In this document: positions 1 through 64,000 of the stretch, piece after piece
Position numbering within the stretch: position 1 is the first letter of the stretch
Layout of the letters: every line of letters starts with the position of its first letter
The notes under the pieces: generated by a model
What the model was told of the DNA's origin: nothing
The model's database searches: none
What the model saw: only the letters and a program-made list of their open reading frames with translations
Made by a program: the position numbers and the translations under genes
Assembly (NCBI RefSeq): GCF_015732285.1
Contig: NZ_WIQU01000036.1
Span: 1 to 64,000 of the forward strand
Reading direction: 5' to 3'
DNA from: Pectinatus frisingensis
Lineage (GTDB): Bacteria; Bacillota; Negativicutes; Selenomonadales; Selenomonadaceae
Length of the DNA: 64,000 bases

Positions 1-1
1 C

Positions 2-79
2 AGCATTAATCCATGGAGTTTACACAGAATGGGTTACACTCTCGACCGTGTTGCTGATTATATTTTTTTGTTCAACTAA
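2..79 (+). CDS. possible 3' end of an unidentified gene (partial)
   Basis: A frame open from the left edge reads 25 codons and ends at TAA (77-79). The peptide contains NPWSLHRMGYTLDRVADYIF. Its codons are less AT-rich than the spacer DNA around it, which hints at real coding sequence. It would converge on, and slightly overlap, the phosphoesterase gene. Twenty-five codons can be open by chance and I recognise no family. Confidence 0.25.
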   Translation, partial: SINPWSLHRMGYTLDRVADYIFLFN

Positions 80-2375
80 AAACACTTATTTCATTTTTAT
101 ATGTTGCAGCGGCCTTACTGGGTGAATTAGTAATAATAATATTGTCATTATCATAAGCATCCCAGTTTGTCGGAGCTGTATCTACAGTATAATTAAGATT
201 GGCTTCTCCACTATTATCGAGAGAAATGGCAACAGGATCTGAATGTATGGCGGTATTGCCTGCTGTTAATGTACCTTTGGTATCGACAGTTCCATTAATA
301 AAACTTACATAAACAGTGGTATTTTTCATCTCCGGTGCCGTTATCTTTAAACTGTAAGTTTTACCGGTTTGTGCACCGTTGATAATTTGGTTTATGAGAG
401 TATTATTGTCAGCGGGAGTAGGAACATTGAAAGGTTCACTTACTGATAAAGCAGATTTTTCATTATTTGCTTCCAAAACTATTGATTTGTGAGCGGCTGT
501 TGTTGGTATTATAGTTTCATTTTTAATAACTGCGGTGTTTGAAGACTTGACAGGAGATATTTGTTTAAATAATATTTCATTAGGTTTATATTCTATTGGT
601 TTGATACCAAGGGTTTTAGACAAATCAGTTATTGGCAGCCACTGGATATTGTTTTTACTTATGATAGGGGAATCTTTAGTAATTAATTGTTCATCAACTT
701 TTATTTCATTTTCTTTATTGGAAACGCTGATTAAGTGATTATTGTAGATGAACCAGGTATTATCTTTATCATGGTGGGGAACTGTGTCGAGACTTTGTGT
801 TAAGTCTTGTAAAGTCATATATATTTGATTTCCTTTTTTAAAAGGCTGATTTTGTGCCACAGGTTCACCACTGTCAGGATCAAGGTATACTGGCGGGTTA
901 TAATAATCAGGTGAAAAATCAAACATATCGTCAAGTGAGCTGGCAAATGTATCAAAAGAACCATTTCCAATACGGCCTAGGTTCCAATTATCTTCAACAA
1001 ATCTTAAAACTGAAGATTGGTCAGCTATAGTGTGGATGACGGTGTTGTGTTTAGCATATGGGGAGATTAATAACATTGGCATACGCGGTCCGTAGCCTAA
1101 ACGTCCCTGATAATTATTTAATGGGGAATTAGTCCCTGCATTGACAGTATCAATATCTGGATCTTGGGAATGATTTATGATGGGCGGCATAACATGGTCA
1201 TACCAACCATCGGAATCATCATAAGTGACAAAGATAGCGGTGTTTTTCCATGTTGGCAGGGATTCTAATTTGTTGATAGTTTCTGCCAGCCAGCGTTGTT
1301 CACCGATTGGATCTGAATAAGAAGGGTGGCCGTCTTGATATGCAGGTGCTTTTAAAAATGAATAATTAGGCAGATTACCTGATTTTGCTGCTGCCCAAAA
1401 ATCAGTCATATCATACTGGTGGTTGGCACGGTCAGTATGTCCAATCATGGCGACTGATGTGGGGCGTTCATGCTGTAGGTTGGAAGTAGGATCGTAATAC
1501 TGGAATGGTTCGTGATGGGGAATATAATCAACAATATTTTCACCGGCAATATTTTTGTGTGTAGCGGTGGGATCATCGTATCCGCCAAAAAAACATCCCC
1601 AGGTTAAATCTTTTTTATTTAATAAATCACCGATATTGGTACCAGACATGGAAACCGTTTCTTTTTTCGAGGCGTAGTCATAATATGGATCGATATCTCC
1701 ATATAGTGTGCCAGTTTTAGTAACTGCTTTTTGGGGAAAATTTTTGTCGTCGGGAGAGATTTCTACACCATTTTGGGCTTTATTGGCACTATAAACAGTG
1801 GCGCCATGGTTATTACCAGAAATGACATTGATAGCTCCCGGAGTTGACGGACCTAAATTGGCACCAAAATAGTTGTCATTCATTGTAAAATGTTGTGCTA
1901 AATTCCACAAAGCGGTGACAGTATTGCCGTCATAATAATTCATTACATCAGCATTTCCGTGTCCATCATATTGAATGAATTTGTCCATTAAACCACCGTT
2001 GAAAGATTTTTGTTCAGCGGTATAACCATGGTCGAAATCTTGGGTGTGGGCTTGTGAACGGCTAAAGCGTTTCGGATTTGCCTGATTGGGGTTGTGCGTT
2101 AATAATGCCGGAGTCAATCCATTAATTGCAGGAGTATCCGGTGATGCAAAAAATAATGGTTCATTCGATGTATTTTCAGCAAAAGGATATGTTCCAAAGT
2201 AGTGATCAAATGATTCATTTTCATCAAAAATAACAACTACATATTTAATAGGGGTGATATTGCGGGGTGCCGCTAAAACAGGCGGTTGGATTGATACACT
2301 TCCGGCAGCTATTAGTGAACTGAGCAGAAAAAATTGAGTAAATAGATTGGATTTTTTTGATTTTTTAATTAGCAT
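72..2375 (-). CDS. secreted phospholipase C / acid phosphatase-type phosphoesterase with C-terminal stalk-like domain
   Basis: A 767-residue exported protein. Residues 1-35 form a signal peptide (positive start, hydrophobic core, Ala-rich cleavage region ending VLAAP). Residues about 42-480 match the phosphoesterase family of bacterial phospholipase C and AcpA-type acid phosphatases: DENESFDHYFGTYP near the start, then SGNNHGATVYS, and TYDDSDGWYDHVMPP. This family hydrolyses phosphodiesters or phosphomonoesters outside the membrane. Residues about 500-610 look like a copper-amine-oxidase-N-type (stalk) domain, followed by about 150 residues resembling a beta-rich tail. Homologues usually end soon after the catalytic domain, so the tail is extra. 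The start follows a strong GGAGGG site. It is transcribed alone, and its substrate cannot be told from sequence. Confidence 0.88.
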   Translation of the reverse strand: MLIKKSKKSNLFTQFFLLSSLIAAGSVSIQPPVLAAPRNITPIKYVVVIFDENESFDHYFGTYPFAENTSNEPLFFASPDTPAINGLTPALLTHNPNQANPKRFSRSQAHTQDFDHGYTAEQKSFNGGLMDKFIQYDGHGNADVMNYYDGNTVTALWNLAQHFTMNDNYFGANLGPSTPGAINVISGNNHGATVYSANKAQNGVEISPDDKNFPQKAVTKTGTLYGDIDPYYDYASKKETVSMSGTNIGDLLNKKDLTWGCFFGGYDDPTATHKNIAGENIVDYIPHHEPFQYYDPTSNLQHERPTSVAMIGHTDRANHQYDMTDFWAAAKSGNLPNYSFLKAPAYQDGHPSYSDPIGEQRWLAETINKLESLPTWKNTAIFVTYDDSDGWYDHVMPPIINHSQDPDIDTVNAGTNSPLNNYQGRLGYGPRMPMLLISPYAKHNTVIHTIADQSSVLRFVEDNWNLGRIGNGSFDTFASSLDDMFDFSPDYYNPPVYLDPDSGEPVAQNQPFKKGNQIYMTLQDLTQSLDTVPHHDKDNTWFIYNNHLISVSNKENEIKVDEQLITKDSPIISKNNIQWLPITDLSKTLGIKPIEYKPNEILFKQISPVKSSNTAVIKNETIIPTTAAHKSIVLEANNEKSALSVSEPFNVPTPADNNTLINQIINGAQTGKTYSLKITAPEMKNTTVYVSFINGTVDTKGTLTAGNTAIHSDPVAISLDNSGEANLNYTVDTAPTNWDAYDNDNIIITNSPSKAAATYKNEISVFS

Positions 2376-2560
2376 TAATGAAATCCCTCCTAAAGATAAA
2401 CCATTCCTGTTTATACTTAATTATGTACAAAATAATAAAAAACCATACTGGTAATGCTAAGCTTTTTTCATGATACAATACATTCCTATACATTAGTTTA
2501 AGATTTGGTTATTTTTTAGTAAAATATATGCATATGCGCTGACGTGTCGATTTTTGTCAC

Positions 2561-2587
2561 ACTGATAATCATACATGTTTTATCAGT
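2561..2587. promoter_or_regulatory. inverted repeat ACTGATAA-N11-TTATCAGT
   Basis: Perfect 8-bp arms separated by 11 nt in the divergent spacer. It could be a dimeric regulator site. There is no T-tract, so it is not a terminator. The regulator is unknown. Confidence 0.3.
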
Positions 2588-2848
2588 TAGTATATAGCAG
2601 TAATGGGGATGATAATAATCTTTATAAAATCTTTACGTGTATATGTTTATGCATTATAATTAACCGGTATGCTGCGCAATGAGGTGGATATGTCTGCTGG
2701 TGAAGTGGAGATTATTTAAAATTATGGCTGTTGCACGTAATTATTTTTATTCATAGATAAGTATTTTGCCAGTTCACAGAAGTAAGAAGATCACATTGAG
2801 GTGCCTTTATGAGATTAATCTGTTCCTGCAGCAGTTCTATCGTTTTGT

Positions 2849-2878
2849 TTGAAATGGTATAGAAAAAAATTTTATCAT
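2849..2878 (+). promoter_or_regulatory. candidate sigma-A promoter for the chromate transporter pair
   Basis: TTGAAA, an 18-bp spacer, then TATCAT, ending 55 bp before the first chr gene. The match to consensus is good but there is no independent support. Confidence 0.42.
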
Positions 2879-2933
2879 TTAGTCTGGCAGATTATAAAAG
2901 ATTTTTTGAGATATAACTGTAAAGGATGTTTAT

Positions 2934-3539
2934 ATGAAAAATATTAATAATTTTACTTTTTCCATGAGAAAACTTTTTTTTATTTGGTGTGGTATAGGTG
3001 TTACTTCATTCGGAGGGGGTGCTGTTACACAATTTTTAATACAGGACAAATTTATTTATAAATATCGATGGTTAACTGAAGATGAGTATACTACAATCGT
3101 TGGTATAGGCCAAATTACTCCAGGTATTAATATTTTGGCTTATACTATTTTAATTGGCAGAAAACTTGCCGGTTGGCGCGGCAGCATTGTATCAGTTTTA
3201 GGGCTTATTATTCCCAGCACGGCAATAACACTTGTTTTGTCTGCGGTATATTTGAGTGTAAGCCGATACGCATTTGTTCAAGATGCCTTGAAATCGGTAT
3301 TCGCATCTATTTTTGGTGTGTCTATAGTCACCAATTGGCGTAATATAAAACCTATTTTGTGTCGCGGCAGCAAAGAGGGAGCGCTACCGTTGTTATCTTT
3401 TTTGTTGATCATTATTGGAACTGTTATACTTTATCAATGTTTTGCCTTTTCCGTTATTTTTCTTTATTTTATAGGAAGTATGGCAGGAGTTGTTATTTAT
3501 ACTTTTATCATTAAGAAGAAACCGAGGCTGCCTAAATGA
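2934..3539 (+). CDS. chromate transporter (CHR family), N-terminal-type half
   Basis: A 201-residue membrane protein of the short-chain CHR family. Residues 13-70 carry the family features: a first helix leading to TSFGGGAVTQF, then GIGQITPGINILAYTILIG, with about five or six hydrophobic segments. In bacteria with split CHR proteins, two such half-proteins work together as a chromate (or other anion) exporter in the inner membrane, often without chromate being the natural substrate. It overlaps the next gene by 4 nt (ATGA), so the two are translationally coupled and presumably form the pair. Confidence 0.9.
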   Translation: MKNINNFTFSMRKLFFIWCGIGVTSFGGGAVTQFLIQDKFIYKYRWLTEDEYTTIVGIGQITPGINILAYTILIGRKLAGWRGSIVSVLGLIIPSTAITLVLSAVYLSVSRYAFVQDALKSVFASIFGVSIVTNWRNIKPILCRGSKEGALPLLSFLLIIIGTVILYQCFAFSVIFLYFIGSMAGVVIYTFIIKKKPRLPK

Positions 3540-4048
3540 TACATTGGAATTTATTTTTTTTTACTATATTAAAAGCAGTGTTATTTTCGACTGGTGGTTT
3601 TGGCCCATTGCCTTCTCTTCATACTGATTTTCTCATTAATGGCTGGGCAAATGAGCAACAATTTGCCGAGGCTATTGCTATTGGGCAAATTGCTCCCGGT
3701 CCAAATGGACTGTGGGTCGTCAGTCTTGCCAATTTATCAGGCGGAATGATTGGCGCTGTTTTAGGGACGGTTGCATTGATATTACCGCCATTTTGTATTC
3801 TTATTGTCAGAAAATTTTATACCCGCATAAAATTTTATTCTGCCACACAGGGAGTTCTCGACGGAATGGTGCTTGTAGTTTCTACTTTTAGTGTCATTGT
3901 GCTGGCAAATATATTTTTTAATAGTATTCCCAATATTTTTTTATTTTCCATTGTAGTTATAAGTGCCGTACTTGCTGCAACCAAAAGAGTACCTGTCAAT
4001 TTTATCTTGATCGCATCCGCTGTTGCTGGTTTGCTGTTTCTTCATTGA
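3536..4048 (+). CDS. chromate transporter (CHR family), partner half
   Basis: A 170-residue membrane protein, the second CHR half. It shows the same repeat signature as its neighbour: STGGFGPLPSLHTDF in the first third, then AIAIGQIAPGPNGLWVVS, then several hydrophobic helices to the C terminus. It begins inside the stop of the preceding gene. Short CHR proteins are thought to insert in opposite orientations and assemble as heterodimers; that applies here by family membership only. No terminator is obvious before the riboswitch leader that follows. Confidence 0.9.
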   Translation: MIHWNLFFFTILKAVLFSTGGFGPLPSLHTDFLINGWANEQQFAEAIAIGQIAPGPNGLWVVSLANLSGGMIGAVLGTVALILPPFCILIVRKFYTRIKFYSATQGVLDGMVLVVSTFSVIVLANIFFNSIPNIFLFSIVVISAVLAATKRVPVNFILIASAVAGLLFLH

Positions 4049-4084
4049 ACGTAGAAGATACTTTTCACTGCGGGTAGAATTTGA

Positions 4085-4113
4085 TTGACAAATCGAATAA
4101 ATAAAGTTAATAT
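4085..4113 (+). promoter_or_regulatory. candidate promoter of the mutAB leader
   Basis: TTGACA, a 17-bp spacer, then TAATAT. Transcription would start near 4120, just upstream of the first riboswitch stem, which is the expected geometry. The -10 match is only moderate. Confidence 0.5.
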
Positions 4114-4138
4114 TAACATGAAAATAGAATATAGCTGG

Positions 4139-4291
4139 AAACAGGTGTCAGGAATGACTTAATAGGGAATTCGGTATAAAGCCGAAGCGGTCCCGCCACT
4201 GTATAGAAGAGTTTTTCAAAATATGTCACTGAAGCTGGTCTTTGGGAAGGCTTGAAAAACAATGATTCTGAGCCAGGAGAACTGCCTGTTT
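4139..4291 (+). promoter_or_regulatory. cobalamin (adenosylcobalamin-type) riboswitch
   Basis: The B12-box signature is clear: GAGCCAGGAGAACTGCC near 4270-4286, preceded by AATAGGGAA, the CGGT/GCCG stem, GCGGTCCCGCCACTGTA and GGGAAGGC in the canonical order. P1 closes as AAACAGG (4139-4145) with CCTGTTT (4285-4291), and the next hairpin is GTC/GAC. About 220 nt of leader with two terminator hairpins separate it from mutA, pointing to control by transcription termination. Cobalamin riboswitches usually repress uptake, synthesis or B12-independent isozymes; here the downstream enzyme needs the ligand. Confidence 0.95.
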
Positions 4292-4391
4292 TAACATCAC
4301 CGTTAGTGTCGTCGTTTAGTCGATGCTTATACCTGCGAGAGATAGGAAGGGAGATTTGATACTGTGAATATGAGTTGCATGGTAATTTTCT

Positions 4392-4420
4392 CCGGCTTTG
4401 TTATAGGCCGGTTTTTTATT
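4392..4420 (+). terminator. intrinsic terminator/attenuator 1 in the mutAB leader
   Basis: CCGGC pairs with GCCGG across a loop of about ten bases, followed by six T residues. It lies about 100 nt after the riboswitch aptamer, where an expression-platform terminator is expected. Confidence 0.6.
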
Positions 4421-4452
4421 TTCCAGAAAGACTTTATTGAAACAGATATTTT

Positions 4453-4483
4453 ATCTGTCCGCCTCTTGCGGGCAGATTTTTTG
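4453..4483 (+). terminator. intrinsic terminator/attenuator 2 in the mutAB leader
   Basis: A ten-pair stem with one central mismatch or wobble (ATCTGTCCGC with GCGGGCAGAT), a five-base loop and a T-tract, ending about 25 nt before mutA. It is stronger than the first hairpin and the more likely decision point of the leader. Confidence 0.7.
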
Positions 4484-4509
4484 TTTGTCAGTAAAGAGGG
4501 AGGTTTCTA

Positions 4510-6726
4510 ATGAACGAGGAAGAAAAAAATCAGTCTGAAGACAGTAATCTTGATTTGCAGGCCATATTGAAAAAATCTGACCAGCAAACACAGTTTCCTA
4601 CTGTTCCACTCGATGAGTTTGTTCCACCTACGTATGAAGAATGGAAGCAAGCATGTATTACATTACTGAAAGGTGCACCCTTTGATAAAAAAATGTATAC
4701 AAAAACATATGAGGGTATAACTTTTGAACCAATGTATACGAGAGCTATGACGGAAAATATTTTGCCAAAAGCATCTTTTCCGGGAATGGACGATTTTATG
4801 CGTGGAGCTCGGGTAAATGGTTATATAAATCAACCATGGGGCATAGCTCAGTCTTGTGATGAGAGTCTGCCTAGGGAGAATAATAAATTATTAAAACATG
4901 AAGTAGATCGAGGTTCAACTATTTATAATATACATCTTGATAACGCCACTATTTTGAATCAAGATGCCCAGCATGCCGCAAAAGTTGGGGATGAAGGCTG
5001 TAGTATCACAACGATTGATGATATGTATCAGCTATTAGACGGACTTGATTTGAAAAAATATGGTTTGTATGTTTATGCGGGAGCTTCATCGCTACCAATG
5101 CTGTCAATGACGGCAGCGGCACTTAAGGCAGCTGGCAGACCGGTAAAGATGTTAAAAGGTTTTATCGGAGCAAATCCTTTAGGACAGTTGCTTGAGTCGG
5201 GAGAACTCTATACCTCATTAGACGAGTTATATGATGAAATGTATGCATGTGCTGTATGGGCGGGGAAAAATACACCGCAACTGAGAACTATCATGGTGCG
5301 CAGCGATGTGTTTAGTCGCGGCGGTGCTAATGACGTGCAGGAAATAGCATATACATTGTCTATGGCGGTTTCTTATCTGCGGGCATTATTGGAACGTGGT
5401 TTGACTATAAAACAAGCTTCGGGACAGTTGTTCTTTGGTTTTTCAATGGGAGCAAACTTTTTTATGCAGATAGCAAAACTCCGGGCAGTTCGTCCCATTT
5501 GGGCCAGAATAGTAAAGGCTTTCGGTGGTGATGAAATTGATCAAAGAATGCATATTCATGCTCGCCCTGCATTGTTTTTTAAGACAGTTTATGATCCTTA
5601 TGTAAATATGCTGAGAAATACTACTGAAATTTTTTCCGGAGTGGTTGGCGGAGTTGATTCATATGAAAATGCGCCGTTTGATGAACCAATAAGAAAGGGA
5701 GACGAATTTTCCCGTCGTATTGCCCGTAACGTGCAGATTATTTTGCAGGAAGAATTTGGTATGTTAAAGCCGATTGATCCGGCAGGTGGGTCGTGGGCAG
5801 TAGAAAGTCTTACGAAAGAAATAAAAGAAAAAATCTGGCATGAATTTCAGGCCGTGGAAGAAAAAGGCGGATTTCTCAAGGCTGCACAAGCAGGTTATCT
5901 CCAGGAAGAAATTGGCAAAATATTGCAGGCCAGATTTAAAAATTCTGAGTATAGAAAAGATCGCATAGTCGGTAATAATATGTATCCCAATTTGACGGAA
6001 GAACTGATCGATAAACGCAGTGAAGATGCCGATGAACTGAAAAAACAGCGTATGAATGATATTGGAGCTTATTTAAGTGACATAGATGGAATATTTGAAC
6101 AGGAATGCATCAGTAAAATTACCACAGCAGATTGGAATGAATTGACGGAAACGGTGATTGAGGCGATAAAAACCGGAGCAACAATTGGAGAAATACGCAA
6201 AACATTAAATACACGGCAACAGAAAAACAGTGCTGTTAGATCCACAGTTGAAGCGATACTGCCGCATCGCTGGAGTGAACATTATGAAGCTTTGCGCATG
6301 ATTACTGAAAAATATGTCGCAGAAAAAAATGATAATGCAAAAATATTTCTTGCTAATATGGGGCCTATACCGCAGCATAAGGCCAGAGCAGAATTTTCCA
6401 CTAGCTTTTTGCAAGTAGGAGGATTCGAAGTATTAAGCAATAATGGCTTCAAGACAATCGATGAATCTGTTGAAGCTGCACAAAAATCCGGTGCGGATGC
6501 AGTTGTAATTTGTTCAACTGATAAGACTTATCCGGATATTGTACCGGAATTGGCACCAAAATTAAGAAAAGCTCTGCCGAAAGCAGTAATTTACCTGGCA
6601 GGAGCAGCTCCGAAAGATTTGGAAACTGTTTATCACGAAGCCGGAGTTGATGATTTCATTTCAGTCAAGGCTAATTGCTATAAAATTTTGCAATTTTTGC
6701 AAAGAAAGAAAGGAATGATTGATTAA
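4510..6726 (+). CDS. mutA: methylmalonyl-CoA mutase, small (non-catalytic) subunit
   Basis: A 738-residue partner of MutB in the adenosylcobalamin-dependent mutase that interconverts succinyl-CoA and (R)-methylmalonyl-CoA, the carbon-skeleton step of propionate metabolism. The mutase barrel spans roughly residues 35-560 (for example [20 protein letters not shown] and [14 protein letters not shown]). The C-terminal flavodoxin-like domain (about 610-738) is present, but the cobalamin-ligating DxHxxG is replaced by [11 protein letters not shown], which marks the small subunit rather than the catalytic one. It is longer than many actinobacterial small subunits (about 620-640). The ATG follows AGAGGGAGG. 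It overlaps mutB by one base (TAATG). Confidence 0.95.
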
Positions 6727-8924
6727 TGGCTTTCATAAATCCTGATTTTAGCAAAATGGGCCTAGGAGATGCACCGACACATTCAAAACAGGAATGGATG
6801 AAAAGGATAGAACAGGAAGTCGGCATGGATTATGATAAAATCACCGGCCGGACAATGGAACATATTCCAATAAAACCAATTTATAATTTTGATGAATATG
6901 AACATATGAACCATTTGGATTTTGCCAGTGGTATACCGCCTTGCCTGCGTGGCCCTTATTCCACGATGTATGTATTTCGTCCTTGGACGGTACGCCAATA
7001 TGCAGGATTTTCTACGGCAGAAGAATCCAATGCTTTTTATCGCCGTAATTTGGCTGCAGGACAAAAAGGCTTGTCAATAGCATTTGATTTACCGACACAT
7101 CGCGGGTACGATTCTGATAATCCACGTGTATTAGGTGATGTCGGTAAAGCTGGTGTTGCGATTGATTCTATCCTTGATATGCGTATTTTGTTTAGCGGTA
7201 TACCGCTTGATCAGATGTCTGTATCAATGACAATGAATGGTGCCGTATTGCCGATAATGGCATTTTATATATTGTCCGGTGAAGAACAGGGAGTAGATAA
7301 GAGTGTTATGGCCGGTACTATTCAAAATGATATTTTAAAAGAATTTATGGTACGTAATACTTATATATATCCACCGGAAATGTCAATGCGTATAATAGGT
7401 GATATTTTTGAATATACGACAAAATATATGCCTAAATTTAATAGTATATCAATTTCCGGTTATCACATGCAGGAAGCTGGGGCAACAGCGGATATAGAAC
7501 TTGGCTATACATTGGCTGACGGACTTGAGTATATTCGTACCGGTGTAGGAGCAGGGTTACCAATAGATGCTTTTGCCAAACGTTTATCGTTCTTCTGGGC
7601 AATAGGGAAAAATTATTTTATGGAAGTGGCAAAGATGCGTGCGGCACGTGTTCTTTGGGCTAAGATAGTGAAATCTTTTGGTGCGGAGAATAATAAATCT
7701 ATGGCACTTCGTACGCATTGCCAGACTTCAGGCTGGTCGCTGACGGCACAAGATCCGTTTAATAATATCGCCCGTACCTGTATGGAAGCGATGGGGGCGG
7801 CTTTAGGGCATACACAATCATTGCATACAAATGCTCTTGATGAAGCTATTGCACTGCCAACTGATTTTTCTGCTCGTATTGCCCGTAACACGCAGCTTTA
7901 TATTCAGGATGAAACACGTGTATGCAAGATAATTGATCCTTGGGGCGGTTCTTATTATGTAGAAGCTCTGACTAATGAAATAATAAGGCGGGCATGGGCA
8001 CATATTCAAGAGGTCGAAGCATTGGGCGGCATGGCTAAGGCAATATCCACAGGTCTGCCGAAGATGCGTATCGAGGAAGCTTCAGCTCGCCGTCAGGCAC
8101 AGATCGATTCAGGAAACGAAACTATTGTCGGACTGAATAAGTATCGTTTGGAAAAGGAAGATCCATTGCAAATATTGGCTATAGACAACACTGCCGTCCG
8201 CAATTCTCAGATAGAACGTTTGAAAAAATTACGGGCAGAAAGGAATGCTGATGAAGTCAGAAGTTGTCTGGAAGCACTTACTAAGGCCGCTGAATCTCGC
8301 GATAATGGTAATCTGCTGGAACTTGCAGTAAATGCAGCCAGGGCGCATGCTTCCTTGGGAGAAATTTCTGATGCTGTTGAAAAAGTATCGGGACGCTTTA
8401 ATGCTGTCATTCATACTATTTCAGGGGTATATTCATCTGAATTTACGGATAAAACTGAACTCGATAAAGCCCGCGGTATGGCTGATACATTCGAAAAACT
8501 GACCGGTCGCCGGCCGCGTATTTTTGTTGCAAAAATGGGACAGGATGGACATGATCGCGGTCAAAAAGTAATTGCATCGTCATTTGCTGATATGGGATGG
8601 GATGTCGATGTCGGGCCTTTGTTCCAGACACCGGCAGAAACGGCCCAGGATGCTGTTGATAACGATGTCCATATGGTAGGTTTCAGTTCACTGGCAGCCG
8701 GTCATAATACTCTTTTACCACAATTGGTTGAAGAGTTGAAGAAACTTGGACGGGAAGATATAATGGTCGCCATAGGCGGTGTAATACCAGTACAAGATTA
8801 TGATTTTTTGTATAAACATGGTGCAGTTGCAATATTCGCTCCAGGAACTAATATACCGGAAGCAGGTGTAAAGCTGCTGACACTTTTGATTAATGAGGCC
8901 AAAGAAGAAATGGCCGAAGGATAA
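6726..8924 (+). CDS. mutB: methylmalonyl-CoA mutase, large (catalytic) subunit
   Basis: A 732-residue catalytic subunit. The substrate-binding barrel fills residues about 30-560 ([40 protein letters not shown]). The C-terminal domain carries intact D607-G-H609-D-R-G, in which the His is the lower axial ligand of cobalamin, followed by [14 protein letters not shown]. With MutA it forms the heterodimer that moves the CoA-carboxyl group between carbons. It is coupled to mutA by a one-base overlap and is followed after 3 bp by the GTPase chaperone. No methylmalonyl-CoA epimerase, decarboxylase or transcarboxylase gene lies nearby, so the rest of the pathway must be elsewhere. Confidence 0.97.
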
Positions 8925-8927
8925 ATT

Positions 8928-10109
8928 ATGGCTGAATATAAACGTTTTAAACCCGATTGGGCACCAAAAGAAAAAAATGAGGCTTTTGCCTGCAGTGTGA
9001 TGGATGGAATTAATGGAGTAAAAGATACTACTGTGGGGAATCTCAATCCGATGCTGTTGAATGGAAAGAGAAAAACGAAGCGGAAGATGCTTTTGAATGT
9101 TGATGATTATGTTAGTGGTGTGTCTGAGGGAAGCCGCACTATTCTTTCACGGGCAATTACTCTTATCGAAAGTAATAATCCACAGCATTTTGCCAAGGCT
9201 CAGCAAGTCCTGCAAAGACTTTTGCCACGCACAGGAAAAGCGCTGCGTATTGGCATAACCGGAGTGCCGGGTGCCGGTAAAAGTACTATGATAGAAGCTT
9301 TTGGCAATATGCTGTGTAATATGGGGCACAAAGTGGCAGTACTTACTGTTGATCCGACAAGTTCAGTTACAAGAGGATCAATTTTAGGTGATAAAACACG
9401 TATGGGAACGTTATCAAGAAATGAAAAAGCTTTTATCAGGCCATCACCGGCTGGAGGAACATTGGGAGGGGTGGCGCGAAAAAGCCGCGAAACAATGTTG
9501 ATGTGCGAAGCTGCAGGTTATGATATAATCATCATCGAAACAGTGGGAGTTGGACAGTCAGAAACAACAGTACGTTCTATGGTAGATTTTTTTATGCTGG
9601 TGGTGCTGACCGGCGCCGGTGATGAGCTGCAGGGAATAAAAAAAGGCATAATGGAATTGGCTGATGCAGTAGTTATAAATAAGGCTGATGGAGATAATTT
9701 ATTGAAAGCCAAGGTATCACGCGGTGAATATGAGCGAATGATTGAATATATACGCCCGGCTACCGACGGTTGGCAAACACATGCTTACCTTTGTTCGGCA
9801 CTTAAAAAGACGGGATTAAAAGAATTGTGGCAAGTGATAGAAATATTTACTCAGATGACAAAAAAAAGGGGCTCGTTTCAAAAACGACGGGAACATCAGT
9901 TGCTTGACTGGGTGCATAGCATGATAGATGAACATTTGCACAATTTGTTTTTTGACGATCCAGTAATAACGGGCCGTATACCGGAAGTTCGAAATGCTGT
10001 ATTGTCGGGAAAAATATCACCTACTCAGGCTGTAGCAGAGCTGATAAAAATGTTCGATATTGAACGTGCAGCATGTCGTCATACCGGATTATTTGACATC
10101 CATGAATAA
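8928..10109 (+). CDS. meaB: MeaB/ArgK-type GTPase, mutase chaperone, with N-terminal extension
   Basis: A 393-residue G3E-family GTPase. The P-loop GVPGAGKS begins at G112; the switch region DPTSSVTRGSILGDKTRM and the NKADGDN guanine-recognition motif follow. MeaB proteins bind methylmalonyl-CoA mutase, gate loading of adenosylcobalamin and help remove inactivated cofactor. The position 3 bp after mutB supports this role. Typical MeaB proteins are about 310-340 residues and begin near what is residue 57 here (VDDYVSGVSEGSRTIL). The preceding stretch, with KFKPDW-like and KRKTKRK segments, is extra. There is no better internal start with a ribosome site, so I keep the long form. Confidence 0.93.
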   Translation: MAEYKRFKPDWAPKEKNEAFACSVMDGINGVKDTTVGNLNPMLLNGKRKTKRKMLLNVDDYVSGVSEGSRTILSRAITLIESNNPQHFAKAQQVLQRLLPRTGKALRIGITGVPGAGKSTMIEAFGNMLCNMGHKVAVLTVDPTSSVTRGSILGDKTRMGTLSRNEKAFIRPSPAGGTLGGVARKSRETMLMCEAAGYDIIIIETVGVGQSETTVRSMVDFFMLVVLTGAGDELQGIKKGIMELADAVVINKADGDNLLKAKVSRGEYERMIEYIRPATDGWQTHAYLCSALKKTGLKELWQVIEIFTQMTKKRGSFQKRREHQLLDWVHSMIDEHLHNLFFDDPVITGRIPEVRNAVLSGKISPTQAVAELIKMFDIERAACRHTGLFDIHE

Positions 10110-10177
10110 TAGCCGATTTATTGGATAATTTTAAGGTCAGGCTGTATAACTGATTAATAAAGACTGGGGATGGAAGA

Positions 10178-10735
10178 ATGTACGCTAAGAAAATTTACTT
10201 TGCCGGCGGAAATTTTCATGAACTTCAGGAGGTTTTTTCACGGATAAGGGGCGTACTGTCGGCAACTGCCGGATATATAAACTCAGATGCTGTTGCTCCG
10301 TCTTATGAAAAAGTGGCAGGAGATATGACTGGTGCTGCAATGGGAATTGAAATTTCTTATAATCTAAAGGAAATAGATTTATCGACATTACTGGATATAT
10401 TATTTGCTGTCATAAATCCCTATTGTCGTGATGAACGGGGAAATATGTATAGAAGCGGTGTTTATTATTGTGATAAAGAGGATGAAGTGATAATCGAGTT
10501 TTATATGAATTTTTTAAGAATGAGATATAAGGCACCTGCTGTTACGGCAGCTAATGTCACGGTAAACGATCCTTGTTCAGATAATAAAGCTGTATATAAA
10601 TGCTATGCGGAAGCAGTGCCATTGCGTAATTTTTATCCGGCAGAAAAAAAACATCAATATTATTTGCGAAAAAATCCTCGGACGAAGACTTTCATTGACT
10701 TTTTACGGCTCAGGGAACTGGATATAATAACATAA
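10178..10735 (+). CDS. MsrA-fold protein lacking the catalytic cysteine (probable pseudoenzyme)
   Basis: A 185-residue protein that follows the MsrA (peptide methionine-S-sulfoxide reductase) pattern throughout: KKIYFAGG at the start, FSRIRGVLSATAGYIN, PSYEKVAGDMTGA, then LLDILFAVINPY, GNMYRSGVYY, and a C-terminal FYPAEKKHQYYLRKNP. The active-site motif GCFWG is here GNFHE, so the nucleophilic Cys is N12, and the acid in GHAEAVEV is lost (GAAMGIEI). Remaining cysteines (83, 98, 133, 142) are not at the catalytic position. Reductase activity is therefore not expected. It starts 68 bp after meaB behind GGGGATGG and ends before a strong terminator, so it is the last gene of the mut operon. Its role is unknown. 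Confidence 0.85.
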   Translation: MYAKKIYFAGGNFHELQEVFSRIRGVLSATAGYINSDAVAPSYEKVAGDMTGAAMGIEISYNLKEIDLSTLLDILFAVINPYCRDERGNMYRSGVYYCDKEDEVIIEFYMNFLRMRYKAPAVTAANVTVNDPCSDNKAVYKCYAEAVPLRNFYPAEKKHQYYLRKNPRTKTFIDFLRLRELDIIT

Positions 10736-10756
10736 TAAATTAAAATACCGGTTATG

Positions 10757-10798
10757 AAATTTAGGATAAGTATAATTTAAGCTTATCCTAAATTTTTT
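10757..10798 (+). terminator. intrinsic terminator of the mutAB-meaB operon
   Basis: A 14-bp perfect stem (AAATTTAGGATAAG with its complement) and a loop of about 11 bases, running into a T-rich tract, 20 bp after the MsrA-like gene. Confidence 0.88.
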
Positions 10799-10832
10799 AC
10801 TGTTTTTTTACAAAAGTTTTTAATATTCAGAT

Positions 10833-10851
10833 GATATTATGATATAATATC
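10833..10851 (+). promoter_or_regulatory. palindrome over the -10 of the DeoR-family gene (candidate autoregulatory operator)
   Basis: GATATTAT-gat-ATAATATC is a perfect 8+3+8 inverted repeat, and its right arm covers TATAAT (10843-10848). The -35 is poor. A site over the -10 in front of a regulator gene suggests self-repression; this is inference. Confidence 0.4.
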
Positions 10852-10925
10852 CTTGTTTAGATTGCATTATGATATTAAATATATTTACATAATAATGGCA
10901 ATTATTTGCCGCAAAGGAAGATAAA

Positions 10926-11684
10926 ATGTTTGTACAGGAACGACGGGAAAAAATTATAGCGTTATTGGAAACCAGCGGTAAGGTTTTGGTCAAGGATTTA
11001 AGTGATTACTTTAAGGTGACTGATGACTGTATCCGTAAGGATTTAGCCTTTCTGGAGAAAAAAGGACTATTAAAACGTGCTTATGGTGGTGCTGTGACAG
11101 AACGAAAAAATACTCACCAATTAAAAGCCGCTCAGCGCAGAGTAAATATTGCCGAAAAGAAAATAATTGCCGAAAAGGCAATCAAACTTATAAACAACGG
11201 TGATGTTGTATTTTTAGATATTTCTACGATCAATATCGAATTAGTAAAATTGATAATACAACAAGGATTAAAGATCAGCATTATTACTAATATGATTGAT
11301 ATAATGAATATTTTGCAGACTGCAAGGACAATAGACATGACGTTTATTGGGGGAACACTGGATTCAAGCGGTGATGGATTTATCGGAGCCTTGGCTGGAA
11401 ATATTATAGATAAGCTTCATTTTGATATGGCTTTTATGGGAACGGTAGGTATTGATATTCATCGAAAGGCTGTATATACTTATAAACCGGAAGATGGTTT
11501 TACTAAACGTAAGGCAGTTGATGCAGCCGATAAAACCTATGTATTAGCAGAAACCGAGAAATTTAACAGAAGTGGTAATTTCCTTTATGCAGCTATTTCT
11601 GATTTTGATGTATTAATAACAGAAAAAAAATTGCCGATACAGCTGTTAAAACAATTAGAAAAATATAATATTGAAGTAATGTAA
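10926..11684 (+). CDS. DeoR-family transcriptional regulator
   Basis: A 252-residue sugar-phosphate-responsive repressor. Residues 1-56 form the DeoR winged helix (RREKIIALLETSGKVLVKDLSDYF, then RKDLAFLEKKGLLKRAYGGA). Residues about 75-235 are the DeoR C-terminal sensor domain (FLDISTINIELVKLI, TNMIDIMNIL, FIGGTLDSSGDGFIG), which in this family binds phosphorylated sugars. It stands just ahead of the aldolase gene and the glycyl radical pair, the obvious regulon. Palindromes at its own promoter and at the glycyl radical enzyme promoter are candidate operators. The start follows AAAGGAAG. Confidence 0.93.
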   Translation: MFVQERREKIIALLETSGKVLVKDLSDYFKVTDDCIRKDLAFLEKKGLLKRAYGGAVTERKNTHQLKAAQRRVNIAEKKIIAEKAIKLINNGDVVFLDISTINIELVKLIIQQGLKISIITNMIDIMNILQTARTIDMTFIGGTLDSSGDGFIGALAGNIIDKLHFDMAFMGTVGIDIHRKAVYTYKPEDGFTKRKAVDAADKTYVLAETEKFNRSGNFLYAAISDFDVLITEKKLPIQLLKQLEKYNIEVM

Positions 11685-11719
11685 GTGGGAATATTTCATG
11701 TATGGATTGATTTAAAATC

Positions 11720-11728
11720 TGTTATAAT
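11720..11728 (+). promoter_or_regulatory. extended -10 promoter for the aldolase gene
   Basis: TGTTATAAT is a perfect TGn-TATAAT, with no good -35 at 17 bp. TGTTAT also matches one arm of the palindrome in front of the glycyl radical enzyme gene, so it may be bound by the same regulator. Confidence 0.5.
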
Positions 11729-11766
11729 GAAATTAGTATCTATATATAAAGGAGAGAAATGTTTCG

Positions 11767-12447
11767 ATGAAATATTTAATTGACACAGCCAATATTGGAA
11801 TGATTGAAAAATGTAACGATTTATTACCTATTGCCGGTGTAACCAGTAATCCCAGCATTATAAAAAAAGAAGGCAAAATTGATTTTTTTAATCATTTTAA
11901 AAAAATACGCCAGATTATTGGCAGTGCTAAAACCCTGCATATGCAGATTTTAGCACAGGATAGTGAGGGTATAATAAAGGAAGCCCATACTATATTGGAA
12001 AATGTTGATAAAAATGTATTTATAAAGGTACCTGCTACACCACAGGGACTAAAGGCTATACGTCTACTGAAGCAAGAAAATATTGGTGTTACGGCGACAG
12101 CTGTTTATACTAAAACACAAGGACTTATGGCGATGGAGGCAGGGGCTGATTATATAGCACCCTATTTTAATCGTATGGAAAATCTTGATATCGATGCAGC
12201 TGATACAATTGCCGATTTTGCTGAAATGATTGCTGTTTACGGTTATGAAACACAGATACTGGCGGCTAGTTTCAAGAATATTGCACAAGTTAATACTGCT
12301 TTTAAATGCGGTGCTCAAACAGCTACAGTGGCACCGGATATCCTGCTGGCAGCTTTTGCTGTGCCATCAATACAAAAAGCAGTTGACGATTTTGATGCAG
12401 ATTGGCAGGAAACATTTGGTGATATATCAATCTGTGATTTAAAATGA
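11767..12447 (+). CDS. fsa: fructose-6-phosphate aldolase (FSA/TalC-type transaldolase family)
   Basis: A 226-residue class I aldolase of the small transaldolase subgroup. Seen: LIDTANIGMIEK at the start, GVTSNPSIIKKEG, and the Schiff-base lysine K87 in VFIKVPATPQGL, then GVTATAVYTKTQG and ADYIAPYFNRMENL. Length fits FSA (about 220) rather than true transaldolase (over 310). FSA enzymes reversibly split fructose-6-phosphate or 1-deoxy analogues into glyceraldehyde-3-phosphate and a dihydroxyacetone-like ketone. In E. coli both FSA genes sit beside glycyl radical enzyme genes (ybiWY and pflDC), and the same pairing is seen here, so it probably acts on that enzyme's product. Confidence 0.92.
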   Translation: MKYLIDTANIGMIEKCNDLLPIAGVTSNPSIIKKEGKIDFFNHFKKIRQIIGSAKTLHMQILAQDSEGIIKEAHTILENVDKNVFIKVPATPQGLKAIRLLKQENIGVTATAVYTKTQGLMAMEAGADYIAPYFNRMENLDIDAADTIADFAEMIAVYGYETQILAASFKNIAQVNTAFKCGAQTATVAPDILLAAFAVPSIQKAVDDFDADWQETFGDISICDLK

Positions 12448-12456
12448 AGGATGGTA

Positions 12457-12497
12457 ATAAAAAGCCTGAGAGATTTATTTTCTCTCAGGCTTTTTAT
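12457..12497. terminator. bidirectional terminator between fsa and the activase gene
   Basis: A 17-bp perfect stem with a 7-base loop (AAAGCCTGAGAGA and its complement at the core), with A and T runs on both sides. It serves the two convergent genes; on the minus strand it begins at the activase stop. Confidence 0.9.
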
Positions 12498-12500
12498 TTA

Positions 12501-13397
12501 TTATAATGTGACGTTGAATCCGTTTTGTTGAAAGACTTTGGCGTACTGTGTAAGATTTTCACTATGCAGTTCCTTAGTATTTTTAAAATTGTAGGGACGA
12601 TTTAACTGTTCATATTTTTTTTGGCCGAATTGGTGAAAAGGTAATAGATTAATATCTTTTATATCCAGTGAAGCCAGTAAATGAGAAAATTTAACAGCAT
12701 CAGCTATTTTATTATTTACACTTGGTATGACGGGAATACGGATTATTATTTCTTTTTGCAGGGTTATTGCATAGGCTAGATTTAATAATATGATATCGTT
12801 ATATACACCGGTATATTTTTTGTGTTTTTGACGGTCATAATGTTTTATGTCAAACAATAGTAAATCTGCATTGATGATTGTTTGTTTAAATACTGTTTTG
12901 CTGGCGTAACCAGTGGTTTCTAAAGCAGTGTGCAGATTGTTCTCTTTAGCAGATTTTAATAAAGCGGCCGCAGCTTCGGGTTGCATTAAAACTTCACCAC
13001 CGGAAAGAGTCAGTCCGCCACCGGATTCTTCATAAAAGGGTTTATCTTGTAATACTTCTGCCATTATGGAATCTATGGATTTAAACTGTCCGACCTTTGA
13101 TAATGCACCATGAGGACAATTATCAGCACATGCGGTACAGGTCTGACAAAGTTTGGACTTATAGCTGAATGATAGATTTTTGTCAAAGTAAATGTTTTTT
13201 TGCGGGCAGAGCATTTCGCAGGTGCGGCAGTGATAACATTTGTCTTTATCCCAAAGAAGCTGCCGGTATTGTTGCTGCGATTCCGGATTGCTGCACCAAA
13301 GGCAGGTCAATGGGCAACCTTTAAAGAATACTACCGTCCTTATTCCAGGACCATCGTGAATACTGAATTTTTGTATATTAAATATATTTGCTAACAT
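12501..13397 (-). CDS. glycyl radical enzyme activating enzyme (PflA/PflC/YbiY type)
   Basis: A 298-residue radical-SAM enzyme. The cluster motif CPLTCLWC (residues 29-36) sits in the usual first 40 residues. Two ferredoxin-like clusters follow (CYHCRTCEMLCP and CQTCTACADNCP), typical of activases for eliminase-type glycyl radical enzymes and absent from the plain PFL activase. ESGGGLTLSGGEVLMQ is the SAM-binding GGE motif. It makes the glycyl radical on its partner by hydrogen abstraction with SAM. It is transcribed away from the enzyme gene at 13522, with a 124-bp shared control region, unlike the same-strand arrangement in E. coli. The ATG follows AGAGGTAG. Confidence 0.94.
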   Translation of the reverse strand: MLANIFNIQKFSIHDGPGIRTVVFFKGCPLTCLWCSNPESQQQYRQLLWDKDKCYHCRTCEMLCPQKNIYFDKNLSFSYKSKLCQTCTACADNCPHGALSKVGQFKSIDSIMAEVLQDKPFYEESGGGLTLSGGEVLMQPEAAAALLKSAKENNLHTALETTGYASKTVFKQTIINADLLLFDIKHYDRQKHKKYTGVYNDIILLNLAYAITLQKEIIIRIPVIPSVNNKIADAVKFSHLLASLDIKDINLLPFHQFGQKKYEQLNRPYNFKNTKELHSENLTQYAKVFQQNGFNVTL

Positions 13398-13417
13398 ATA
13401 ACTACCTCTGTTTTATA

Positions 13418-13438
13418 TTGACAAAATTGTTTGACAAG
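13418..13438. repeat. short direct repeat TTGACAA-N6-TTGACAA
   Basis: Two copies of TTGACAA begin 13 bp apart (13418 and 13431) between the divergent activase and enzyme genes. The second is the -35 of the enzyme promoter. It may contribute to regulator binding or be an alternative -35; this cannot be decided from sequence. Confidence 0.35.
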
Positions 13439-13463
13439 GTTAACTTTCAATGTTATTATAACA
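13431..13463 (+). promoter_or_regulatory. promoter of the glycyl radical enzyme gene with overlapping palindromic operator
   Basis: TTGACA, 17 bp, TATTAT with an upstream TGn (an almost ideal promoter). TGTTAT-T-ATAACA (13451-13463) is a perfect inverted repeat centred on the -10. Known DeoR-family operators in E. coli begin TGTTA and end TAACA or similar, so binding by the nearby DeoR-family protein is a reasonable inference. Confidence 0.62.
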
Positions 13464-13521
13464 ATAAATAACAATAAAAATCAATATAAAATAATAAAAT
13501 AATTTTTTTAGGAGGATTTAT

Positions 13522-15930
13522 ATGAAAATAAATAAGCATTTTGGCTGTCTTACAGCACGTATGGATAAATTCAGAGGAGATCTTGTTAATGCCAAACCGT
13601 ATATTTGCGCGGAGCGCGCTGTCTATACCACTGAAGCTTATAAGCACTTTGCCGATAGACCTATTATTGAAAAAAGAGCTTATATGCTGAAAAATATTTT
13701 AGAGAAAATGACTGTTTTTATTGAACCGGAAACATTGATTGCGGGAAATCAGGCATCTGGTAATCGTTTTGCTCCTGTTTTTCCCGAATATGCGATGGAT
13801 TGGGTTATAGATGAATTGGATAAATTTGAAAAAAGGGATGGTGATATTTTTTATATAACGGAAGAAACTAAGCATAAACTAAGAAATATAGCACCCTATT
13901 GGCAGCATAATACAACTAAGGATAAAGGATTGGCGATGATGCCGCCAGAAAGTAAAATATTTTATGATTTGGGGATAATAAAAGCTGAAGGCAATATTAC
14001 TTCTGGAGATGCGCATCTGGCAGTCAGTTATGAAACAATTTTAAAAAAAGGTTTGAAAGACTATCAGAAAAGAACTGAACAGGCACTGCGGATACTTGAT
14101 TTGACAACTATGGATGGAATGAATAAATATCATTTTTACAAGGCCGTTTTGATAGTTATAGAAGCTGTTCGCAGTTTTGCCGGACGTTATTCCGATTTGG
14201 CTGAACATGAGGCACAGTCGGCTGCAGTAAATCGTAAAAAAGAGCTTTTAACAATGGCGCAGATTTTGCGCAAGGTACCTTATGAACCGGCTGATAGTCT
14301 GTATGAGGCTGTACAGTCGTTATGGCTGATCCACTTAGTGCTGCAGATTGAATCAAATGGACATTCATTATCGTATGGGCGAGTTGATCAATATTTATAT
14401 CCATACTATAAACATGATATTGATAAAGGAATAATTACACAAGATGGTGTTTGTGAACTCTTGACTAATTTGTGGTTGAAAACCTTTACGATAAATAAAG
14501 TACGCAGTTGGTCACATACGCAGTTCAGTGCAGGCAGTCCTTTGTATCAGAACGTGACTATTGGCGGCCAGACGATAAATAAGAAGGATGCAGTAAATCC
14601 GCTGTCGTATTTGATATTGAAAAGTGTTGCCCAGGTTCATTTGCCGCAGCCTAATTTAACAGTTCGGTATCATCGGAGCATTAGTGATGATTTTATGCGG
14701 GAATGTATTGAAGTAGTCCGTCTCGGTTTTGGTATGCCGGCGTTCAATAACGATGAAATAATAATTCCATCATTTATTGAAAAAGGTGTCAAGGAAGAAG
14801 ACGCTTATAATTATAGTGCCATTGGCTGTGTAGAAACAGCTGTTCCGGGGAAATGGGGATATCGTTGCACAGGGATGAGTTTTTTGAATTTTCCTAAATC
14901 ATTGCTCATCGGTTTGAATGATGGTATCGATCTTGAATCGGGGACAAAACTTATGGAAGGTACAGGACATTTTTGCAGGATGCATTCTTATGATGATGTA
15001 AAAAACGCTTGGAATAAAACGATTCGTTACTTTACCCGGCAAAGTATTATTATTGAAACCTGCTGTGATATGGTGTTGGAGAAAGATGTACCTGATGTGC
15101 TTTGCTCAGCTTTGGTTGAAGATTGTATTGGGCGTGGTAAAACATTAAAAGAAGGTGGTGCAGTTTATGATTTTATAAGTGGTCTGCAGGTGGGAATTGC
15201 TAATATGGCAGATTCTTTGGCAGCAATTAAAAAATGTGTGTTTGAAGATAAGAAATTGACACCACAGCAATTGTGGGATGCGTTAGTAAGTGATTTTTCC
15301 GGAGAGGAAGGTGAACGTATCCGCCGTATTTTGATTGACGCACCTAAATATGGTAACGATGATGATTATGTTGATAAGCTTATTTGTGAAGCCTATGACG
15401 TATATATTGACGAAATAAAAAAATATCATAATACTCGCTATGGTCGGGGACCGATTGGTGGTACTTATTACGCAGGTACATCTTCAATTTCGGCAAATGT
15501 AGGTCAGGGGATGGGGACATTGGCAACTCCCGATGGCAGAAAAGCACATACACCATTGGCTGAAGGATGTTCTCCGAGTCACGCTATGGATGTGAATGGG
15601 CCAACAGCTGTATTTAAAACGGTGGCAAAATTACCGACACACGAAATAACCGGCGGAGTATTGCTCAATCAGAAGGTAACACCGCAAATATTAGAAAAAG
15701 AAACTGACCGTACAAAATTAGTTTATCTTATAAGGACTTTTTTTAATCGTCTGAATGGATATCATGTGCAGTATAATGTCGTATCACGAGCTACTTTGCT
15801 TGACGCCCAGCTGCACCCGGAAAAACACCGCGATCTTATTGTCAGGGTAGCAGGTTATTCGGCATTCTTTAATGTATTATCGAGGCAGACACAAGATGAT
15901 ATAATTGCCAGAACCGAACAAGTATTATAG
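13522..15930 (+). CDS. glycyl radical enzyme of the eliminase (PflD/YbiW) type
   Basis: An 802-residue glycyl radical enzyme. The thiyl cysteine is C436 in SAIGCVETAVPGKWG. It is followed by E438, and Cys-x-Glu is typical of dehydratase/lyase members, whereas true pyruvate formate-lyase has Cys-Cys. The radical glycine is G778 in VRVAGYSAFFNVLS, 24 residues from the end. The protein works anaerobically after activation by the divergent radical-SAM gene. The neighbouring FSA gene argues for a sugar-phosphate-like substrate. I recall that YbiW has been linked to ring opening of 1,5-anhydroglucitol-6-phosphate followed by FSA cleavage, which would fit, but the substrate here is not established by sequence. 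The start follows TTAGGAGG. Confidence 0.93.
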   Translation: MKINKHFGCLTARMDKFRGDLVNAKPYICAERAVYTTEAYKHFADRPIIEKRAYMLKNILEKMTVFIEPETLIAGNQASGNRFAPVFPEYAMDWVIDELDKFEKRDGDIFYITEETKHKLRNIAPYWQHNTTKDKGLAMMPPESKIFYDLGIIKAEGNITSGDAHLAVSYETILKKGLKDYQKRTEQALRILDLTTMDGMNKYHFYKAVLIVIEAVRSFAGRYSDLAEHEAQSAAVNRKKELLTMAQILRKVPYEPADSLYEAVQSLWLIHLVLQIESNGHSLSYGRVDQYLYPYYKHDIDKGIITQDGVCELLTNLWLKTFTINKVRSWSHTQFSAGSPLYQNVTIGGQTINKKDAVNPLSYLILKSVAQVHLPQPNLTVRYHRSISDDFMRECIEVVRLGFGMPAFNNDEIIIPSFIEKGVKEEDAYNYSAIGCVETAVPGKWGYRCTGMSFLNFPKSLLIGLNDGIDLESGTKLMEGTGHFCRMHSYDDVKNAWNKTIRYFTRQSIIIETCCDMVLEKDVPDVLCSALVEDCIGRGKTLKEGGAVYDFISGLQVGIANMADSLAAIKKCVFEDKKLTPQQLWDALVSDFSGEEGERIRRILIDAPKYGNDDDYVDKLICEAYDVYIDEIKKYHNTRYGRGPIGGTYYAGTSSISANVGQGMGTLATPDGRKAHTPLAEGCSPSHAMDVNGPTAVFKTVAKLPTHEITGGVLLNQKVTPQILEKETDRTKLVYLIRTFFNRLNGYHVQYNVVSRATLLDAQLHPEKHRDLIVRVAGYSAFFNVLSRQTQDDIIARTEQVL

Positions 15931-15938
15931 TTGAAGAT

Positions 15939-16072
15939 GGGGTTGTCACATGAACCGTATTGATTTCATAAGATGCAATCACCACCGCTATGCGTCTCCC
16001 ACCATTTTGTGGGTGGCAAAGAAAGTGGAATATTGTAATTTATGAATAGAAATGGTTACGTGAGACAGCCCC
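15939..16072. repeat. long-palindrome intergenic element, copy A
   Basis: This 134-bp element begins GGGGTTGTCACATGAACC and ends GGTTACGTGAGACAGCCCC, imperfect inverted termini of about 19 bp. Inside, ATTTCATAAGATGCAAT opposes ATTGTAATTTATGAAT, and the centre forms CCCACC-loop-GGGTGG, so the whole unit can fold into one long hairpin. A second copy in the same orientation lies at 55564-55699. Both fill the gap between convergent genes (here the glycyl radical enzyme and the MFS gene, ending 5 bp from the latter's stop). It is MITE- or REP-like; no target duplication is obvious. Confidence 0.85.
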
Positions 16073-16076
16073 ATGA

Positions 16077-17240
16077 TTATGTCTTCAATAGTTTTAGATT
16101 AAAAAATACTGCACCACAAGCGATCGCTGCACCCCATAAACCAACGTACTGCATGCTGCTGTATATTACAACCAGGCTGCCACAAGCAGAACCGAGTGCG
16201 ATACCGATGTTAAAAGATATGGGAACCAGTGAGGCAGAAAAATTGATTGCTTCTGGTTTTTCCCGCACGGCAGTATTTAGAAAATGCAGTTGTGTGGGTG
16301 AATTTTGCAGGTACATTACAGTGCCAATAATAAATATATTAATTAAGCATAGGGTAGGAATTTTTATTGTAAGAAACAATGTGCTTAAGAATAAAGCCTG
16401 TATAAGAAAAAATAAAGGCATACGTCGCATTCCGCCAGTAAGGGCAATGTGCCCGGATAAAAAATTACTGATAATAGTGCTGACACCGAAGCCTATTAAA
16501 ATAAGGCTGATATATCGTTCAGGAATAAATAGATATTTTTGTAATATAGGAGTCAAATAGGTGTAAAATACATATGTAGAAGCTGCACCGCATATAACAA
16601 TCATAATACCCAGCTGAATGTGTGGCTTTTTTAAAAGTCCTAACTGCCTGAATATATTAGATTTTTGTCCAGGTCCGGTGTTAGGAAGATAAAAAATAAG
16701 CATCAGTAATATGATCAGGCTAATAAATGACAACAGAAGAAAGGCTGTCCGCCATCCTAAAAGATAAGTTATAAATGTACCGGCCGGTACTCCAAATACA
16801 GCTGCCATACTGAATCCGGAAAATATCCAGCTGATAATTTTGGGCTGTATAGCAGGGCCGGCTATTTCGGCAGAAAAAGTCATAGAAATAGCCAAAATGA
16901 TTCCTGATACAACGGCAATCAGCATGCGAGCCAATATTAAAAATAAATAAGAATCAGCCAGAGCAAATAGTACATTACCGATTATAAAAATTATTGTTAA
17001 AATTATTATTAAATAATAACGATTTAATGAGCTGGTGGCAGGTGTAATAATAAATGTTCCAATAGCATAAACAAGGGCAAAAATTGAAACAAGGTTACCA
17101 ATCATTGCTATAGAAGAATTTATGCTGAGAGCAATGTCAGGTAAAATACCGATGATAATAAATTCACTGGTTCCTAAAACCACACTTAAAAGAATAAGAG
17201 TAATAACTGGAAGAAGAGAAAAAGAATCAAAATTTTTCAA
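16077..17240 (-). CDS. MFS transporter (DHA1-like, probable drug or sugar efflux)
   Basis: A 387-residue protein with about 12 hydrophobic helices, as expected for the major facilitator superfamily. The N-terminal helix ends LGTSEFIIIGILPDIALS, the motif of the AraJ/YdhP-like efflux branch, and a basic turn follows helix 2. The start is TTG at 17240, preceded by AAGGAAG at good spacing. The frame overlaps the end of the upstream acetyltransferase gene by 14 nt, so they form one operon. Substrate cannot be assigned. It ends next to repeat copy A, with no separate terminator. Confidence 0.88.
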   Translation of the reverse strand: MKNFDSFSLLPVITLILLSVVLGTSEFIIIGILPDIALSINSSIAMIGNLVSIFALVYAIGTFIITPATSSLNRYYLIIILTIIFIIGNVLFALADSYLFLILARMLIAVVSGIILAISMTFSAEIAGPAIQPKIISWIFSGFSMAAVFGVPAGTFITYLLGWRTAFLLLSFISLIILLMLIFYLPNTGPGQKSNIFRQLGLLKKPHIQLGIMIVICGAASTYVFYTYLTPILQKYLFIPERYISLILIGFGVSTIISNFLSGHIALTGGMRRMPLFFLIQALFLSTLFLTIKIPTLCLINIFIIGTVMYLQNSPTQLHFLNTAVREKPEAINFSASLVPISFNIGIALGSACGSLVVIYSSMQYVGLWGAAIACGAVFFNLKLLKT

Positions 17241-17685
17241 GAGAATCTTCCTTATCTAAATTGAGGTTATTTAATAACTTTTCCATATGAATATGAGGAC
17301 AATGTTCATCCATATAAATAGGACCGTTGGCAACATAACCATATTTTTCATAGAATTTTTGTGCTTGAAGCTGTGCGGACAGCACGGCTTTTTTGCCGCC
17401 ATCTTTAATTATATTCTGCTCGGCAGTTTGCAGAATATAAGCACCGATATGATCTTTGCGATATTTTTTGAGTACGGCTAAGCGACCGATAATATATACG
17501 CCGTTGATATTACTGATAAAATAACGGCATACACCGACTGGCTGTGCCGCTTTGTAAAATATAAGATGTATGGCGTGTTTATCGATAGCGTCAATTTCGT
17601 TTTTAAACCCCTGTTCGCTGATAAATACTGCTTCGCGAATTTTTTTTGCATCGTTTGTCAGGTGAGTGCTTCGTTCATAATTCAA
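17227..17685 (-). CDS. GNAT-family N-acetyltransferase
   Basis: A 152-residue GNAT protein. Seen: FISEQGFKNEIDAIDKHAIH near the start, PVGVCRYF, then the acetyl-CoA binding stretch IGRLAVLKKYRKDHIGAYIL, and AQKFYEKYGYVANG at the end. This arrangement (first 30 residues EAVFISEQG) is common to ElaA- and YjcF-like members whose acceptor is unknown. The start is TTG at 17685 behind GAGGAGGAAC; the nearest ATG (17678) is out of frame. Overlap with the MFS gene suggests a joint function, perhaps resistance, but that is a guess. Confidence 0.9.
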   Translation of the reverse strand: MNYERSTHLTNDAKKIREAVFISEQGFKNEIDAIDKHAIHLIFYKAAQPVGVCRYFISNINGVYIIGRLAVLKKYRKDHIGAYILQTAEQNIIKDGGKKAVLSAQLQAQKFYEKYGYVANGPIYMDEHCPHIHMEKLLNNLNLDKEDSLEKF

Positions 17686-17771
17686 GTATTGTTCCTCCTC
17701 ATTAATGAATATGTATAGTATAGATTATTTGCCATGTATTTACAAAGGATCGTTAAAAAACCTTATAATAT

Positions 17772-17808
17772 AAAAACCTCTGCAAAAGTTAATTAACTTT
17801 TGCAGAGG
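17772..17808 (-). terminator. intrinsic terminator of groESL
   Basis: A perfect 32-bp palindrome (CCTCTGCAAAAGTTAA and its complement) followed on the minus strand by five T residues, about 40 bp after the groEL stop. Confidence 0.88.
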
Positions 17809-17845
17809 CAAAACAACCAGCTATAAATCTATAGTCAGTAATTTA

Positions 17846-19489
<1,644 letters not shown>

Positions 19490-19516
19490 CTAAATTATTG
19501 TTGAAACTAATTTTTA

Positions 19517-19798
19517 TTAAGCTATTGCTAAGATGTCGCTTTCACGGACGATCAAATAGTCAGCACCATCAACTTTGATATCAGTTCCAGCATATTTTGA
19601 GAAAATGATTTTATCTCCTACTTTTACCTCTGGAGCAACTTTTTGTCCATTGTCGAGAACTTTACCGCCGCCGACAGCTACAACTTCGCCTTCTTGTGGT
19701 TTTTCCTTGGCTGTATCCGGCAATACGATACCGCTGGCAGTTTTCATATCTCCTTCAGAAACTTTGATTACAATTCTGTCGCCTAATGGCTTAATCAT
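19517..19798 (-). CDS. groES: co-chaperonin GroES (10 kDa)
   Basis: A 93-residue co-chaperonin beginning [13 protein letters not shown], with the mobile loop region [16 protein letters not shown] and the C-terminal [12 protein letters not shown]. The frame is open further upstream, but the ATG at 19798 is right because it follows AAGGAGGAAC and gives the usual length; the extra upstream codons would run into the CIRCE element. It caps the GroEL ring. It is the first gene of the groESL operon. Confidence 0.97.
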
Positions 19799-19841
19799 TG
19801 TATGTTCCTCCTTATAAAAATAAATTACTATTATTTTCTTG

Positions 19842-19868
19842 TTAGCACTCACTTAAGATGAGTGCTAA
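19842..19868. promoter_or_regulatory. CIRCE operator (HrcA site) of groESL
   Basis: TTAGCACTC-N9-GAGTGCTAA, an exact match to the CIRCE consensus, lying between the groES promoter and start codon on the minus strand. HrcA binds it and releases on heat stress. A second exact CIRCE stands before htpG. Confidence 0.97.
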
Positions 19869-19879
19869 CCACATCTCTT

Positions 19880-19908
19880 ATAATAAATAAAATCGGTGAA
19901 AAAATCAA
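19880..19908 (-). promoter_or_regulatory. groESL promoter
   Basis: On the minus strand, TTGATT, 17 bp, TATTAT, directly upstream of CIRCE so that the operator covers the transcription start and early leader. Confidence 0.72.
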
Positions 19909-20031
19909 GTGTTTTCGTAAAAAAGTAAAAAAATATTTATTTTTATATATGACTATAAAAATATAATGTCAGGGGTGAAGACATATAGTATATAATTGAA
20001 ATAATAATTTTATATTATACAATCGATAAGT

Positions 20032-20060
20032 TTGATTTTTAAAAGGGGGTTTGTTATAAT
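20032..20060 (+). promoter_or_regulatory. promoter of the HAD phosphatase gene
   Basis: TTGATT, 17 bp, TATAAT with TGn in front of it. It predicts a leader of about 90 nt that contains the hairpin at 20087-20109. Confidence 0.65.
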
Positions 20061-20086
20061 TTTAGAGCATAACATTGAAATATTAC

Positions 20087-20109
20087 GGGGTGTATTCAGC
20101 GTACACCCC
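20087..20109 (+). other. leader hairpin before the HAD phosphatase gene
   Basis: GGGGTGTA and TACACCCC form a perfect 8-bp stem with a 7-base loop, followed by ATTTCTTTT. It resembles a weak terminator or a transcript-stabilising stem in the 5' leader. No known riboswitch class fits such a short element. Confidence 0.45.
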
Positions 20110-20155
20110 ATTTCTTTTGGGGATTTTATGTAATGACAGCGGGGGAATCACTAAT

Positions 20156-20998
20156 ATGAAGATAAAATTATTCGCAACAGATTTGGATGGGACTTTATTG
20201 ACGAATGATGACAATATTTCTGAAGGAAATATTAAAGCGATAAAAGATGCTGTTGATGCAGGAGTCATGGTGACTTTTGCTACAGGACGCATGTATAGTT
20301 CTGCGGTTAAATATGCCGCACAGGCGGGGCTGGATGTACCACTTATAACCTACAATGGAGCATTGATAAAGTCAACAGCTGGTAAAATATATTTTGAAAG
20401 TTGTATTGAACCGGCAGTTGTCAGTGCTTTTGTCAGATACTGTGCGCAAAAACATTGGTATGTGCAGGTAAACAGTGATGATAAATTATATTTTCCTGAA
20501 TATTTACAGCGTTCGATAAGCTATGAAAAGAGTGTTGGCATAGAGGGAAAAACTATCGGGTGGGAGGCATTGGAACGTAAAAATAGGAATGTTACTAAAC
20601 TGTTATTTGTTTTGGAAAATTTTGCTAATCCCGATGCACCGGAAAAAGCCATAAATGAAGATGAAATAATCAGTGAAATGATGGAAAAATTTGCAGAGAA
20701 AGTAACCTTGGTCAAGTCTAAAAAAGGGTTGATTGAAGTTATTAATCCTGGCGTGAGTAAGGCAAGTGCATTGGATGTGCTGGCAAAACAGATGGGAATT
20801 ACTATTGATGAAGTTATGGCTATTGGTGATGCTGACAATGACTTACCGATGCTAAGGGCAGCCGGTAAGAGTGTGGCAATGGGAAATGCTGCCAGACATA
20901 TACAAGATGTATGCGATTATGTAGTTAACGATAATGAAAATGATGGTGTTGCTGAAGCAATATACAGGTATGTATTGAAAAAAAGCATATATTCATAA
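20156..20998 (+). CDS. Cof-type HAD-superfamily phosphatase
   Basis: A 280-residue cytosolic sugar-phosphate-type phosphatase of the Cof subfamily. HAD motif I is LFATDLDGTLLTND (nucleophile Asp and general-acid Asp), motif II is TFATGRMYSS, and the last motifs are VMAIGDADNDLPMLRAAG with an upstream lysine in NPGVSKASAL. A cap domain lies between. The frame extends upstream, but the ATG at 20156 follows GCGGGGGA and gives the usual start (MKIKLFATDLDG). It is transcribed alone between groESL and rapZ. The physiological substrate cannot be predicted. Confidence 0.92.
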   Translation: MKIKLFATDLDGTLLTNDDNISEGNIKAIKDAVDAGVMVTFATGRMYSSAVKYAAQAGLDVPLITYNGALIKSTAGKIYFESCIEPAVVSAFVRYCAQKHWYVQVNSDDKLYFPEYLQRSISYEKSVGIEGKTIGWEALERKNRNVTKLLFVLENFANPDAPEKAINEDEIISEMMEKFAEKVTLVKSKKGLIEVINPGVSKASALDVLAKQMGITIDEVMAIGDADNDLPMLRAAGKSVAMGNAARHIQDVCDYVVNDNENDGVAEAIYRYVLKKSIYS

Positions 20999-21050
20999 AA
21001 GATGTTTTTAATGCAGCAGTGAGATATGAAAAATGAATACTTACATTTGA

Positions 21051-21079
21051 TTGAAATTGGTTTATAATTGTGATATATA
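21051..21079 (+). promoter_or_regulatory. candidate promoter of the rapZ-yvcK-whiA operon
   Basis: TTGAAA, 17 bp, TATATA with TGn in front. A nearby TATAAT (21063-21068) lacks a good -35 and is the less likely choice. Confidence 0.45.
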
Positions 21080-21189
21080 AGAAAATGCTTTAAAAGAAGT
21101 GTTGTGTTGTAACAGTGGCAGCAAGTTAGTATTATTCAGTCAATCAGCAGTAGCACCAACATTCAAAAGTGAAATGGATGTGAAAAAAG

Positions 21190-22083
21190 ATGAAGGAAAA
21201 AGATGAATTCAGACTTGTTATCGTTACAGGGATGTCGGGCAGCGGAAAAACACAGGCTTGCCGCAATCTGGAAGATTTAGGTTATTTTTGTGTTGATAAT
21301 CTTCCACCAGTATTTATTCCTAAGTTTGCTGAGCTTTGTATTCATTCTGCCGGGCATGTGAATAAGGTCGTATTGGTAGTTGATACGAGAAGCAGAGAGT
21401 TTTTTGATACGTTTGTTCATGTGCTAAAGCAAATGAATGAGGAAAATAAGCCATTTGAGCTGTTGTTCATGGAAGCTTCCGATGAAGTGATCATACGCCG
21501 TTATAAGGAAACAAGACGTCGCCATCCAATGGCACCAAATTCACGAATAAGTGAAGGTATAAATATGGAACGGGAGCGCTTAGCCGGTGTCCGTAACAAG
21601 GCAACTTATATAATTGATACTTCGACTTTATTAAAAAGTGAATTGAAACAAAAAATTTTTAGATTATTCGGTGATGACTGTGGCGATCAGATGAATATAA
21701 ATGTTCTTTCATTTGGTTTTAAATTTGGCATGCCGCTTGATGCAGATATGGTATTGGATGTAAGATTTTTACCTAATCCATTTTATATTGAAAAATTACG
21801 TCATAAAAGCGGAGCGGTTCCGGAAGTTGCCGATTATATTGCTAAATGGCCAGTTACACAGCAATTCCTTGAAAAGTTAGATGAGCTCATAAATTTTTTG
21901 GTACCACAATATATAAAAGAAGGAAAAAGTCAATTGGTAATAGCTATTGGCTGTACCGGTGGCATGCACAGATCCGTATTTATAGCACGGCATCTATTCA
22001 ATTTGTTGAAAAATAGGGGATATTTAGCTAATCTGGAGCACCGCGATTTAATGAAAAATGATGTTGATGAACATCTACAATAG
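21190..22083 (+). CDS. rapZ: RNase adapter / nucleotide-binding protein RapZ (YvcJ)
   Basis: A 297-residue P-loop protein. Walker A is VTGMSGSGKTQ near residue 14, followed by DLGYFCVDNLPP, and the conserved C-terminal domain holds GCTGGMHRSVFIARHL. In E. coli RapZ senses glucosamine-6-phosphate and feeds GlmZ RNA to RNase E; in Bacillus YvcJ hydrolyses GTP and affects competence. Which role applies here is not known. It starts the rapZ-yvcK-whiA operon, a conserved order in Firmicutes, with 24 bp to yvcK. Confidence 0.95.
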   Translation: MKEKDEFRLVIVTGMSGSGKTQACRNLEDLGYFCVDNLPPVFIPKFAELCIHSAGHVNKVVLVVDTRSREFFDTFVHVLKQMNEENKPFELLFMEASDEVIIRRYKETRRRHPMAPNSRISEGINMERERLAGVRNKATYIIDTSTLLKSELKQKIFRLFGDDCGDQMNINVLSFGFKFGMPLDADMVLDVRFLPNPFYIEKLRHKSGAVPEVADYIAKWPVTQQFLEKLDELINFLVPQYIKEGKSQLVIAIGCTGGMHRSVFIARHLFNLLKNRGYLANLEHRDLMKNDVDEHLQ

Positions 22084-22107
22084 GTCTAATATGGGGGAAA
22101 CGCATTC

Positions 22108-23421
22108 ATGCACCTTTTGAAATGGCTTTATCCTGGTATGCGATTTAAGCGCTGGCTGCTTTTATTCGCTGCCGGTGTGCTTTTGATAATAATCGGATTA
22201 ACTATAGTATTTAACTATAAATATATTGACGGTATAGAAGAATTTATTTTCCGTATAGTTTATACTACTACAGGAACATATAATTATACAGTGACTAATG
22301 CGGTGGGAATATTAATAGCCTGTATTGGTTTTATTGTCATGCTTTTGGCTATGCGAATGACAATAAGGTCGATTATTACAGTATTGCTGCCGGATAGCTC
22401 GGAAAAACTGGTAGATTTGATATATGAAAAGAGAAAATTAGACAGAGGACCAGCGATAACAGTTATCGGCGGCGGTACCGGATTATCAGTATTGCTGCGT
22501 GGATTAAAAGAGGTTACGAGTAATATTACGGCAGTGGTTACGGTTGCTGATGATGGAGGTTCATCAGGGAGATTACGCAATGAATTCGGGATAATACCGC
22601 CAGGAGATTTACGTAATTGTCTTGTTGCATTGGCAGACACTGAACCATTAATGGAAAAATTATTCCAGTATCGTTTTGAAGGTGAAAGTGAGCTTGCGGG
22701 GCATAGTTTTGGCAATTTATTTATAGCAGCAATGACTAAAGTCACCGGTGACGTGGAAAAGGCTTTAATGGAATCCAGTAAGGTTCTGGCAGTTAAGGGG
22801 CGTGTTTTCCCAGCCAGTACGGCAAAGATAAGACTGAATGCAACAATGGAAGATGGAAGTATTATTGAAGGTGAATCACAAATTCCACTTGCCCACAAAA
22901 AAATTAAACGTGTGCACATTTTCCCACGTGAAGTAGAACCTGTACCGTCAGCAATAAATGCAATAAAAAACGCTGAAGTTATAGTATTGGGACCGGGCAG
23001 CTTATATACCAGTATCATGCCTAATTTTCTTGTCAAAAAAGTTGCTGAAACTGTAAGGAAAAGCAAAGCTATAAAAATATATATCTGTAATGTGATGACA
23101 CAACCGGGAGAGACGGATGATTATACAGTATCTATGCATGTAAAGGCAATACTTGAACATGCGGGGATTGGCAGCGTTGATTATGTACTGGCTAATGATA
23201 AGCAGATTTCTCCGGCATTACAAGATTATTATGCTCAAAAAGGTCAATATCCGGTGGTCGTGGATGAGGAGGCAATTCATGAACTTGGTGTCGGTTTTGT
23301 AAAGGCTGATATAATAAATGAAACTAATGTAATTCACCATGATTCGGAAAAATTGGCCAATAATATAATGCAGATGGCTTATGGATTGAAAACTGACGGT
23401 AAATGGAATAAAAGAAAATAG
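22108..23421 (+). CDS. yvcK: YvcK/GlmR-family gluconeogenesis and cell-wall factor with membrane N terminus
   Basis: A 437-residue protein. The core domain (about residues 115-430) is CofD-like: VIGGGTGLSVLLRGLK, TVADDGGSSGRLRNEFGIIPPGD, GHSFGNLFIAAM, VLGPGSLYTSIMPN. YvcK binds UDP-GlcNAc in Bacillus and links central carbon flow to envelope synthesis. The first 95 residues, absent from the about 320-residue Bacillus protein, contain two hydrophobic segments (about 17-37 and 66-88), so this form is probably tethered to the membrane. It is the middle gene of the operon, 15 bp before whiA. Confidence 0.94.
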   Translation: MHLLKWLYPGMRFKRWLLLFAAGVLLIIIGLTIVFNYKYIDGIEEFIFRIVYTTTGTYNYTVTNAVGILIACIGFIVMLLAMRMTIRSIITVLLPDSSEKLVDLIYEKRKLDRGPAITVIGGGTGLSVLLRGLKEVTSNITAVVTVADDGGSSGRLRNEFGIIPPGDLRNCLVALADTEPLMEKLFQYRFEGESELAGHSFGNLFIAAMTKVTGDVEKALMESSKVLAVKGRVFPASTAKIRLNATMEDGSIIEGESQIPLAHKKIKRVHIFPREVEPVPSAINAIKNAEVIVLGPGSLYTSIMPNFLVKKVAETVRKSKAIKIYICNVMTQPGETDDYTVSMHVKAILEHAGIGSVDYVLANDKQISPALQDYYAQKGQYPVVVDEEAIHELGVGFVKADIINETNVIHHDSEKLANNIMQMAYGLKTDGKWNKRK

Positions 23422-23436
23422 TGATTAGGGGGTAGA

Positions 23437-24387
23437 ATGATGCCTTCTTTTTCTATGGAAGTAAAAAATGAACTGGCGCATTTTAATGAAAGCAATATTT
23501 GCTGCCTTTATGCTGAGCTTTCAGCATTGCTGCGTATGGGTGGTACTTTTGTATTAAATATGAGACATCACCTTGGAATAAATTTTTCCACAGAAAATGC
23601 TGCGGTGGCCAGACGCGTGCTGGCTTTTACAAAGGGATTGTGCATTGGTGAAATCAATACGGAACTGATAGTCAGGCGGTCACGTCGGCTGCAAAAAAAT
23701 AATTACTATACGATTCGTGTGCTGCCATCGAAGGAAACTAATAATTTATTTGAAAAATTGGGATTTATTGACGGCAACGGTGGCTTTAATATGGGAAAAG
23801 ATGGTGCTCTTTTAAGTAAATATTGCTGTAAAGAAGCATATCTGCGCGGAGCTTTTTTAGGTGGTGGCTCAGTAAATCGCCCTGATGGCGGGTATCATTT
23901 GGAAATATCGACAAGTAATTATGAATTTTTTTGTCAACTTGATGTATTATTAGGCCAGTTTGGTTTCTCGGCGGGAAAAACTATGCGCAAGGAAAATTAT
24001 GTGCTTTATTTAAAAGAAAGTGAGGCTATTATAAGCTTTTTACGAATGATCGGTGCCAGCCAGATTTTGGAAGAGTTTGAAAGTGTGCGTAATCTTAAGG
24101 AAGTGCGCAATCAGGTCAACCGCCTGGTAAATTGCGAGACAGCTAATTTGCAAAAAACGGTAGATGCATCTTTGCGTCAGGTGAAGAATATAACTGAACT
24201 GTTAAAAAGAGATAGTATAGATAAGCTGCCTGATACATTAAGAAAGGCGGCGAGAGCAAGGATAGAAAATCCTGATGCATCGCTTAGTGAGCTGGCACAG
24301 ATATTAGGAATAGGGAAATCCGGAGTCAATCACCGGCTGCGTAAATTGGAGGCAATGGCTCGTAGTTTGAAGGAATGTGAAAAATAG
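23437..24387 (+). CDS. whiA: DNA-binding protein WhiA
   Basis: A 316-residue WhiA protein. The N-terminal half is a degenerate LAGLIDADG fold (SFSMEVKNELAHF, YLRGAFLGGGSVNRPDGGYHLEI), and the C-terminal part (about 225-310) is the helix-turn-helix ending ELAQILGIGKSGVNHRLRKLE. WhiA controls sporulation genes in Streptomyces and affects division and chromosome segregation in Bacillus. It starts at ATG behind AGGGGGTAG and its stop overlaps the GTG of the deacetylase by one base. Confidence 0.95.
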   Translation: MMPSFSMEVKNELAHFNESNICCLYAELSALLRMGGTFVLNMRHHLGINFSTENAAVARRVLAFTKGLCIGEINTELIVRRSRRLQKNNYYTIRVLPSKETNNLFEKLGFIDGNGGFNMGKDGALLSKYCCKEAYLRGAFLGGGSVNRPDGGYHLEISTSNYEFFCQLDVLLGQFGFSAGKTMRKENYVLYLKESEAIISFLRMIGASQILEEFESVRNLKEVRNQVNRLVNCETANLQKTVDASLRQVKNITELLKRDSIDKLPDTLRKAARARIENPDASLSELAQILGIGKSGVNHRLRKLEAMARSLKECEK

Positions 24388-25175
24388 TGAAATATTATAA
24401 AATCCTTTTGGCAGTGTGTTTAATAATCTCACTGCCAATTGCCGGTGCCCTTTTATATCTTCAACAAAAAGGTAATGATGGTGTATTGATACTGGAGTAT
24501 CATAAGGTCAACAATGATGATAATGATGAATATACGACGTCTGTAAACGATTTTGAGGAACAATTGGCTTATTTAACAAGGCAGGGGTATAAGACTATTT
24601 CAATAATGGATTTTGTCAGGGCAAAAAAGTATGGAGAGAAATTGCCGGCTAAATCAGTAATTTTGACTTTTGATGATGGTTATGAGGATAATTATACTGA
24701 TGTTATGCCCTTTTTAAAAGATCATGCTATGAAGGGGACGGTTTTTATAATTGCCAATGATGTAGGACAGCCTGGGTACTTGTCATGGCAGCAGATAAAA
24801 GACATGCAGTCGACCGGTATGGAAATTGGTAGTCATACGGCTAATCATCTGCCGTTGACGACACTTTCGGCAGGTGAAATTGACAGTGAAATAAAATTAT
24901 CAAAATTGTTAATGGAGTGGAAGGGATTAAAAACAATTTATTTTTTTTCCTATCCTAATGGTGCTTATAATATTACCGCTGAGCAAGATTTGAAACAATA
25001 TGGTTATTTAGCGGCAGTTACCGGAGACCCGGGCATAAATAAGTTTTCAACCGATCCGTTTCTTTTACAACGTACATATATACCAAGATTACGTTTTGGC
25101 ATGACAGAATTTAAGTTAAGAATTTTAAAGAGCAAACTTTATAGTGTGCTCAATATAAAACAAAATAAACTATAG
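24387..25175 (+). CDS. membrane-anchored polysaccharide deacetylase
   Basis: A 262-residue protein with a GTG start overlapping the whiA stop (TAGTG). Residues 6-26 are a signal anchor. The NodB-type deacetylase domain follows: ILEYHKVN, TFDDGYEDNYTDVMPFL (metal-binding Asp-Asp), EIGSHTANHLPLT (His pair) and YFFSYPNGAYN. Members remove acetyl groups from peptidoglycan or exported polysaccharides outside the membrane. It is coupled to the cell-wall regulator operon, so peptidoglycan or an envelope glycan is the likely target. It lacks the long N-terminal domains of PgdA. Confidence 0.92.
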   Translation: MKYYKILLAVCLIISLPIAGALLYLQQKGNDGVLILEYHKVNNDDNDEYTTSVNDFEEQLAYLTRQGYKTISIMDFVRAKKYGEKLPAKSVILTFDDGYEDNYTDVMPFLKDHAMKGTVFIIANDVGQPGYLSWQQIKDMQSTGMEIGSHTANHLPLTTLSAGEIDSEIKLSKLLMEWKGLKTIYFFSYPNGAYNITAEQDLKQYGYLAAVTGDPGINKFSTDPFLLQRTYIPRLRFGMTEFKLRILKSKLYSVLNIKQNKL

Positions 25176-25188
25176 GACATTGCGAAAA

Positions 25189-26367
25189 ATGAAATTTATC
25201 AAATCTATGGCATGGACATCAATTATTGTTTTTGCAACAATAATTTTTATTTTCTCTCCTTCAGCACAGGCACGACATAATGAAACTGCTGAAAGTACGG
25301 TAAATAAAACGGCAGATGAAGTAAGAAGTGAATCGATGTATACACCGCAGAATGCATCAAAACCGGTGCTGCAAAATAATTTTAGGGTACAAATGGATAA
25401 ATTGACGAAGTGGCAGGTAAAACGTATCGATGAGTCTGGGACACTGCTGTTTTCCGACAGTCCGGAGACGGTTTATCAAGATGGTATTTTATATAGAGAC
25501 ACTGTTACAGGCAAGGGAAGGCTATATTATTATCATGTTAATGGTACCGATAAAAGGAAAAAAGTAGTAGTGATGTTGTCAAACAAGGGAAATGATTTAG
25601 CTCATTTTAACATTACCCGATCGGCTCAGTCAGGACCAAGTACAGATTATCTGTATGTGGGCAAAACGTCACAAATACGCTATTTCAGTTATCAGGTGCC
25701 GCGGCAGATAATTATCGGTAAAAATAAACCGGAGCTGCTGGAAGATAATATGAATACCATTCTGGTAAGAAAAGACGAACTGGTTTGTGGTATTTATGAT
25801 TTTAGTACAGATCAGCCGGTGGAAATTACAGTAATGATGATGCCATTGGATGATGATCCTTATCAATTTTTAAAGCGTGCTGCAGTGTTGCCCAAAGATG
25901 AAAGCCGGTTGCGCGGAACTTTCAAAAATATGGATAGAATTTTGCAGGGTGAACAGTATTACAATCCTGAAAAAGACGGGGCGGTGAGTATTACTGTTGC
26001 TGATGATAAGGATGATAAGTATTTAACCGGTATTGATGCCACTGACGGGGCTGAAGCTAAAAATTATGGCAATTATGGAGTGATTTATTATTTGGACATT
26101 CCTACCAGTGGAATGGGTAAAATACATTATTATCTGCAGCCATTAGGAGGAGTTTATGCAGGGGCAGTTGCTGTGCGGGTAAATGATGAACGGGGGCTTG
26201 ATCTTATACCGACACCCTCCGAACGGGCATTCTTTGGTGAAAATTCCAAACAGCTTTATTATGCAGATTTGGGAGTATATAATGCGAGGGATAATGTTTT
26301 ATTTGAATATTCGCCACCGGGAGCATCTAACTTACCGGTAAATATTATTTTGACACCGGCGCAATGA
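25189..26367 (+). CDS. secreted protein of unknown function
   Basis: A 392-residue exported protein that I do not recognise. Residues 1-28 form a signal peptide ending SPSAQA. The rest is soluble and probably beta-rich, with no repeats, no cysteine motif (a single Cys in VCGIYD) and no catalytic signature that I can see; LYYYHVNGTDKRKKVVVMLSN suggests a periplasmic beta-sandwich. I prefer the ATG at 25189, which leaves TAGGA at good spacing; a TTG nine bases upstream is possible. It follows the deacetylase by 13 bp and so belongs to the rapZ-yvcK-whiA transcript, which suggests an envelope role. Confidence 0.82.
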   Translation: MKFIKSMAWTSIIVFATIIFIFSPSAQARHNETAESTVNKTADEVRSESMYTPQNASKPVLQNNFRVQMDKLTKWQVKRIDESGTLLFSDSPETVYQDGILYRDTVTGKGRLYYYHVNGTDKRKKVVVMLSNKGNDLAHFNITRSAQSGPSTDYLYVGKTSQIRYFSYQVPRQIIIGKNKPELLEDNMNTILVRKDELVCGIYDFSTDQPVEITVMMMPLDDDPYQFLKRAAVLPKDESRLRGTFKNMDRILQGEQYYNPEKDGAVSITVADDKDDKYLTGIDATDGAEAKNYGNYGVIYYLDIPTSGMGKIHYYLQPLGGVYAGAVAVRVNDERGLDLIPTPSERAFFGENSKQLYYADLGVYNARDNVLFEYSPPGASNLPVNIILTPAQ

Positions 26368-26386
26368 TAAATTTCAGTTAAATGTA

Positions 26387-26415
26387 TTGATTGAATTGGG
26401 AAAAAATTATACAAT
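26387..26415 (+). promoter_or_regulatory. promoter of the SCIFF operon
   Basis: TTGATT, 17 bp, TACAAT, ending about 40 bp before scfA. It lies just after the stop of the unknown secreted protein gene. Confidence 0.55.
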
Positions 26416-26456
26416 AGATAGAGTATTTGTATTTTGATATATAAGGAGGCCGTTTG

Positions 26457-26600
26457 ATGAAACATATAAAAACGATTAACAAACCCTATCTGCAGAGCAC
26501 TATAAAAACTGGTGGCTGTGGCGAATGCCAGGCATCGTGCCAGTCAGCATGCAAGACTTCCTGTACTGTGGGAAATCAAGTTTGCGAAAAAAGACAATGA
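26457..26600 (+). CDS. scfA: SCIFF (six-cysteine) peptide precursor
   Basis: A 47-residue peptide beginning MKHIKTINKPYLQST and containing GGCGECQASCQSACKTSC followed by TVGNQVC. It has exactly six cysteines (21, 24, 28, 32, 36, 43), the hallmark of the SCIFF ribosomal peptide family of anaerobic Firmicutes. Its start follows AAGGAGG at 7 nt. The maturase next door installs a Cys-to-Thr thioether bond in family members. The mature peptide's function is not known. It is separated from the maturase gene by a strong hairpin terminator. Confidence 0.97.
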   Translation: MKHIKTINKPYLQSTIKTGGCGECQASCQSACKTSCTVGNQVCEKRQ

Positions 26601-26612
26601 TTTTATGAAGCT

Positions 26613-26640
26613 AAAGAGGCTGTTGATGCAGCCTCTTTTT
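26613..26640 (+). terminator. terminator/attenuator between scfA and scfB
   Basis: AAAGAGGCTG pairs with CAGCCTCTTT over a 6-base loop, then continues in T residues, 12 bp after the scfA stop. Partial read-through would give much more peptide than maturase mRNA, as in many RiPP operons. Confidence 0.87.
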
Positions 26641-26665
26641 AGTGTAAGAAGGGATTTTATTTAAA

Positions 26666-28021
26666 ATGAAGGAAAATATCCATAAATTTCATTATAAAGA
26701 CATATATTTTTTATTGGATGTCAATAGTGGGGCGGTACATGTCGTTGATGTGATGACTGCTGACATTATGGACATCTTTGATGGACATAATGATGAAACG
26801 GTAATTGCTCAATTAAGTGGTATATATAAAATTTCAGAATTAGCAGAAGTACTGTCGGAGCTTCATGAATTGATTAATAAGGGTCAATTATTTGCACCGG
26901 ATATCGATGTGCCGCCGGTGTTTTCAGAAAAAGGTATTGTAAAATCAATGTGTTTATTGGTTGCACATGACTGTAATCTGCGCTGCAAATACTGCTTTGC
27001 CGATTCGGGTGAGTTTGGTGCTGATCGCAGACTCATGAATAATGAAGTTGGAGAAGCGGCTGTGGAATATATTATTCGGCACAGTGGCAACAGACAGCAT
27101 TGCGAAATAGATTTTTTTGGTGGAGAACCATTGGTAAACATGCCTGTAGTAAGACATTTGACTGAATATATCAGAAATCGGGAAAAAGAAACCGGGAAAA
27201 TTTTTAAGTTGACTTTAACAACAAATGGAATGTTACTTACGGACGAAAATATAGCATTTTTAAATGACAATAATATAAGTGTGGTTATCAGCCTGGACGG
27301 GAGAAAAGAAGTTCATGATCGTATGCGGCCTGACGTCGGAGGCAATGGTACATATGACAGAGTAATAAGTAACTTTAAGAAACTTGTGAAATCCAGAAAT
27401 GATGAAAACTATTATATGCGAGGAACATATACTAAATATAATCTGGATTTTACCAAAGATGTATTGTCAATGGCAAAAGAAGGGTTTGACATATTATCAA
27501 TGGAACCAGTTGTCGCTAAAGATGCCGATTATGCTATCTTGAAAAGTGACTTGCCGCGTATTTTTGCTGAGTATGATAAGCTGGTGGATGCCTATTTGCA
27601 GTATAAAAGTGAAGGAAAAGGATTTTTCTTTTTCCATTTTAATATGGATCTAAGCAATGGACCCTGCGTTGCCAAAAGACTCAGCGGCTGCGGTGCCGGA
27701 CATGAATATTATGCAGTGGCAGCAAACGGTGATATGTATCCTTGCCATCAGTTTGTCGGACGTAATAAATATTTGCTGGGAAATGTATTTGATGGGGTGA
27801 AAAATACTGATTTGCCGCAGTATTTTAGAAATTGTCATGTTTTGAATAAGGAAAAATGCCGCGACTGCTGGGCAAGATTTTTTTGCAGCGGTGGCTGTCA
27901 TGCTAATGCTGATTTGTTTAACGGTGATATATATAAACCCTATGAAATCGGTTGTGAACTGCAAAAAAAGCGGTTGGAGTGTGCGATTGCTGTTCAGGCT
28001 ATAAATAATATGGAAAAGTGA
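26666..28021 (+). CDS. scfB: SCIFF peptide maturase, radical SAM/SPASM enzyme
   Basis: A 451-residue radical-SAM protein. An N-terminal peptide-recognition region (about 1-90, KFHYKDIYFLLDVNSGAVHV) is followed by the SAM cluster motif CNLRCKYCFA, then DFFGGEPL, and a C-terminal SPASM region with the clustered cysteines CGAGHEYYAV, MYPCHQF and CRDCWARFFCSGGCH. In Clostridium thermocellum the homologue forms the thioether link in the SCIFF peptide. The pair and its order are the usual ones for this system. It is followed by no transporter or peptidase gene, also typical. Confidence 0.96.
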   Translation: MKENIHKFHYKDIYFLLDVNSGAVHVVDVMTADIMDIFDGHNDETVIAQLSGIYKISELAEVLSELHELINKGQLFAPDIDVPPVFSEKGIVKSMCLLVAHDCNLRCKYCFADSGEFGADRRLMNNEVGEAAVEYIIRHSGNRQHCEIDFFGGEPLVNMPVVRHLTEYIRNREKETGKIFKLTLTTNGMLLTDENIAFLNDNNISVVISLDGRKEVHDRMRPDVGGNGTYDRVISNFKKLVKSRNDENYYMRGTYTKYNLDFTKDVLSMAKEGFDILSMEPVVAKDADYAILKSDLPRIFAEYDKLVDAYLQYKSEGKGFFFFHFNMDLSNGPCVAKRLSGCGAGHEYYAVAANGDMYPCHQFVGRNKYLLGNVFDGVKNTDLPQYFRNCHVLNKEKCRDCWARFFCSGGCHANADLFNGDIYKPYEIGCELQKKRLECAIAVQAINNMEK

Positions 28022-28087
28022 TTTTTCAAACGGTGATAAATAAATTTTCGATATACGCGTTTAACTCTTTATTTGTAAGTAAAACCG

Positions 28088-28117
28088 TTGACAAATAATA
28101 TGATTTTATTGTATCAT
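28088..28117 (+). promoter_or_regulatory. promoter of the glycolytic gene run
   Basis: TTGACA, 18 bp, TATCAT, giving a leader of about 150 nt before gap. Confidence 0.6.
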
Positions 28118-28138
28118 AAATGATGATAAAGCTATTAG

Positions 28139-28226
28139 AGATATCTAATGGTTCGGCGTTTGCTGTTTATTGGGGGTTGGAGTTATTTAACTCCTTGACA
28201 AGTGATGACGGCCAAACGATATATCT
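28139..28226 (+). other. potentially structured 5' leader of gap
   Basis: Nested complementary segments: AGATAT (28139-28144) with ATATCT (28221-28226), CGTTTG (28157-28162) with CAAACG (28213-28218), and inside them the hairpin GGAGTTA/TAACTCC (28179-28194). A further small hairpin (CTGGA/TCCAG) starts at 28225 and competes with the outer stem. It does not match a riboswitch that I know, and I see no CggR-type operator. Confidence 0.35.
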
Positions 28227-28272
28227 GGAGGTTTCCAGAAAATTTTTTAAATTTTTTAGGGGGTATTTTACA

Positions 28273-29286
28273 ATGGCAGTTAAAGTTGCTATTAATGGTT
28301 TTGGTCGCATTGGACGTCTTGCTTTCAGACAGATGTTTGATGCAGAAGGATATGATATTGTTGCTATTAATGATTTGACCAGTCCTAAAATGCTTGCACA
28401 TCTTTTAAAGTATGATTCTACACAGGGCAGATATCAGTATGGTGATACTGTAGAAGCCGGTGAAGGATCTATAACTGTAAAGGGTAAAAAAATTACGATT
28501 TATGCAAAACCAAATCCAGAAGAGTTGCCTTGGAAAGATCTTGATGTTGATATAGTACTTGAATGTACTGGTTTCTTTGCTTCTAAAGCTAAGGCTGAAG
28601 CTCATATCAGAGCAGGTGCTAAGAAAGTCGTTATTTCTGCTCCTGCCGGCAATGATCTTCCTACCATTGTCTATAATGTAAATCATAAGGATTTAAAAGC
28701 AAGTGACACCGTTATTTCAGCAGCTTCCTGCACAACTAACTGCTTGGCTCCTATGGCTGATGCATTGAATAAACTGGCTCCTGTCCAGAGCGGTATCATG
28801 ACAACTGTTCATGCTTATACCGGCGACCAGATGCTCTTGGACGGCCCACAGCGTAAGGGAAATCTTCGCCGTTCCCGTGCAGCGGCAGTTAACATTGTTC
28901 CTGCAAGTTCCGGTGCAGCAAAAGCTATTGGTCTTGTTATTCCGGAATTAAATGGTAAATTAATTGGTTCAGCACAGCGTGTTCCTACTCCTACCGGTTC
29001 AACCACACTTTTAGTAGCAGTAGTAAAAGGTAAAGTTACTGTTGATGAAATCAACAAAGCTATGAAGGCTGCTGCAACTGAATCTTTCGGCTATACGGAA
29101 GAAGAAATTGTATCCAGTGATGTCATTGGCATGAGATTCGGATCATTGTTTGATGCAACGCAGACAATGGTAGTTCCGATGGATGATGGTAATACTCAGG
29201 TACAGGTTGTTTCCTGGTATGATAATGAAAATAGCTTTACCAGCCAAATGGTTCGCACAATCAAATATTTCGCTGAACTGAAGTAA
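28273..29286 (+). CDS. gap: glyceraldehyde-3-phosphate dehydrogenase, type I
   Basis: A 337-residue NAD-dependent dehydrogenase that oxidises glyceraldehyde-3-phosphate to 1,3-bisphosphoglycerate in glycolysis. Seen: the nucleotide-binding start [17 protein letters not shown], catalytic C153 in [10 protein letters not shown], and [14 protein letters not shown] at the end. The frame is open 51 codons upstream, but the ATG at 28273 is correct: it follows AGGGGGT and gives the canonical N terminus. It is first in the order gap-pgk-tpiA-gpmI; a G+C-rich hairpin separates it from pgk. Confidence 0.98.
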
Positions 29287-29311
29287 TATTGTTCGGCCTT
29301 ATGCCTAATAA

Positions 29312-29335
29312 GGTCCGGCCTTAACGGGCCGGGCC
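29312..29335 (+). other. G+C-rich hairpin between gap and pgk
   Basis: GGTCCGGCC pairs with GGCCGGGCC (one G-T wobble) over a 6-base loop, followed by TATTTTAT. It may be a leaky terminator or a 3' stabiliser that keeps gap mRNA more abundant than pgk. Confidence 0.6.
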
Positions 29336-29361
29336 TATTTTATAGTTCGCGGAGGATTAAA

Positions 29362-30546
29362 ATGAAAAAGAAAACAATCAGAGATATTGATGTAAATAAT
29401 AAAAAAGTTTTTATTCGTGTTGATTTTAATGTTCCCATGGATGAAAATCAAAATATAACTAATGATAAAAGAATAAGAGCAACATTACCAACGCTTAATT
29501 ATTTGCTTGAACATAATGCAGCACTTATTCTTGCATGCCATGTTGGCAGGCCAAAAGGTCAAAGAGTGCCTGAACTATCGGTTAAACCGATAGTAAAGAG
29601 ACTTTCTGAGTTATTAGGCAAGGAAGTAAAATATGCTGATGACTGTGTAGGTGAAGTTGCACAGAAAGCAGCAGCTTCTTTAAAACCGGGTGAAGTTCTT
29701 TTATTGGAAAATTTGCGTTACCATAATGAAGAAACCAAAAATGATCCGGGATTTGCAAAGCAATTGGCATCTTTGGCTGATGTGGCAGTAGATGATGCTT
29801 TTGGTGTTTCTCATAGGGCACACGCATCCAATGTAGGAATTGCTCAATATATCGAAGTAGTAAGCGGTTTTCTTATTGAAAAGGAAATAAAATTTATCGG
29901 CCAGGCTCTTGCCGATCCGCAGCGTCCATTCGTTGCCATCATTGGTGGAGCTAAGGTGTCTGATAAGATAGGTGTTATTTCTAATATGCTGGAAAAAGTT
30001 GATACATTGATTATTGGCGGCGGTATGGCTTATACGTTCTTAAAAGCCCAAGGATATAATGTTGGTAATTCATTGTTTGAAGAAGATAAAGTTGCTTTGG
30101 CCGGTGATCTGCTGGCGAAAGCCAAGGCTAAAAATGTGAATGTTATTTTGCCGGTCGATATAGTAATAGCTGATAAATTTGCTGCTGATGCCAAACACGA
30201 AATAGTTGCTGCTGATAAAATAAGAGATGGTTGGATGGGACTGGATTGCGGTCCGGAAACCAGTAAACGCAACGCTGCTGCTTTAAAGAGTGCTAAGACA
30301 GTAGTTTGGAATGGACCTATGGGTGTTTTTGAATTTGATGCATTTGCTAAAGGAACGGAAGCTGTTGCTAAAGCTGTCGCTGATTCAGGGGCGATAAGCA
30401 TCGTAGGCGGTGGTGATTCTATAGCAGCATTAAAGAAAACGGGACTTTCCGATAAGATAAGTCATATATCCACAGGCGGTGGTGCCACATTGGAATTTTT
30501 GGAAGGAAAGCCAATGCCTGGTATAGAAGCAATAGCTGATCTTTAA
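29362..30546 (+). CDS. pgk: phosphoglycerate kinase
   Basis: A 394-residue enzyme transferring phosphate from 1,3-bisphosphoglycerate to ADP. Seen: KKVFIRVDFNVPMDENQ near the start, then HVGRPKG, LLENLRYHNEE, DAFGVSHRAHAS, AIIGGAKVSDKI, and the nucleotide loop VWNGPMGVFEF followed by GGGDSIAAL. Length is standard. ATG follows GCGGAGGA. It sits between gap and tpiA, a common Firmicute order. Confidence 0.98.
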   Translation: MKKKTIRDIDVNNKKVFIRVDFNVPMDENQNITNDKRIRATLPTLNYLLEHNAALILACHVGRPKGQRVPELSVKPIVKRLSELLGKEVKYADDCVGEVAQKAAASLKPGEVLLLENLRYHNEETKNDPGFAKQLASLADVAVDDAFGVSHRAHASNVGIAQYIEVVSGFLIEKEIKFIGQALADPQRPFVAIIGGAKVSDKIGVISNMLEKVDTLIIGGGMAYTFLKAQGYNVGNSLFEEDKVALAGDLLAKAKAKNVNVILPVDIVIADKFAADAKHEIVAADKIRDGWMGLDCGPETSKRNAAALKSAKTVVWNGPMGVFEFDAFAKGTEAVAKAVADSGAISIVGGGDSIAALKKTGLSDKISHISTGGGATLEFLEGKPMPGIEAIADL

Positions 30547-30639
30547 TAGATGGTTTATTATTGACGGATGGATGATTATCAGCCGGTTTGACATGGTAAG
30601 TTTAAAGTATATTTTATAAATAAAAAGGAAGGTTTTAAT

Positions 30640-31392
30640 ATGCGTAAGCCAATTATTGCGGGCAATTGGAAAATGAATAACACTATTGCTGCAGGTACAC
30701 AGTTAGTAAAAGATTTGGCACCATTAGTTAAGGAAAACAGTAAAGTGGATATTGTAGTATGTCCTACATTCACTGCACTGCCTGCAGTTACAGAAGCTGC
30801 CAAAGGTACCAATATTCATGTGGGTGCACAAAATGTACATTGGGAAAAAAGTGGTGCATTTACAGGTGAGATATCCACTGACATGCTGAAGGAAATCGGA
30901 GTAGAATATGTCGTTATTGGGCATTCAGAACGGCGTGAATATTTTGGTGAAACTGATGAAGGCGTTAATAAGCGTGCCAGAGCCGCATTAGCTGCTGGTC
31001 TTGTCCCAATTATCTGCTGTGGTGAAACATTAAAAATTCGTGAAGCCGGCACTACCAATAGTTTTGTAAAGGGGCAGGTAGAAGCTGCACTGTCCGGTAT
31101 GAGTACAGCTGATATTGAAAAAGTTGTCATTGCTTATGAACCTATTTGGGCTATTGGTACAGGTAAGACGGCTACATTTGAACAGGCTGAAGAAGTTTGC
31201 GCTGTCATTCGTACAGCGGTTGCTGCCAAATTTGGGCAGACAGCGGCTGATGCAGTGCGTATACAGTATGGTGGAAGTGTAAAGCCCGCTACGATTGATG
31301 GACTTATGCAAAAACCTAATGTTGATGGCGCTTTAGTGGGTGGGGCATCGTTAAAAGCACCTGATTTTGCCCGTATTGCAAATTTTAACTGA
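30640..31392 (+). CDS. tpiA: triosephosphate isomerase
   Basis: A 250-residue barrel enzyme interconverting dihydroxyacetone phosphate and glyceraldehyde-3-phosphate. Seen: IIAGNWKMNNT (Asn and Lys of the active site), VIGHSERREYFGE (catalytic His), and AYEPIWAIGTGKTA (catalytic Glu and flexible loop), then QYGGSVKP. The start follows AAAGGAAGG. It is separated from gpmI by a long imperfect stem-loop. Confidence 0.98.
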   Translation: MRKPIIAGNWKMNNTIAAGTQLVKDLAPLVKENSKVDIVVCPTFTALPAVTEAAKGTNIHVGAQNVHWEKSGAFTGEISTDMLKEIGVEYVVIGHSERREYFGETDEGVNKRARAALAAGLVPIICCGETLKIREAGTTNSFVKGQVEAALSGMSTADIEKVVIAYEPIWAIGTGKTATFEQAEEVCAVIRTAVAAKFGQTAADAVRIQYGGSVKPATIDGLMQKPNVDGALVGGASLKAPDFARIANFN

Positions 31393-31397
31393 TTGCC

Positions 31398-31452
31398 AAT
31401 TAACCGCTTTACCGCGATAATTTTATTAATTTATCTGGTGAGGCGGTTAATT
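31398..31452 (+). other. long imperfect stem-loop between tpiA and gpmI
   Basis: AATTAACCGC and GCGGTTAATT close a 55-nt stem-loop whose inner part (ACCGCGATAA with TTATCTGGT) also pairs. It has no adjacent T-tract, so partial termination or transcript protection is more likely than full termination. Confidence 0.5.
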
Positions 31453-31584
31453 CCCATAAATAAAGATTTTTATTTAAAGTGATTTTTATATACATTATTT
31501 ATGATGATAATGTAGGTTGAGTATGATATATTCAAAGGTTAAAAATAAGTTTTATAAATTGATTAAGCAAGAGGTTATTTACAC

Positions 31585-33108
31585 ATGTCAAAACTAAAAA
31601 ATCCGGTGGCGCTCATTATAATGGACGGATGGGGAATCGGCAGCTCTGATGATCCTAATAATGCGGTAAATAAGGGAAAAACTCCTATTATTGATGGGCT
31701 TTTGAAAAAGTATCCTCATAATCTACTGCAATGTTCCGGCGAAGCCGTGGGACTTCCCGATGGACAAATGGGCAATTCAGAAGTCGGTCATACGAACATT
31801 GGTGCCGGGCGGGTAGTTTACCAGGAATTAACGCGTATAACTAAAGCTATCCGCGAAAAGACTTTTTTTGCCAATCCTGTTTTTGTTGATCTTATAAATC
31901 AGGTAAAAAAAACCAATGGTGCATTGCACTTGCTGGGATTACTGTCTGACGGGGGAGTACATAGCCATCAAGATCATTTGTATGCGCTTCTTCAATTGGC
32001 TAAAAAAAGTAATATCAGGGAAGTATATGTGCATGCTTTTTTAGATGGTCGCGATGTGCCTCCTTCCAGTGCTGCGGATTATCTGACGGCATTGGAAACT
32101 AAAATAACTGAAATAGGCATTGGGAAAATTGCCACTATATCGGGTCGTTACTATGCCATGGATCGTGATAAACGCTGGGATAGAGTAGAAAAAGCTTATG
32201 CTGCCATCGCTTCGGCATCAGGAAATAAAGCTGAAACTGCTGATGAAGCTATAAAGGCGTCATATACCGCTGATATAACTGATGAATTTGTTGTACCTGC
32301 TGTTATTGATGATTATCCAGGTATGAAGAATAATGATGGCGCAATTTTCTTCAATTTCCGTCCGGACAGAGCCCGGGAACTAACCCATGCTTTTACGGAT
32401 AAAACATTTGAAGGATTTAAGCGGGATGATAATTTAGAAATACCATTTGTTACAATGACACAGTATGAAAAGGGTATGAATACTCAGATCGCTTATGAAC
32501 CGGAAATATTAAAAAATACATTAGGGGAAGTTATTTGTCAGCATGGACTTAAACAGCTGCGCATAGCGGAAACAGAAAAATATGCACATGTGACCTTTTT
32601 CTTTAATGGTGGCGTAGAACAACCAGTGGAAGGTGAAGATCGGATATTGGTGCCTTCGCCTAAGGTGGCAACATATGATTTACAACCGGAAATGAGTGCA
32701 ATTGAGGTTACCGATAAAGTCGTTGATGCTATAAAATCACAAAAATATGATTTTATAATCTTAAACTATGCAAACGGCGATATGGTTGGACATACCGGAA
32801 TACTGCCGGCTGCGGTCAAGGCGGTGGAAACGGTTGATACTTGTGTCGGACGTTTTGTTGAAGCTATGCGTTCGGCAGGTGGCACAGTCTGTATTACGGC
32901 GGATCACGGCAATGCAGAAAAAATGTTTGATAATACAACAAATGAGCCTTTTACAGCCCATACAACTAATCCGGTACCATTTATCGTGGTTTCTGATAAA
33001 ATAAAAACCGTTCGTGCAGGAGCTTTGTGCGATATTGCACCGACGATGTTAAAAATTGCTGGCATTCCTGTACCGCAGGAAATGACAGGTAAGGCACTTG
33101 TCGATTAA
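31585..33108 (+). CDS. gpmI: 2,3-bisphosphoglycerate-independent phosphoglycerate mutase
   Basis: A 507-residue manganese-dependent mutase converting 3-phosphoglycerate to 2-phosphoglycerate. Seen: the metal site IIMDGWGIG, the phosphoserine S65 in MGNSEVGHTNIGAGR, HAFLDGRDVPP, FFNFRPDRARELT, and the second metal site TADHGNAEKMFD. Length is standard. Enolase, its usual next step and common neighbour, is not in the window; instead the NifU-like and GGGtGRT genes follow before pyk. Confidence 0.98.
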   Translation: MSKLKNPVALIIMDGWGIGSSDDPNNAVNKGKTPIIDGLLKKYPHNLLQCSGEAVGLPDGQMGNSEVGHTNIGAGRVVYQELTRITKAIREKTFFANPVFVDLINQVKKTNGALHLLGLLSDGGVHSHQDHLYALLQLAKKSNIREVYVHAFLDGRDVPPSSAADYLTALETKITEIGIGKIATISGRYYAMDRDKRWDRVEKAYAAIASASGNKAETADEAIKASYTADITDEFVVPAVIDDYPGMKNNDGAIFFNFRPDRARELTHAFTDKTFEGFKRDDNLEIPFVTMTQYEKGMNTQIAYEPEILKNTLGEVICQHGLKQLRIAETEKYAHVTFFFNGGVEQPVEGEDRILVPSPKVATYDLQPEMSAIEVTDKVVDAIKSQKYDFIILNYANGDMVGHTGILPAAVKAVETVDTCVGRFVEAMRSAGGTVCITADHGNAEKMFDNTTNEPFTAHTTNPVPFIVVSDKIKTVRAGALCDIAPTMLKIAGIPVPQEMTGKALVD

Positions 33109-33131
33109 TGCTGCCGGGCACAAAAGATATT

Positions 33132-33169
33132 TGTCAATATTGACAGATATACAGCATAACATATATTAT
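33132..33169 (+). promoter_or_regulatory. promoter with overlapping palindrome before the NifU-like gene
   Basis: TTGACA (33140-33145) with TATATT 16 bp or TATTAT 18 bp downstream. TGTCAATATTGACA (33132-33145) is a perfect 14-bp palindrome covering the -35, so a repressor or activator site is plausible. The regulator is unknown; it is not a Fnr or Rex consensus. Confidence 0.5.
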
Positions 33170-33205
33170 ATGTAGTGGATTATTTTAGTGAAGAGAGGAA
33201 TTAAT

Positions 33206-33901
33206 ATGATTTATTCAGAAGAAGTCAACAATATGACCTGTGTGGCTAAAGGCATTGAACATCATGGTCCGGCACCAATTCCTGAAGAAGGTAAATGGGT
33301 ACAGGCTAAGGAAATAAAGGATATCAGTGGACTAACACACGGCGTTGGCTGGTGCGCTCCGCAACAGGGTGCTTGCAAGCTTACATTGAACATCAAAGAT
33401 GGCATTATACAGGAAGCTTTGATTGAAACTATCGGTTGTTCCGGTATGACACATTCAGCTGCAATGGCTTCGGAAATTTTGCCGGGTAAAACTATACTGG
33501 AAGCCCTTAATACGGACCTTGTATGCGACGCAATAAATACCGCCATGCGTGAGTTGTTTCTGCAAATTGTTTATGGCAGATCACAAACGGCATTTTCTGA
33601 AGGTGGTCTTCCTGTTGGTGCCGGTCTTGAAGATTTGGGAAAAGGTCTTAGAAGTCAGATCGGTACAATGTATGGGACTTTGAAAAAAGGTTCACGTTAT
33701 TTGGAAATGGCTGAGGGATATGTCACGAGAATAGCCTTAGATAAAGATGATGCTATTATTGGTTATGAGTTTGTAAACTTGGGAAAAATGATGGAAATGA
33801 TCCGCAAGGGAACCAATGCTCAGGAAGCTCTGGAAAAGGCTAAAGGAAATTATGGCAGATTTGCTGAAGCTGCAAGATATGTAGATCCGCGTAAAGAATA
33901 A
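33206..33901 (+). CDS. NifU-like iron-sulfur cluster scaffold-type protein
   Basis: A 231-residue protein related to the IscU/NifU scaffold fold: WCAPQQGACKLTLNIKDGII followed by ALIETIGCSGMTHSAAMASEIL, where cysteines take the places of cluster ligands. It is longer than IscU (about 130), with an N-terminal lead-in and C-terminal 80 residues (GYVTRIALDKDDAIIGYEFV). It is paired with the GGGtGRT gene 28 bp downstream, an association I recall from many anaerobic Firmicutes; the function of the pair is unknown. The ATG at 33206 follows AGAGAGGAA; an upstream GTG at 33188 is less likely. Confidence 0.85.
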   Translation: MIYSEEVNNMTCVAKGIEHHGPAPIPEEGKWVQAKEIKDISGLTHGVGWCAPQQGACKLTLNIKDGIIQEALIETIGCSGMTHSAAMASEILPGKTILEALNTDLVCDAINTAMRELFLQIVYGRSQTAFSEGGLPVGAGLEDLGKGLRSQIGTMYGTLKKGSRYLEMAEGYVTRIALDKDDAIIGYEFVNLGKMMEMIRKGTNAQEALEKAKGNYGRFAEAARYVDPRKE

Positions 33902-33929
33902 TACGAAAAACAGGAAGGACTGAACTAGT

Positions 33930-34928
33930 ATGGCATTATTTGAAGGTTATGAACGTCGTATAGATAAGATCAACAAAGTTTTGAGTGAATATGGCATTTC
34001 TTCGATAGAAGAAGCTAAAAAAATCTGCGATGAAAAAGGTATCAATGTTGCTGAAATAGTAAAAAGCATTCAACCTATTTGTTTTGACAATGCCTGTTGG
34101 GCTTACACCGCAGGCGCCGCCATCGCGATAAAGAAAGGCTGTACAAAAGCAGCTGATGCAGCGCGTGCTATTGGCGAAGGACTCCAGGCTTTTTGTATAC
34201 CAGGTTCTGTCGCTGACCATAGAAAAGTTGGACTGGGGCATGGTAATCTGGCTGCGATGCTTTTATCAGAAGATGCTAAGTGTTTTGCTTTCCTTGCGGG
34301 ACATGAATCTTTTGCGGCTGCCGAAGGGGCAATTGGGATAGCTGGTAAGGCTAATCGAGTAAGAAAACAACCGCTGCATGTTATTCTAAACGGGCTTGGT
34401 AAAGATGCTGCCCAGATTATTTCCCGTATTAATGGATTTACTTATGTGCATACACAATATGATTATGCCAGCGGAGACCTCAATGTAGTTAAAGAAATTG
34501 CTTATTCCAATGGTGAACGTAGTAAAATCAAGTGTTATGGTGCTGATAGTGTACAAGAAGGTGTCGCTATTATGCATAAGGAAGATGTGGATATATCTAT
34601 AACAGGAAACTCTACCAATCCGACAAGATTCCAGCATCCAGTAGCTGGCTGCTATAAAAAGGAATGTATCGAAAAAGGTAAAAAATATTTTTCCGTAGCA
34701 TCGGGCGGTGGTACAGGCCGTACCTTGCATCCGGATAATATGGGAGCTGGGCCTGCTTCTTATGGTATGACTGATACCATGGGCCGTATGCACTCCGATG
34801 CACAATTTGCCGGTTCTTCCTCCGTGCCGGCACATGTCGAAATGATGGGATTGATCGGCATGGGCAACAATCCTATGGTTGGTGCCAGTGTGGCTGTAGC
34901 TGTGGCTGTTGAAGAACATACAAAATAA
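33930..34928 (+). CDS. GGGtGRT protein (conserved, function unknown)
   Basis: A 332-residue protein carrying the namesake motif SVASGGGTGRTLHPDNMGAG near residue 256. Other visible features are CFDNACWAYTAGAAIAIKKG, CIPGSVADHRKVGLGHGN and GHESFAAAEGA. It contains several conserved-looking cysteines and no signal peptide, so it is cytosolic. It forms an operon with the NifU-like gene, which suggests a role in iron-sulfur or cysteine chemistry; that is inference from context only. It is followed by a strong terminator before pyk. Confidence 0.88.
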   Translation: MALFEGYERRIDKINKVLSEYGISSIEEAKKICDEKGINVAEIVKSIQPICFDNACWAYTAGAAIAIKKGCTKAADAARAIGEGLQAFCIPGSVADHRKVGLGHGNLAAMLLSEDAKCFAFLAGHESFAAAEGAIGIAGKANRVRKQPLHVILNGLGKDAAQIISRINGFTYVHTQYDYASGDLNVVKEIAYSNGERSKIKCYGADSVQEGVAIMHKEDVDISITGNSTNPTRFQHPVAGCYKKECIEKGKKYFSVASGGGTGRTLHPDNMGAGPASYGMTDTMGRMHSDAQFAGSSSVPAHVEMMGLIGMGNNPMVGASVAVAVAVEEHTK

Positions 34929-34940
34929 TTAAACCTTAAG

Positions 34941-34978
34941 AAAGATGTGTAGGAAAATTTTCCTATACATCTTTTTTA
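34941..34978 (+). terminator. intrinsic terminator after the GGGtGRT gene
   Basis: A 17-bp stem (AAAGATGTGTAGGAAAA with its complement, one G-T pair) with almost no loop, then TTTTTT. Starts 12 bp after the stop. Confidence 0.85.
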
Positions 34979-35002
34979 ACCTTCATTAATAAATAATATT
35001 GC

Positions 35003-35031
35003 TTTATATGTAACGCTATTTATGCTACAAT
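35003..35031 (+). promoter_or_regulatory. candidate pyk promoter
   Basis: TTTATA, 17 bp, TACAAT with TGC in front (extended -10). It follows the upstream terminator, so pyk is probably transcribed separately. Confidence 0.5.
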
Positions 35032-35084
35032 ATAAAGGAAGCACCACAAAATGGGAAGAAATATCTTGAATAGGTGGGAATTTT

Positions 35085-36500
35085 ATGTTAAAAAAAACAA
35101 AGATTGTTTGTACTATGGGTCCAAATATCGATAAGGATCCAACGATTTTAGATGACATGATCAAAAACGGTATGAATGTGGCTCGATTCAATTTTTCGCA
35201 TGGTGATTATGCGGAACATGAACAGCGGATAAATATGGTTAAGGACGCAGCCAAAAGGCTGGATAAAACTATTTCCCTGGTACTTGATACTAAGGGTCCA
35301 GAAATGCGTTTAGGCGATTTTGCCGATGGTAAGGTTTTCTTAAAAAAAGGCAATAAATTTATTATAACTAACGATGACAAACCGGGCGATGAAACACATA
35401 TATCCGTCAATCATAAGACACTTTATACAGAAGTAAAACCAGGTGATACGCTGTTGCTTTCTGATGGCCTTGTAGGATTACGTGTGGAAGAAATTTCCGG
35501 TAAGAATATTATTACGAGCATTCTTAATGACGGCCCCATGAGCACACGGAAACGTGTCGCTGCACCGGGGGTTTCTCTTGGCTTGCCAGCTATATCGGAA
35601 CAGGATAAAAATGATATTATTTTTGGTATAAAACATGATATGGATTTTGTTGCAGCATCCTTTATCCAGCGTGCTGATGATGTAGAAGAAATACGTGCAC
35701 TGATTAAAGAATATAACGGACATATGGAAATAATCCCGAAGATCGAATGCACCGAAGGAGTCAAAAATATTGATGCAATTATCGCTGCAGCGGATGGGAT
35801 AATGGTTGCCCGCGGGGATCTCGGTGTTGAAATACCGGCTGAAGATGTGCCTTTGATTCAAAAATCAATTATAAAAAAATGCAATAAAGTTGGTAAGCCG
35901 GTTATTGTAGCCACCCAGATGCTGGAAACAATGACAACGAATCCTCGTCCTACTCGTGCCGAAGCATCAGATGTTGCCAATGCAATTTTTGATGGTACAG
36001 ATGCTATTATGTTAAGTGGTGAATCTGCTAATGGGGATTATCCGGTTGAAGCTGTAAAAGTAATGAATTCTATTGCTAAACGTGTTGAATTAGCACTCGA
36101 ATATAAACAAATATTTATAAATAAGGGTTTTGAACGCCAGGGCATGACTACTGATGTTATAGCGCATGCTACTGTTCAGATGGCTTATGAACTTGATGCG
36201 TCAGCAATTATAACGCCAACCAAGAGCGGTTATACAGCAAAGGTTATATCCAAGTATCGGCCTGAGTCAACTATTGTGGCGTATACTCCTAACGAAAAAG
36301 TTGCCCGTCATTTGAATCTTCGCTGGGGAGTAATTCCTATCGTAGGTAAAGAATGGAATAATGTTGATGAAATGATTTCGTCAGTTGCTGCTGCTGCATT
36401 GAAGAAGAATTTGGTTAAATCTGGTGATAAGGCAATCGTTACTTCCGGTATGAAATTTGCCGAAGGTGATACCAGTACAATTCGTATCCATACCATTTGA
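35085..36500 (+). CDS. pyk: pyruvate kinase
   Basis: A 471-residue enzyme making ATP and pyruvate from phosphoenolpyruvate. Seen: KTKIVCTMGPNIDKDP and NVARFNFSHGDY at the start, LDTKGPEMRLGDF, the catalytic lysine and metal site in EIIPKIECTEGVKN, then MVARGDLGVEIP and VATQMLETMTTNPRPTRAEASDVANA. It lacks the extra C-terminal PEP-utiliser domain found in Bacillus pyruvate kinase. The start follows GGTGGGA. Confidence 0.97.
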   Translation: MLKKTKIVCTMGPNIDKDPTILDDMIKNGMNVARFNFSHGDYAEHEQRINMVKDAAKRLDKTISLVLDTKGPEMRLGDFADGKVFLKKGNKFIITNDDKPGDETHISVNHKTLYTEVKPGDTLLLSDGLVGLRVEEISGKNIITSILNDGPMSTRKRVAAPGVSLGLPAISEQDKNDIIFGIKHDMDFVAASFIQRADDVEEIRALIKEYNGHMEIIPKIECTEGVKNIDAIIAAADGIMVARGDLGVEIPAEDVPLIQKSIIKKCNKVGKPVIVATQMLETMTTNPRPTRAEASDVANAIFDGTDAIMLSGESANGDYPVEAVKVMNSIAKRVELALEYKQIFINKGFERQGMTTDVIAHATVQMAYELDASAIITPTKSGYTAKVISKYRPESTIVAYTPNEKVARHLNLRWGVIPIVGKEWNNVDEMISSVAAAALKKNLVKSGDKAIVTSGMKFAEGDTSTIRIHTI

Positions 36501-36516
36501 TAAATGTATTATTGAA

Positions 36517-36538
36517 AATGCTGGAATTCCCCAGCATT
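36517..36538. terminator. hairpin after pyk
   Basis: AATGCTGG with CCAGCATT over a 6-base loop, 16 bp after the pyk stop. It has no T-tract of its own and acts with the stronger hairpin that follows. Confidence 0.5.
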
Positions 36539-36540
36539 AT

Positions 36541-36580
36541 ATAATAAAACCTCTGCCAATTACGGCAGAGGTTTTATTAT
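36541..36580. terminator. bidirectional terminator between pyk and htpG
   Basis: A 17-bp perfect stem (core AAAACCTCTGCC and complement), 6-base loop, with T-rich DNA on both strands. It serves the convergent pyk and htpG genes. Confidence 0.9.
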
Positions 36581-36586
36581 ATATTT

Positions 36587-38545
36587 TTATTTAGCCATTA
36601 AAGCGGCAATTTTGTTTGCTATATCAGAAGGATTTTCTGGCAGGATACCTTCTATTAAAAGAGCTTGTGTAAATAAGAGATCACAATAATCTTTAAATTC
36701 TTGGGAAGTTTTTCCCTGATTATGAACTGCCTGCAATCGTTCGAATAGCTGGTGATGCGGATTTATTTCCAAGATGCGTTTTGCCTTGAACATCGGATTG
36801 TTGGCATCAGCAAATACCTGTTCCATAGCGAAACTGGGACCTTGTTCATCGGCAACCAGACAGACTGCACTGCTTTTTAAACGATTACTGATTTTTACAT
36901 TGGCAACTTTATCACCAAGACTTTCTTTGATGTCTTTAATCAGATCTTCATTTTTCTTAGTGATATCCTCAGTTTCTTTTTTGGTTTGCTGCGATTCAAC
37001 ATCGTCAAGGTCAAGATCACCGCGACTGATAGAATGGAATTGTTTATTGTCGTAATCATGCAGTGCTTCAATGGCAAATTCATCAACGTTGTCCAATAAA
37101 TATAATACTTCGACATTTTTATCCCTAAGTAATTCCATTTGTGGTAAATCATCGATAGCCTTGCGGTCTTTACCTGAAGCATAATAGATTTTTTTCTGGT
37201 TTTCCGGCATGCGTTCAACATATTCTTTTAAGGAACTGAGTCCTTTATCAGCATCGGAAGTTGCAAATAATAATAGGTCTTTCAATTTATTTATCGTATC
37301 AGTACCATTATACATGTTATTATATATGCCAATTTTTAGCGATTTGCCATATTGAGCCCAAAACTTTTCATATTTCTCGCGTTTGTTTTTAAGCATTTTA
37401 TCAAGGGTTTTTAATATGCTGTTTTCTAAATTACGGCCTATTATTTTCAATTCACGGCTTTGCTGTAGAAGTTCACGTGAGATATTAAGCGAAAAATCGG
37501 GTGAATCAACTAACCCTTTAACAAAACGCAAATATTCCGGCAACAGGTCTTTGCAATTATCCATTATAAATACATGGCGCGAATATAACTGCAAACCAGG
37601 CTGATAATCAGTATGGTATAAATTGAATGGGGCTTTGGCAGGAAAGAATAACAATGAAGTATACTCAATAGTACCTTCGGCTTTGTTGTGTAAAATTTCC
37701 ATCGGTTCTTCCCAGTCATGAAAGAGATTTTTATAAAATTCATTATATTCTTCGGGTTTTATTTCTGATTTGTTCCTTGTCCAGAGCGGTTGCATAGAAT
37801 TGAGCGTACGAATTTCGTCCCGTTTAGTTTTAGGAGCATCTTTTATTTCTTTGCCATCTTTGTCCTTAGGTGTTTCTTCAATGACAAAATTCATTTTTAT
37901 CGGATAACGTACATAATCAGAATATTTTTTTACCAGACTTTCTAATTTATAGGTATCAACAAAATTTTCTTCTGCTTTATCACCATAAAAATCAGGAAGC
38001 AATGATAAAGTTATAGTGGTACCGCGTTTGTCTTTATTACATTCTTCAATAGTATAAGAACCATCACCGGCTGATTCCCATTTGTAGGCTTGCTTTTGTC
38101 CGGCTTTACGGGTGATCACAGTTATTTTTTCTGCTACCATAAAGGCAGAGTAAAACCCTACTCCAAATTGTCCGATAAGTTCTTTCCCGGAAACACTGGA
38201 GTTGTTTTCCTTGGCTTTCATCATTTTTTGCAAAAAGGTTTTTGTTCCGGATTTGGCAATTGTACCGATATTATCGATCAGCTCATCGCGAGTCATGCCA
38301 ATACCGTTATCAGAAATCGATAATGTATGTGTCGTTTCATCTGGTACGAGAAAGATTTCGTAGTTATTGTCACCCGCCAATAAATCTTTATTGGTCAAGG
38401 CTTCAAAGTGTATCTTATCGATAGCATCAGAAGCGTTGGATATTAACTCACGCAGGAAAATTTCTCGATTGGTATAAATGGAATGGATCATTAAATCAAG
38501 TAATTGTTTGGTTTCTGCTTGAAATTCATATGTTTCTTTAGACAT
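36587..38545 (-). CDS. htpG: molecular chaperone HtpG (Hsp90)
   Basis: A 652-residue Hsp90. The N-terminal GHKL ATPase shows REIFLRELISNASDAIDKI, SISDNGIGMTRDEL and GQFGVGFYSAFMVA. The middle domain has ITLSLLPDF and RHVFIMDNCKDLLPEYLRFV with the catalytic-loop SRELLQQSREL. A dimerisation domain follows. It is cytosolic and ATP-driven. ATG follows AAGGGAG. It is preceded by an exact CIRCE, so it belongs to the HrcA regulon here, unlike Bacillus where htpG is outside it. Confidence 0.98.
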   Translation of the reverse strand: MSKETYEFQAETKQLLDLMIHSIYTNREIFLRELISNASDAIDKIHFEALTNKDLLAGDNNYEIFLVPDETTHTLSISDNGIGMTRDELIDNIGTIAKSGTKTFLQKMMKAKENNSSVSGKELIGQFGVGFYSAFMVAEKITVITRKAGQKQAYKWESAGDGSYTIEECNKDKRGTTITLSLLPDFYGDKAEENFVDTYKLESLVKKYSDYVRYPIKMNFVIEETPKDKDGKEIKDAPKTKRDEIRTLNSMQPLWTRNKSEIKPEEYNEFYKNLFHDWEEPMEILHNKAEGTIEYTSLLFFPAKAPFNLYHTDYQPGLQLYSRHVFIMDNCKDLLPEYLRFVKGLVDSPDFSLNISRELLQQSRELKIIGRNLENSILKTLDKMLKNKREKYEKFWAQYGKSLKIGIYNNMYNGTDTINKLKDLLLFATSDADKGLSSLKEYVERMPENQKKIYYASGKDRKAIDDLPQMELLRDKNVEVLYLLDNVDEFAIEALHDYDNKQFHSISRGDLDLDDVESQQTKKETEDITKKNEDLIKDIKESLGDKVANVKISNRLKSSAVCLVADEQGPSFAMEQVFADANNPMFKAKRILEINPHHQLFERLQAVHNQGKTSQEFKDYCDLLFTQALLIEGILPENPSDIANKIAALMAK

Positions 38546-38576
38546 AATTCAAACTCCCTTGTCATGGATTGCCTTG

Positions 38577-38603
38577 TTAGCACTCTTAACGAGTGAGTGC
38601 TAA
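38577..38603. promoter_or_regulatory. CIRCE operator (HrcA site) of htpG
   Basis: TTAGCACTC-N9-GAGTGCTAA, exact consensus, 32 bp before the htpG start on the minus strand. Same sequence arms as the groESL element. Confidence 0.96.
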
Positions 38604-38613
38604 TACTATGATT

Positions 38614-38642
38614 ACTATACAACGCTTTGAAAAAAAAATCAA
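38614..38642 (-). promoter_or_regulatory. htpG promoter
   Basis: On the minus strand TTGATT, 17 bp, TATAGT, immediately upstream of CIRCE; the layout is the same as in front of groES. Confidence 0.68.
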
Positions 38643-38786
38643 TACTTTGCCGAATTATTCACAGAGTATTTGAATACAATAGATGGATTGCATAATATAT
38701 GGATAAAGATATATAAGTAATTGACGCTGACTGCTTTAATGAGTATACTTAAATATATCAGAACGTTATTTTAAGGGGAGATTATT

Positions 38787-39368
38787 TTGAAGTATATGAT
38801 AAAATTGTTATCAGCTACAATGATGATGCTTTTTTTCACTACATCAGCGGCATTTGCAATGCCCTCAACAAAGACAGTTATTATGGATGACTCATTTAAC
38901 CTTTCTACGATACATTCTATTGCTGTGGCTATGCCTGATTACATTCAGACAAAAAACAGTCCTAAAATCGAGGACGTAATGGCAACACTCGCTCAATCAG
39001 GATTTGATGCTAAACAATTAAAAAATGTTACGGTGATACCTTATACGGTTATAGCTAACGCTATAGAAAAAGACAGCGGCGTTGATTTGCAGACATTGGA
39101 TAAAAATGCTGCTAAAAAAGTTTTTAAACAGGATATTGGTAAATATGCTGACGCTTATTTGGTAGCCACAATAGCTAATGACAGCCGTGTTGTAATATTT
39201 TATGATTTATATTCAGCAAAAAACGGCGCTTATTTATACTCTTTTGAGGTTATTGGCGGTGGTCAAGGCGATAATAATATCAATGCTTATAAATCTTTTA
39301 ATGGATTGTTTTATAATGGTTTCGCTGAATCGGTGAAGTCACAGTATAAAGATAAAAAAGCTAAGTAA
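38787..39368 (+). CDS. small secreted protein of unknown function
   Basis: A 193-residue exported protein. Residues 1-24 form a signal peptide (KLLSATMMMLFFTTSAAFAMP). The mature part is soluble, lacks cysteine, and has a region (about 40-150) suggestive of an alternating alpha/beta fold: SIAVAMPDYIQTKNSP, NVTVIPYTVIANAIEK, ADAYLVATIANDSRVVIFYDLYS. I recognise no family. The start is TTG at 38787 behind AAGGGGAG; the ATG three codons later is too far from that site. It is transcribed alone between htpG and the arginine operon and ends at a strong terminator. Confidence 0.8.
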   Translation: MKYMIKLLSATMMMLFFTTSAAFAMPSTKTVIMDDSFNLSTIHSIAVAMPDYIQTKNSPKIEDVMATLAQSGFDAKQLKNVTVIPYTVIANAIEKDSGVDLQTLDKNAAKKVFKQDIGKYADAYLVATIANDSRVVIFYDLYSAKNGAYLYSFEVIGGGQGDNNINAYKSFNGLFYNGFAESVKSQYKDKKAK

Positions 39369-39416
39369 ATATAGGCATATTAAAAGATTGTTCAATATAA
39401 TATTGGGTCAATTAAC

Positions 39417-39459
39417 AAAAGGATATTGCATAGATGATAATTTATGCAATATCCTTTTT
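39417..39459 (+). terminator. intrinsic terminator before the arginine operon
   Basis: A 16-bp perfect stem (AAAAGGATATTGCATA and complement) with a 10-base loop and trailing T residues, about 50 bp after the small secreted protein gene. Confidence 0.88.
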
Positions 39460-39492
39460 CTATAATAAAATTAAGTTTTTTTCATATGGTAC

Positions 39493-39522
39493 TTGCAAAA
39501 ATATGCATAAAAGATGTATAAT
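39493..39522 (+). promoter_or_regulatory. promoter of the argCJBDFGH operon
   Basis: TTGCAA, 18 bp, TATAAT, 35 bp before argC. I see no convincing ARG box (ArgR site) or T-box leader around it. Confidence 0.6.
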
Positions 39523-39557
39523 TATTAAACAGTTACATAAGAGGAGATGATTATGGA

Positions 39558-40592
39558 ATGAAAGTCAGTGTAATAGGTGCTACAGGTTATGCAGGTATTG
39601 AATTGCTACGGATATTATATAATCATCCTGAAGCTGAAGTCATGTACTTGACTTCAGAAAGTAATACCGGACGAAAAATATCTGATGTCTATGAACATTT
39701 ATATAAAATATACGATCAACAGTTGATTAGTATGGATAAAATAGATGAGATAGCTGATGACAGTGACTTCCTTTTTATTTGTCTGCCACACGGACATGCA
39801 ATGCAGGTGGGCAGACAGTTGGAAAACAAGGCTGCCAGAATCATTGATTTGGGTGCAGACTATCGTTTTAATAATACAGAAGTATATGAAAAATGGTATA
39901 AGGTGAAGCATACTCATAAGACAACAAATCGTGTGTATGGGTTGTCTGAATTACACCGTGAAATGATAAAATCAGCTAAAATAATCGGTAATCCCGGCTG
40001 CTATACTACAGCAAGTATTTTGGCACTGGCACCACTGGTCAAATATGGTCTCGTAGAGATTTCCAGTATCATTATTGACGCCAAATCAGGTGTGTCGGGG
40101 GCAGGGCGTACGGCTAGTCCTGCTAATCATTTTCCGGAACTTTATGATAGTTTTAAGGCTTATAGTGTAGCAACACATCGCCATACACCCGAGATTGAGC
40201 AAGAATTATCATGGCTGGGGCAAAAAAAAGTTATACTTAATTTTACTCCGCATTTAGTACCTATGGACAGAGGAATTTTAAGTACATGTTATGCTAATAT
40301 ATTACCATCAGTAACTGAAACGATGATAAATGATGCTTTTTATAGTTTTTATGATAAAGAATTTTTTATTCGCTTACGAGGTATAAACTCTTATCCGACA
40401 ACAAAGAATGTGCGCGGTTCTAATTTTTGTGATATAGGATGGCATGTTGATCAACGGACTGGAAGAATAGTGGTTTTGTCGGCAATTGATAATTTAGTTA
40501 AGGGCGCAGCCGGGCAGGCGGTGCAGAATTTTAATATTGCTTGTGGATTTAATGAAAAAACAGGGTTGATGATGGCACCGGTTTATCCATAA
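39558..40592 (+). CDS. argC: N-acetyl-gamma-glutamyl-phosphate reductase
   Basis: A 344-residue NADPH-dependent reductase, third step of arginine synthesis, turning N-acetylglutamyl phosphate into the semialdehyde. Seen: the dinucleotide fold VIGATGYAGIELLRIL, LPHGHAM, the catalytic cysteine in GNPGCYTTASI, and KSGVSGAGRTASP. The start follows GAGGAGATGATT. It is the first gene of the complete argCJBDFGH operon and abuts argJ. Confidence 0.97.
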   Translation: MKVSVIGATGYAGIELLRILYNHPEAEVMYLTSESNTGRKISDVYEHLYKIYDQQLISMDKIDEIADDSDFLFICLPHGHAMQVGRQLENKAARIIDLGADYRFNNTEVYEKWYKVKHTHKTTNRVYGLSELHREMIKSAKIIGNPGCYTTASILALAPLVKYGLVEISSIIIDAKSGVSGAGRTASPANHFPELYDSFKAYSVATHRHTPEIEQELSWLGQKKVILNFTPHLVPMDRGILSTCYANILPSVTETMINDAFYSFYDKEFFIRLRGINSYPTTKNVRGSNFCDIGWHVDQRTGRIVVLSAIDNLVKGAAGQAVQNFNIACGFNEKTGLMMAPVYP

Positions 40593-40622
40593 ATGAAAAA
40601 GACAATTATAGGAGGATTTTTA

Positions 40623-41828
40623 ATGGTTAAAGAAAATAAAGCTGGTGTGACATATGCGAAGGGGTTTAAGGCAGCCGGTGTCAAGGCAGGTATTAAAAAA
40701 AGTGGTAATCCTGATTTAGCGATGATTGTCAGTGATTATGATGCTGTTGTAGCGGGAACATTTACTCAAAACAAAGTCGCGGCAGCTCCGGTTTACGTAT
40801 CTAAGAATGTTGTCAGCACCGGAACGGCAAAAGCAATTGTGGCTAATTCCGGGTGTGCCAATGCCTGTACCGGACAGCAAGGACTGGATGATGCCAATAA
40901 AACAGCAGTTTTAGCTGCGGCAAAGCTGAATATTGCAGCAGATGATGTGGTGGTCGCTTCGACAGGTGTCATCGGTGTGACATTACCAATGGAAAAAATT
41001 GCAGCGGGAATTCCTGCTGCTGTTGCGGCATTAAATAATGATGGCAGTGAAAGTGCTGCTAATGCGATTATTACTACGGATACATATATAAAATCATTGA
41101 CCACGGAAGTAATGATTAATGGTAAGAAAGTTCATATAGGCGCTATAGCTAAGGGAGCCGGCATGATTCAGCCGAATATGGCGACAATGCTTTGCTTTAT
41201 TACTACGGATGCAGATATTGATCAGGTTCGGCTGCAACTGGCTCTTTCTGGAACAGTGGAAAAATCCTTCAATATGATATCAGTAGATGGTGATATGAGT
41301 ACCAATGATATGGTTATAGTCATGGCAAACGGACAGGCGGGCAATAGCAAAATAACTAAGGATAATGAAGATTATCATATTTTTTATTCGGCATTAGCGG
41401 AACTTTGCTGTGAAATGGCTAAAAAAATTGCCGCTGACGGTGAAGGAGCAACTAAATTCATAACGGTTAATGTCCACAACGCCAAAACATTTTCAGATGC
41501 AAAAAAAGTAGGAATGTCTATTGCTAATTCACCTTTAGTAAAGACAGCTTTTTTTGGACAGGATCCCAATTGGGGAAGAGTAATTTGCGCTGTAGGTTAT
41601 TCAGGAGTGGCAATGCAGCCGGAACAGACTATTGTTAAATTCGGTGATATTATTGTTTATAAGAATGGTATGGGAGCTCAATTCGATAAAAATGCATTAC
41701 AAAAAGTAATGGCCAAACATGATATAGTTATCGATGTTGATTTAAATTTGGGGCATGATAAAGCGACCGTTTGGACTTGTGATTTATCGTATGAATATGT
41801 GAAAATAAATGGTGAATATCACACCTGA
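40623..41828 (+). CDS. argJ: bifunctional glutamate N-acetyltransferase / amino-acid acetyltransferase
   Basis: A 401-residue enzyme that moves the acetyl group from N-acetylornithine to glutamate, closing the acetyl cycle. It is an Ntn-type protein that cuts itself before T188 in the motif NMATMLCF (preceded by KGAGMIQP). Also seen: NSGCANACTG and the end-domain GQDPNWGRVICAVGYSG. The ATG at 40623 follows ATAGGAGGA; an upstream in-frame ATG directly after the argC stop would place the ribosome site inside the gene. It overlaps nothing but is closely spaced. Confidence 0.96.
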   Translation: MVKENKAGVTYAKGFKAAGVKAGIKKSGNPDLAMIVSDYDAVVAGTFTQNKVAAAPVYVSKNVVSTGTAKAIVANSGCANACTGQQGLDDANKTAVLAAAKLNIAADDVVVASTGVIGVTLPMEKIAAGIPAAVAALNNDGSESAANAIITTDTYIKSLTTEVMINGKKVHIGAIAKGAGMIQPNMATMLCFITTDADIDQVRLQLALSGTVEKSFNMISVDGDMSTNDMVIVMANGQAGNSKITKDNEDYHIFYSALAELCCEMAKKIAADGEGATKFITVNVHNAKTFSDAKKVGMSIANSPLVKTAFFGQDPNWGRVICAVGYSGVAMQPEQTIVKFGDIIVYKNGMGAQFDKNALQKVMAKHDIVIDVDLNLGHDKATVWTCDLSYEYVKINGEYHT

Positions 41829-41841
41829 GGAGTTATGTCCC

Positions 41842-42732
41842 ATGGAGTTTTCTGCTGAAGCAAAGGCTTCGATATTAGTGGATGCATTACCTTATATACA
41901 AAAATTTTATGGCAAGACAATTGTGATAAAATACGGTGGCAATGCAATGATAAATGATGATTTGAAAAATAAAGTGATGCATGATATCGTATTGATGAAG
42001 TATGTCGGAATACGGCCAATCATTGTGCATGGCGGGGGTCCCGATATCACTGATTTTTTACAAAGAATTGGTAAAACATCACAATTTATCAATGGTTTAC
42101 GGGTAACTGATAAGGAAACGATACAAATTGCGGAAATGGTTCTTGTTGGCAAAATAAATTCGGAAATAGTCAGCCGCTTGAATGGTCTGAGTGTCCGGGC
42201 TGTGGGATTGAATGGGAAAGATGCGAAACTTATTATAGCTCATAAGAAATTGGCTGCAGTTCACAATGATAATGGAAAGATAAGAAAAATCGACATTGGA
42301 TTTGTGGGAGAAGTTGAAAAAATAAATACAGATATATTGAATGATTTACTTGATCAAAATTATGTACCAGTGATAGCACCAATCGGTGTTGGGATAGATG
42401 GTGCCGGGTATAATATAAATGCAGACTACGTAGCAGCAGAAGTCGCCGGCGCTATGCATGCTGAAAAGTTGTTGTTATTGACTGATATAGAGGGAATATA
42501 CAAAGATTATAATGATAAAAGCACGTTTATATCCACTTTGACACAAGAACAGGCCCGACGAATGATAGCTGACGGCAGCATAAACGGTGGAATGATTCCA
42601 AAAGTGGAAGCGTGCTTATGTTCATTAATTAAAGGCACCGCTAAAACCAGTATTATTGATGGTCGTCAGGCACATTCACTTATTTTGGAATTATTTACCT
42701 CACAAGGTATTGGCACGCAGGTAATACGATGA
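41842..42732 (+). CDS. argB: acetylglutamate kinase
   Basis: A 296-residue amino-acid kinase that phosphorylates N-acetylglutamate. Seen: TIVIKYGGNAMIND, IVHGGGPDITDFLQ (substrate site), VGLNGKDAKLI, NADYVAAEVAGAMHAEKLLLLTDIEGIY, and SINGGMIPKVEACL. The length fits the hexameric, arginine-inhibited type with an N-terminal helix (EFSAEAKASILVDALPYI), so feedback control by arginine is likely. I choose the ATG at 41842 behind GAGGAG; the frame also has an ATG at 41809 inside argJ. Confidence 0.95.
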   Translation: MEFSAEAKASILVDALPYIQKFYGKTIVIKYGGNAMINDDLKNKVMHDIVLMKYVGIRPIIVHGGGPDITDFLQRIGKTSQFINGLRVTDKETIQIAEMVLVGKINSEIVSRLNGLSVRAVGLNGKDAKLIIAHKKLAAVHNDNGKIRKIDIGFVGEVEKINTDILNDLLDQNYVPVIAPIGVGIDGAGYNINADYVAAEVAGAMHAEKLLLLTDIEGIYKDYNDKSTFISTLTQEQARRMIADGSINGGMIPKVEACLCSLIKGTAKTSIIDGRQAHSLILELFTSQGIGTQVIR

Positions 42733-42765
42733 GATTGTATAGAGAGAAATAGGGGAGGTCATAAA

Positions 42766-43956
42766 ATGACAGATGAAGAAATATATGCCGAAGATGAGGC
42801 ACATTATCTTCCGGTTTTTGCCCGTTATAAAATAGTGCTCGATCATGGTGATGGACCATATGTTTATGATACCCAAGGGAAAAAATACCTTGATTATTTG
42901 GGTGGTATCGCCGTAAATGTATTGGGACATAATTATCCGGCTTTGGTGAAAGCGATAAGTGAGCAGGCCGGTAAAATGATCCATTGTTCAAATCTTTATT
43001 ATACAGAAGTACAAGCTAAAGCAGCTGAAAAGCTTAGCGAATTGAGTAAAATGGATAAGGTGTTTTTTGCTAATTCCGGTGCTGAAGCAAATGAGGGAGC
43101 AATAAAACTTGCCCGAAAATATGCTCATTTGGCTGATAAAGATAAGTCACAAATAATAACAGCTGTACATAGCTTTCATGGACGTACAATAGCTACACTT
43201 ACTGCTACCGGGCAGCCTAAGTACCACGAAGGATTTGGACCGCTGCCGAATGGTTTTTCCTATGTTGATTATAATGATATTGATCAATTAGAAAAAATGA
43301 TGAGTGATAAAACGTGCGCTGTTATGCTGGAAGCAATTCAGGGAGAAGGAGGTATTCATGTCCCTGATGAAAAATATCTACAACAGGTACGAAAATTGTG
43401 TGATAAGTATAATGCATTGCTTATTTTTGATGAAATTCAATGTGGTATGGGACGGACAGGTACATTTTTTGCCTATGAACAGTTTGGCGTTAAAGCTGAT
43501 ATCGTAACATTGGCCAAGGGCTTGGCCGGAGGTGTACCTATTGGTGCCTTTATGACCAGTAATAAAGTCGCTGCTGCTTTTAAACTCGGAGATCATGGCA
43601 GTACTTTTGGCGGTAATCCCTTGGCCTGTGCAGCAGCTAATGTAGTGCTTGATACTATAAAAGATGATAATCTGATGGGAAATGCCAAAAATGTTGGTAA
43701 CTATTTGATGGGTGAACTAAATAAGCTCAGGGAAAAGTATCCGGCACTTATTAAAGAAGTTCGTGGCCGCGGATTAATGGTAGGAATGGAAATAAATAAA
43801 CCGGGTCGTGAAATCGTTGATGCCTGTTTGAATTATGGTATGATAATAAATTGCACCGCTGGTAATGTGCTGCGTTTTGTACCACCATTAATAATAAATA
43901 AGCATCATGTGGACGAACTCATGCCAGTGCTTGATAGAGTGCTTGCTACCCAGTAA
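42766..43956 (+). CDS. argD: acetylornithine aminotransferase
   Basis: A 396-residue class III aminotransferase using PLP to convert N-acetylglutamate semialdehyde to N-acetylornithine. Seen: YVYDTQGKKYLDYLGGIAVNVLGH, FFANSGAEANEGAIKLARKY, FHGRTIATLTATGQ, LLIFDEIQCGMGRTGTFFAYE, and the PLP lysine in TLAKGLAGGVPIGA. Start follows GGGGAGGTC. Members often also serve lysine synthesis. Confidence 0.96.
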   Translation: MTDEEIYAEDEAHYLPVFARYKIVLDHGDGPYVYDTQGKKYLDYLGGIAVNVLGHNYPALVKAISEQAGKMIHCSNLYYTEVQAKAAEKLSELSKMDKVFFANSGAEANEGAIKLARKYAHLADKDKSQIITAVHSFHGRTIATLTATGQPKYHEGFGPLPNGFSYVDYNDIDQLEKMMSDKTCAVMLEAIQGEGGIHVPDEKYLQQVRKLCDKYNALLIFDEIQCGMGRTGTFFAYEQFGVKADIVTLAKGLAGGVPIGAFMTSNKVAAAFKLGDHGSTFGGNPLACAAANVVLDTIKDDNLMGNAKNVGNYLMGELNKLREKYPALIKEVRGRGLMVGMEINKPGREIVDACLNYGMIINCTAGNVLRFVPPLIINKHHVDELMPVLDRVLATQ

Positions 43957-44028
43957 ACAATATACCAGGCAGCAATAGAGTGTTGATTTTTGTGTTAGAA
44001 CAAAAATAATATTAGAGGAGGTTCTTAA

Positions 44029-44973
44029 ATGCTTTCATGTAAAGATCTATTATCAATACATGACCTTACGGTTGATGATGTAGATGAAATATTGGATTTG
44101 GCACAGGAATTAAAGGCAATGCAGAAGGCCGGTATTGAACACCATATACTGGAGGGAAAAACATTAGGGATGATTTTTGAAAAATCATCCACGAGAACAC
44201 GAGTTTCTTTTGAAACAGGAATGTACCAATTGGGTGGACAAGCGCTGTTTTTGTCGAATAGGGATTTGCAAATTGGCCGCGGTGAACCTATAAAGGATAC
44301 GGCCAGAGTGTTATCACGTTATCTTGATGGAATAATGATTCGTACTTTTGAACATGAACGAGTTGAAGAATTTGCCCAATATGCTGATATACCGGTGATA
44401 AATGCCCTTACTGATTTACTTCATCCTTGTCAGGCTTTAACAGATTTATTGACAATAAAGGAGCATAAGGGAAAAAATCTGCGGGGACTTAAAATGGTTT
44501 ATATTGGTGATGGCAATAACATGGTACACTCATTAATGTATGCATGTGCCAAAGCCGGCATAAATTTTGTAGCGGTAACACCACATGGTTATGAACCGGA
44601 TACTGATATATTGGTGAATGCTAAAGCTGACGCTGCTGAAACAGGGGCTGTTGTTTCAGTTACTGATGATGTTATGGCAGCAGCTAAAGATGCCGATGTC
44701 TTATATACAGATGTCTGGGCCAGTATGGGACAGGAAGCGGAACATGACAAACGTGTTAAAATATTTCAGGGGTATCAGATAAGCGATGATGTATTGAAAG
44801 TCGCAGATAAACGTGCTATGGTGCTGCATTGTTTGCCTGCACACCGTGGTGAAGAAATCACAAATGAGGTTTTGGAAGCACACGCTGCTGAAATTTTTGA
44901 TCAAGCAGAAAATCGTCTGCATACGCAAAAGGCAATCATGGCACTTTTGATGGGAGATATGCACCAGCATTGA
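44029..44973 (+). CDS. argF: ornithine carbamoyltransferase
   Basis: A 314-residue enzyme joining carbamoyl phosphate and ornithine to citrulline. Seen: the carbamoyl-phosphate loop EKSSTRTRVSFETGM, DLLHPCQALTDLLT, the ornithine site DVWASMGQE, and HCLPAHRGEEI near the end. Start follows AGAGGAGG. No carbamoyl-phosphate synthase (carAB) gene is in the operon or window. It could in principle work catabolically, but the anabolic operon context argues against this. Confidence 0.96.
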   Translation: MLSCKDLLSIHDLTVDDVDEILDLAQELKAMQKAGIEHHILEGKTLGMIFEKSSTRTRVSFETGMYQLGGQALFLSNRDLQIGRGEPIKDTARVLSRYLDGIMIRTFEHERVEEFAQYADIPVINALTDLLHPCQALTDLLTIKEHKGKNLRGLKMVYIGDGNNMVHSLMYACAKAGINFVAVTPHGYEPDTDILVNAKADAAETGAVVSVTDDVMAAAKDADVLYTDVWASMGQEAEHDKRVKIFQGYQISDDVLKVADKRAMVLHCLPAHRGEEITNEVLEAHAAEIFDQAENRLHTQKAIMALLMGDMHQH

Positions 44974-45033
44974 TAAATAGTTAATAAAGTTATAATATTT
45001 TATTGGTCAATTAAATATAGGGAGTTGTTATAA

Positions 45034-46245
45034 GTGGAAAAAGTGAATAAAGTTGTCCTTGCATATTCAGGCGGTCTTGATACATCTGTAATTATTCCAT
45101 GGTTGAAGGAAAACTATGGTGGTTGTGAAGTTATTGCCGTATGTGCCGATATTGGGCAGGGTGATGAACTAAATGTAGTTCATGATAAAGCTTTAAAATC
45201 CGGAGCATCTAAAGTCTATATAGAACATTTAACTAAAGATTTTCTGGAAAATTATGTATGGTCGACGCTGCAGGCAGGAGCTGTTTATGAAGGAAAATAT
45301 CTTTTAGGTACTTCTTTTGCTCGCCCGCTTATTGCTAAGCGGCTTGTAGAGATAGCTAAACAGGAAAATGCTGATGCTATCGCACATGGTGCTACCGGCA
45401 AGGGAAATGATCAGGTTCGTTTTGAATTAACAGTTAAGGCATTAGCACCAAATATTAAAATAATTGCACCATGGCGTGAATGGACGTTGAAATCACGTGA
45501 AGATGAAATCGCTTATGCTAATGAACATAATATTCCGGTTGCTGCAGAAAATAAAACGTATAGCATGGATAGAAATATCTGGCATTTAAGCCATGAAGGT
45601 TCCGATCTTGAAGATCCCGGAAATGCACCGAAAAATAGCATGTATTTGATTTCCAAAGCTCCTGAAGATGCTCCGGATAAATCAGAATATATAACAATTG
45701 ACTTTGTAAAGGGAATACCAACAGCTGTAGATGGACAAAAAATGGATGCAGTTGAATTGTTAGAAAAATTAAATGAAATCGGTGCTAAAAATGGTATTGG
45801 CATAACTGATATAGTGGAAAACCGGCTTGTTGGAATGAAGTCGCGTGGTGTATATGAAAATCCAGGTGGAGCACTTTTGTACTATGCCCATAGGGAGTTG
45901 GAATATCTTTGTCTTGATCGCCAGACATTCCATTACAAGGAAACTGTGGCGATTCGCTATGGTGAACTTGTCTATGATGGAATGTGGTTTAGTCAGCTGC
46001 GTGAAGCATTGGCTGCATTTGTCAGCAGTACTCAGGAAACAGTCACCGGTACAGTGAAATTAAAGCTTTATAAGGGTAATATTATGTCAGCTGGAGCAAA
46101 ATCGCCATATTCCTTATATAGTCATGATTATGTAACTTTTGAAGCTGATGATGTTTATAATCAGGCAGACGCTACTGGATTTATTAATTTATTTGGGTTA
46201 CCATTGAAGGTTCGTGCTCTGATGCAGGAAAAAACAGGTAAATAG
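45034..46245 (+). CDS. argG: argininosuccinate synthase
   Basis: A 403-residue ATP-pyrophosphatase-type ligase joining citrulline and aspartate. Seen: [18 protein letters not shown] (ATP loop), [14 protein letters not shown], and [22 protein letters not shown]. Length is normal. The start is GTG behind ATAGGGAG. Four bases separate its stop from argH. Confidence 0.97.
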
Positions 46246-46249
46246 TTAT

Positions 46250-47674
46250 ATGAGTGAACAATTATGGGGTGGCAGATTTGCTAAATCCACCGATCAAATG
46301 ATAAATGAATTTCAAGCTTCCATACACTTTGATAAACGTATGTATCATGAAGATATAGCTGGCAGCATTGCTCACGCTAGAATGTTGGCAAAATGCGGCA
46401 TAATAAGCAAAAGTGACTGCACCGCTATAACAGATGGATTAAAAGCAATTCTTGTTAAGATAGAACAGGGAAATTTTGATTTTTCTGTTGACTTGGAAGA
46501 TATTCATATGAATATTGAAAAACGTCTTACTGACGCTATCGGAGAAGCTGGCGGCCGGCTGCATACGGCAAGAAGCCGTAATGATCAGGTGGCTCTTGAT
46601 ACACATATGTATTTGCGTCGGGAAATACTTGAAGTGCAGAATCTTATTCTTGATTTACAAAAGGCTTTCGCAGAAGTCGCTCAGAAAAATAATGATGTTA
46701 TTATGCCTGGCTACACACATCTGCAAAGAGCACAGCCAATTTTATTTGCTCACCATATGCTGGCTTACTGTGCCATGCTGGTACGCGATTTTTCCCGTTT
46801 TAAGGGTGCTTATGAACGTTGTGATATTATGCCACTAGGAGCCGGAGCTTTGGCCGGTACGACTTTTCCGATAGACAGGCAGTATGTGGCAGAACAACTT
46901 AATTTTTCAGCGATTTATTCCAATAGTCTGGATGCGGTAAGTGACAGGGACTACATTATGGAATTTTTATCAGCCGCATCTATATTGATGGTTCATTTAA
47001 GCCGGATAAGTGAAGAAATAATTCTTTGGTGTTCACGTGAATTTTCTTTTATTGAATTGGATGATGCGCATTGTACCGGTTCCAGTATGATGCCACAAAA
47101 GAAGAATCCTGATGTATCAGAATTGGTTCGCGGCAAGACCGGGCGGACTATCGGACATCTGATGGCTATGCTGACAATAGTAAAGGGATTGCCGCTTGCT
47201 TATAATAAAGATCTGCAGGAAGACAAGGAAGGCCTTTTTGATACGATTGATACAGTCAAATTCAGTTTGGCAGTATATGCCCAATTAATTCGCGGTATGA
47301 AAATAAAAAAAGATATTATGCTGAAGGCTGTACGGGAGGATTTTTCTAATGCTACGGATTTGGCTGATTACCTGGTGAAAAAAGGATTACCGTTCCGGCA
47401 GGCTCATGCCGTTTCCGGCAGGGCGGTCCATTATTGTATTGAACAACATAAATGGCTGGAAAATTTATCGATGGAAGAATATAAAAAGTTGTCCGATTTA
47501 TTCGAAGCTGATATATATGATGCAATAAAACCGGAGATCTGTGTGAAAAATCGTAATTCATATGGTGGTACATCATATGAACAAGTGAAAATGCAGATCC
47601 TTGCTGCAAAAAATATTTTTGCTAATGAGAAAAAGCAGCTTGAACTATATGAAAGTAAGCAGATAAAAATATAA
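46250..47674 (+). CDS. argH: argininosuccinate lyase
   Basis: A 474-residue enzyme of the fumarase/aspartase fold, releasing arginine and fumarate. Seen: [17 protein letters not shown] at the start, [35 protein letters not shown], and the signature [20 protein letters not shown]. It is the last gene of the operon. A long stem-loop terminator follows. Confidence 0.97.
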
Positions 47675-47702
47675 ATTCCAATTTGTAAAAATTATTGACT
47701 AT

Positions 47703-47756
47703 AAGCTTATATAAAAATGCACGCATCTACTTCGCGTGCATTTTTTGTATAAGCTT
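47703..47756. terminator. bidirectional terminator between argH and the LacI-family gene
   Basis: The core stem AAAATGCACGC/GCGTGCATTTT continues outward into AAGCTTATA/TATAAGCTT, a stem of over 20 pairs with one bulge, with T-runs on both strands. Confidence 0.88.
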
Positions 47757-47762
47757 TATTCA

Positions 47763-48761
47763 TCAGTGGGTATCATCAAAAATGAAACTATTTCGTTGTA
47801 TAAGTCTGGCAGGAAAAACTATTTTTGATGGGACAGCTGTTTTGTTCATAATCTTGGTCAGTAAATCAACTGCAGATTCGCAAAGAACATCTAAGCGATT
47901 ATCTAAGCTGGTAATCATGGGGGTTGCACATTGGGATAAAATAGAATTATTGCATCCAGTTACAGGTATATTTCTATTTATTTTTAATAAGGCCTTTTGT
48001 GCACCAATTGCTAATAAGTCTTCGGAAGTAATAACAGCATCAAATTCTACCTTCTGGATTATAAGTTTATGAATAATGTTTTCAGCCGTTTCCAGTGATC
48101 TGATAATTTTATTTTGTAGTGCAGGATTGTCACTAAGACCACATTCTTTTATACCTGTTTTGTAACCATCTAATTTTTGCTTACCGCTGTAAGTTAATGA
48201 GTCGTAAAGATAGAGAATTGATTGACAGTGTTTGGCAGCCATTTTTTTTACGATATCACGCATACCTGTTTTTTCATCACAGGCTATACTGTAAATATTA
48301 GGAAATTCGATATAACTATTTACCATTATTACTGGTAATTTTTTAGCAACACTCTTTATATAGGAAATATCTTTTGATTTAGTAAATGGTGTTCCAATTA
48401 TAATAATGGCGTCTACATGCTTGTCTAAAAGAAACTGCAGGTATTTATACTTGGGTTCCGGTTCGTATCCGGTACAGCTTAATATTACGTTTAAATCGAA
48501 TTTCTTTAAGTCATTTTCAATCAATGATACAGCCGTTGCATAAAAAGCATCAGATACATCAGTACATAAAACACCAATCATTTTCATTGAATCAAGTCCT
48601 AATCCACGTGCAAATGGATTAGGTTGATAATGCTGTTCTTCTATAACTGACAAAATTTTTTCCTTTGTTTTTTTATTAACTCGTGTACTTCCATTAAGAA
48701 CACGTGAAACTGTCGCAATGGATACGCCACATTTTTCTGCTATATCATATATTGTTGACAT
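47763..48761 (-). CDS. LacI-family transcriptional regulator of the hexuronate genes
   Basis: A 332-residue LacI-type repressor. The HTH is IYDIAEKCGVSIATVSRVLNG, followed by the hinge helix KEKILSVIEEQHYQPN. A periplasmic-binding-protein-like sensor domain follows (MIGVLCTDVSDAFYATAV, DAIIIIGTPF, DAVITSEDLLAIGAQKAL). It is divergent from uxaC and a 30-bp LacI-type palindrome lies at the uxaC transcription start, so it very probably represses the uxa genes and releases on a galacturonate-derived inducer. Start follows TTGAGGT. Confidence 0.93.
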   Translation of the reverse strand: MSTIYDIAEKCGVSIATVSRVLNGSTRVNKKTKEKILSVIEEQHYQPNPFARGLGLDSMKMIGVLCTDVSDAFYATAVSLIENDLKKFDLNVILSCTGYEPEPKYKYLQFLLDKHVDAIIIIGTPFTKSKDISYIKSVAKKLPVIMVNSYIEFPNIYSIACDEKTGMRDIVKKMAAKHCQSILYLYDSLTYSGKQKLDGYKTGIKECGLSDNPALQNKIIRSLETAENIIHKLIIQKVEFDAVITSEDLLAIGAQKALLKINRNIPVTGCNNSILSQCATPMITSLDNRLDVLCESAVDLLTKIMNKTAVPSKIVFPARLIQRNSFIFDDTH

Positions 48762-48873
48762 TAATATACCTCAATTGTTTTAAATAGAATATTATATATT
48801 ATATCATAGAAATTGTTAAACATGTTTTTATTCAATTAATTTAAATTAATTGAATTTAATAAATAATTAAATA

Positions 48874-48902
48874 TTGACAAATGCTTTTAAGCGTGATATT
48901 TT
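48874..48902 (+). promoter_or_regulatory. uxaC promoter
   Basis: TTGACA, 17 bp, TATTTT with TGA in front (extended -10). The predicted start (about 48909) falls inside the operator palindrome. Confidence 0.7.
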
Positions 48903-48906
48903 AAAT

Positions 48907-48936
48907 ATATAAAATGTAAGCGCTTACATTTTATAT
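48907..48936. promoter_or_regulatory. 30-bp perfect palindrome: LacI-family operator / cre-like site of the uxa operon
   Basis: The core TGTAAGCGCTTACA also fits the CcpA cre consensus, and 8 more symmetrical bases extend each arm, giving 15 bp on each side of the central CpG-type step. It overlaps the transcription start 25 bp before uxaC. The adjacent divergent LacI protein is the obvious ligand; CcpA is an alternative. Confidence 0.85.
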
Positions 48937-48961
48937 TTATTATTTAAAAGAGGGATAACAG

Positions 48962-50371
48962 ATGAAAAAATTTATGGATGAAGATTTTTTGTTGGAATCG
49001 GAAACAGCCAAAACGCTTTTTCACGATTATGCTGAAAAAATGCCTATAGTTGATTATCATTGCCATATTCAACCACAGGAGATTGCTGAAAACCGCCAGT
49101 TTGACAATATTGCTCAAGTATGGCTGGGCGGTGATCATTATAAGTGGCGTCTTATTCGTTCTAATGGTACACCGGAAAGTAAAATAACCGGAAAAGAATC
49201 TTCTGATCGAGAAAAATTTCAAGAATTTGCGAAAGCACTTCCAAAAGCTGTAGGGAATCCGCTTTATCATTGGACTCATTTAGAATTAAAAAGATTTTTT
49301 GATTGCGATATTACTTTAAATGAGAATACTGCTGAGAAAATCTGGGATTTGTGCAACAAAAAATTGCGGACATCAGAAATGAGTGTGCAGGGTATCATTT
49401 CTAATTCAAATGTTAAGCTTATCTGTACGACAGATGATCCTGCCGATTCTTTGAAATGGCATAAAAAAATCAGGGATGACGGGTCATGCAGTGCTAAGGT
49501 GGTACCTGCTATGCGTCCTGATGCTATAATGCGTATTGATGCAGAGGGGTATAGTGACTATATTGTTAAGCTGGGAAAAATTGCTGATATAGAAATAAAA
49601 ACGATAAATGATATCCGTCAAGCCCTAAAAAAACGCATGAACTATTTTGGTGATATGGGCTGTAGAGTTACGGATCATGCTTTGGAATATGTATTTTACA
49701 ATCCAGCCGATGATGCGAAAATTAACACAATTATTGCAAAGGCCTTAAAAAATGAGAAAATTTCTAATGATGAAACAGAAAAGTATCAGACAGTACTTTT
49801 GACATTTCTTGCTTCTGAATACAGTAAACGTGATTGGACAATGCAGATTCATTATTCAGCGTTAAGAAATAATAATAGCAATATGTATAGTAAACTTGGG
49901 CCTGATACTGGTTTTGACTGTCTTGCTACATACAACTGCGCTGAGGGGATTGTGGCATTCTTGGATTCGCTCAATAAAGATAATATATTGCCAAAAACAA
50001 TTTTTTATTCGCTTAATCCCGCTGATAATACAATGATTGGTTCAGTTATCGGTTCTTTTCAAGGTCCAGGAGTTTTCGGGAAAATACAGCAAGGGGCATC
50101 TTGGTGGTTCAACGATTCCAAATATGGCATAGTCAATCAACTGACTAATATTGCAAATCTTTCTATTCTTGGCAATATTTTAGGAATGGTTACTGATTCA
50201 CGTTCTTTCTTATCTTATCCGAGACATGAATATTATCGTCGTATCTTATGTAATTTTATTGCTAAGCTTGTAGAAAATGGTGAGTACCCTAATGATATAG
50301 ATTATCTGGGGAAGCTTGTCCAAAATATTTCTTATTATAATGCTAAAAAATATTTTGGATTTGATATTTAA
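48962..50371 (+). CDS. uxaC: glucuronate/galacturonate isomerase
   Basis: A 469-residue metal-dependent isomerase converting D-galacturonate to D-tagaturonate (and glucuronate to fructuronate). Seen: the metal-binding MPIVDYHCHIQPQEIAENR near residue 31, CTTDDPADSLKWH, and the C-terminal GMVTDSRSFLSYPRHEYYRRILC. Length is standard for UxaC. The start follows AAGAGGG. It is first in the operon uxaC-transporter-HIT-uxaB-uxaA, under the palindromic operator. Confidence 0.96.
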   Translation: MKKFMDEDFLLESETAKTLFHDYAEKMPIVDYHCHIQPQEIAENRQFDNIAQVWLGGDHYKWRLIRSNGTPESKITGKESSDREKFQEFAKALPKAVGNPLYHWTHLELKRFFDCDITLNENTAEKIWDLCNKKLRTSEMSVQGIISNSNVKLICTTDDPADSLKWHKKIRDDGSCSAKVVPAMRPDAIMRIDAEGYSDYIVKLGKIADIEIKTINDIRQALKKRMNYFGDMGCRVTDHALEYVFYNPADDAKINTIIAKALKNEKISNDETEKYQTVLLTFLASEYSKRDWTMQIHYSALRNNNSNMYSKLGPDTGFDCLATYNCAEGIVAFLDSLNKDNILPKTIFYSLNPADNTMIGSVIGSFQGPGVFGKIQQGASWWFNDSKYGIVNQLTNIANLSILGNILGMVTDSRSFLSYPRHEYYRRILCNFIAKLVENGEYPNDIDYLGKLVQNISYYNAKKYFGFDI

Positions 50372-50434
50372 TTTTATTATGACGGATTTATGCGTACTAT
50401 GCGTACATTACCTGAAAGATTATTGTTTTCGAAA

Positions 50435-50483
50435 TAAGCCGCGATATAATATATACTTTTGTATTTTCAGATATTGCGGCTTA
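50435..50483 (+). other. stem-loop between uxaC and the transporter gene
   Basis: TAAGCCGCGATAT pairs with ATATTGCGGCTTA (13 pairs, one G-T) around a 23-base loop. There is no T-tract, so it is more likely an mRNA-stabilising or processing stem than a full terminator. Confidence 0.55.
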
Positions 50484-50581
50484 AGCAGTTTATGTTTAAA
50501 TAAATAACAAAATAGTGCTATTAATTATTATACACAGAATATTCATTTAAAATATATTAAGATGATTAGAGGGGAAATATT

Positions 50582-52018
50582 ATGCAGGAAATAATTAATA
50601 TCTCACCCCACAAGGATAATGGGAGCAAAATTACGACAAATCAAATCGAACATTTTAAAAAATTATCATGGCGGGAAAAAATATGTTATGGTTTTGGTGA
50701 TTTTGGTAATGGTTTTATGTTTGATTTAGGACAGGCATATTTAACCAAATATTGGATAGATATTTGTACAATTCCCGCAGCAGCAGTAGCAGGTATTTTT
50801 GCATTTACTAAAATATTTGATGCATTTATGGATCCTATAGCAGGTTCCTTGATAGACAGACGAAAAAATATAGGCAGACGCGGCAAATTCCGTCCAGTTA
50901 TGATGATTTCCAGCATTGTACTGGCACTTCTTACTATAGTAACATTTACTATGCCGGATTTATCGCTGTCAGGTAAAATACTTTTCGCGTATGTTGCTTA
51001 TATGGCATGGGGACTTGTCTACTCTTTTACTAATATACCTTATGGTTCGCTGGCAAGCGTCATGACACGTGATATCAATGAACGAAGCCAATTGGCAACA
51101 ACACGTCAGGCTGGCTCTATAGGGGCGCAACTTATAACCGGTATGGCTTTTGTACCTATAGTCATTGCTTCCGGTGATCCGCGCCATGGCTTTTTTATGG
51201 CGGCTATCATCATGTCTATTATTGGAGTAATAGGTTTTTATATCTGTTATCGCAATACACGCGAAAATGTGCCTGTTTTGCGTAATACTAAAGCTGAAAA
51301 GAAAGCAGGTTTTTCTGATTATATTAAAGTAGTATTTACTAATAAACCACTGCTTTGTATAATTTTAATGACCTTGTTTACTATTTCAGCAATGAATACC
51401 AACAACCAAATGATGATATTTTTCTGCCAGTATAATTTAGGAAACATGGGATTACAGCCGCTGGTAAATGGCATCATGATGGGATGCTCTGTCTTAGGGA
51501 TTTTATTAATACCTACATCAGTAAAAAAATTTGGCAAAAAGAAAACAGCTGTAAGTGGACTTTTAATTGGATGTATTGCGAATATTCTTAATTTCGTGAT
51601 TACTACTAATATTTATACCTTTATTATTCTTGTTACTATAGGATATGTCGCTTTAGCTATCCCAAATGGTATCACGTGGGCCTTTGTTTCTGATGTTATT
51701 GACTATGGTGAATGGCATAATGGTATCCGTAAAGAGGGCATAACCTATGCTGCCTTCAATTTTTCTCGTAAAATAGCACAGGCTATAGCTGCAGTGGTGA
51801 GTTCCGGTATTTTAGTTTTAACCGGATACGTGGCAAATATTACCCAATCAGAAGAAACATTAACAGGTATTAAAGCCGCAATGACACTTTATCCTGGTGT
51901 TGCACTGGGTATAGCAGCTATAATAATCGGTCTTTTTTATAGTTTGTCAGATGATCATTATAAAAAAATTGCCAATGATTTAAGCAATAATTTGTGGGAA
52001 AATGGACAGATAAAATAG
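50582..52018 (+). CDS. GPH-family sugar:cation symporter, probable hexuronate transporter
   Basis: A 478-residue membrane protein with about 12 helices. It begins with a cytoplasmic LSWREKICYGFGDFGNGF, typical of the glycoside-pentoside-hexuronide family (MelB, UidB, UxuT), followed by FDAFMDPIAGSLIDRRKNIGRRGKFRP, the family's conserved loop 2-3 acidic and basic residues. It is expected to import galacturonate or an oligouronide with Na+ or H+. The context with uxaC, uxaB and uxaA supports galacturonate; sequence alone cannot fix the substrate. Confidence 0.9.
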   Translation: MQEIINISPHKDNGSKITTNQIEHFKKLSWREKICYGFGDFGNGFMFDLGQAYLTKYWIDICTIPAAAVAGIFAFTKIFDAFMDPIAGSLIDRRKNIGRRGKFRPVMMISSIVLALLTIVTFTMPDLSLSGKILFAYVAYMAWGLVYSFTNIPYGSLASVMTRDINERSQLATTRQAGSIGAQLITGMAFVPIVIASGDPRHGFFMAAIIMSIIGVIGFYICYRNTRENVPVLRNTKAEKKAGFSDYIKVVFTNKPLLCIILMTLFTISAMNTNNQMMIFFCQYNLGNMGLQPLVNGIMMGCSVLGILLIPTSVKKFGKKKTAVSGLLIGCIANILNFVITTNIYTFIILVTIGYVALAIPNGITWAFVSDVIDYGEWHNGIRKEGITYAAFNFSRKIAQAIAAVVSSGILVLTGYVANITQSEETLTGIKAAMTLYPGVALGIAAIIIGLFYSLSDDHYKKIANDLSNNLWENGQIK

Positions 52019-52074
52019 TTCTCGTATTTTTGGTGCAAAAATTTGTATTATAGATTTAATATGGGGGTATAAAA

Positions 52075-52500
52075 TTGAAGGACATAAATTGTGCTTATTG
52101 TGGAAATGATGAGGTGTTGGCTGGGTTTGGCATATTTATCTGCAGCCTGCCGGTAAGCCGCGTTTATTTATTTAAAGAACAGAGCCATAAGGGTAGATGT
52201 ATTGTGGCCTATAAGGAACATATAGGTGATATTACCAAGCTTGATAATAAAGATATTGCTGGTTATTATCAAGATATAGCTAAAGTGTCACGTGCGTTGT
52301 ATGAGATATTTATTCCTGATAAAATAAATTATGGGGTATATGGTGATACAGCAAAGCATATTCATACACATTTGGTTCCCAAATATAAGGATAAATTTGA
52401 ATGGGGTGGAGTTTTTGCCATGAATCCTGATAATGTGTATTTGACTGACACTGAATATGCGGAAATAATAGAGCAGATAAGGGCAGTACTTAGAAAATAA
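52075..52500 (+). CDS. HIT-family (histidine triad) protein
   Basis: A 141-residue HIT-domain nucleotide-binding protein. The active-site triad is HIHTHLVPK (H-x-H-x-H) near residue 97. The start is TTG behind ATGGGGGT. HIT proteins hydrolyse nucleotidyl phosphoramidates, dinucleotides or sugar-nucleotides. Finding one between the transporter and uxaB on the same strand is unusual; two cysteines near the N terminus (C6, C9) could bind zinc. The link to uronate metabolism is unknown. Confidence 0.87.
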   Translation: MKDINCAYCGNDEVLAGFGIFICSLPVSRVYLFKEQSHKGRCIVAYKEHIGDITKLDNKDIAGYYQDIAKVSRALYEIFIPDKINYGVYGDTAKHIHTHLVPKYKDKFEWGGVFAMNPDNVYLTDTEYAEIIEQIRAVLRK

Positions 52501-52566
52501 GTTTTTATTACTTATAACATAATATTTTGTTTTTATACTATGAATTAGTAAAAGAAGGTATTTTAT

Positions 52567-54066
52567 ATGGAAATGTTAAGTTTCAATTCTCACCCGGAAC
52601 TAAAAAGCAATTTGCCCGAAAAAATTATTCAATTTGGTGAGGGAAATTTTCTGCGTTGTTTTATTGATTGGATGGTGCATCGGATGAACCTGAATAACGT
52701 ATTTAATGGTCGGATTGTAGCTGTTCAACCGACACCATATGGCAAGGTGGTCAGTAAACTGAATGCGCAGGATGGTCTATATACGACTATACTGCGCGGT
52801 GTACGAGACGGTAATATTGTAAATAAGAAAGAAATAATAACCTCTGTAAGCCGTGGAATAAATCCTTATACCAACTGGGCTGACATATTGAAATGTGCAG
52901 AAAATCCCACAATTGAGTATGTATTTTCCAATACTACGGAAGCAGGCCTTGTATATAATGCTGATGACTGTAAGGATATGCTGCCGCCGCTGTCATTTCC
53001 GGCAAAGTTAACGCTCTATCTTTATCATCGCTATAAATATTTTCATGGCGACACTGATAAGGGAATGTACGTAATTCCTTGTGAGCTGTTGGAAGCAAAC
53101 GGTGATCTATTAAAAAGCATAATCCTAAAATATTGCCAACAATGGAATTTATCTGGAAAATTTATCGATTGGCTCAATTATCATAATAAATTTTATAATA
53201 CTTTAGTGGACAGGGTAGTAAGTGGTTACCCAAAGGGGGAGACGGAAAAATTTACCAGAGAATTGTGTTATGAAGATAGGCTGCTGGTTTGTGGTGAACC
53301 ATTTTATTTTTTTGCTATTGAAGGAGACGCTTGTTTAAAAGAAAAGCTGCCTTTTAAAAAGATTGGGCTGAATGTGGTTATTGAAAATGATATAAGTAAA
53401 TATAGAAAACGTAAAGTACGGCTGCTTAATGGTGGACATACAGCGGATGTGCCGGCTGCTTTCCTGGCCGGACTTGATACTGTCGCCGAAATGATGGACG
53501 ATGAAGTAACGGGAAAATTTACCCGCCAGGTAATACGCAACGTTATTTTACCATCAATAGATATGGATAAAAATATGCTTGAAGATTTTGCGGAATCAGT
53601 TATTGAGCGTTTTGAAAATCCATTTATCAAGCATTATTTACTCAGCATATTACTGAATTCAACATCCAAATTTAAAGTCAGAGTACTGCCGTCTTTATTA
53701 GAATATCATGATAAATTCGGTAAATTTCCTGAGGAGCTCTTGTTTTCGTTTGCTGCATATATTTTCCTATATAAACCAGTGCGGATCGATGACAATCACT
53801 TATATGGCATACGACAGGGAAAAGAATACGGGCTTACTGATAATGAAGCTGATATTGCTAAAATGGCAGCAGCTTGGAAATTATATGATGGCACGCAGCA
53901 AAGTAGTATAAATGTAGTAAAGGCAGTAATCAGTGATACTGATTTATGGAATATCGATTTGACTAAGTTTGTCAATATCACTGAAATTATCGGTAAATAT
54001 CTTTATAGGATAGGTAAGGAAGGCAGCAGGACTGTTATGAAATCTTTAATACGGAAAGATGTATAA
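52567..54066 (+). CDS. uxaB: tagaturonate reductase (altronate oxidoreductase)
   Basis: A 499-residue member of the polyol/mannitol dehydrogenase family, reducing D-tagaturonate to D-altronate with NADH. Seen: KIIQFGEGNFLRCFIDWMV (dinucleotide binding), FSNTTEAGLVYN, VDRVVSGYPK, and the catalytic-site region KRKVRLLNGGHTADVPAAFLAGLDTV. Length and order (before uxaA) fit UxaB rather than fructuronate reductase UxuB. Start follows AGAAGG. Confidence 0.94.
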   Translation: MEMLSFNSHPELKSNLPEKIIQFGEGNFLRCFIDWMVHRMNLNNVFNGRIVAVQPTPYGKVVSKLNAQDGLYTTILRGVRDGNIVNKKEIITSVSRGINPYTNWADILKCAENPTIEYVFSNTTEAGLVYNADDCKDMLPPLSFPAKLTLYLYHRYKYFHGDTDKGMYVIPCELLEANGDLLKSIILKYCQQWNLSGKFIDWLNYHNKFYNTLVDRVVSGYPKGETEKFTRELCYEDRLLVCGEPFYFFAIEGDACLKEKLPFKKIGLNVVIENDISKYRKRKVRLLNGGHTADVPAAFLAGLDTVAEMMDDEVTGKFTRQVIRNVILPSIDMDKNMLEDFAESVIERFENPFIKHYLLSILLNSTSKFKVRVLPSLLEYHDKFGKFPEELLFSFAAYIFLYKPVRIDDNHLYGIRQGKEYGLTDNEADIAKMAAAWKLYDGTQQSSINVVKAVISDTDLWNIDLTKFVNITEIIGKYLYRIGKEGSRTVMKSLIRKDV

Positions 54067-54068
54067 TT

Positions 54069-55556
54069 ATGAAAGCATTGCAAATAAGCAAACTGGATAA
54101 TACAGCGGTAGCTTTAGAAAATTTGTTCAAGGGAAATATTATTAAAGTCAACAACAGGGAAATCACATTGCTGGATGATATCTGTATAGGCGATAAATTT
54201 GCTCTGGATAATATAAGAAGGGGTGAGAATATCGTAAAATATGGATTTCCTATCGGGCATGCTTCGGAAAACATCTTTATTGGTGCCCATATCCATACCC
54301 ATAATCTAAAAACTAATCTTAAGGGAGTAAAAGATTATAAATATGATCCAGCATTACCGACAAAACTGCCCATTAAAAAAAATACCACATTTATGGGATA
54401 CAGGCGTGATAAGAATATAATTGGTATTAGAAATAATATTCTTATAGTGCCTACGGTAAATTGTGTTACCAGTACAGTTCGTTATTTAGAAAGAAAAGGT
54501 AGGGAATTATGCAGGAATTTAAAAAATATTGATGACTGCATTGCTGTGACACATCCTTATGGATGTTCACAAATTGGTGACGATTACCACACAACCCAGC
54601 GTATACTAGCTGATATTGTTAATCATCCCAATGCCGGAGCTGTGCTTGTCGTAGGACTTGGCTGTGAAAATAACAACATTGATGAATTTAAGAAAGCTTT
54701 AGGAAATTTTGATGGAAATCGGGTAAAATTTCTTGTTACGCAGGAGGTTAAGGATGAGAATGATGCCGGCGAAAAATTACTGTTGCAGCTGGCTCGATTT
54801 GCCAATCAATATACCAAGACAGCCTGTCATGTGTCTGGATTACGTGTCGGATTGAAGTGCGGTGGTTCTGACGGGCTATCTGGCATAACTGCTAACCCAC
54901 TAATTGGTGCATTATCAGATCTTATAATAGCCAGTGGTGGTAGCACTGTTCTTACAGAAGTGCCGGAAATGTTTGGCGCTGAAAGTATCTTGATGAACAG
55001 AGCAATCGATAAGCGGGTATTTAATAAAACTGTAGCTTTAATAAATAATTTTAAAAAATATTTTCAGCGTTATGGGCAGGTAATATATGACAACCCCTCC
55101 CCTGGTAATAAAAAGGGCGGCATAACCACTCTGGAAGATAAATCATTGGGTTGCGTGCAAAAAGGAGGACAGGCTGCTGTCAAAGATGTGCTTTGTTATG
55201 GGGATATATTAAAAAATACAGGCCTGAACCTGCTTAATGGTCCTGGCAATGATTCAGTGTCGACGACGGCATTGGCGGCTTGCGGTTGCCAATTGATATT
55301 GTTTTCAACGGGACGCGGTACTCCATGGGGAACTATGGTCCCAGTAATAAAAATAGCAACTAATGATCAATTGGCCAGCTATAAATCCAAATGGATTGAT
55401 TTTAATGCTGGTAGGTTATTGAATAATATTTCTATGGACAATCTGCGTGATGAGTTATTCGATTTAATAATAAAAATTGCATCAGGACAGCTTACTAAAT
55501 CGGAACAGATGGATTTTCATGAAATAGCCATAATGAAAGATGGCGTGACAGAGTAA
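54069..55556 (+). CDS. uxaA: altronate dehydratase
   Basis: A 495-residue dehydratase that makes 2-keto-3-deoxygluconate from D-altronate. It is the complete fused form: residues about 12-85 are the SAF domain (ICIGDKFALDNIRRGENIVKYG, HASENIFIGAHIHTHNL), and the rest is the catalytic domain with VPTVNCVTSTVRYLERK, VTHPYGCSQIGDDYH, LKCGGSDGLSGITANPLIG and TEVPEMFGAE. Iron-dependent in the family. It ends the operon; KDG kinase and aldolase genes are not in the window. Its stop precedes repeat copy B. Confidence 0.95.
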   Translation: MKALQISKLDNTAVALENLFKGNIIKVNNREITLLDDICIGDKFALDNIRRGENIVKYGFPIGHASENIFIGAHIHTHNLKTNLKGVKDYKYDPALPTKLPIKKNTTFMGYRRDKNIIGIRNNILIVPTVNCVTSTVRYLERKGRELCRNLKNIDDCIAVTHPYGCSQIGDDYHTTQRILADIVNHPNAGAVLVVGLGCENNNIDEFKKALGNFDGNRVKFLVTQEVKDENDAGEKLLLQLARFANQYTKTACHVSGLRVGLKCGGSDGLSGITANPLIGALSDLIIASGGSTVLTEVPEMFGAESILMNRAIDKRVFNKTVALINNFKKYFQRYGQVIYDNPSPGNKKGGITTLEDKSLGCVQKGGQAAVKDVLCYGDILKNTGLNLLNGPGNDSVSTTALAACGCQLILFSTGRGTPWGTMVPVIKIATNDQLASYKSKWIDFNAGRLLNNISMDNLRDELFDLIIKIASGQLTKSEQMDFHEIAIMKDGVTE

Positions 55557-55563
55557 ATAAAAC

Positions 55564-55699
55564 GGGGTTGCCACTAAACAACATTGACTTCATAAAGATG
55601 CAATCCACCACCGTAATGCGCTTTCTGCTTTTCTAAGGGCGGGTAAATAGAGTGGACTATCGTATATCTATGAATGAAAATGGTTATGTGTGACAACCC
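55564..55699. repeat. long-palindrome intergenic element, copy B
   Basis: 136 bp, same orientation as copy A. It begins GGGGTTGCCACTAAACAACA and ends GGTTATGTGTGACAACCC; flanking AAAAC and GTTTT extend the inverted ends. Shared blocks with copy A include TTCATAAAGATGCAATC, CACCACCG, AATGCG, AGTGGA and TATGAAT. The central part differs, so the copies are old or under structural rather than sequence constraint. It fills the space between convergent uxaA and copA, 8 bp from the copA stop, and no other terminator is present there. Confidence 0.85.
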
Positions 55700-55707
55700 T
55701 GTTTTAC

Positions 55708-55920
55708 TTATTTTAAATCAATTACATCATATCCAGCATTGATAACGGCATTTTTCAATATATCTACCGATATATTATTATCTGCTGTAACGACAGCATT
55801 TTTCTTTTCCAGACTGACTTTTACATCGTCAACGCCATTAACGGACTGCAATGCCTTTGTTACTGCATTAGTGCAATGACTGCAACTCATTCCTTCGATC
55901 ATGATAGTTACTGTTTTCAT
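55708..55920 (-). CDS. copZ: internal start: CopZ-like copper chaperone within the 3' end of copA
   Basis: In frame with copA, the ATG at 55920 opens a 70-residue protein beginning MKTVTIMIEGMSCSHCTNAV, the size and shape of a free CopZ copper chaperone. It is preceded by AAGGAG (about 55929-55934) at 8 nt, an excellent ribosome site. The preceding codons (EKGANK) read as that site. A separate CopZ may therefore be translated from the same message as well as the fused form. Confidence 0.62.
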   Translation of the reverse strand: MKTVTIMIEGMSCSHCTNAVTKALQSVNGVDDVKVSLEKKNAVVTADNNISVDILKNAVINAGYDVIDLK

Positions 55921-58269
55921 TTTATTAGCTCCTTTTTCTTTTTGTACAATTATGTTGGAATTCGGCGGGAAGGTATTGTTTTGAGAATTATCCAGCCGTA
56001 AATTTCTTAAACGCAGTGCATTAGTTACAACGCATACACTGCTCAAACTCATGGCTGCAGCGGCAAACATTGGATTTAAACGTATTCCCCAAAGAGGATA
56101 AAGAAGTCCGGCGGCAATAGGAATACCAATTATATTATAAAAGAAAGCCCAGAATAAATTCTCTTTTATATTGCGAATCACCGCTTTGCTGAGATGCATG
56201 GTATTGACAACATCTAAAAGATTGCTTTTCATCAATACTATATCAGCGCTTTCAATAGCTATATCGGTTCCAGCTCCAATGGCAATACCAACGTCAGCGG
56301 CGGCCAAAGCGGGTGCATCATTTATACCATCACCAACCATGGCAACTTTATGACCGCTATTTTTTAATGCGGTTATTTGTGCTTCTTTTTGAGTTGGCAA
56401 TACATCGGCAATAACATTATCTATACCTACTTGTGATTTTATGGCATGGGCAGTTATTTTATTGTCACCGGTTAACATTATGACGTTTAAGCCATTTGCT
56501 TTTAATTTTTGTACAGCTGTCTTGCTGTCTGGTTTTATTGTATCTGCTACCGCAATAATACCAATAATTTTTTGTGTGTCGGCAAAAATTAATGGTGTTT
56601 TACCTTTTTGGGCCAGTTCCTGAATAATCTTATTTTGGATGTCATTGATGTAAATACCTTTTTCATGGAGGAGGTTTATATTTCCGGCATAATATTTTTG
56701 GCCGTTGATGCTTCCCTCGGCACCTAGACCTAAAAGTGCCTTAAAATCAGTTACAGTAGCAAATTTTATGGCATTAGTTTTACATCTATTGACAATAGCC
56801 TCTGCCAAAGGATGTTCGCTGCCTTTTTCAATTGAACCGGCTATTTTCAATAAACTGTTTTCATCGTTGCTGTCGGTGCAGATAATATCAGTGACAATGG
56901 GTTTTCCTGCAGTTATAGTACCTGTTTTATCGAGTACGATAGTGTCGATGGCGTGCGCTGTTTCCAATGCTTCACCGGATTTTATCAAAATGCCGTTTTG
57001 GGCTCCTTTGCCGGTACCGACCATAATAGCCACAGGTGTTGCTAAACCTAATGCACACGGGCAGGAGATAACCAATACAGTTATCGCCATCGATATGGCA
57101 AACTCAGTACCGGAACCATTATACAGCCAAAATAGACCGGTAAAACAAGAAATGCCGATAACTATAGGAACAAATACACCGGCAACCTTGTCGGCAAGTT
57201 TAGCTATAGGAGCTTTGCTGGCAGAAGCATCTTCAACCAATTTTATTATTTTAGCTATTGTTGTGTTTTTACCAACCTGTGTTGCCTTAGCGCGGATTAG
57301 GCCGGTCTTATTTATTGAAGCAGATATTAATTTGTCACCGGGGCTTTTTGTTACAGGGATGCTTTCACCGGTTAATGCAGCTTCATCAAAAGCTGAGTGT
57401 CCTTCGATGACTATACCATCGACAGCTGCAGCTTCTCCGGGTTTTATAATAAAAATGTCATCAACAAGGATATCATCAGCCGGAATAAGTTTTTCTGTGC
57501 CGTTTTTTATGACAGTTACTTTTTTAGGAGTGAGATTTATTAATTTGGTTATGGCATCGCTGGTTTTTCCTTTTGCTCTAGTTTCCAGATATTTACCTAC
57601 AGTTATTAAGGTAAGTATCATACCGGCTGACTCAAAATATAGATTGAGTCGGTAATGTTCAACAAGAGATGGAAGATTATAACCTAGTCCGTAGCCAATA
57701 CGATAAATGGAGAATATACCATAAACAATTGACGCACCAGCACCAATTGCGATTAAACTGTCCATATTGGGACTGCCCTTGCTGAGTGTTCTAAAGCCAT
57801 TAATAAAATAACTTTTATTGATTAGAACTATCGGCAGCAATAATAAGAGTTGTGTAAATGAGTAAGTGACAGCGTTGGCATTGCCTAAAAAATAGCTAGA
57901 CATAAAAGATGGCGGAGTAATTGATAACCAACTATAAATCATATGACCCATGGCAATATAAAGTAGTGGTATCAAAAATAACACAGAAGTAAAAAGACGC
58001 TGCCGCATGGCTGTGATGGCAGAAGTTTTATCAGGTACAGTAACTGTATCTGCCCTGCCAAAAACAGATGCGCCATAACCGGCACTTTCGACTGCAGTAA
58101 TTATTTTGGCTGAAGAAGTCGTTTCCTCATCGTAATCTACCTGCATACTATTGGTAAGTAAATTGACACTGGCATTTTTTACACCAGGTGTTTTTATCAC
58201 ACTTTTTTCAACATGGCTTGAACATGCCGAACAAGTCATGCCGGTTACAGAAAATTTTTGTTTCATCAT
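55708..58269 (-). CDS. copA: copper-exporting P1B-type ATPase with C-terminally fused CopZ domain
   Basis: An 853-residue Cu(I) export ATPase. Domains in order: N-terminal heavy-metal-binding domain (GMTCSAC, C13 and C16); membrane helices from about 90; metal channel C403-P-C405 in ISCPCALGLATPVA; phosphorylation site D447 in LDKTGTITAGKP; hinge GDGINDAPALAAADVG; last helices near 740. An unusual tail follows: a low-complexity linker (NSQNNTFPPNSN) and a second metal-binding domain (IEGMSCSHCTNAV) at residues about 784-853. The ATPase pumps Cu(I) across the inner membrane. Six bases separate it from csoR upstream, so copper controls it. Confidence 0.95.
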   Translation of the reverse strand: MMKQKFSVTGMTCSACSSHVEKSVIKTPGVKNASVNLLTNSMQVDYDEETTSSAKIITAVESAGYGASVFGRADTVTVPDKTSAITAMRQRLFTSVLFLIPLLYIAMGHMIYSWLSITPPSFMSSYFLGNANAVTYSFTQLLLLLPIVLINKSYFINGFRTLSKGSPNMDSLIAIGAGASIVYGIFSIYRIGYGLGYNLPSLVEHYRLNLYFESAGMILTLITVGKYLETRAKGKTSDAITKLINLTPKKVTVIKNGTEKLIPADDILVDDIFIIKPGEAAAVDGIVIEGHSAFDEAALTGESIPVTKSPGDKLISASINKTGLIRAKATQVGKNTTIAKIIKLVEDASASKAPIAKLADKVAGVFVPIVIGISCFTGLFWLYNGSGTEFAISMAITVLVISCPCALGLATPVAIMVGTGKGAQNGILIKSGEALETAHAIDTIVLDKTGTITAGKPIVTDIICTDSNDENSLLKIAGSIEKGSEHPLAEAIVNRCKTNAIKFATVTDFKALLGLGAEGSINGQKYYAGNINLLHEKGIYINDIQNKIIQELAQKGKTPLIFADTQKIIGIIAVADTIKPDSKTAVQKLKANGLNVIMLTGDNKITAHAIKSQVGIDNVIADVLPTQKEAQITALKNSGHKVAMVGDGINDAPALAAADVGIAIGAGTDIAIESADIVLMKSNLLDVVNTMHLSKAVIRNIKENLFWAFFYNIIGIPIAAGLLYPLWGIRLNPMFAAAAMSLSSVCVVTNALRLRNLRLDNSQNNTFPPNSNIIVQKEKGANKMKTVTIMIEGMSCSHCTNAVTKALQSVNGVDDVKVSLEKKNAVVTADNNISVDILKNAVINAGYDVIDLK

Positions 58270-58275
58270 ATATAC

Positions 58276-58590
58276 CTACTTCATCTGTTTTTTTAAAAGC
58301 TCGCAAAGTTCATTGATGGCAGTGTCGTTACCCTTTCTTATGTCATCGGCAACACAAGTTTTAATATGCCGGGCCAGCAGTTCCTTGTTAAAACTGTTGA
58401 GAGCTGATTGTACAGCAGAAACCTGTATTAAAATATCAACACAGTAACGGTCGTTTTCCACCATCGCCTTTAAGCCGCGTATTTGTCCTTCAATCTTATT
58501 TAATCGTGTAGTAAGATCTTTTTTTTCTGCTGCAGCTCGTCGTTTATATTTTATATTGTCTTGTTGGATATTTTTACAATTACAGCTCAT
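58276..58590 (-). CDS. csoR: copper-sensing repressor CsoR
   Basis: A 104-residue CsoR (DUF156) protein, all helical. Cu(I) ligands C50, H75 and C79 are visible in NDRYCVDIL and LLARHIKTC, the C-H-C set specific for copper. Extra N-terminal residues include C3 and C5. It represses its own operon with copA and releases on Cu(I) binding. A GTATACCCC-type inverted repeat sits at its promoter. Start follows CGGAGGAAAT. Confidence 0.95.
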   Translation of the reverse strand: MSCNCKNIQQDNIKYKRRAAAEKKDLTTRLNKIEGQIRGLKAMVENDRYCVDILIQVSAVQSALNSFNKELLARHIKTCVADDIRKGNDTAINELCELLKKQMK

Positions 58591-58603
58591 ATCATTTCCT
58601 CCG

Positions 58604-58622
58604 TATACCCCAAGGGGGTATA
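58604..58622. promoter_or_regulatory. CsoR operator
   Basis: TATACCCC-aag-GGGGTATA, the typical CsoR GC-tract inverted repeat, between the -10 and the csoR start on the minus strand. Confidence 0.85.
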
Positions 58623-58625
58623 TAT

Positions 58626-58654
58626 AATATACATCGTTATTTATTATCTGTCAA
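58626..58654 (-). promoter_or_regulatory. csoR-copA promoter
   Basis: On the minus strand TTGACA, 17 bp, TATATT, with the CsoR site immediately downstream of the -10. Confidence 0.7.
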
Positions 58655-58675
58655 GTATGAATTAAATAATTGTTT

Positions 58676-58704
58676 TTGACTTAGAATATAATATTGCATA
58701 TAAT
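58676..58704 (+). promoter_or_regulatory. promoter of the fhaA-pknB operon
   Basis: TTGACT, 17 bp, TATAAT, about 40 bp before fhaA. It is divergent from the csoR promoter, and the two -35 regions are only 21 bp apart. Confidence 0.68.
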
Positions 58705-58742
58705 AGGGATATTAAATTCGGAAAGACAACGGGGCGATATAA

Positions 58743-59489
58743 ATGTCATTTTCTAAAATGGAAACTTTTTTAGAAAAACATATCGAGGGATTTTTTAATC
58801 GTAAATTTGCCAGTGATCTTCAATTTGTGGAGTTGCAGAAAAATGTTGAGCGTTCAATGGGCCGCAATAAAAAAATGATAAATGGCATTTTGTTTGCCCC
58901 TAACTGCTATATATTGCAGATGAGCGGTGCTGATTATGACCGTATCTGTTCACGTAAGGCACGGGAAATGCTTTATGAATATATCGTACGTATGATAATA
59001 CGGAGTAACTTATTTATTGATGGACATTTAAATGTAAAATTTTGTAAAAATAGTAGTTTGAAAAAAGGCGCCTGTGAAGTAACGGCAAATTACGCTGCTG
59101 ATAGTGACTGCACTGCTGCAACAGGTGATGTAGCGGAAAAGACTATTGTTATAAGAAAACCGACAATAAAAGAAACAGCGTCAATGCCGCTGGAACGGTT
59201 TTATGCTGGACTGACTGTAATAGAAGGTTATGATATTGATTCGAGATTAGAAATTGGTGAACACCAGATACATATAGGAAGACGGGCAGAAAATGAATTT
59301 TTGTTGACTGATCCTAATGCCTCCAGATTGCATGCCTATATAACATTTGAAAAGTATCGTCATATATTGTATGATGCTGATAGTTTAAACGGGACTTTTG
59401 TAAATGGGAAAAAGATTACAGCACTTTGTCTGAATAATGAAGATGTGATTACTATTGGGCAGAGTAAACTTATTTACGAGGTGCTTTGA
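58743..59489 (+). CDS. fhaA: FHA-domain protein with N-terminal DUF3662 (FhaA-like)
   Basis: A 248-residue cytosolic signalling protein. Residues about 1-110 match DUF3662 (FLEKHIEGFFNRKFASDLQFVELQKNVERSM), the N-terminal domain of mycobacterial FhaA. A linker of about 45 residues follows, then an FHA phosphothreonine-binding domain (IGRRAENEFLLTDPNASRLHA, LNGTFVNGKKI). It is shorter than actinobacterial FhaA, which has a long repetitive linker. It starts an operon with a second FHA gene, PP2C phosphatase, RodA, PBP and kinase, all overlapping by 4 nt or so, so it should read phosphorylated targets of that kinase. Confidence 0.92.
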   Translation: MSFSKMETFLEKHIEGFFNRKFASDLQFVELQKNVERSMGRNKKMINGILFAPNCYILQMSGADYDRICSRKAREMLYEYIVRMIIRSNLFIDGHLNVKFCKNSSLKKGACEVTANYAADSDCTAATGDVAEKTIVIRKPTIKETASMPLERFYAGLTVIEGYDIDSRLEIGEHQIHIGRRAENEFLLTDPNASRLHAYITFEKYRHILYDADSLNGTFVNGKKITALCLNNEDVITIGQSKLIYEVL

Positions 59490-59923
59490 TGATCATAAAG
59501 ACAGTAATGGTAATATTAGAATATGCATTGTTGTTGTTTATATGTGCTTTTATTTGTAAGACAATGCGGGCAATATATAAAGATTTATATAATGATTCAC
59601 ATGAAAAAGGCAATGTTCGTTCAATTAAAAAGGTGGCATTGTTAGTTCTACAGTCTTATGATGAAAATATCATCAATAAACGGGTATTATTTACTGAATT
59701 GATTACTTTAGGCAGAGGCCCTGATAATAATATAGTATTGTCAGATGCTTACGTATCGTATCATCATGCAGTAATCAGCCATATTAAGAATCAATACCAG
59801 ATTGAAGACTTGCACAGTAGAAATCATACATACGTGAATGAGCAGGAAATAAGAAATAAATCATTTTTACAAAATGGCGATATAATAAAAATTGGGACAA
59901 CAGTATTTAAATTTGAGAGGTGA
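59486..59923 (+). CDS. fhaB: membrane-anchored FHA-domain protein (FhaB/FipA-like)
   Basis: A 145-residue protein. Residues 5-27 form one membrane helix; the FHA domain fills about 55-145 (ITLGRGPDNNIVLSDAYVSYHHAVI). The usual loop NGTFVN is here RNHTYVN, still with the Thr/Tyr-Val-Asn end. It overlaps fhaA and prpC by 4 nt each. In mycobacteria FhaB (FipA) binds FtsZ-associated proteins and is phosphorylated by the operon kinases; a similar role here is inference from order. Confidence 0.9.
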   Translation: MMIIKTVMVILEYALLLFICAFICKTMRAIYKDLYNDSHEKGNVRSIKKVALLVLQSYDENIINKRVLFTELITLGRGPDNNIVLSDAYVSYHHAVISHIKNQYQIEDLHSRNHTYVNEQEIRNKSFLQNGDIIKIGTTVFKFER

Positions 59924-60633
59924 TAATAATGCACGTGACACATGGCACTAATGTGGGCCTGGTCAGAGGTAATAATGAAGATAGTTATGTTTGTGCCGAA
60001 CCTCATATTTTTGCTGTTGCTGATGGAATGGGCGGACATGCTGCAGGTGAAGTGGCCAGTAAACTGCTGATTGGCGAGATAAGAAAGAACTTAGAAACAC
60101 TCTCGTCGGTGACCTGTGATGAAAAAATGCTGCAGCGATGCATTACAACGGCTAATAGTATTATATTGAGTAAATCCGCTGAAAACAGAACATTAGCGGG
60201 AATGGGGACAACAGCCAGTATTATTTGTTTACAAACTGATAAGGTCATATGGGCACATATAGGTGACAGCCGGATATATTGCTGCCATGCCGGACAGCTG
60301 CGACAGATTACTACGGATCATTCTCTGGTTGATGCATGGGTGAAGAATGGGACTATAACGGCAGAGGAAGCGCTACATCATCCGCAGAAAAATATTTTAA
60401 CTCGTGCGGTTGGTGTAGAGACCGATATAAAAGTAGATACCGGGACATTCCCAGTAGAAACAGGTGATAAACTTTTACTGGCCACCGATGGGTTGACTAA
60501 CATGGTGGAAAATGCTGAGATAAAACAAATTATGTTTGATGAAAGTATTCATGATAAAGCTGAATTCCTTATTCAAGAGGCACTGCAGCATGGTGGAATA
60601 GATAATATAACGGCAATAGTGGTGGAACTTTGA
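59920..60633 (+). CDS. prpC: PP2C-family protein Ser/Thr phosphatase
   Basis: A 237-residue metal-dependent phosphatase of the PstP/PrpC/Stp type. Motifs: VRGNNEDSYVC (first metal Asp), VADGMGGHAAGEVAS, AHIGDSRIYCC, LTRAVGVE, and GIDNITAIVVEL. It lacks the transmembrane and extracellular part of mycobacterial PstP, so it is cytosolic. It removes phosphate from targets of the kinase at the end of the operon and from the kinase itself. Overlaps of 4 nt on both sides show tight coupling. Confidence 0.95.
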   Translation: MIIMHVTHGTNVGLVRGNNEDSYVCAEPHIFAVADGMGGHAAGEVASKLLIGEIRKNLETLSSVTCDEKMLQRCITTANSIILSKSAENRTLAGMGTTASIICLQTDKVIWAHIGDSRIYCCHAGQLRQITTDHSLVDAWVKNGTITAEEALHHPQKNILTRAVGVETDIKVDTGTFPVETGDKLLLATDGLTNMVENAEIKQIMFDESIHDKAEFLIQEALQHGGIDNITAIVVEL

Positions 60634-61889
60634 TGTATTATTTAAAGAATAGGATATTACTGTTACAGGCCTGTCTGCCGGTCTTGGCAATGGCTTTGTT
60701 TTATCTAAAAGATGCTTCTGCGGTAAACAATGTCAATTTGTCGATAATGGCAGTATCATGTGTAATATTTGTTGTTGTGCCAATGATGGCAAAGAAGTTT
60801 TTAAAAAATACTGATGAATATATACTGCCGTTAATTTGTTTCTTGTGCAGTATCAGTCTCATTATGATGCTGCGGTTAAAAGTTTCTTTGTTTTATGCCC
60901 AGTTTCGCTGGATTGTAATTGGTATGGTACTTATGTTTATCACAATAAAATTTGCCGATAAGCTTTTACAACTGCTTGATTATCCGTATATACTTGGATT
61001 ATGCGCTATAATTATTATTGGCTCAGTTATTATATTTGGCACTGAAATAGGCGGTGGTTTAAACTGGATAATAATCGGACCTTTTCAAATACAGCCAGCC
61101 GAATTTTCTAAGTTGCTGATTCTTGGTTTTTTGGCAACATATCTGCAAGAAAATAAAAATATGCTTAATTTACCTAACAGGCATTGGATCTTTTTATATT
61201 TGCCACCGCTTAGATTTTTGGCTCCTTTAGTGATGATTTGGGGAATAGCATTATTAATATTTGTTTATCAGCGTAATTTGGGTTTTGCTTTGTTATTCTT
61301 TGGCATGGCAGTAATGATGACTTATGCTGCGACAAGTAATAAATCATATATATTTTTGGCGGCAGTTTTTTTTATATTGGCTTCCATTTTTAGTTATATG
61401 ATGTTTGGGCATGTACGGGTACGAGTTGAAATTTGGCTTAATCCATGGGCGGATCCTATGGGTAAAGCTTATCAGATAGTGCAGTCTTTATTTGCGCTGG
61501 GATATGGCGGATTTTTTGGCACAGGTTTTTTTCATGGCTCACCGGAATTGATACCGATAGTATATACGGACTTTATTTTTTCCGCGATTGGTGAAGAATT
61601 CGGCTTTATTGGCGTTATATCAGTAATTATGGCATATTTGCTGATATTTTTCCGTTCAGCTAAAATTGCGTTTGCCTGTGTGAATGAAAAATACAAATTA
61701 TTATCCTTTGGCATAGCCGGCACGATGTTATTACAGGCATTTATAATTCTTGCGGGAGATACAAAATTAATTCCATTAACTGGAATTACACTGCCATTTA
61801 TTAGTTATGGGGGCAGTTCAATGCTTTCAGAATTTATTGCAATAGGGTTGTTGCTGGCAATAAATGCAAGGGAGAAAAATCGTGCGTAA
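60630..61889 (+). CDS. rodA: FtsW/RodA/SpoVE-family peptidoglycan polymerase
   Basis: A 419-residue SEDS protein with about ten to twelve membrane helices. Seen: GGGLNWIIIGPFQIQPAEFSK (conserved loop), IWLNPWADPMGKAYQIVQSLFALGYGG (catalytic Asp region), AIGEEFGFIGVI, and LTGITLPFISYGGSSML. It polymerises glycan strands from lipid II together with the class B PBP encoded next. Adjacency in a kinase/FHA operon points to elongation or division control rather than sporulation. Confidence 0.94.
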   Translation: MMYYLKNRILLLQACLPVLAMALFYLKDASAVNNVNLSIMAVSCVIFVVVPMMAKKFLKNTDEYILPLICFLCSISLIMMLRLKVSLFYAQFRWIVIGMVLMFITIKFADKLLQLLDYPYILGLCAIIIIGSVIIFGTEIGGGLNWIIIGPFQIQPAEFSKLLILGFLATYLQENKNMLNLPNRHWIFLYLPPLRFLAPLVMIWGIALLIFVYQRNLGFALLFFGMAVMMTYAATSNKSYIFLAAVFFILASIFSYMMFGHVRVRVEIWLNPWADPMGKAYQIVQSLFALGYGGFFGTGFFHGSPELIPIVYTDFIFSAIGEEFGFIGVISVIMAYLLIFFRSAKIAFACVNEKYKLLSFGIAGTMLLQAFIILAGDTKLIPLTGITLPFISYGGSSMLSEFIAIGLLLAINAREKNRA

Positions 61890-63294
61890 TAACGACATAA
61901 ATAGAAATATGTTTAGAATAGTACGTGTATTTATTATATTATTCATTATTTTGATAGGAAATTTGTCTTATATACAGATAGTTAAAAGTGAGTGGTATGA
62001 CAGTAATCCGCTTAATCCACGCATTGCCAATAAGGAAAATTCTACTTTGCGCGGGGACATATTGGATTGTAATGGGAAAAAAATTGCCTATAGTGAGAAT
62101 ACGGGTAAAATAGTAAAACGAATATATCCATATGGGATGGTGTTTGCTCAAGCAGTAGGTTATACTGGTACCAGCATAGGAAATTCAGGTATTGAACAGG
62201 GCGAAAATGCTAACTTATCAGGTGTTAATATGCTGCTTCATCAGCTGGGACCTTTGGAACAGTTATTTGCTGCAGATAAGGGAAATAATGTAAAATTGAC
62301 GTTAGATGCTATTGTGCAAAAGGCGGCATGGGATGCAATGGGGAACAAACGCGGTGCTGTTGTGGTATTGGACACGAATACCGGAGCCATATTGGCGATG
62401 GTGAGTAAACCGTCATTTGATCCTAACAGCGCGGCAAAAAACTGGGAAAGTTTGCGTGTTGATAAACTAAGCCCGTTATTAAATAGAGTAACGCAGGGAA
62501 TGTACCCACCCGGTTCATCAATAAAACCAATGATGGCTGATGCGGCTTTGCAGCAAAATGTGATAACTTCCGATGAAAAAATAGAATGTGGACCTTATTA
62601 TGATTTAGGGAACAATCAAAAGATATATGAAGCTGATAATGCTGTATATGGGAATATAGATTTGGAGGAAGGCATAATTCATTCCAGTAATGTGATGTTT
62701 GCCGGATTGGCAGTAAAAATGGGTGAAGCCGGGTTAAAAAAGGCGTTCGACCGCTTTGGCTTTAATGATGGGCTGCAAACAGATTTTGCAGTTGAATCAG
62801 CGCATTTACCCGATTTTTCTAAGTTGAACAAGGGAGAAATTGCCCAGGTTGGCATAGGACAGGCTAACTTGTTGGTATCACCATTGCAGATGGCAATGTT
62901 AGCTGAATCATTTGGCAATCAGGGGAAAATGATGAAGCCTTATCTGGTGGAAGAGGTGACTTCACCGAACGGAGGAGTGCTTCAAAAGGCATCACCAAGT
63001 GTATTTAAGGAAGTAACTACACCGGATAGGGCAGACTTGATAGAAAGTTATATGAAAAATGAGGTATTGAGGGGTACCGGGCGAAATGCGGCAGTAAAAG
63101 GGACTGTAGTTGCCGGCAAAACAGGAACGGCGGAAAATTCTCTTGGCGCTGATCATGCATGGTTTATTGGTACGGCACAAGTGGGAAATAAGAAAATTTC
63201 GTTTGCAGTTATTTTGGAAAATAGTGGATTTGGCGGATCTGAGGCTGCGCCAGTCATAAAAGATATAATAACTACTATGCTTAAGGAGGATTAA
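61882..63294 (+). CDS. pbpA: class B penicillin-binding protein (PbpA-like transpeptidase)
   Basis: A 470-residue membrane-anchored transpeptidase. One N-terminal helix (about 11-31), a short dimerisation domain (STLRGDILDCNGKKIAYSEN), then the penicillin-binding domain with SxxK in PPGSSIKPMMA, SxN in IHSSNVMFAG, and KTG in VAGKTGTAEN. It has the short length of mycobacterial PbpA and no PASTA repeats. I choose GTG at 61882 behind AAGGGAG; the in-frame ATG at 61864 lacks a site. It partners the SEDS polymerase, whose stop it overlaps by 8 nt. Confidence 0.93.
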   Translation: MRNNDINRNMFRIVRVFIILFIILIGNLSYIQIVKSEWYDSNPLNPRIANKENSTLRGDILDCNGKKIAYSENTGKIVKRIYPYGMVFAQAVGYTGTSIGNSGIEQGENANLSGVNMLLHQLGPLEQLFAADKGNNVKLTLDAIVQKAAWDAMGNKRGAVVVLDTNTGAILAMVSKPSFDPNSAAKNWESLRVDKLSPLLNRVTQGMYPPGSSIKPMMADAALQQNVITSDEKIECGPYYDLGNNQKIYEADNAVYGNIDLEEGIIHSSNVMFAGLAVKMGEAGLKKAFDRFGFNDGLQTDFAVESAHLPDFSKLNKGEIAQVGIGQANLLVSPLQMAMLAESFGNQGKMMKPYLVEEVTSPNGGVLQKASPSVFKEVTTPDRADLIESYMKNEVLRGTGRNAAVKGTVVAGKTGTAENSLGADHAWFIGTAQVGNKKISFAVILENSGFGGSEAAPVIKDIITTMLKED

Positions 63295-63296
63295 AC

Positions 63297-64000
63297 ATGA
63301 TGGCTAAACAGATTTTGGCGGAACGTTATGAATTGATAGAGCGCATTGGTGACGGAGGAATGGCTGCCGTATATCGAGCTCATGACCAGCTTTTGGATCG
63401 TTATGTCGCGGTTAAAATATTGCATCCTCAATTTGCCAATGATGAAGAATTTATAGTTCGATTTAAAAAAGAGGCACAAGGTGCAGCTAAATTATCTCAT
63501 GTCAACATTGTCAATATTTATGACGTTGGTGAATGGGAAGGCAAACATTTTATAGTTATGGAATATGTTGAAGGCGAAACATTGAAAAATAAAATTCAAC
63601 GGGAAGGACAGCTTTCAATACGTGATGTGCTTGATATAAGCGGACAAATATGTGAAGCATTGGAACATGCTCATTCACATAATCTTATTCATTGTGATAT
63701 AAAACCTCATAATATTTTATTAAAACCTAATGGGCAGGTAAAGGTAGCTGATTTTGGTATTGCCCGGGCAGCTTCTTCTTCAACGATGACTTATAGTGGT
63801 AATGTAGTGGGTTCTGTTCATTACATTTCTCCTGAACAGGCACAAGGTAATGCTATAACGCCTAAGTCAGATATTTATTCGCTGGGGGTAGTAATTTATG
63901 AAATGTTAACAGGCCAAGTGCCATTTAAGGGTGAAAATGTTGTCAGCATTGCTTTAAAGCATTTACAGGAAATGCCTGCTCCAATACATGAATTGCGTCC
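63297..64000 (+). CDS. pknB: Ser/Thr protein kinase (PknB/PrkC type), 5' part only
   Basis: The kinase domain is visible for 234 codons before the window ends. It starts MMAKQILAERYELIERI, with the Gly loop IGDGGMAAVYRA, ATP lysine K40 in VAVKILHP, the catalytic loop HCDIKPHN (H132-C133-D134), the metal-binding DFGIARAA, and GSVHYISPEQAQG. Most PrkC/PknB kinases have HRD; here the Arg is Cys, so this is a non-RD kinase. The usual C-terminal membrane helix and PASTA repeats would lie beyond the window. Start follows AAGGAGGA inside the end of pbpA. Confidence 0.95.
   Translation, partial: MMAKQILAERYELIERIGDGGMAAVYRAHDQLLDRYVAVKILHPQFANDEEFIVRFKKEAQGAAKLSHVNIVNIYDVGEWEGKHFIVMEYVEGETLKNKIQREGQLSIRDVLDISGQICEALEHAHSHNLIHCDIKPHNILLKPNGQVKVADFGIARAASSSTMTYSGNVVGSVHYISPEQAQGNAITPKSDIYSLGVVIYEMLTGQVPFKGENVVSIALKHLQEMPAPIHELR

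Follow-up and report, generated by a model that had tools for sequence, protein, structure and literature searches.

The window examined here, i.e., the whole stretch of 64,000 nucleotides from Pectinatus frisingensis, contains an operon for methylmalonyl-CoA mutase which ends with a gene for an MsrA-type protein without the catalytic residues of that reductase. The question is what such a protein, designated pMsrA in the following, could do in this operon, and why it has been kept there. The GTDB family of the window is denoted f1, other GTDB families f35, f15 and f28; loci and genomes carry the prefixes L and G, respectively.

The open reading frame of pMsrA starts with ATG and is unbroken, and the Pfam model PMSR (PF01625) matched residues 5–169 with 105.6 bits and an E value of 3.9e-30; thus, the resemblance to MsrA which the first-pass annotation had pointed out is not due to chance. 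The NCBIfam model TIGR00401 (msrA) scored 102.3, slightly below its cut-off of 108.1. Landmarks of MsrA are the catalytic Cys and the Trp of the motif GCFW, the acid of GHAE and the resolving Cys of GYCH. In the window protein GCFWG has become GNFHE, with Asn12 in place of the catalytic Cys, and the acid of GHAE has become Met55 (GAAM), both as originally described. Alignments showed also His14 instead of the Trp, Asn80 instead of the Asp of the following DPT motif and, at the C-terminus, TKTFID where MsrA has GYCH, the resolving Cys being gone.

An AF2 model (62 aligned sequences; pLDDT 86.0, pTM 0.81) predicted the MsrA fold from end to end. The best PDB relative by sequence was 3bqf, the MsrA domain of PilB from Neisseria (6.8e-26), and comparison of the model with this structure gave a Z of 25.2 and an rmsd of 1.6 over 161 residues. 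All clear structural matches (Foldseek/VIA) were MsrA. Matches of another kind from the same searches, heavy-metal domains with a Z of about 5, were read as a common fold arrangement. The insert listed in Table 1 is about 20 residues long and poorly modelled, with residues 119–123 and 127–133 under a pLDDT of 50. Judged from its sequence, pMsrA is a pseudoenzyme derived from MsrA by loss of the catalytic residues, and putatively inactive. The same genome encodes a separate MsrA with intact GGCFWG, so that the reductase activity would be available elsewhere.

On one strand, the unit consists of a cobalamin riboswitch, mutA, mutB, meaB, pMsrA and a hairpin (Table 1). The predicted MutA also matched the NCBIfam small-subunit model TIGR00642, with 393.7 bits and under the cut-off of 617. 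The location between meaB and a terminator, as proposed in the first pass, was borne out, since the gap to meaB is 68 bp and a hairpin with a U-run follows; the region 10736–10815 folds with -21.5 kcal/mol (z -5.08 versus shuffles), and a separate hairpin scan had not listed this hairpin. Control of pMsrA by B12 is judged by position only, the riboswitch preceding mutA in the window and pMsrA itself in f15.

Table 1. Features of the pMsrA operon in the window
Feature	Position	Strand	Description
Cobalamin riboswitch aptamer, upstream of mutA	4126..4303	+	Rfam RF00174, 106.8 bits, E 9.4e-26, full-length
Terminator-like hairpins after riboswitch	4392-4411 and 4453-4477		Hairpin scan
mutA, methylmalonyl-CoA mutase small (non-catalytic) subunit	4510..6726	+	Pfam MM_CoA_mutase 488 bits
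mutB, mutase large subunit with B12-binding domain	6726..8924	+	NCBIfam PRK09426 1251.6 bits, cut-off 876
meaB, mutase G-protein chaperone	8928..10109	+	NCBIfam PRK09435 483 bits, cut-off 329
pMsrA, MsrA-fold (predicted), without catalytic Cys, catalytic acid and resolving Cys	10178..10735	+	185 aa
Lineage insert of pMsrA	10532..10609	+	About residues 119-144 (TVNDP...CYA); not in the canonical MsrAs aligned
Hairpin and U-run, likely terminator of the unit	10756..10796	+	16-bp stem

Elsewhere in the window, the region 12501–15930 holds a glycyl radical enzyme of 802 aa (950 bits to TIGR01774), and an activase is encoded on the opposite strand. The enzyme scored under every equivalog cut-off listed; the genes before it are for a DeoR-type regulator and a protein resembling fructose-6-phosphate aldolase. 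At 72–2375 on the minus strand, a large phospholipase C/acid phosphatase-like protein matched TIGR03397 and TIGR03396, both under cut-off.

A methylmalonyl-CoA epimerase gene is often found beside mutases. A role of pMsrA as a replacement for the epimerase was considered and rejected: neither TIGR03081 nor the VOC epimerase family matched it, only MsrA models being hit among the Pfam and NCBIfam profiles, and TIGR03081 was over its cut-off in 53 of 60 genomes. The epimerase of the genome to which the window belongs is encoded at L121 (G000:C61:88000-103000), a second mutase locus of the same genome, which comprises a 550-aa mutase, a separate B12 domain, a MeaB-like G protein and carboxylase-like genes.

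Is the loss of the catalytic residues peculiar to this strain? In a first sample of 60 genomes (own included; 37 from f1), pMsrA homologues were present in 26, all of them f1, the other 25 copies being 40–64% identical to that of the window. All 26 genes follow meaB directly (fragmented at L025). Scanning of named species yielded 121 relatives; the best 80 of these were kept and are labelled as Selenomonadaceae, as genera placed there, or as uncultured Selenomonadales or Veillonellaceae bacteria. Many of the bearers are named as rumen Selenomonadaceae, in which propionate formation is expected. Among 81 copies (the window's and the best 80 of 121), residue 12 was Asp in 49, Ser in 28, Asn in four and Cys in none, and a Cys was absent from residues 9–16 throughout. 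Residue 55 was Met in 57 copies and Glu in two; His or Tyr occupied position 14 in 76, Phe13 was kept in 73 and Tyr91 in 57. Since residue 12 is Asp, Ser or Asn in every copy and never Cys, this is a feature of a family and not a local loss; Asn is only one of three states, and the loss of the Cys is old. The question put in the first pass, whether homologues with GNFH motifs form a clade, has to be answered with a correction: a family without the catalytic Cys does form a clade, but Asn12 is a minority state within it.

All 62 pMsrA members examined matched the msrA model TIGR00401 at E ≤0.001, and with scores so near to the naming model an annotation of some copies as active reductases is possible. 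Viral contigs contained no relative of pMsrA; in a plasmid collection 727 records matched, all with less than 60% identity, and of five matches listed one was named msrA and one msrB, with three unannotated. A natural fusion of pMsrA to a partner was not seen in the loci examined; in G015, a long frame is located at the edge of a contig, where pieces of meaB are repeated.

A profile search of 200 genomes of the class Negativicutes extended the range. Six genomes outside f1 scored 156–196 bits, as compared to at most 104 bits for other MsrAs there. Two of these, from f35 (L130, L132), have the gene order mutA-mutB-meaB-pMsrA as in f1, the motif GGPYYG and still the Glu. When 12 f35 genomes were searched, high-scoring copies were found in six; those at L142, L143 and L145 also sit after meaB, while at L144 the contig start cuts off the locus, with meaB and the motif out of view. 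The f35 motif is GGPYYG or GGSYYG, and the Glu is kept in five of six f35 forms (the motif of L144 being unseen). Such forms, with the Glu retained after loss of the Cys, would resemble an intermediate. Downstream of pMsrA at L130 there are two more cobalamin riboswitches in tandem (1689–1862 and 1960–2133, minus strand).

In f15, pMsrA (L135, motif GISVYD) is located directly upstream of mutA. Among 63 genomes from the order of f15, all seven of genus g77 had a copy, each upstream of mutA (L135–L141). A cobalamin riboswitch ends about 395–450 bases before pMsrA in all six loci searched (L139 was left out); pMsrA is thus the first gene of the unit there. The motifs are GISVYD, GISACD, GGYVYD, GEAYS or GKIDE, and four copies (L138:1687, L139, L140 and L141) comprise only 140 aa, the HQ..Y..NP stretch at the C-terminal end of the MsrA fold being absent. 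At L137 a Cys stands at the old Trp position, two residues past the catalytic site. The remaining three genomes, from f28 (L131, L133, L134), contain MsrAs with intact GGCFWG, GAAE and GYCH and no mut genes within the approximately 10 kb fetched; they carry an insert at the same place as pMsrA, shorter in L133 and L134, and L131 has also NPKKTDL and EDEP. Of the lower-scoring matches in the searches of f35 and the f15 order, only L146 was read, and it has intact GGCFWG. A homologue with an intact GCFW motif in the same locus, which would have spoken for a recent loss, was found neither among the 81 copies nor among 12 further mut-linked copies with readable motif from f35 and f15.

Phylogenetic trees placed these copies in one group. 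A tree of MutB and MeaB was constructed from 42 operons, with 26 of the f1 operons used; L120 and L135–L137 were dropped, since near-full MutB and MeaB were lacking, and L139 and L144 were not entered. The 34 tips with pMsrA formed one clade with support of 1.0, and the eight operons without it were outside, two of them (L119, L128) from f1 itself. In a tree of 47 MsrA-type sequences (L144 left out), all 38 pMsrA proteins grouped together with a bootstrap value of 100. Both trees showed the same order, f35 and f15 together being sister to f1, and the nearest sampled outgroups of the pMsrA clade were the three intact, mut-unlinked MsrAs of f28. Genomes of f1 with another type of mutAB-meaB (G027 and G075; G087 by its MeaB), or in which the second mutase type is the only one (G005, G010, G014, G034, G036), are without pMsrA. 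It follows one clade of mutase operons, not the host family. In the simplest account of the sequence data, an insert-bearing active MsrA would have been recruited once, within the Negativicutes, into a riboswitch-controlled mutA-mutB-meaB operon, would have lost its redox chemistry on recruitment, and would then have been inherited with the operon clade, the position of the gene changing in one branch (f15).

The linkage is close, although less strict than "always beside mutAB-meaB", the wording of the first-pass question. A complete or partial meaB was just upstream of pMsrA in 70 of the best 80 of 121 named loci; among the ten loci with no adjacent meaB (L075, L085, L089, L090, L093, L098, L099, L101, L103, L104), nine are from genomes with a clade-type MeaB elsewhere. 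Scattered parts were searched for in 14 genomes, i.e., those of the ten loci and of L092, L094, L102 and L105. MeaB with at least 64% identity was detected in 13 of them, most with a scattered operon (in G072 as a fragment only), and none in G073; near-full MutB with 82–88% identity was present in 12, with fragments only in G073 and MutA-like pieces without MutB in G070. In G064, for example, three contigs are involved: C13 carries MeaB, C46 carries MutB, and the contig with pMsrA (L093) holds neither at those places. Where the operon is scattered, pMsrA and the mutase parts mostly persist together. The second type of mutase was found only in G073 among these 14 genomes, most of which have the first operon scattered.

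Co-occurrence with mutAB-meaB, on which the first pass had made its reading depend, was strong in 151 f1 genomes (own included), which were sorted by hand from two match tables, one for pMsrA and one for clade-type MeaB: 119 had both, 24 neither, two only pMsrA and six only MeaB. Fisher's test gave a p of 3.8e-20, a value which ignores phylogeny and is inflated by linkage and co-loss in one operon. The two genomes with pMsrA only are G077 (the match is partial and the assembly 83% complete) and G103 (fragmentary, like its named locus L075). Of the six with MeaB only, G079 has a relocated, truncated copy and the contig of G105 ends inside meaB. The other four, G086, G130, G136 and G155 of genus g21, keep mutB and meaB (L122–L125) and look like real losses of pMsrA; G086 groups with pMsrA-bearing relatives in the MeaB tree (support 0.96), which implies at least two losses in g21. 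G008 was uninformative, its contig ending right after mutB. Since these four genomes retain mutB and meaB without pMsrA, the latter is not strictly required, and L122–L125 could serve as natural knock-outs for comparison.

These distributions bear on the notion that pMsrA is a B12-responsive protein with a job of its own, which merely shares the riboswitch transcript with mutAB-meaB. Rumen lineages that keep pMsrA apart from meaB and mutAB (L085, L089, L090, L093, L099, L103, L104) would fit, and so would f15, where it comes first behind the riboswitch. However, pMsrA tracks one mutase-operon clade, and among the 151 f1 genomes there was no clear case of pMsrA without MutAB and MeaB, as the matches in G077 and G103 are incomplete and G070 has MeaB. 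We regard an independent function as unlikely.

The claim that the gene is kept by selection was upheld. The median dN/dS was 0.145 for pMsrA and 0.042 for MeaB (162 of 2016 pairs, with unsaturated dS); purifying selection on pMsrA is shown thereby, and by this measure it evolves about 3.4 times faster than MeaB. Internal stops occurred in two of 122 genomes with a pMsrA copy, G079 and G134, and in none of the other 120. The copy in G079 (L127:1366-1800, minus strand) is relocated and truncated, and the whole-genome match runs through three TGA codons. A functionless hitchhiker in decay might be suspected from the faster evolution, the losses, the two genomes with stops, the truncated copy at L127 and the 140-aa forms of f15. 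Yet the gene is retained through relocations and in three families, which have conserved positions in common, and with dN/dS well below 1 this reading is largely refuted and must be considered extremely improbable.

Positions fixed or nearly so in f1, f35 and f15 are P63, K65, D67, E101, D102, F112 and N130. Core glycines, aromatics and other residues are also kept in the three families and occur in active MsrA too; D102, and partly P63, are found in active MsrAs as well. In the model, the strand beginning at the old Glu is followed by a loop with residues 63–67, and 101–102 head the helix after a short strand (94–97). Both places would seem to lie away from the old active site. The pocket motif, in turn, drifts freely in f15, and no catalytic-looking residue of the pocket is common to f1, f35 and f15. 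Conserved positions outside the catalytic site together with a drifting pocket would be more in keeping with a binding protein than with an enzyme.

Nevertheless, the restriction of residue 12 to Asp, Ser or Asn, and mostly of residue 14 to His or Tyr, in the 81 copies makes some function of the pocket possible. It might be a remodelled active site (Asp/Ser/Asn12, His/Tyr14, Met55) for other chemistry, e.g., on a CoA thioester or on damaged cobamide, for which the retention of F13 and Y91 in most of these copies and the Cys of L137 could also be cited. A new enzyme of this kind is nonetheless improbable: a catalytic-looking residue shared by the three families is missing, f35 has GGPYYG or GGSYYG, the f15 motifs are varied and some f15 copies are without the HQ..Y..NP part, and the activity that might be expected, that of an epimerase, is encoded elsewhere in most of the genomes, as outlined above. 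Alternatively, pMsrA could read oxidative damage by binding, without reduction, to methionine sulfoxide of the mutase or of its chaperone, as the first pass had also considered. The MsrA fold predicted end to end and the partly kept pocket (F13, Y91) are compatible with that. Sulfoxide binding usually needs the catalytic acid, the Trp and the DPT Asp of MsrA, though; the window protein has other residues at all three sites, and nothing of the motif is left in f15 forms. In one family the pocket motif drifts, whereas positions elsewhere are invariant or almost so; this tells against a sensor of oxidised methionine, and the proposal appears quite improbable.

The retention of a dead MsrA with the mutase operon across three families points to a probable non-catalytic helper of the mutase. 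The comparisons make it reasonably probable that pMsrA is a pseudoenzyme, recruited once, which now acts as a small non-catalytic accessory of MutAB-MeaB. Binding to the mutase or its chaperone, as initially put forward, is the reading which fits best, and we infer the physical interaction, its partner and its effect. The protein would be made in step with MutAB-MeaB and could bind the complex by surfaces off the old active site, namely, the NPKKxD loop, the ED-headed helix and the ND-containing insert; it may then aid B12 loading, retention or assembly of the mutase. The docking site could perhaps be on MutA, the non-catalytic subunit, namely, on its TIM barrel. A mirror-tree comparison of distance matrices (48 of the 81 members, those with near-complete sequences of all four proteins) gave partial correlations with pMsrA of 0.62 for MutA, -0.02 for MutB and -0.10 for MeaB, calculated with no null; the value for MutA was 0.49 once MutA had been cut to a third, likewise with no proper null. 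These values favour MutA, chiefly its barrel, over MutB or MeaB as a lead only.

Going further, some Negativicutes, including Selenomonadaceae, may possess a four-component mutase (MutA, MutB, MeaB and pMsrA), in which a dead MsrA on MutA, derived from an insert-bearing MsrA, would, subject to B12 control, govern the loading of the cofactor or the assembly of the holoenzyme; this is a tentative proposal, which we consider possible rather than probable. We know of no earlier case of an MsrA fold in a structural or chaperone function, and pMsrA would be the first if the proposal is true; intact, unlinked relatives of the recruited insert-bearing MsrA would then still survive. Mutase and MeaB are a model for B12 cofactor delivery, with the human counterparts MMUT and MMAA, and a conserved fourth operon member would add a player to this well-studied system. 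The titles and abstract beginnings of the open-licence papers listed mention no MsrA homologue that is inactive and encoded with a mutase, and pMsrA as a conserved fourth member is apparently undescribed so far.

Among known systems, the methylmalonyl-CoA epimerase (TIGR03081) is likewise found beside the mutase/meaB pair, but its family is unrelated to pMsrA. With the MeaB/MMAA chaperone system, the operon shares the mutase and MeaB, which is reported to help to load AdoCbl into the mutase and to take out damaged cofactor (PMC10481361); the system as described there consists of mutase, MeaB and adenosyltransferase, with no MsrA-fold partner in that description. The mutA riboswitch of Veillonella parvula is among those drawn in a cobalamin riboswitch study (PMC9600662), and a riboswitch on such a gene was therefore already known. 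MsrA proper (EC 1.8.4.11; PF01625), e.g., the PilB domain 3bqf, is of the same sequence family and the same predicted fold; in contrast to it, pMsrA is devoid of the catalytic Cys, the acid, the Trp and the resolving Cys, has an extra insert and is encoded in a B12 mutase operon. The MsrAs of f28 are the nearest tree relatives and share the site of the insert, and in L131 also the NPKKTDL and EDEP motifs; unlike pMsrA, they keep GGCFWG, GAAE and GYCH at loci apart from mut genes. With the intact forms still extant next to the pMsrA clade, pMsrA would represent an unusually clean conversion of an enzyme to a pseudoenzyme.
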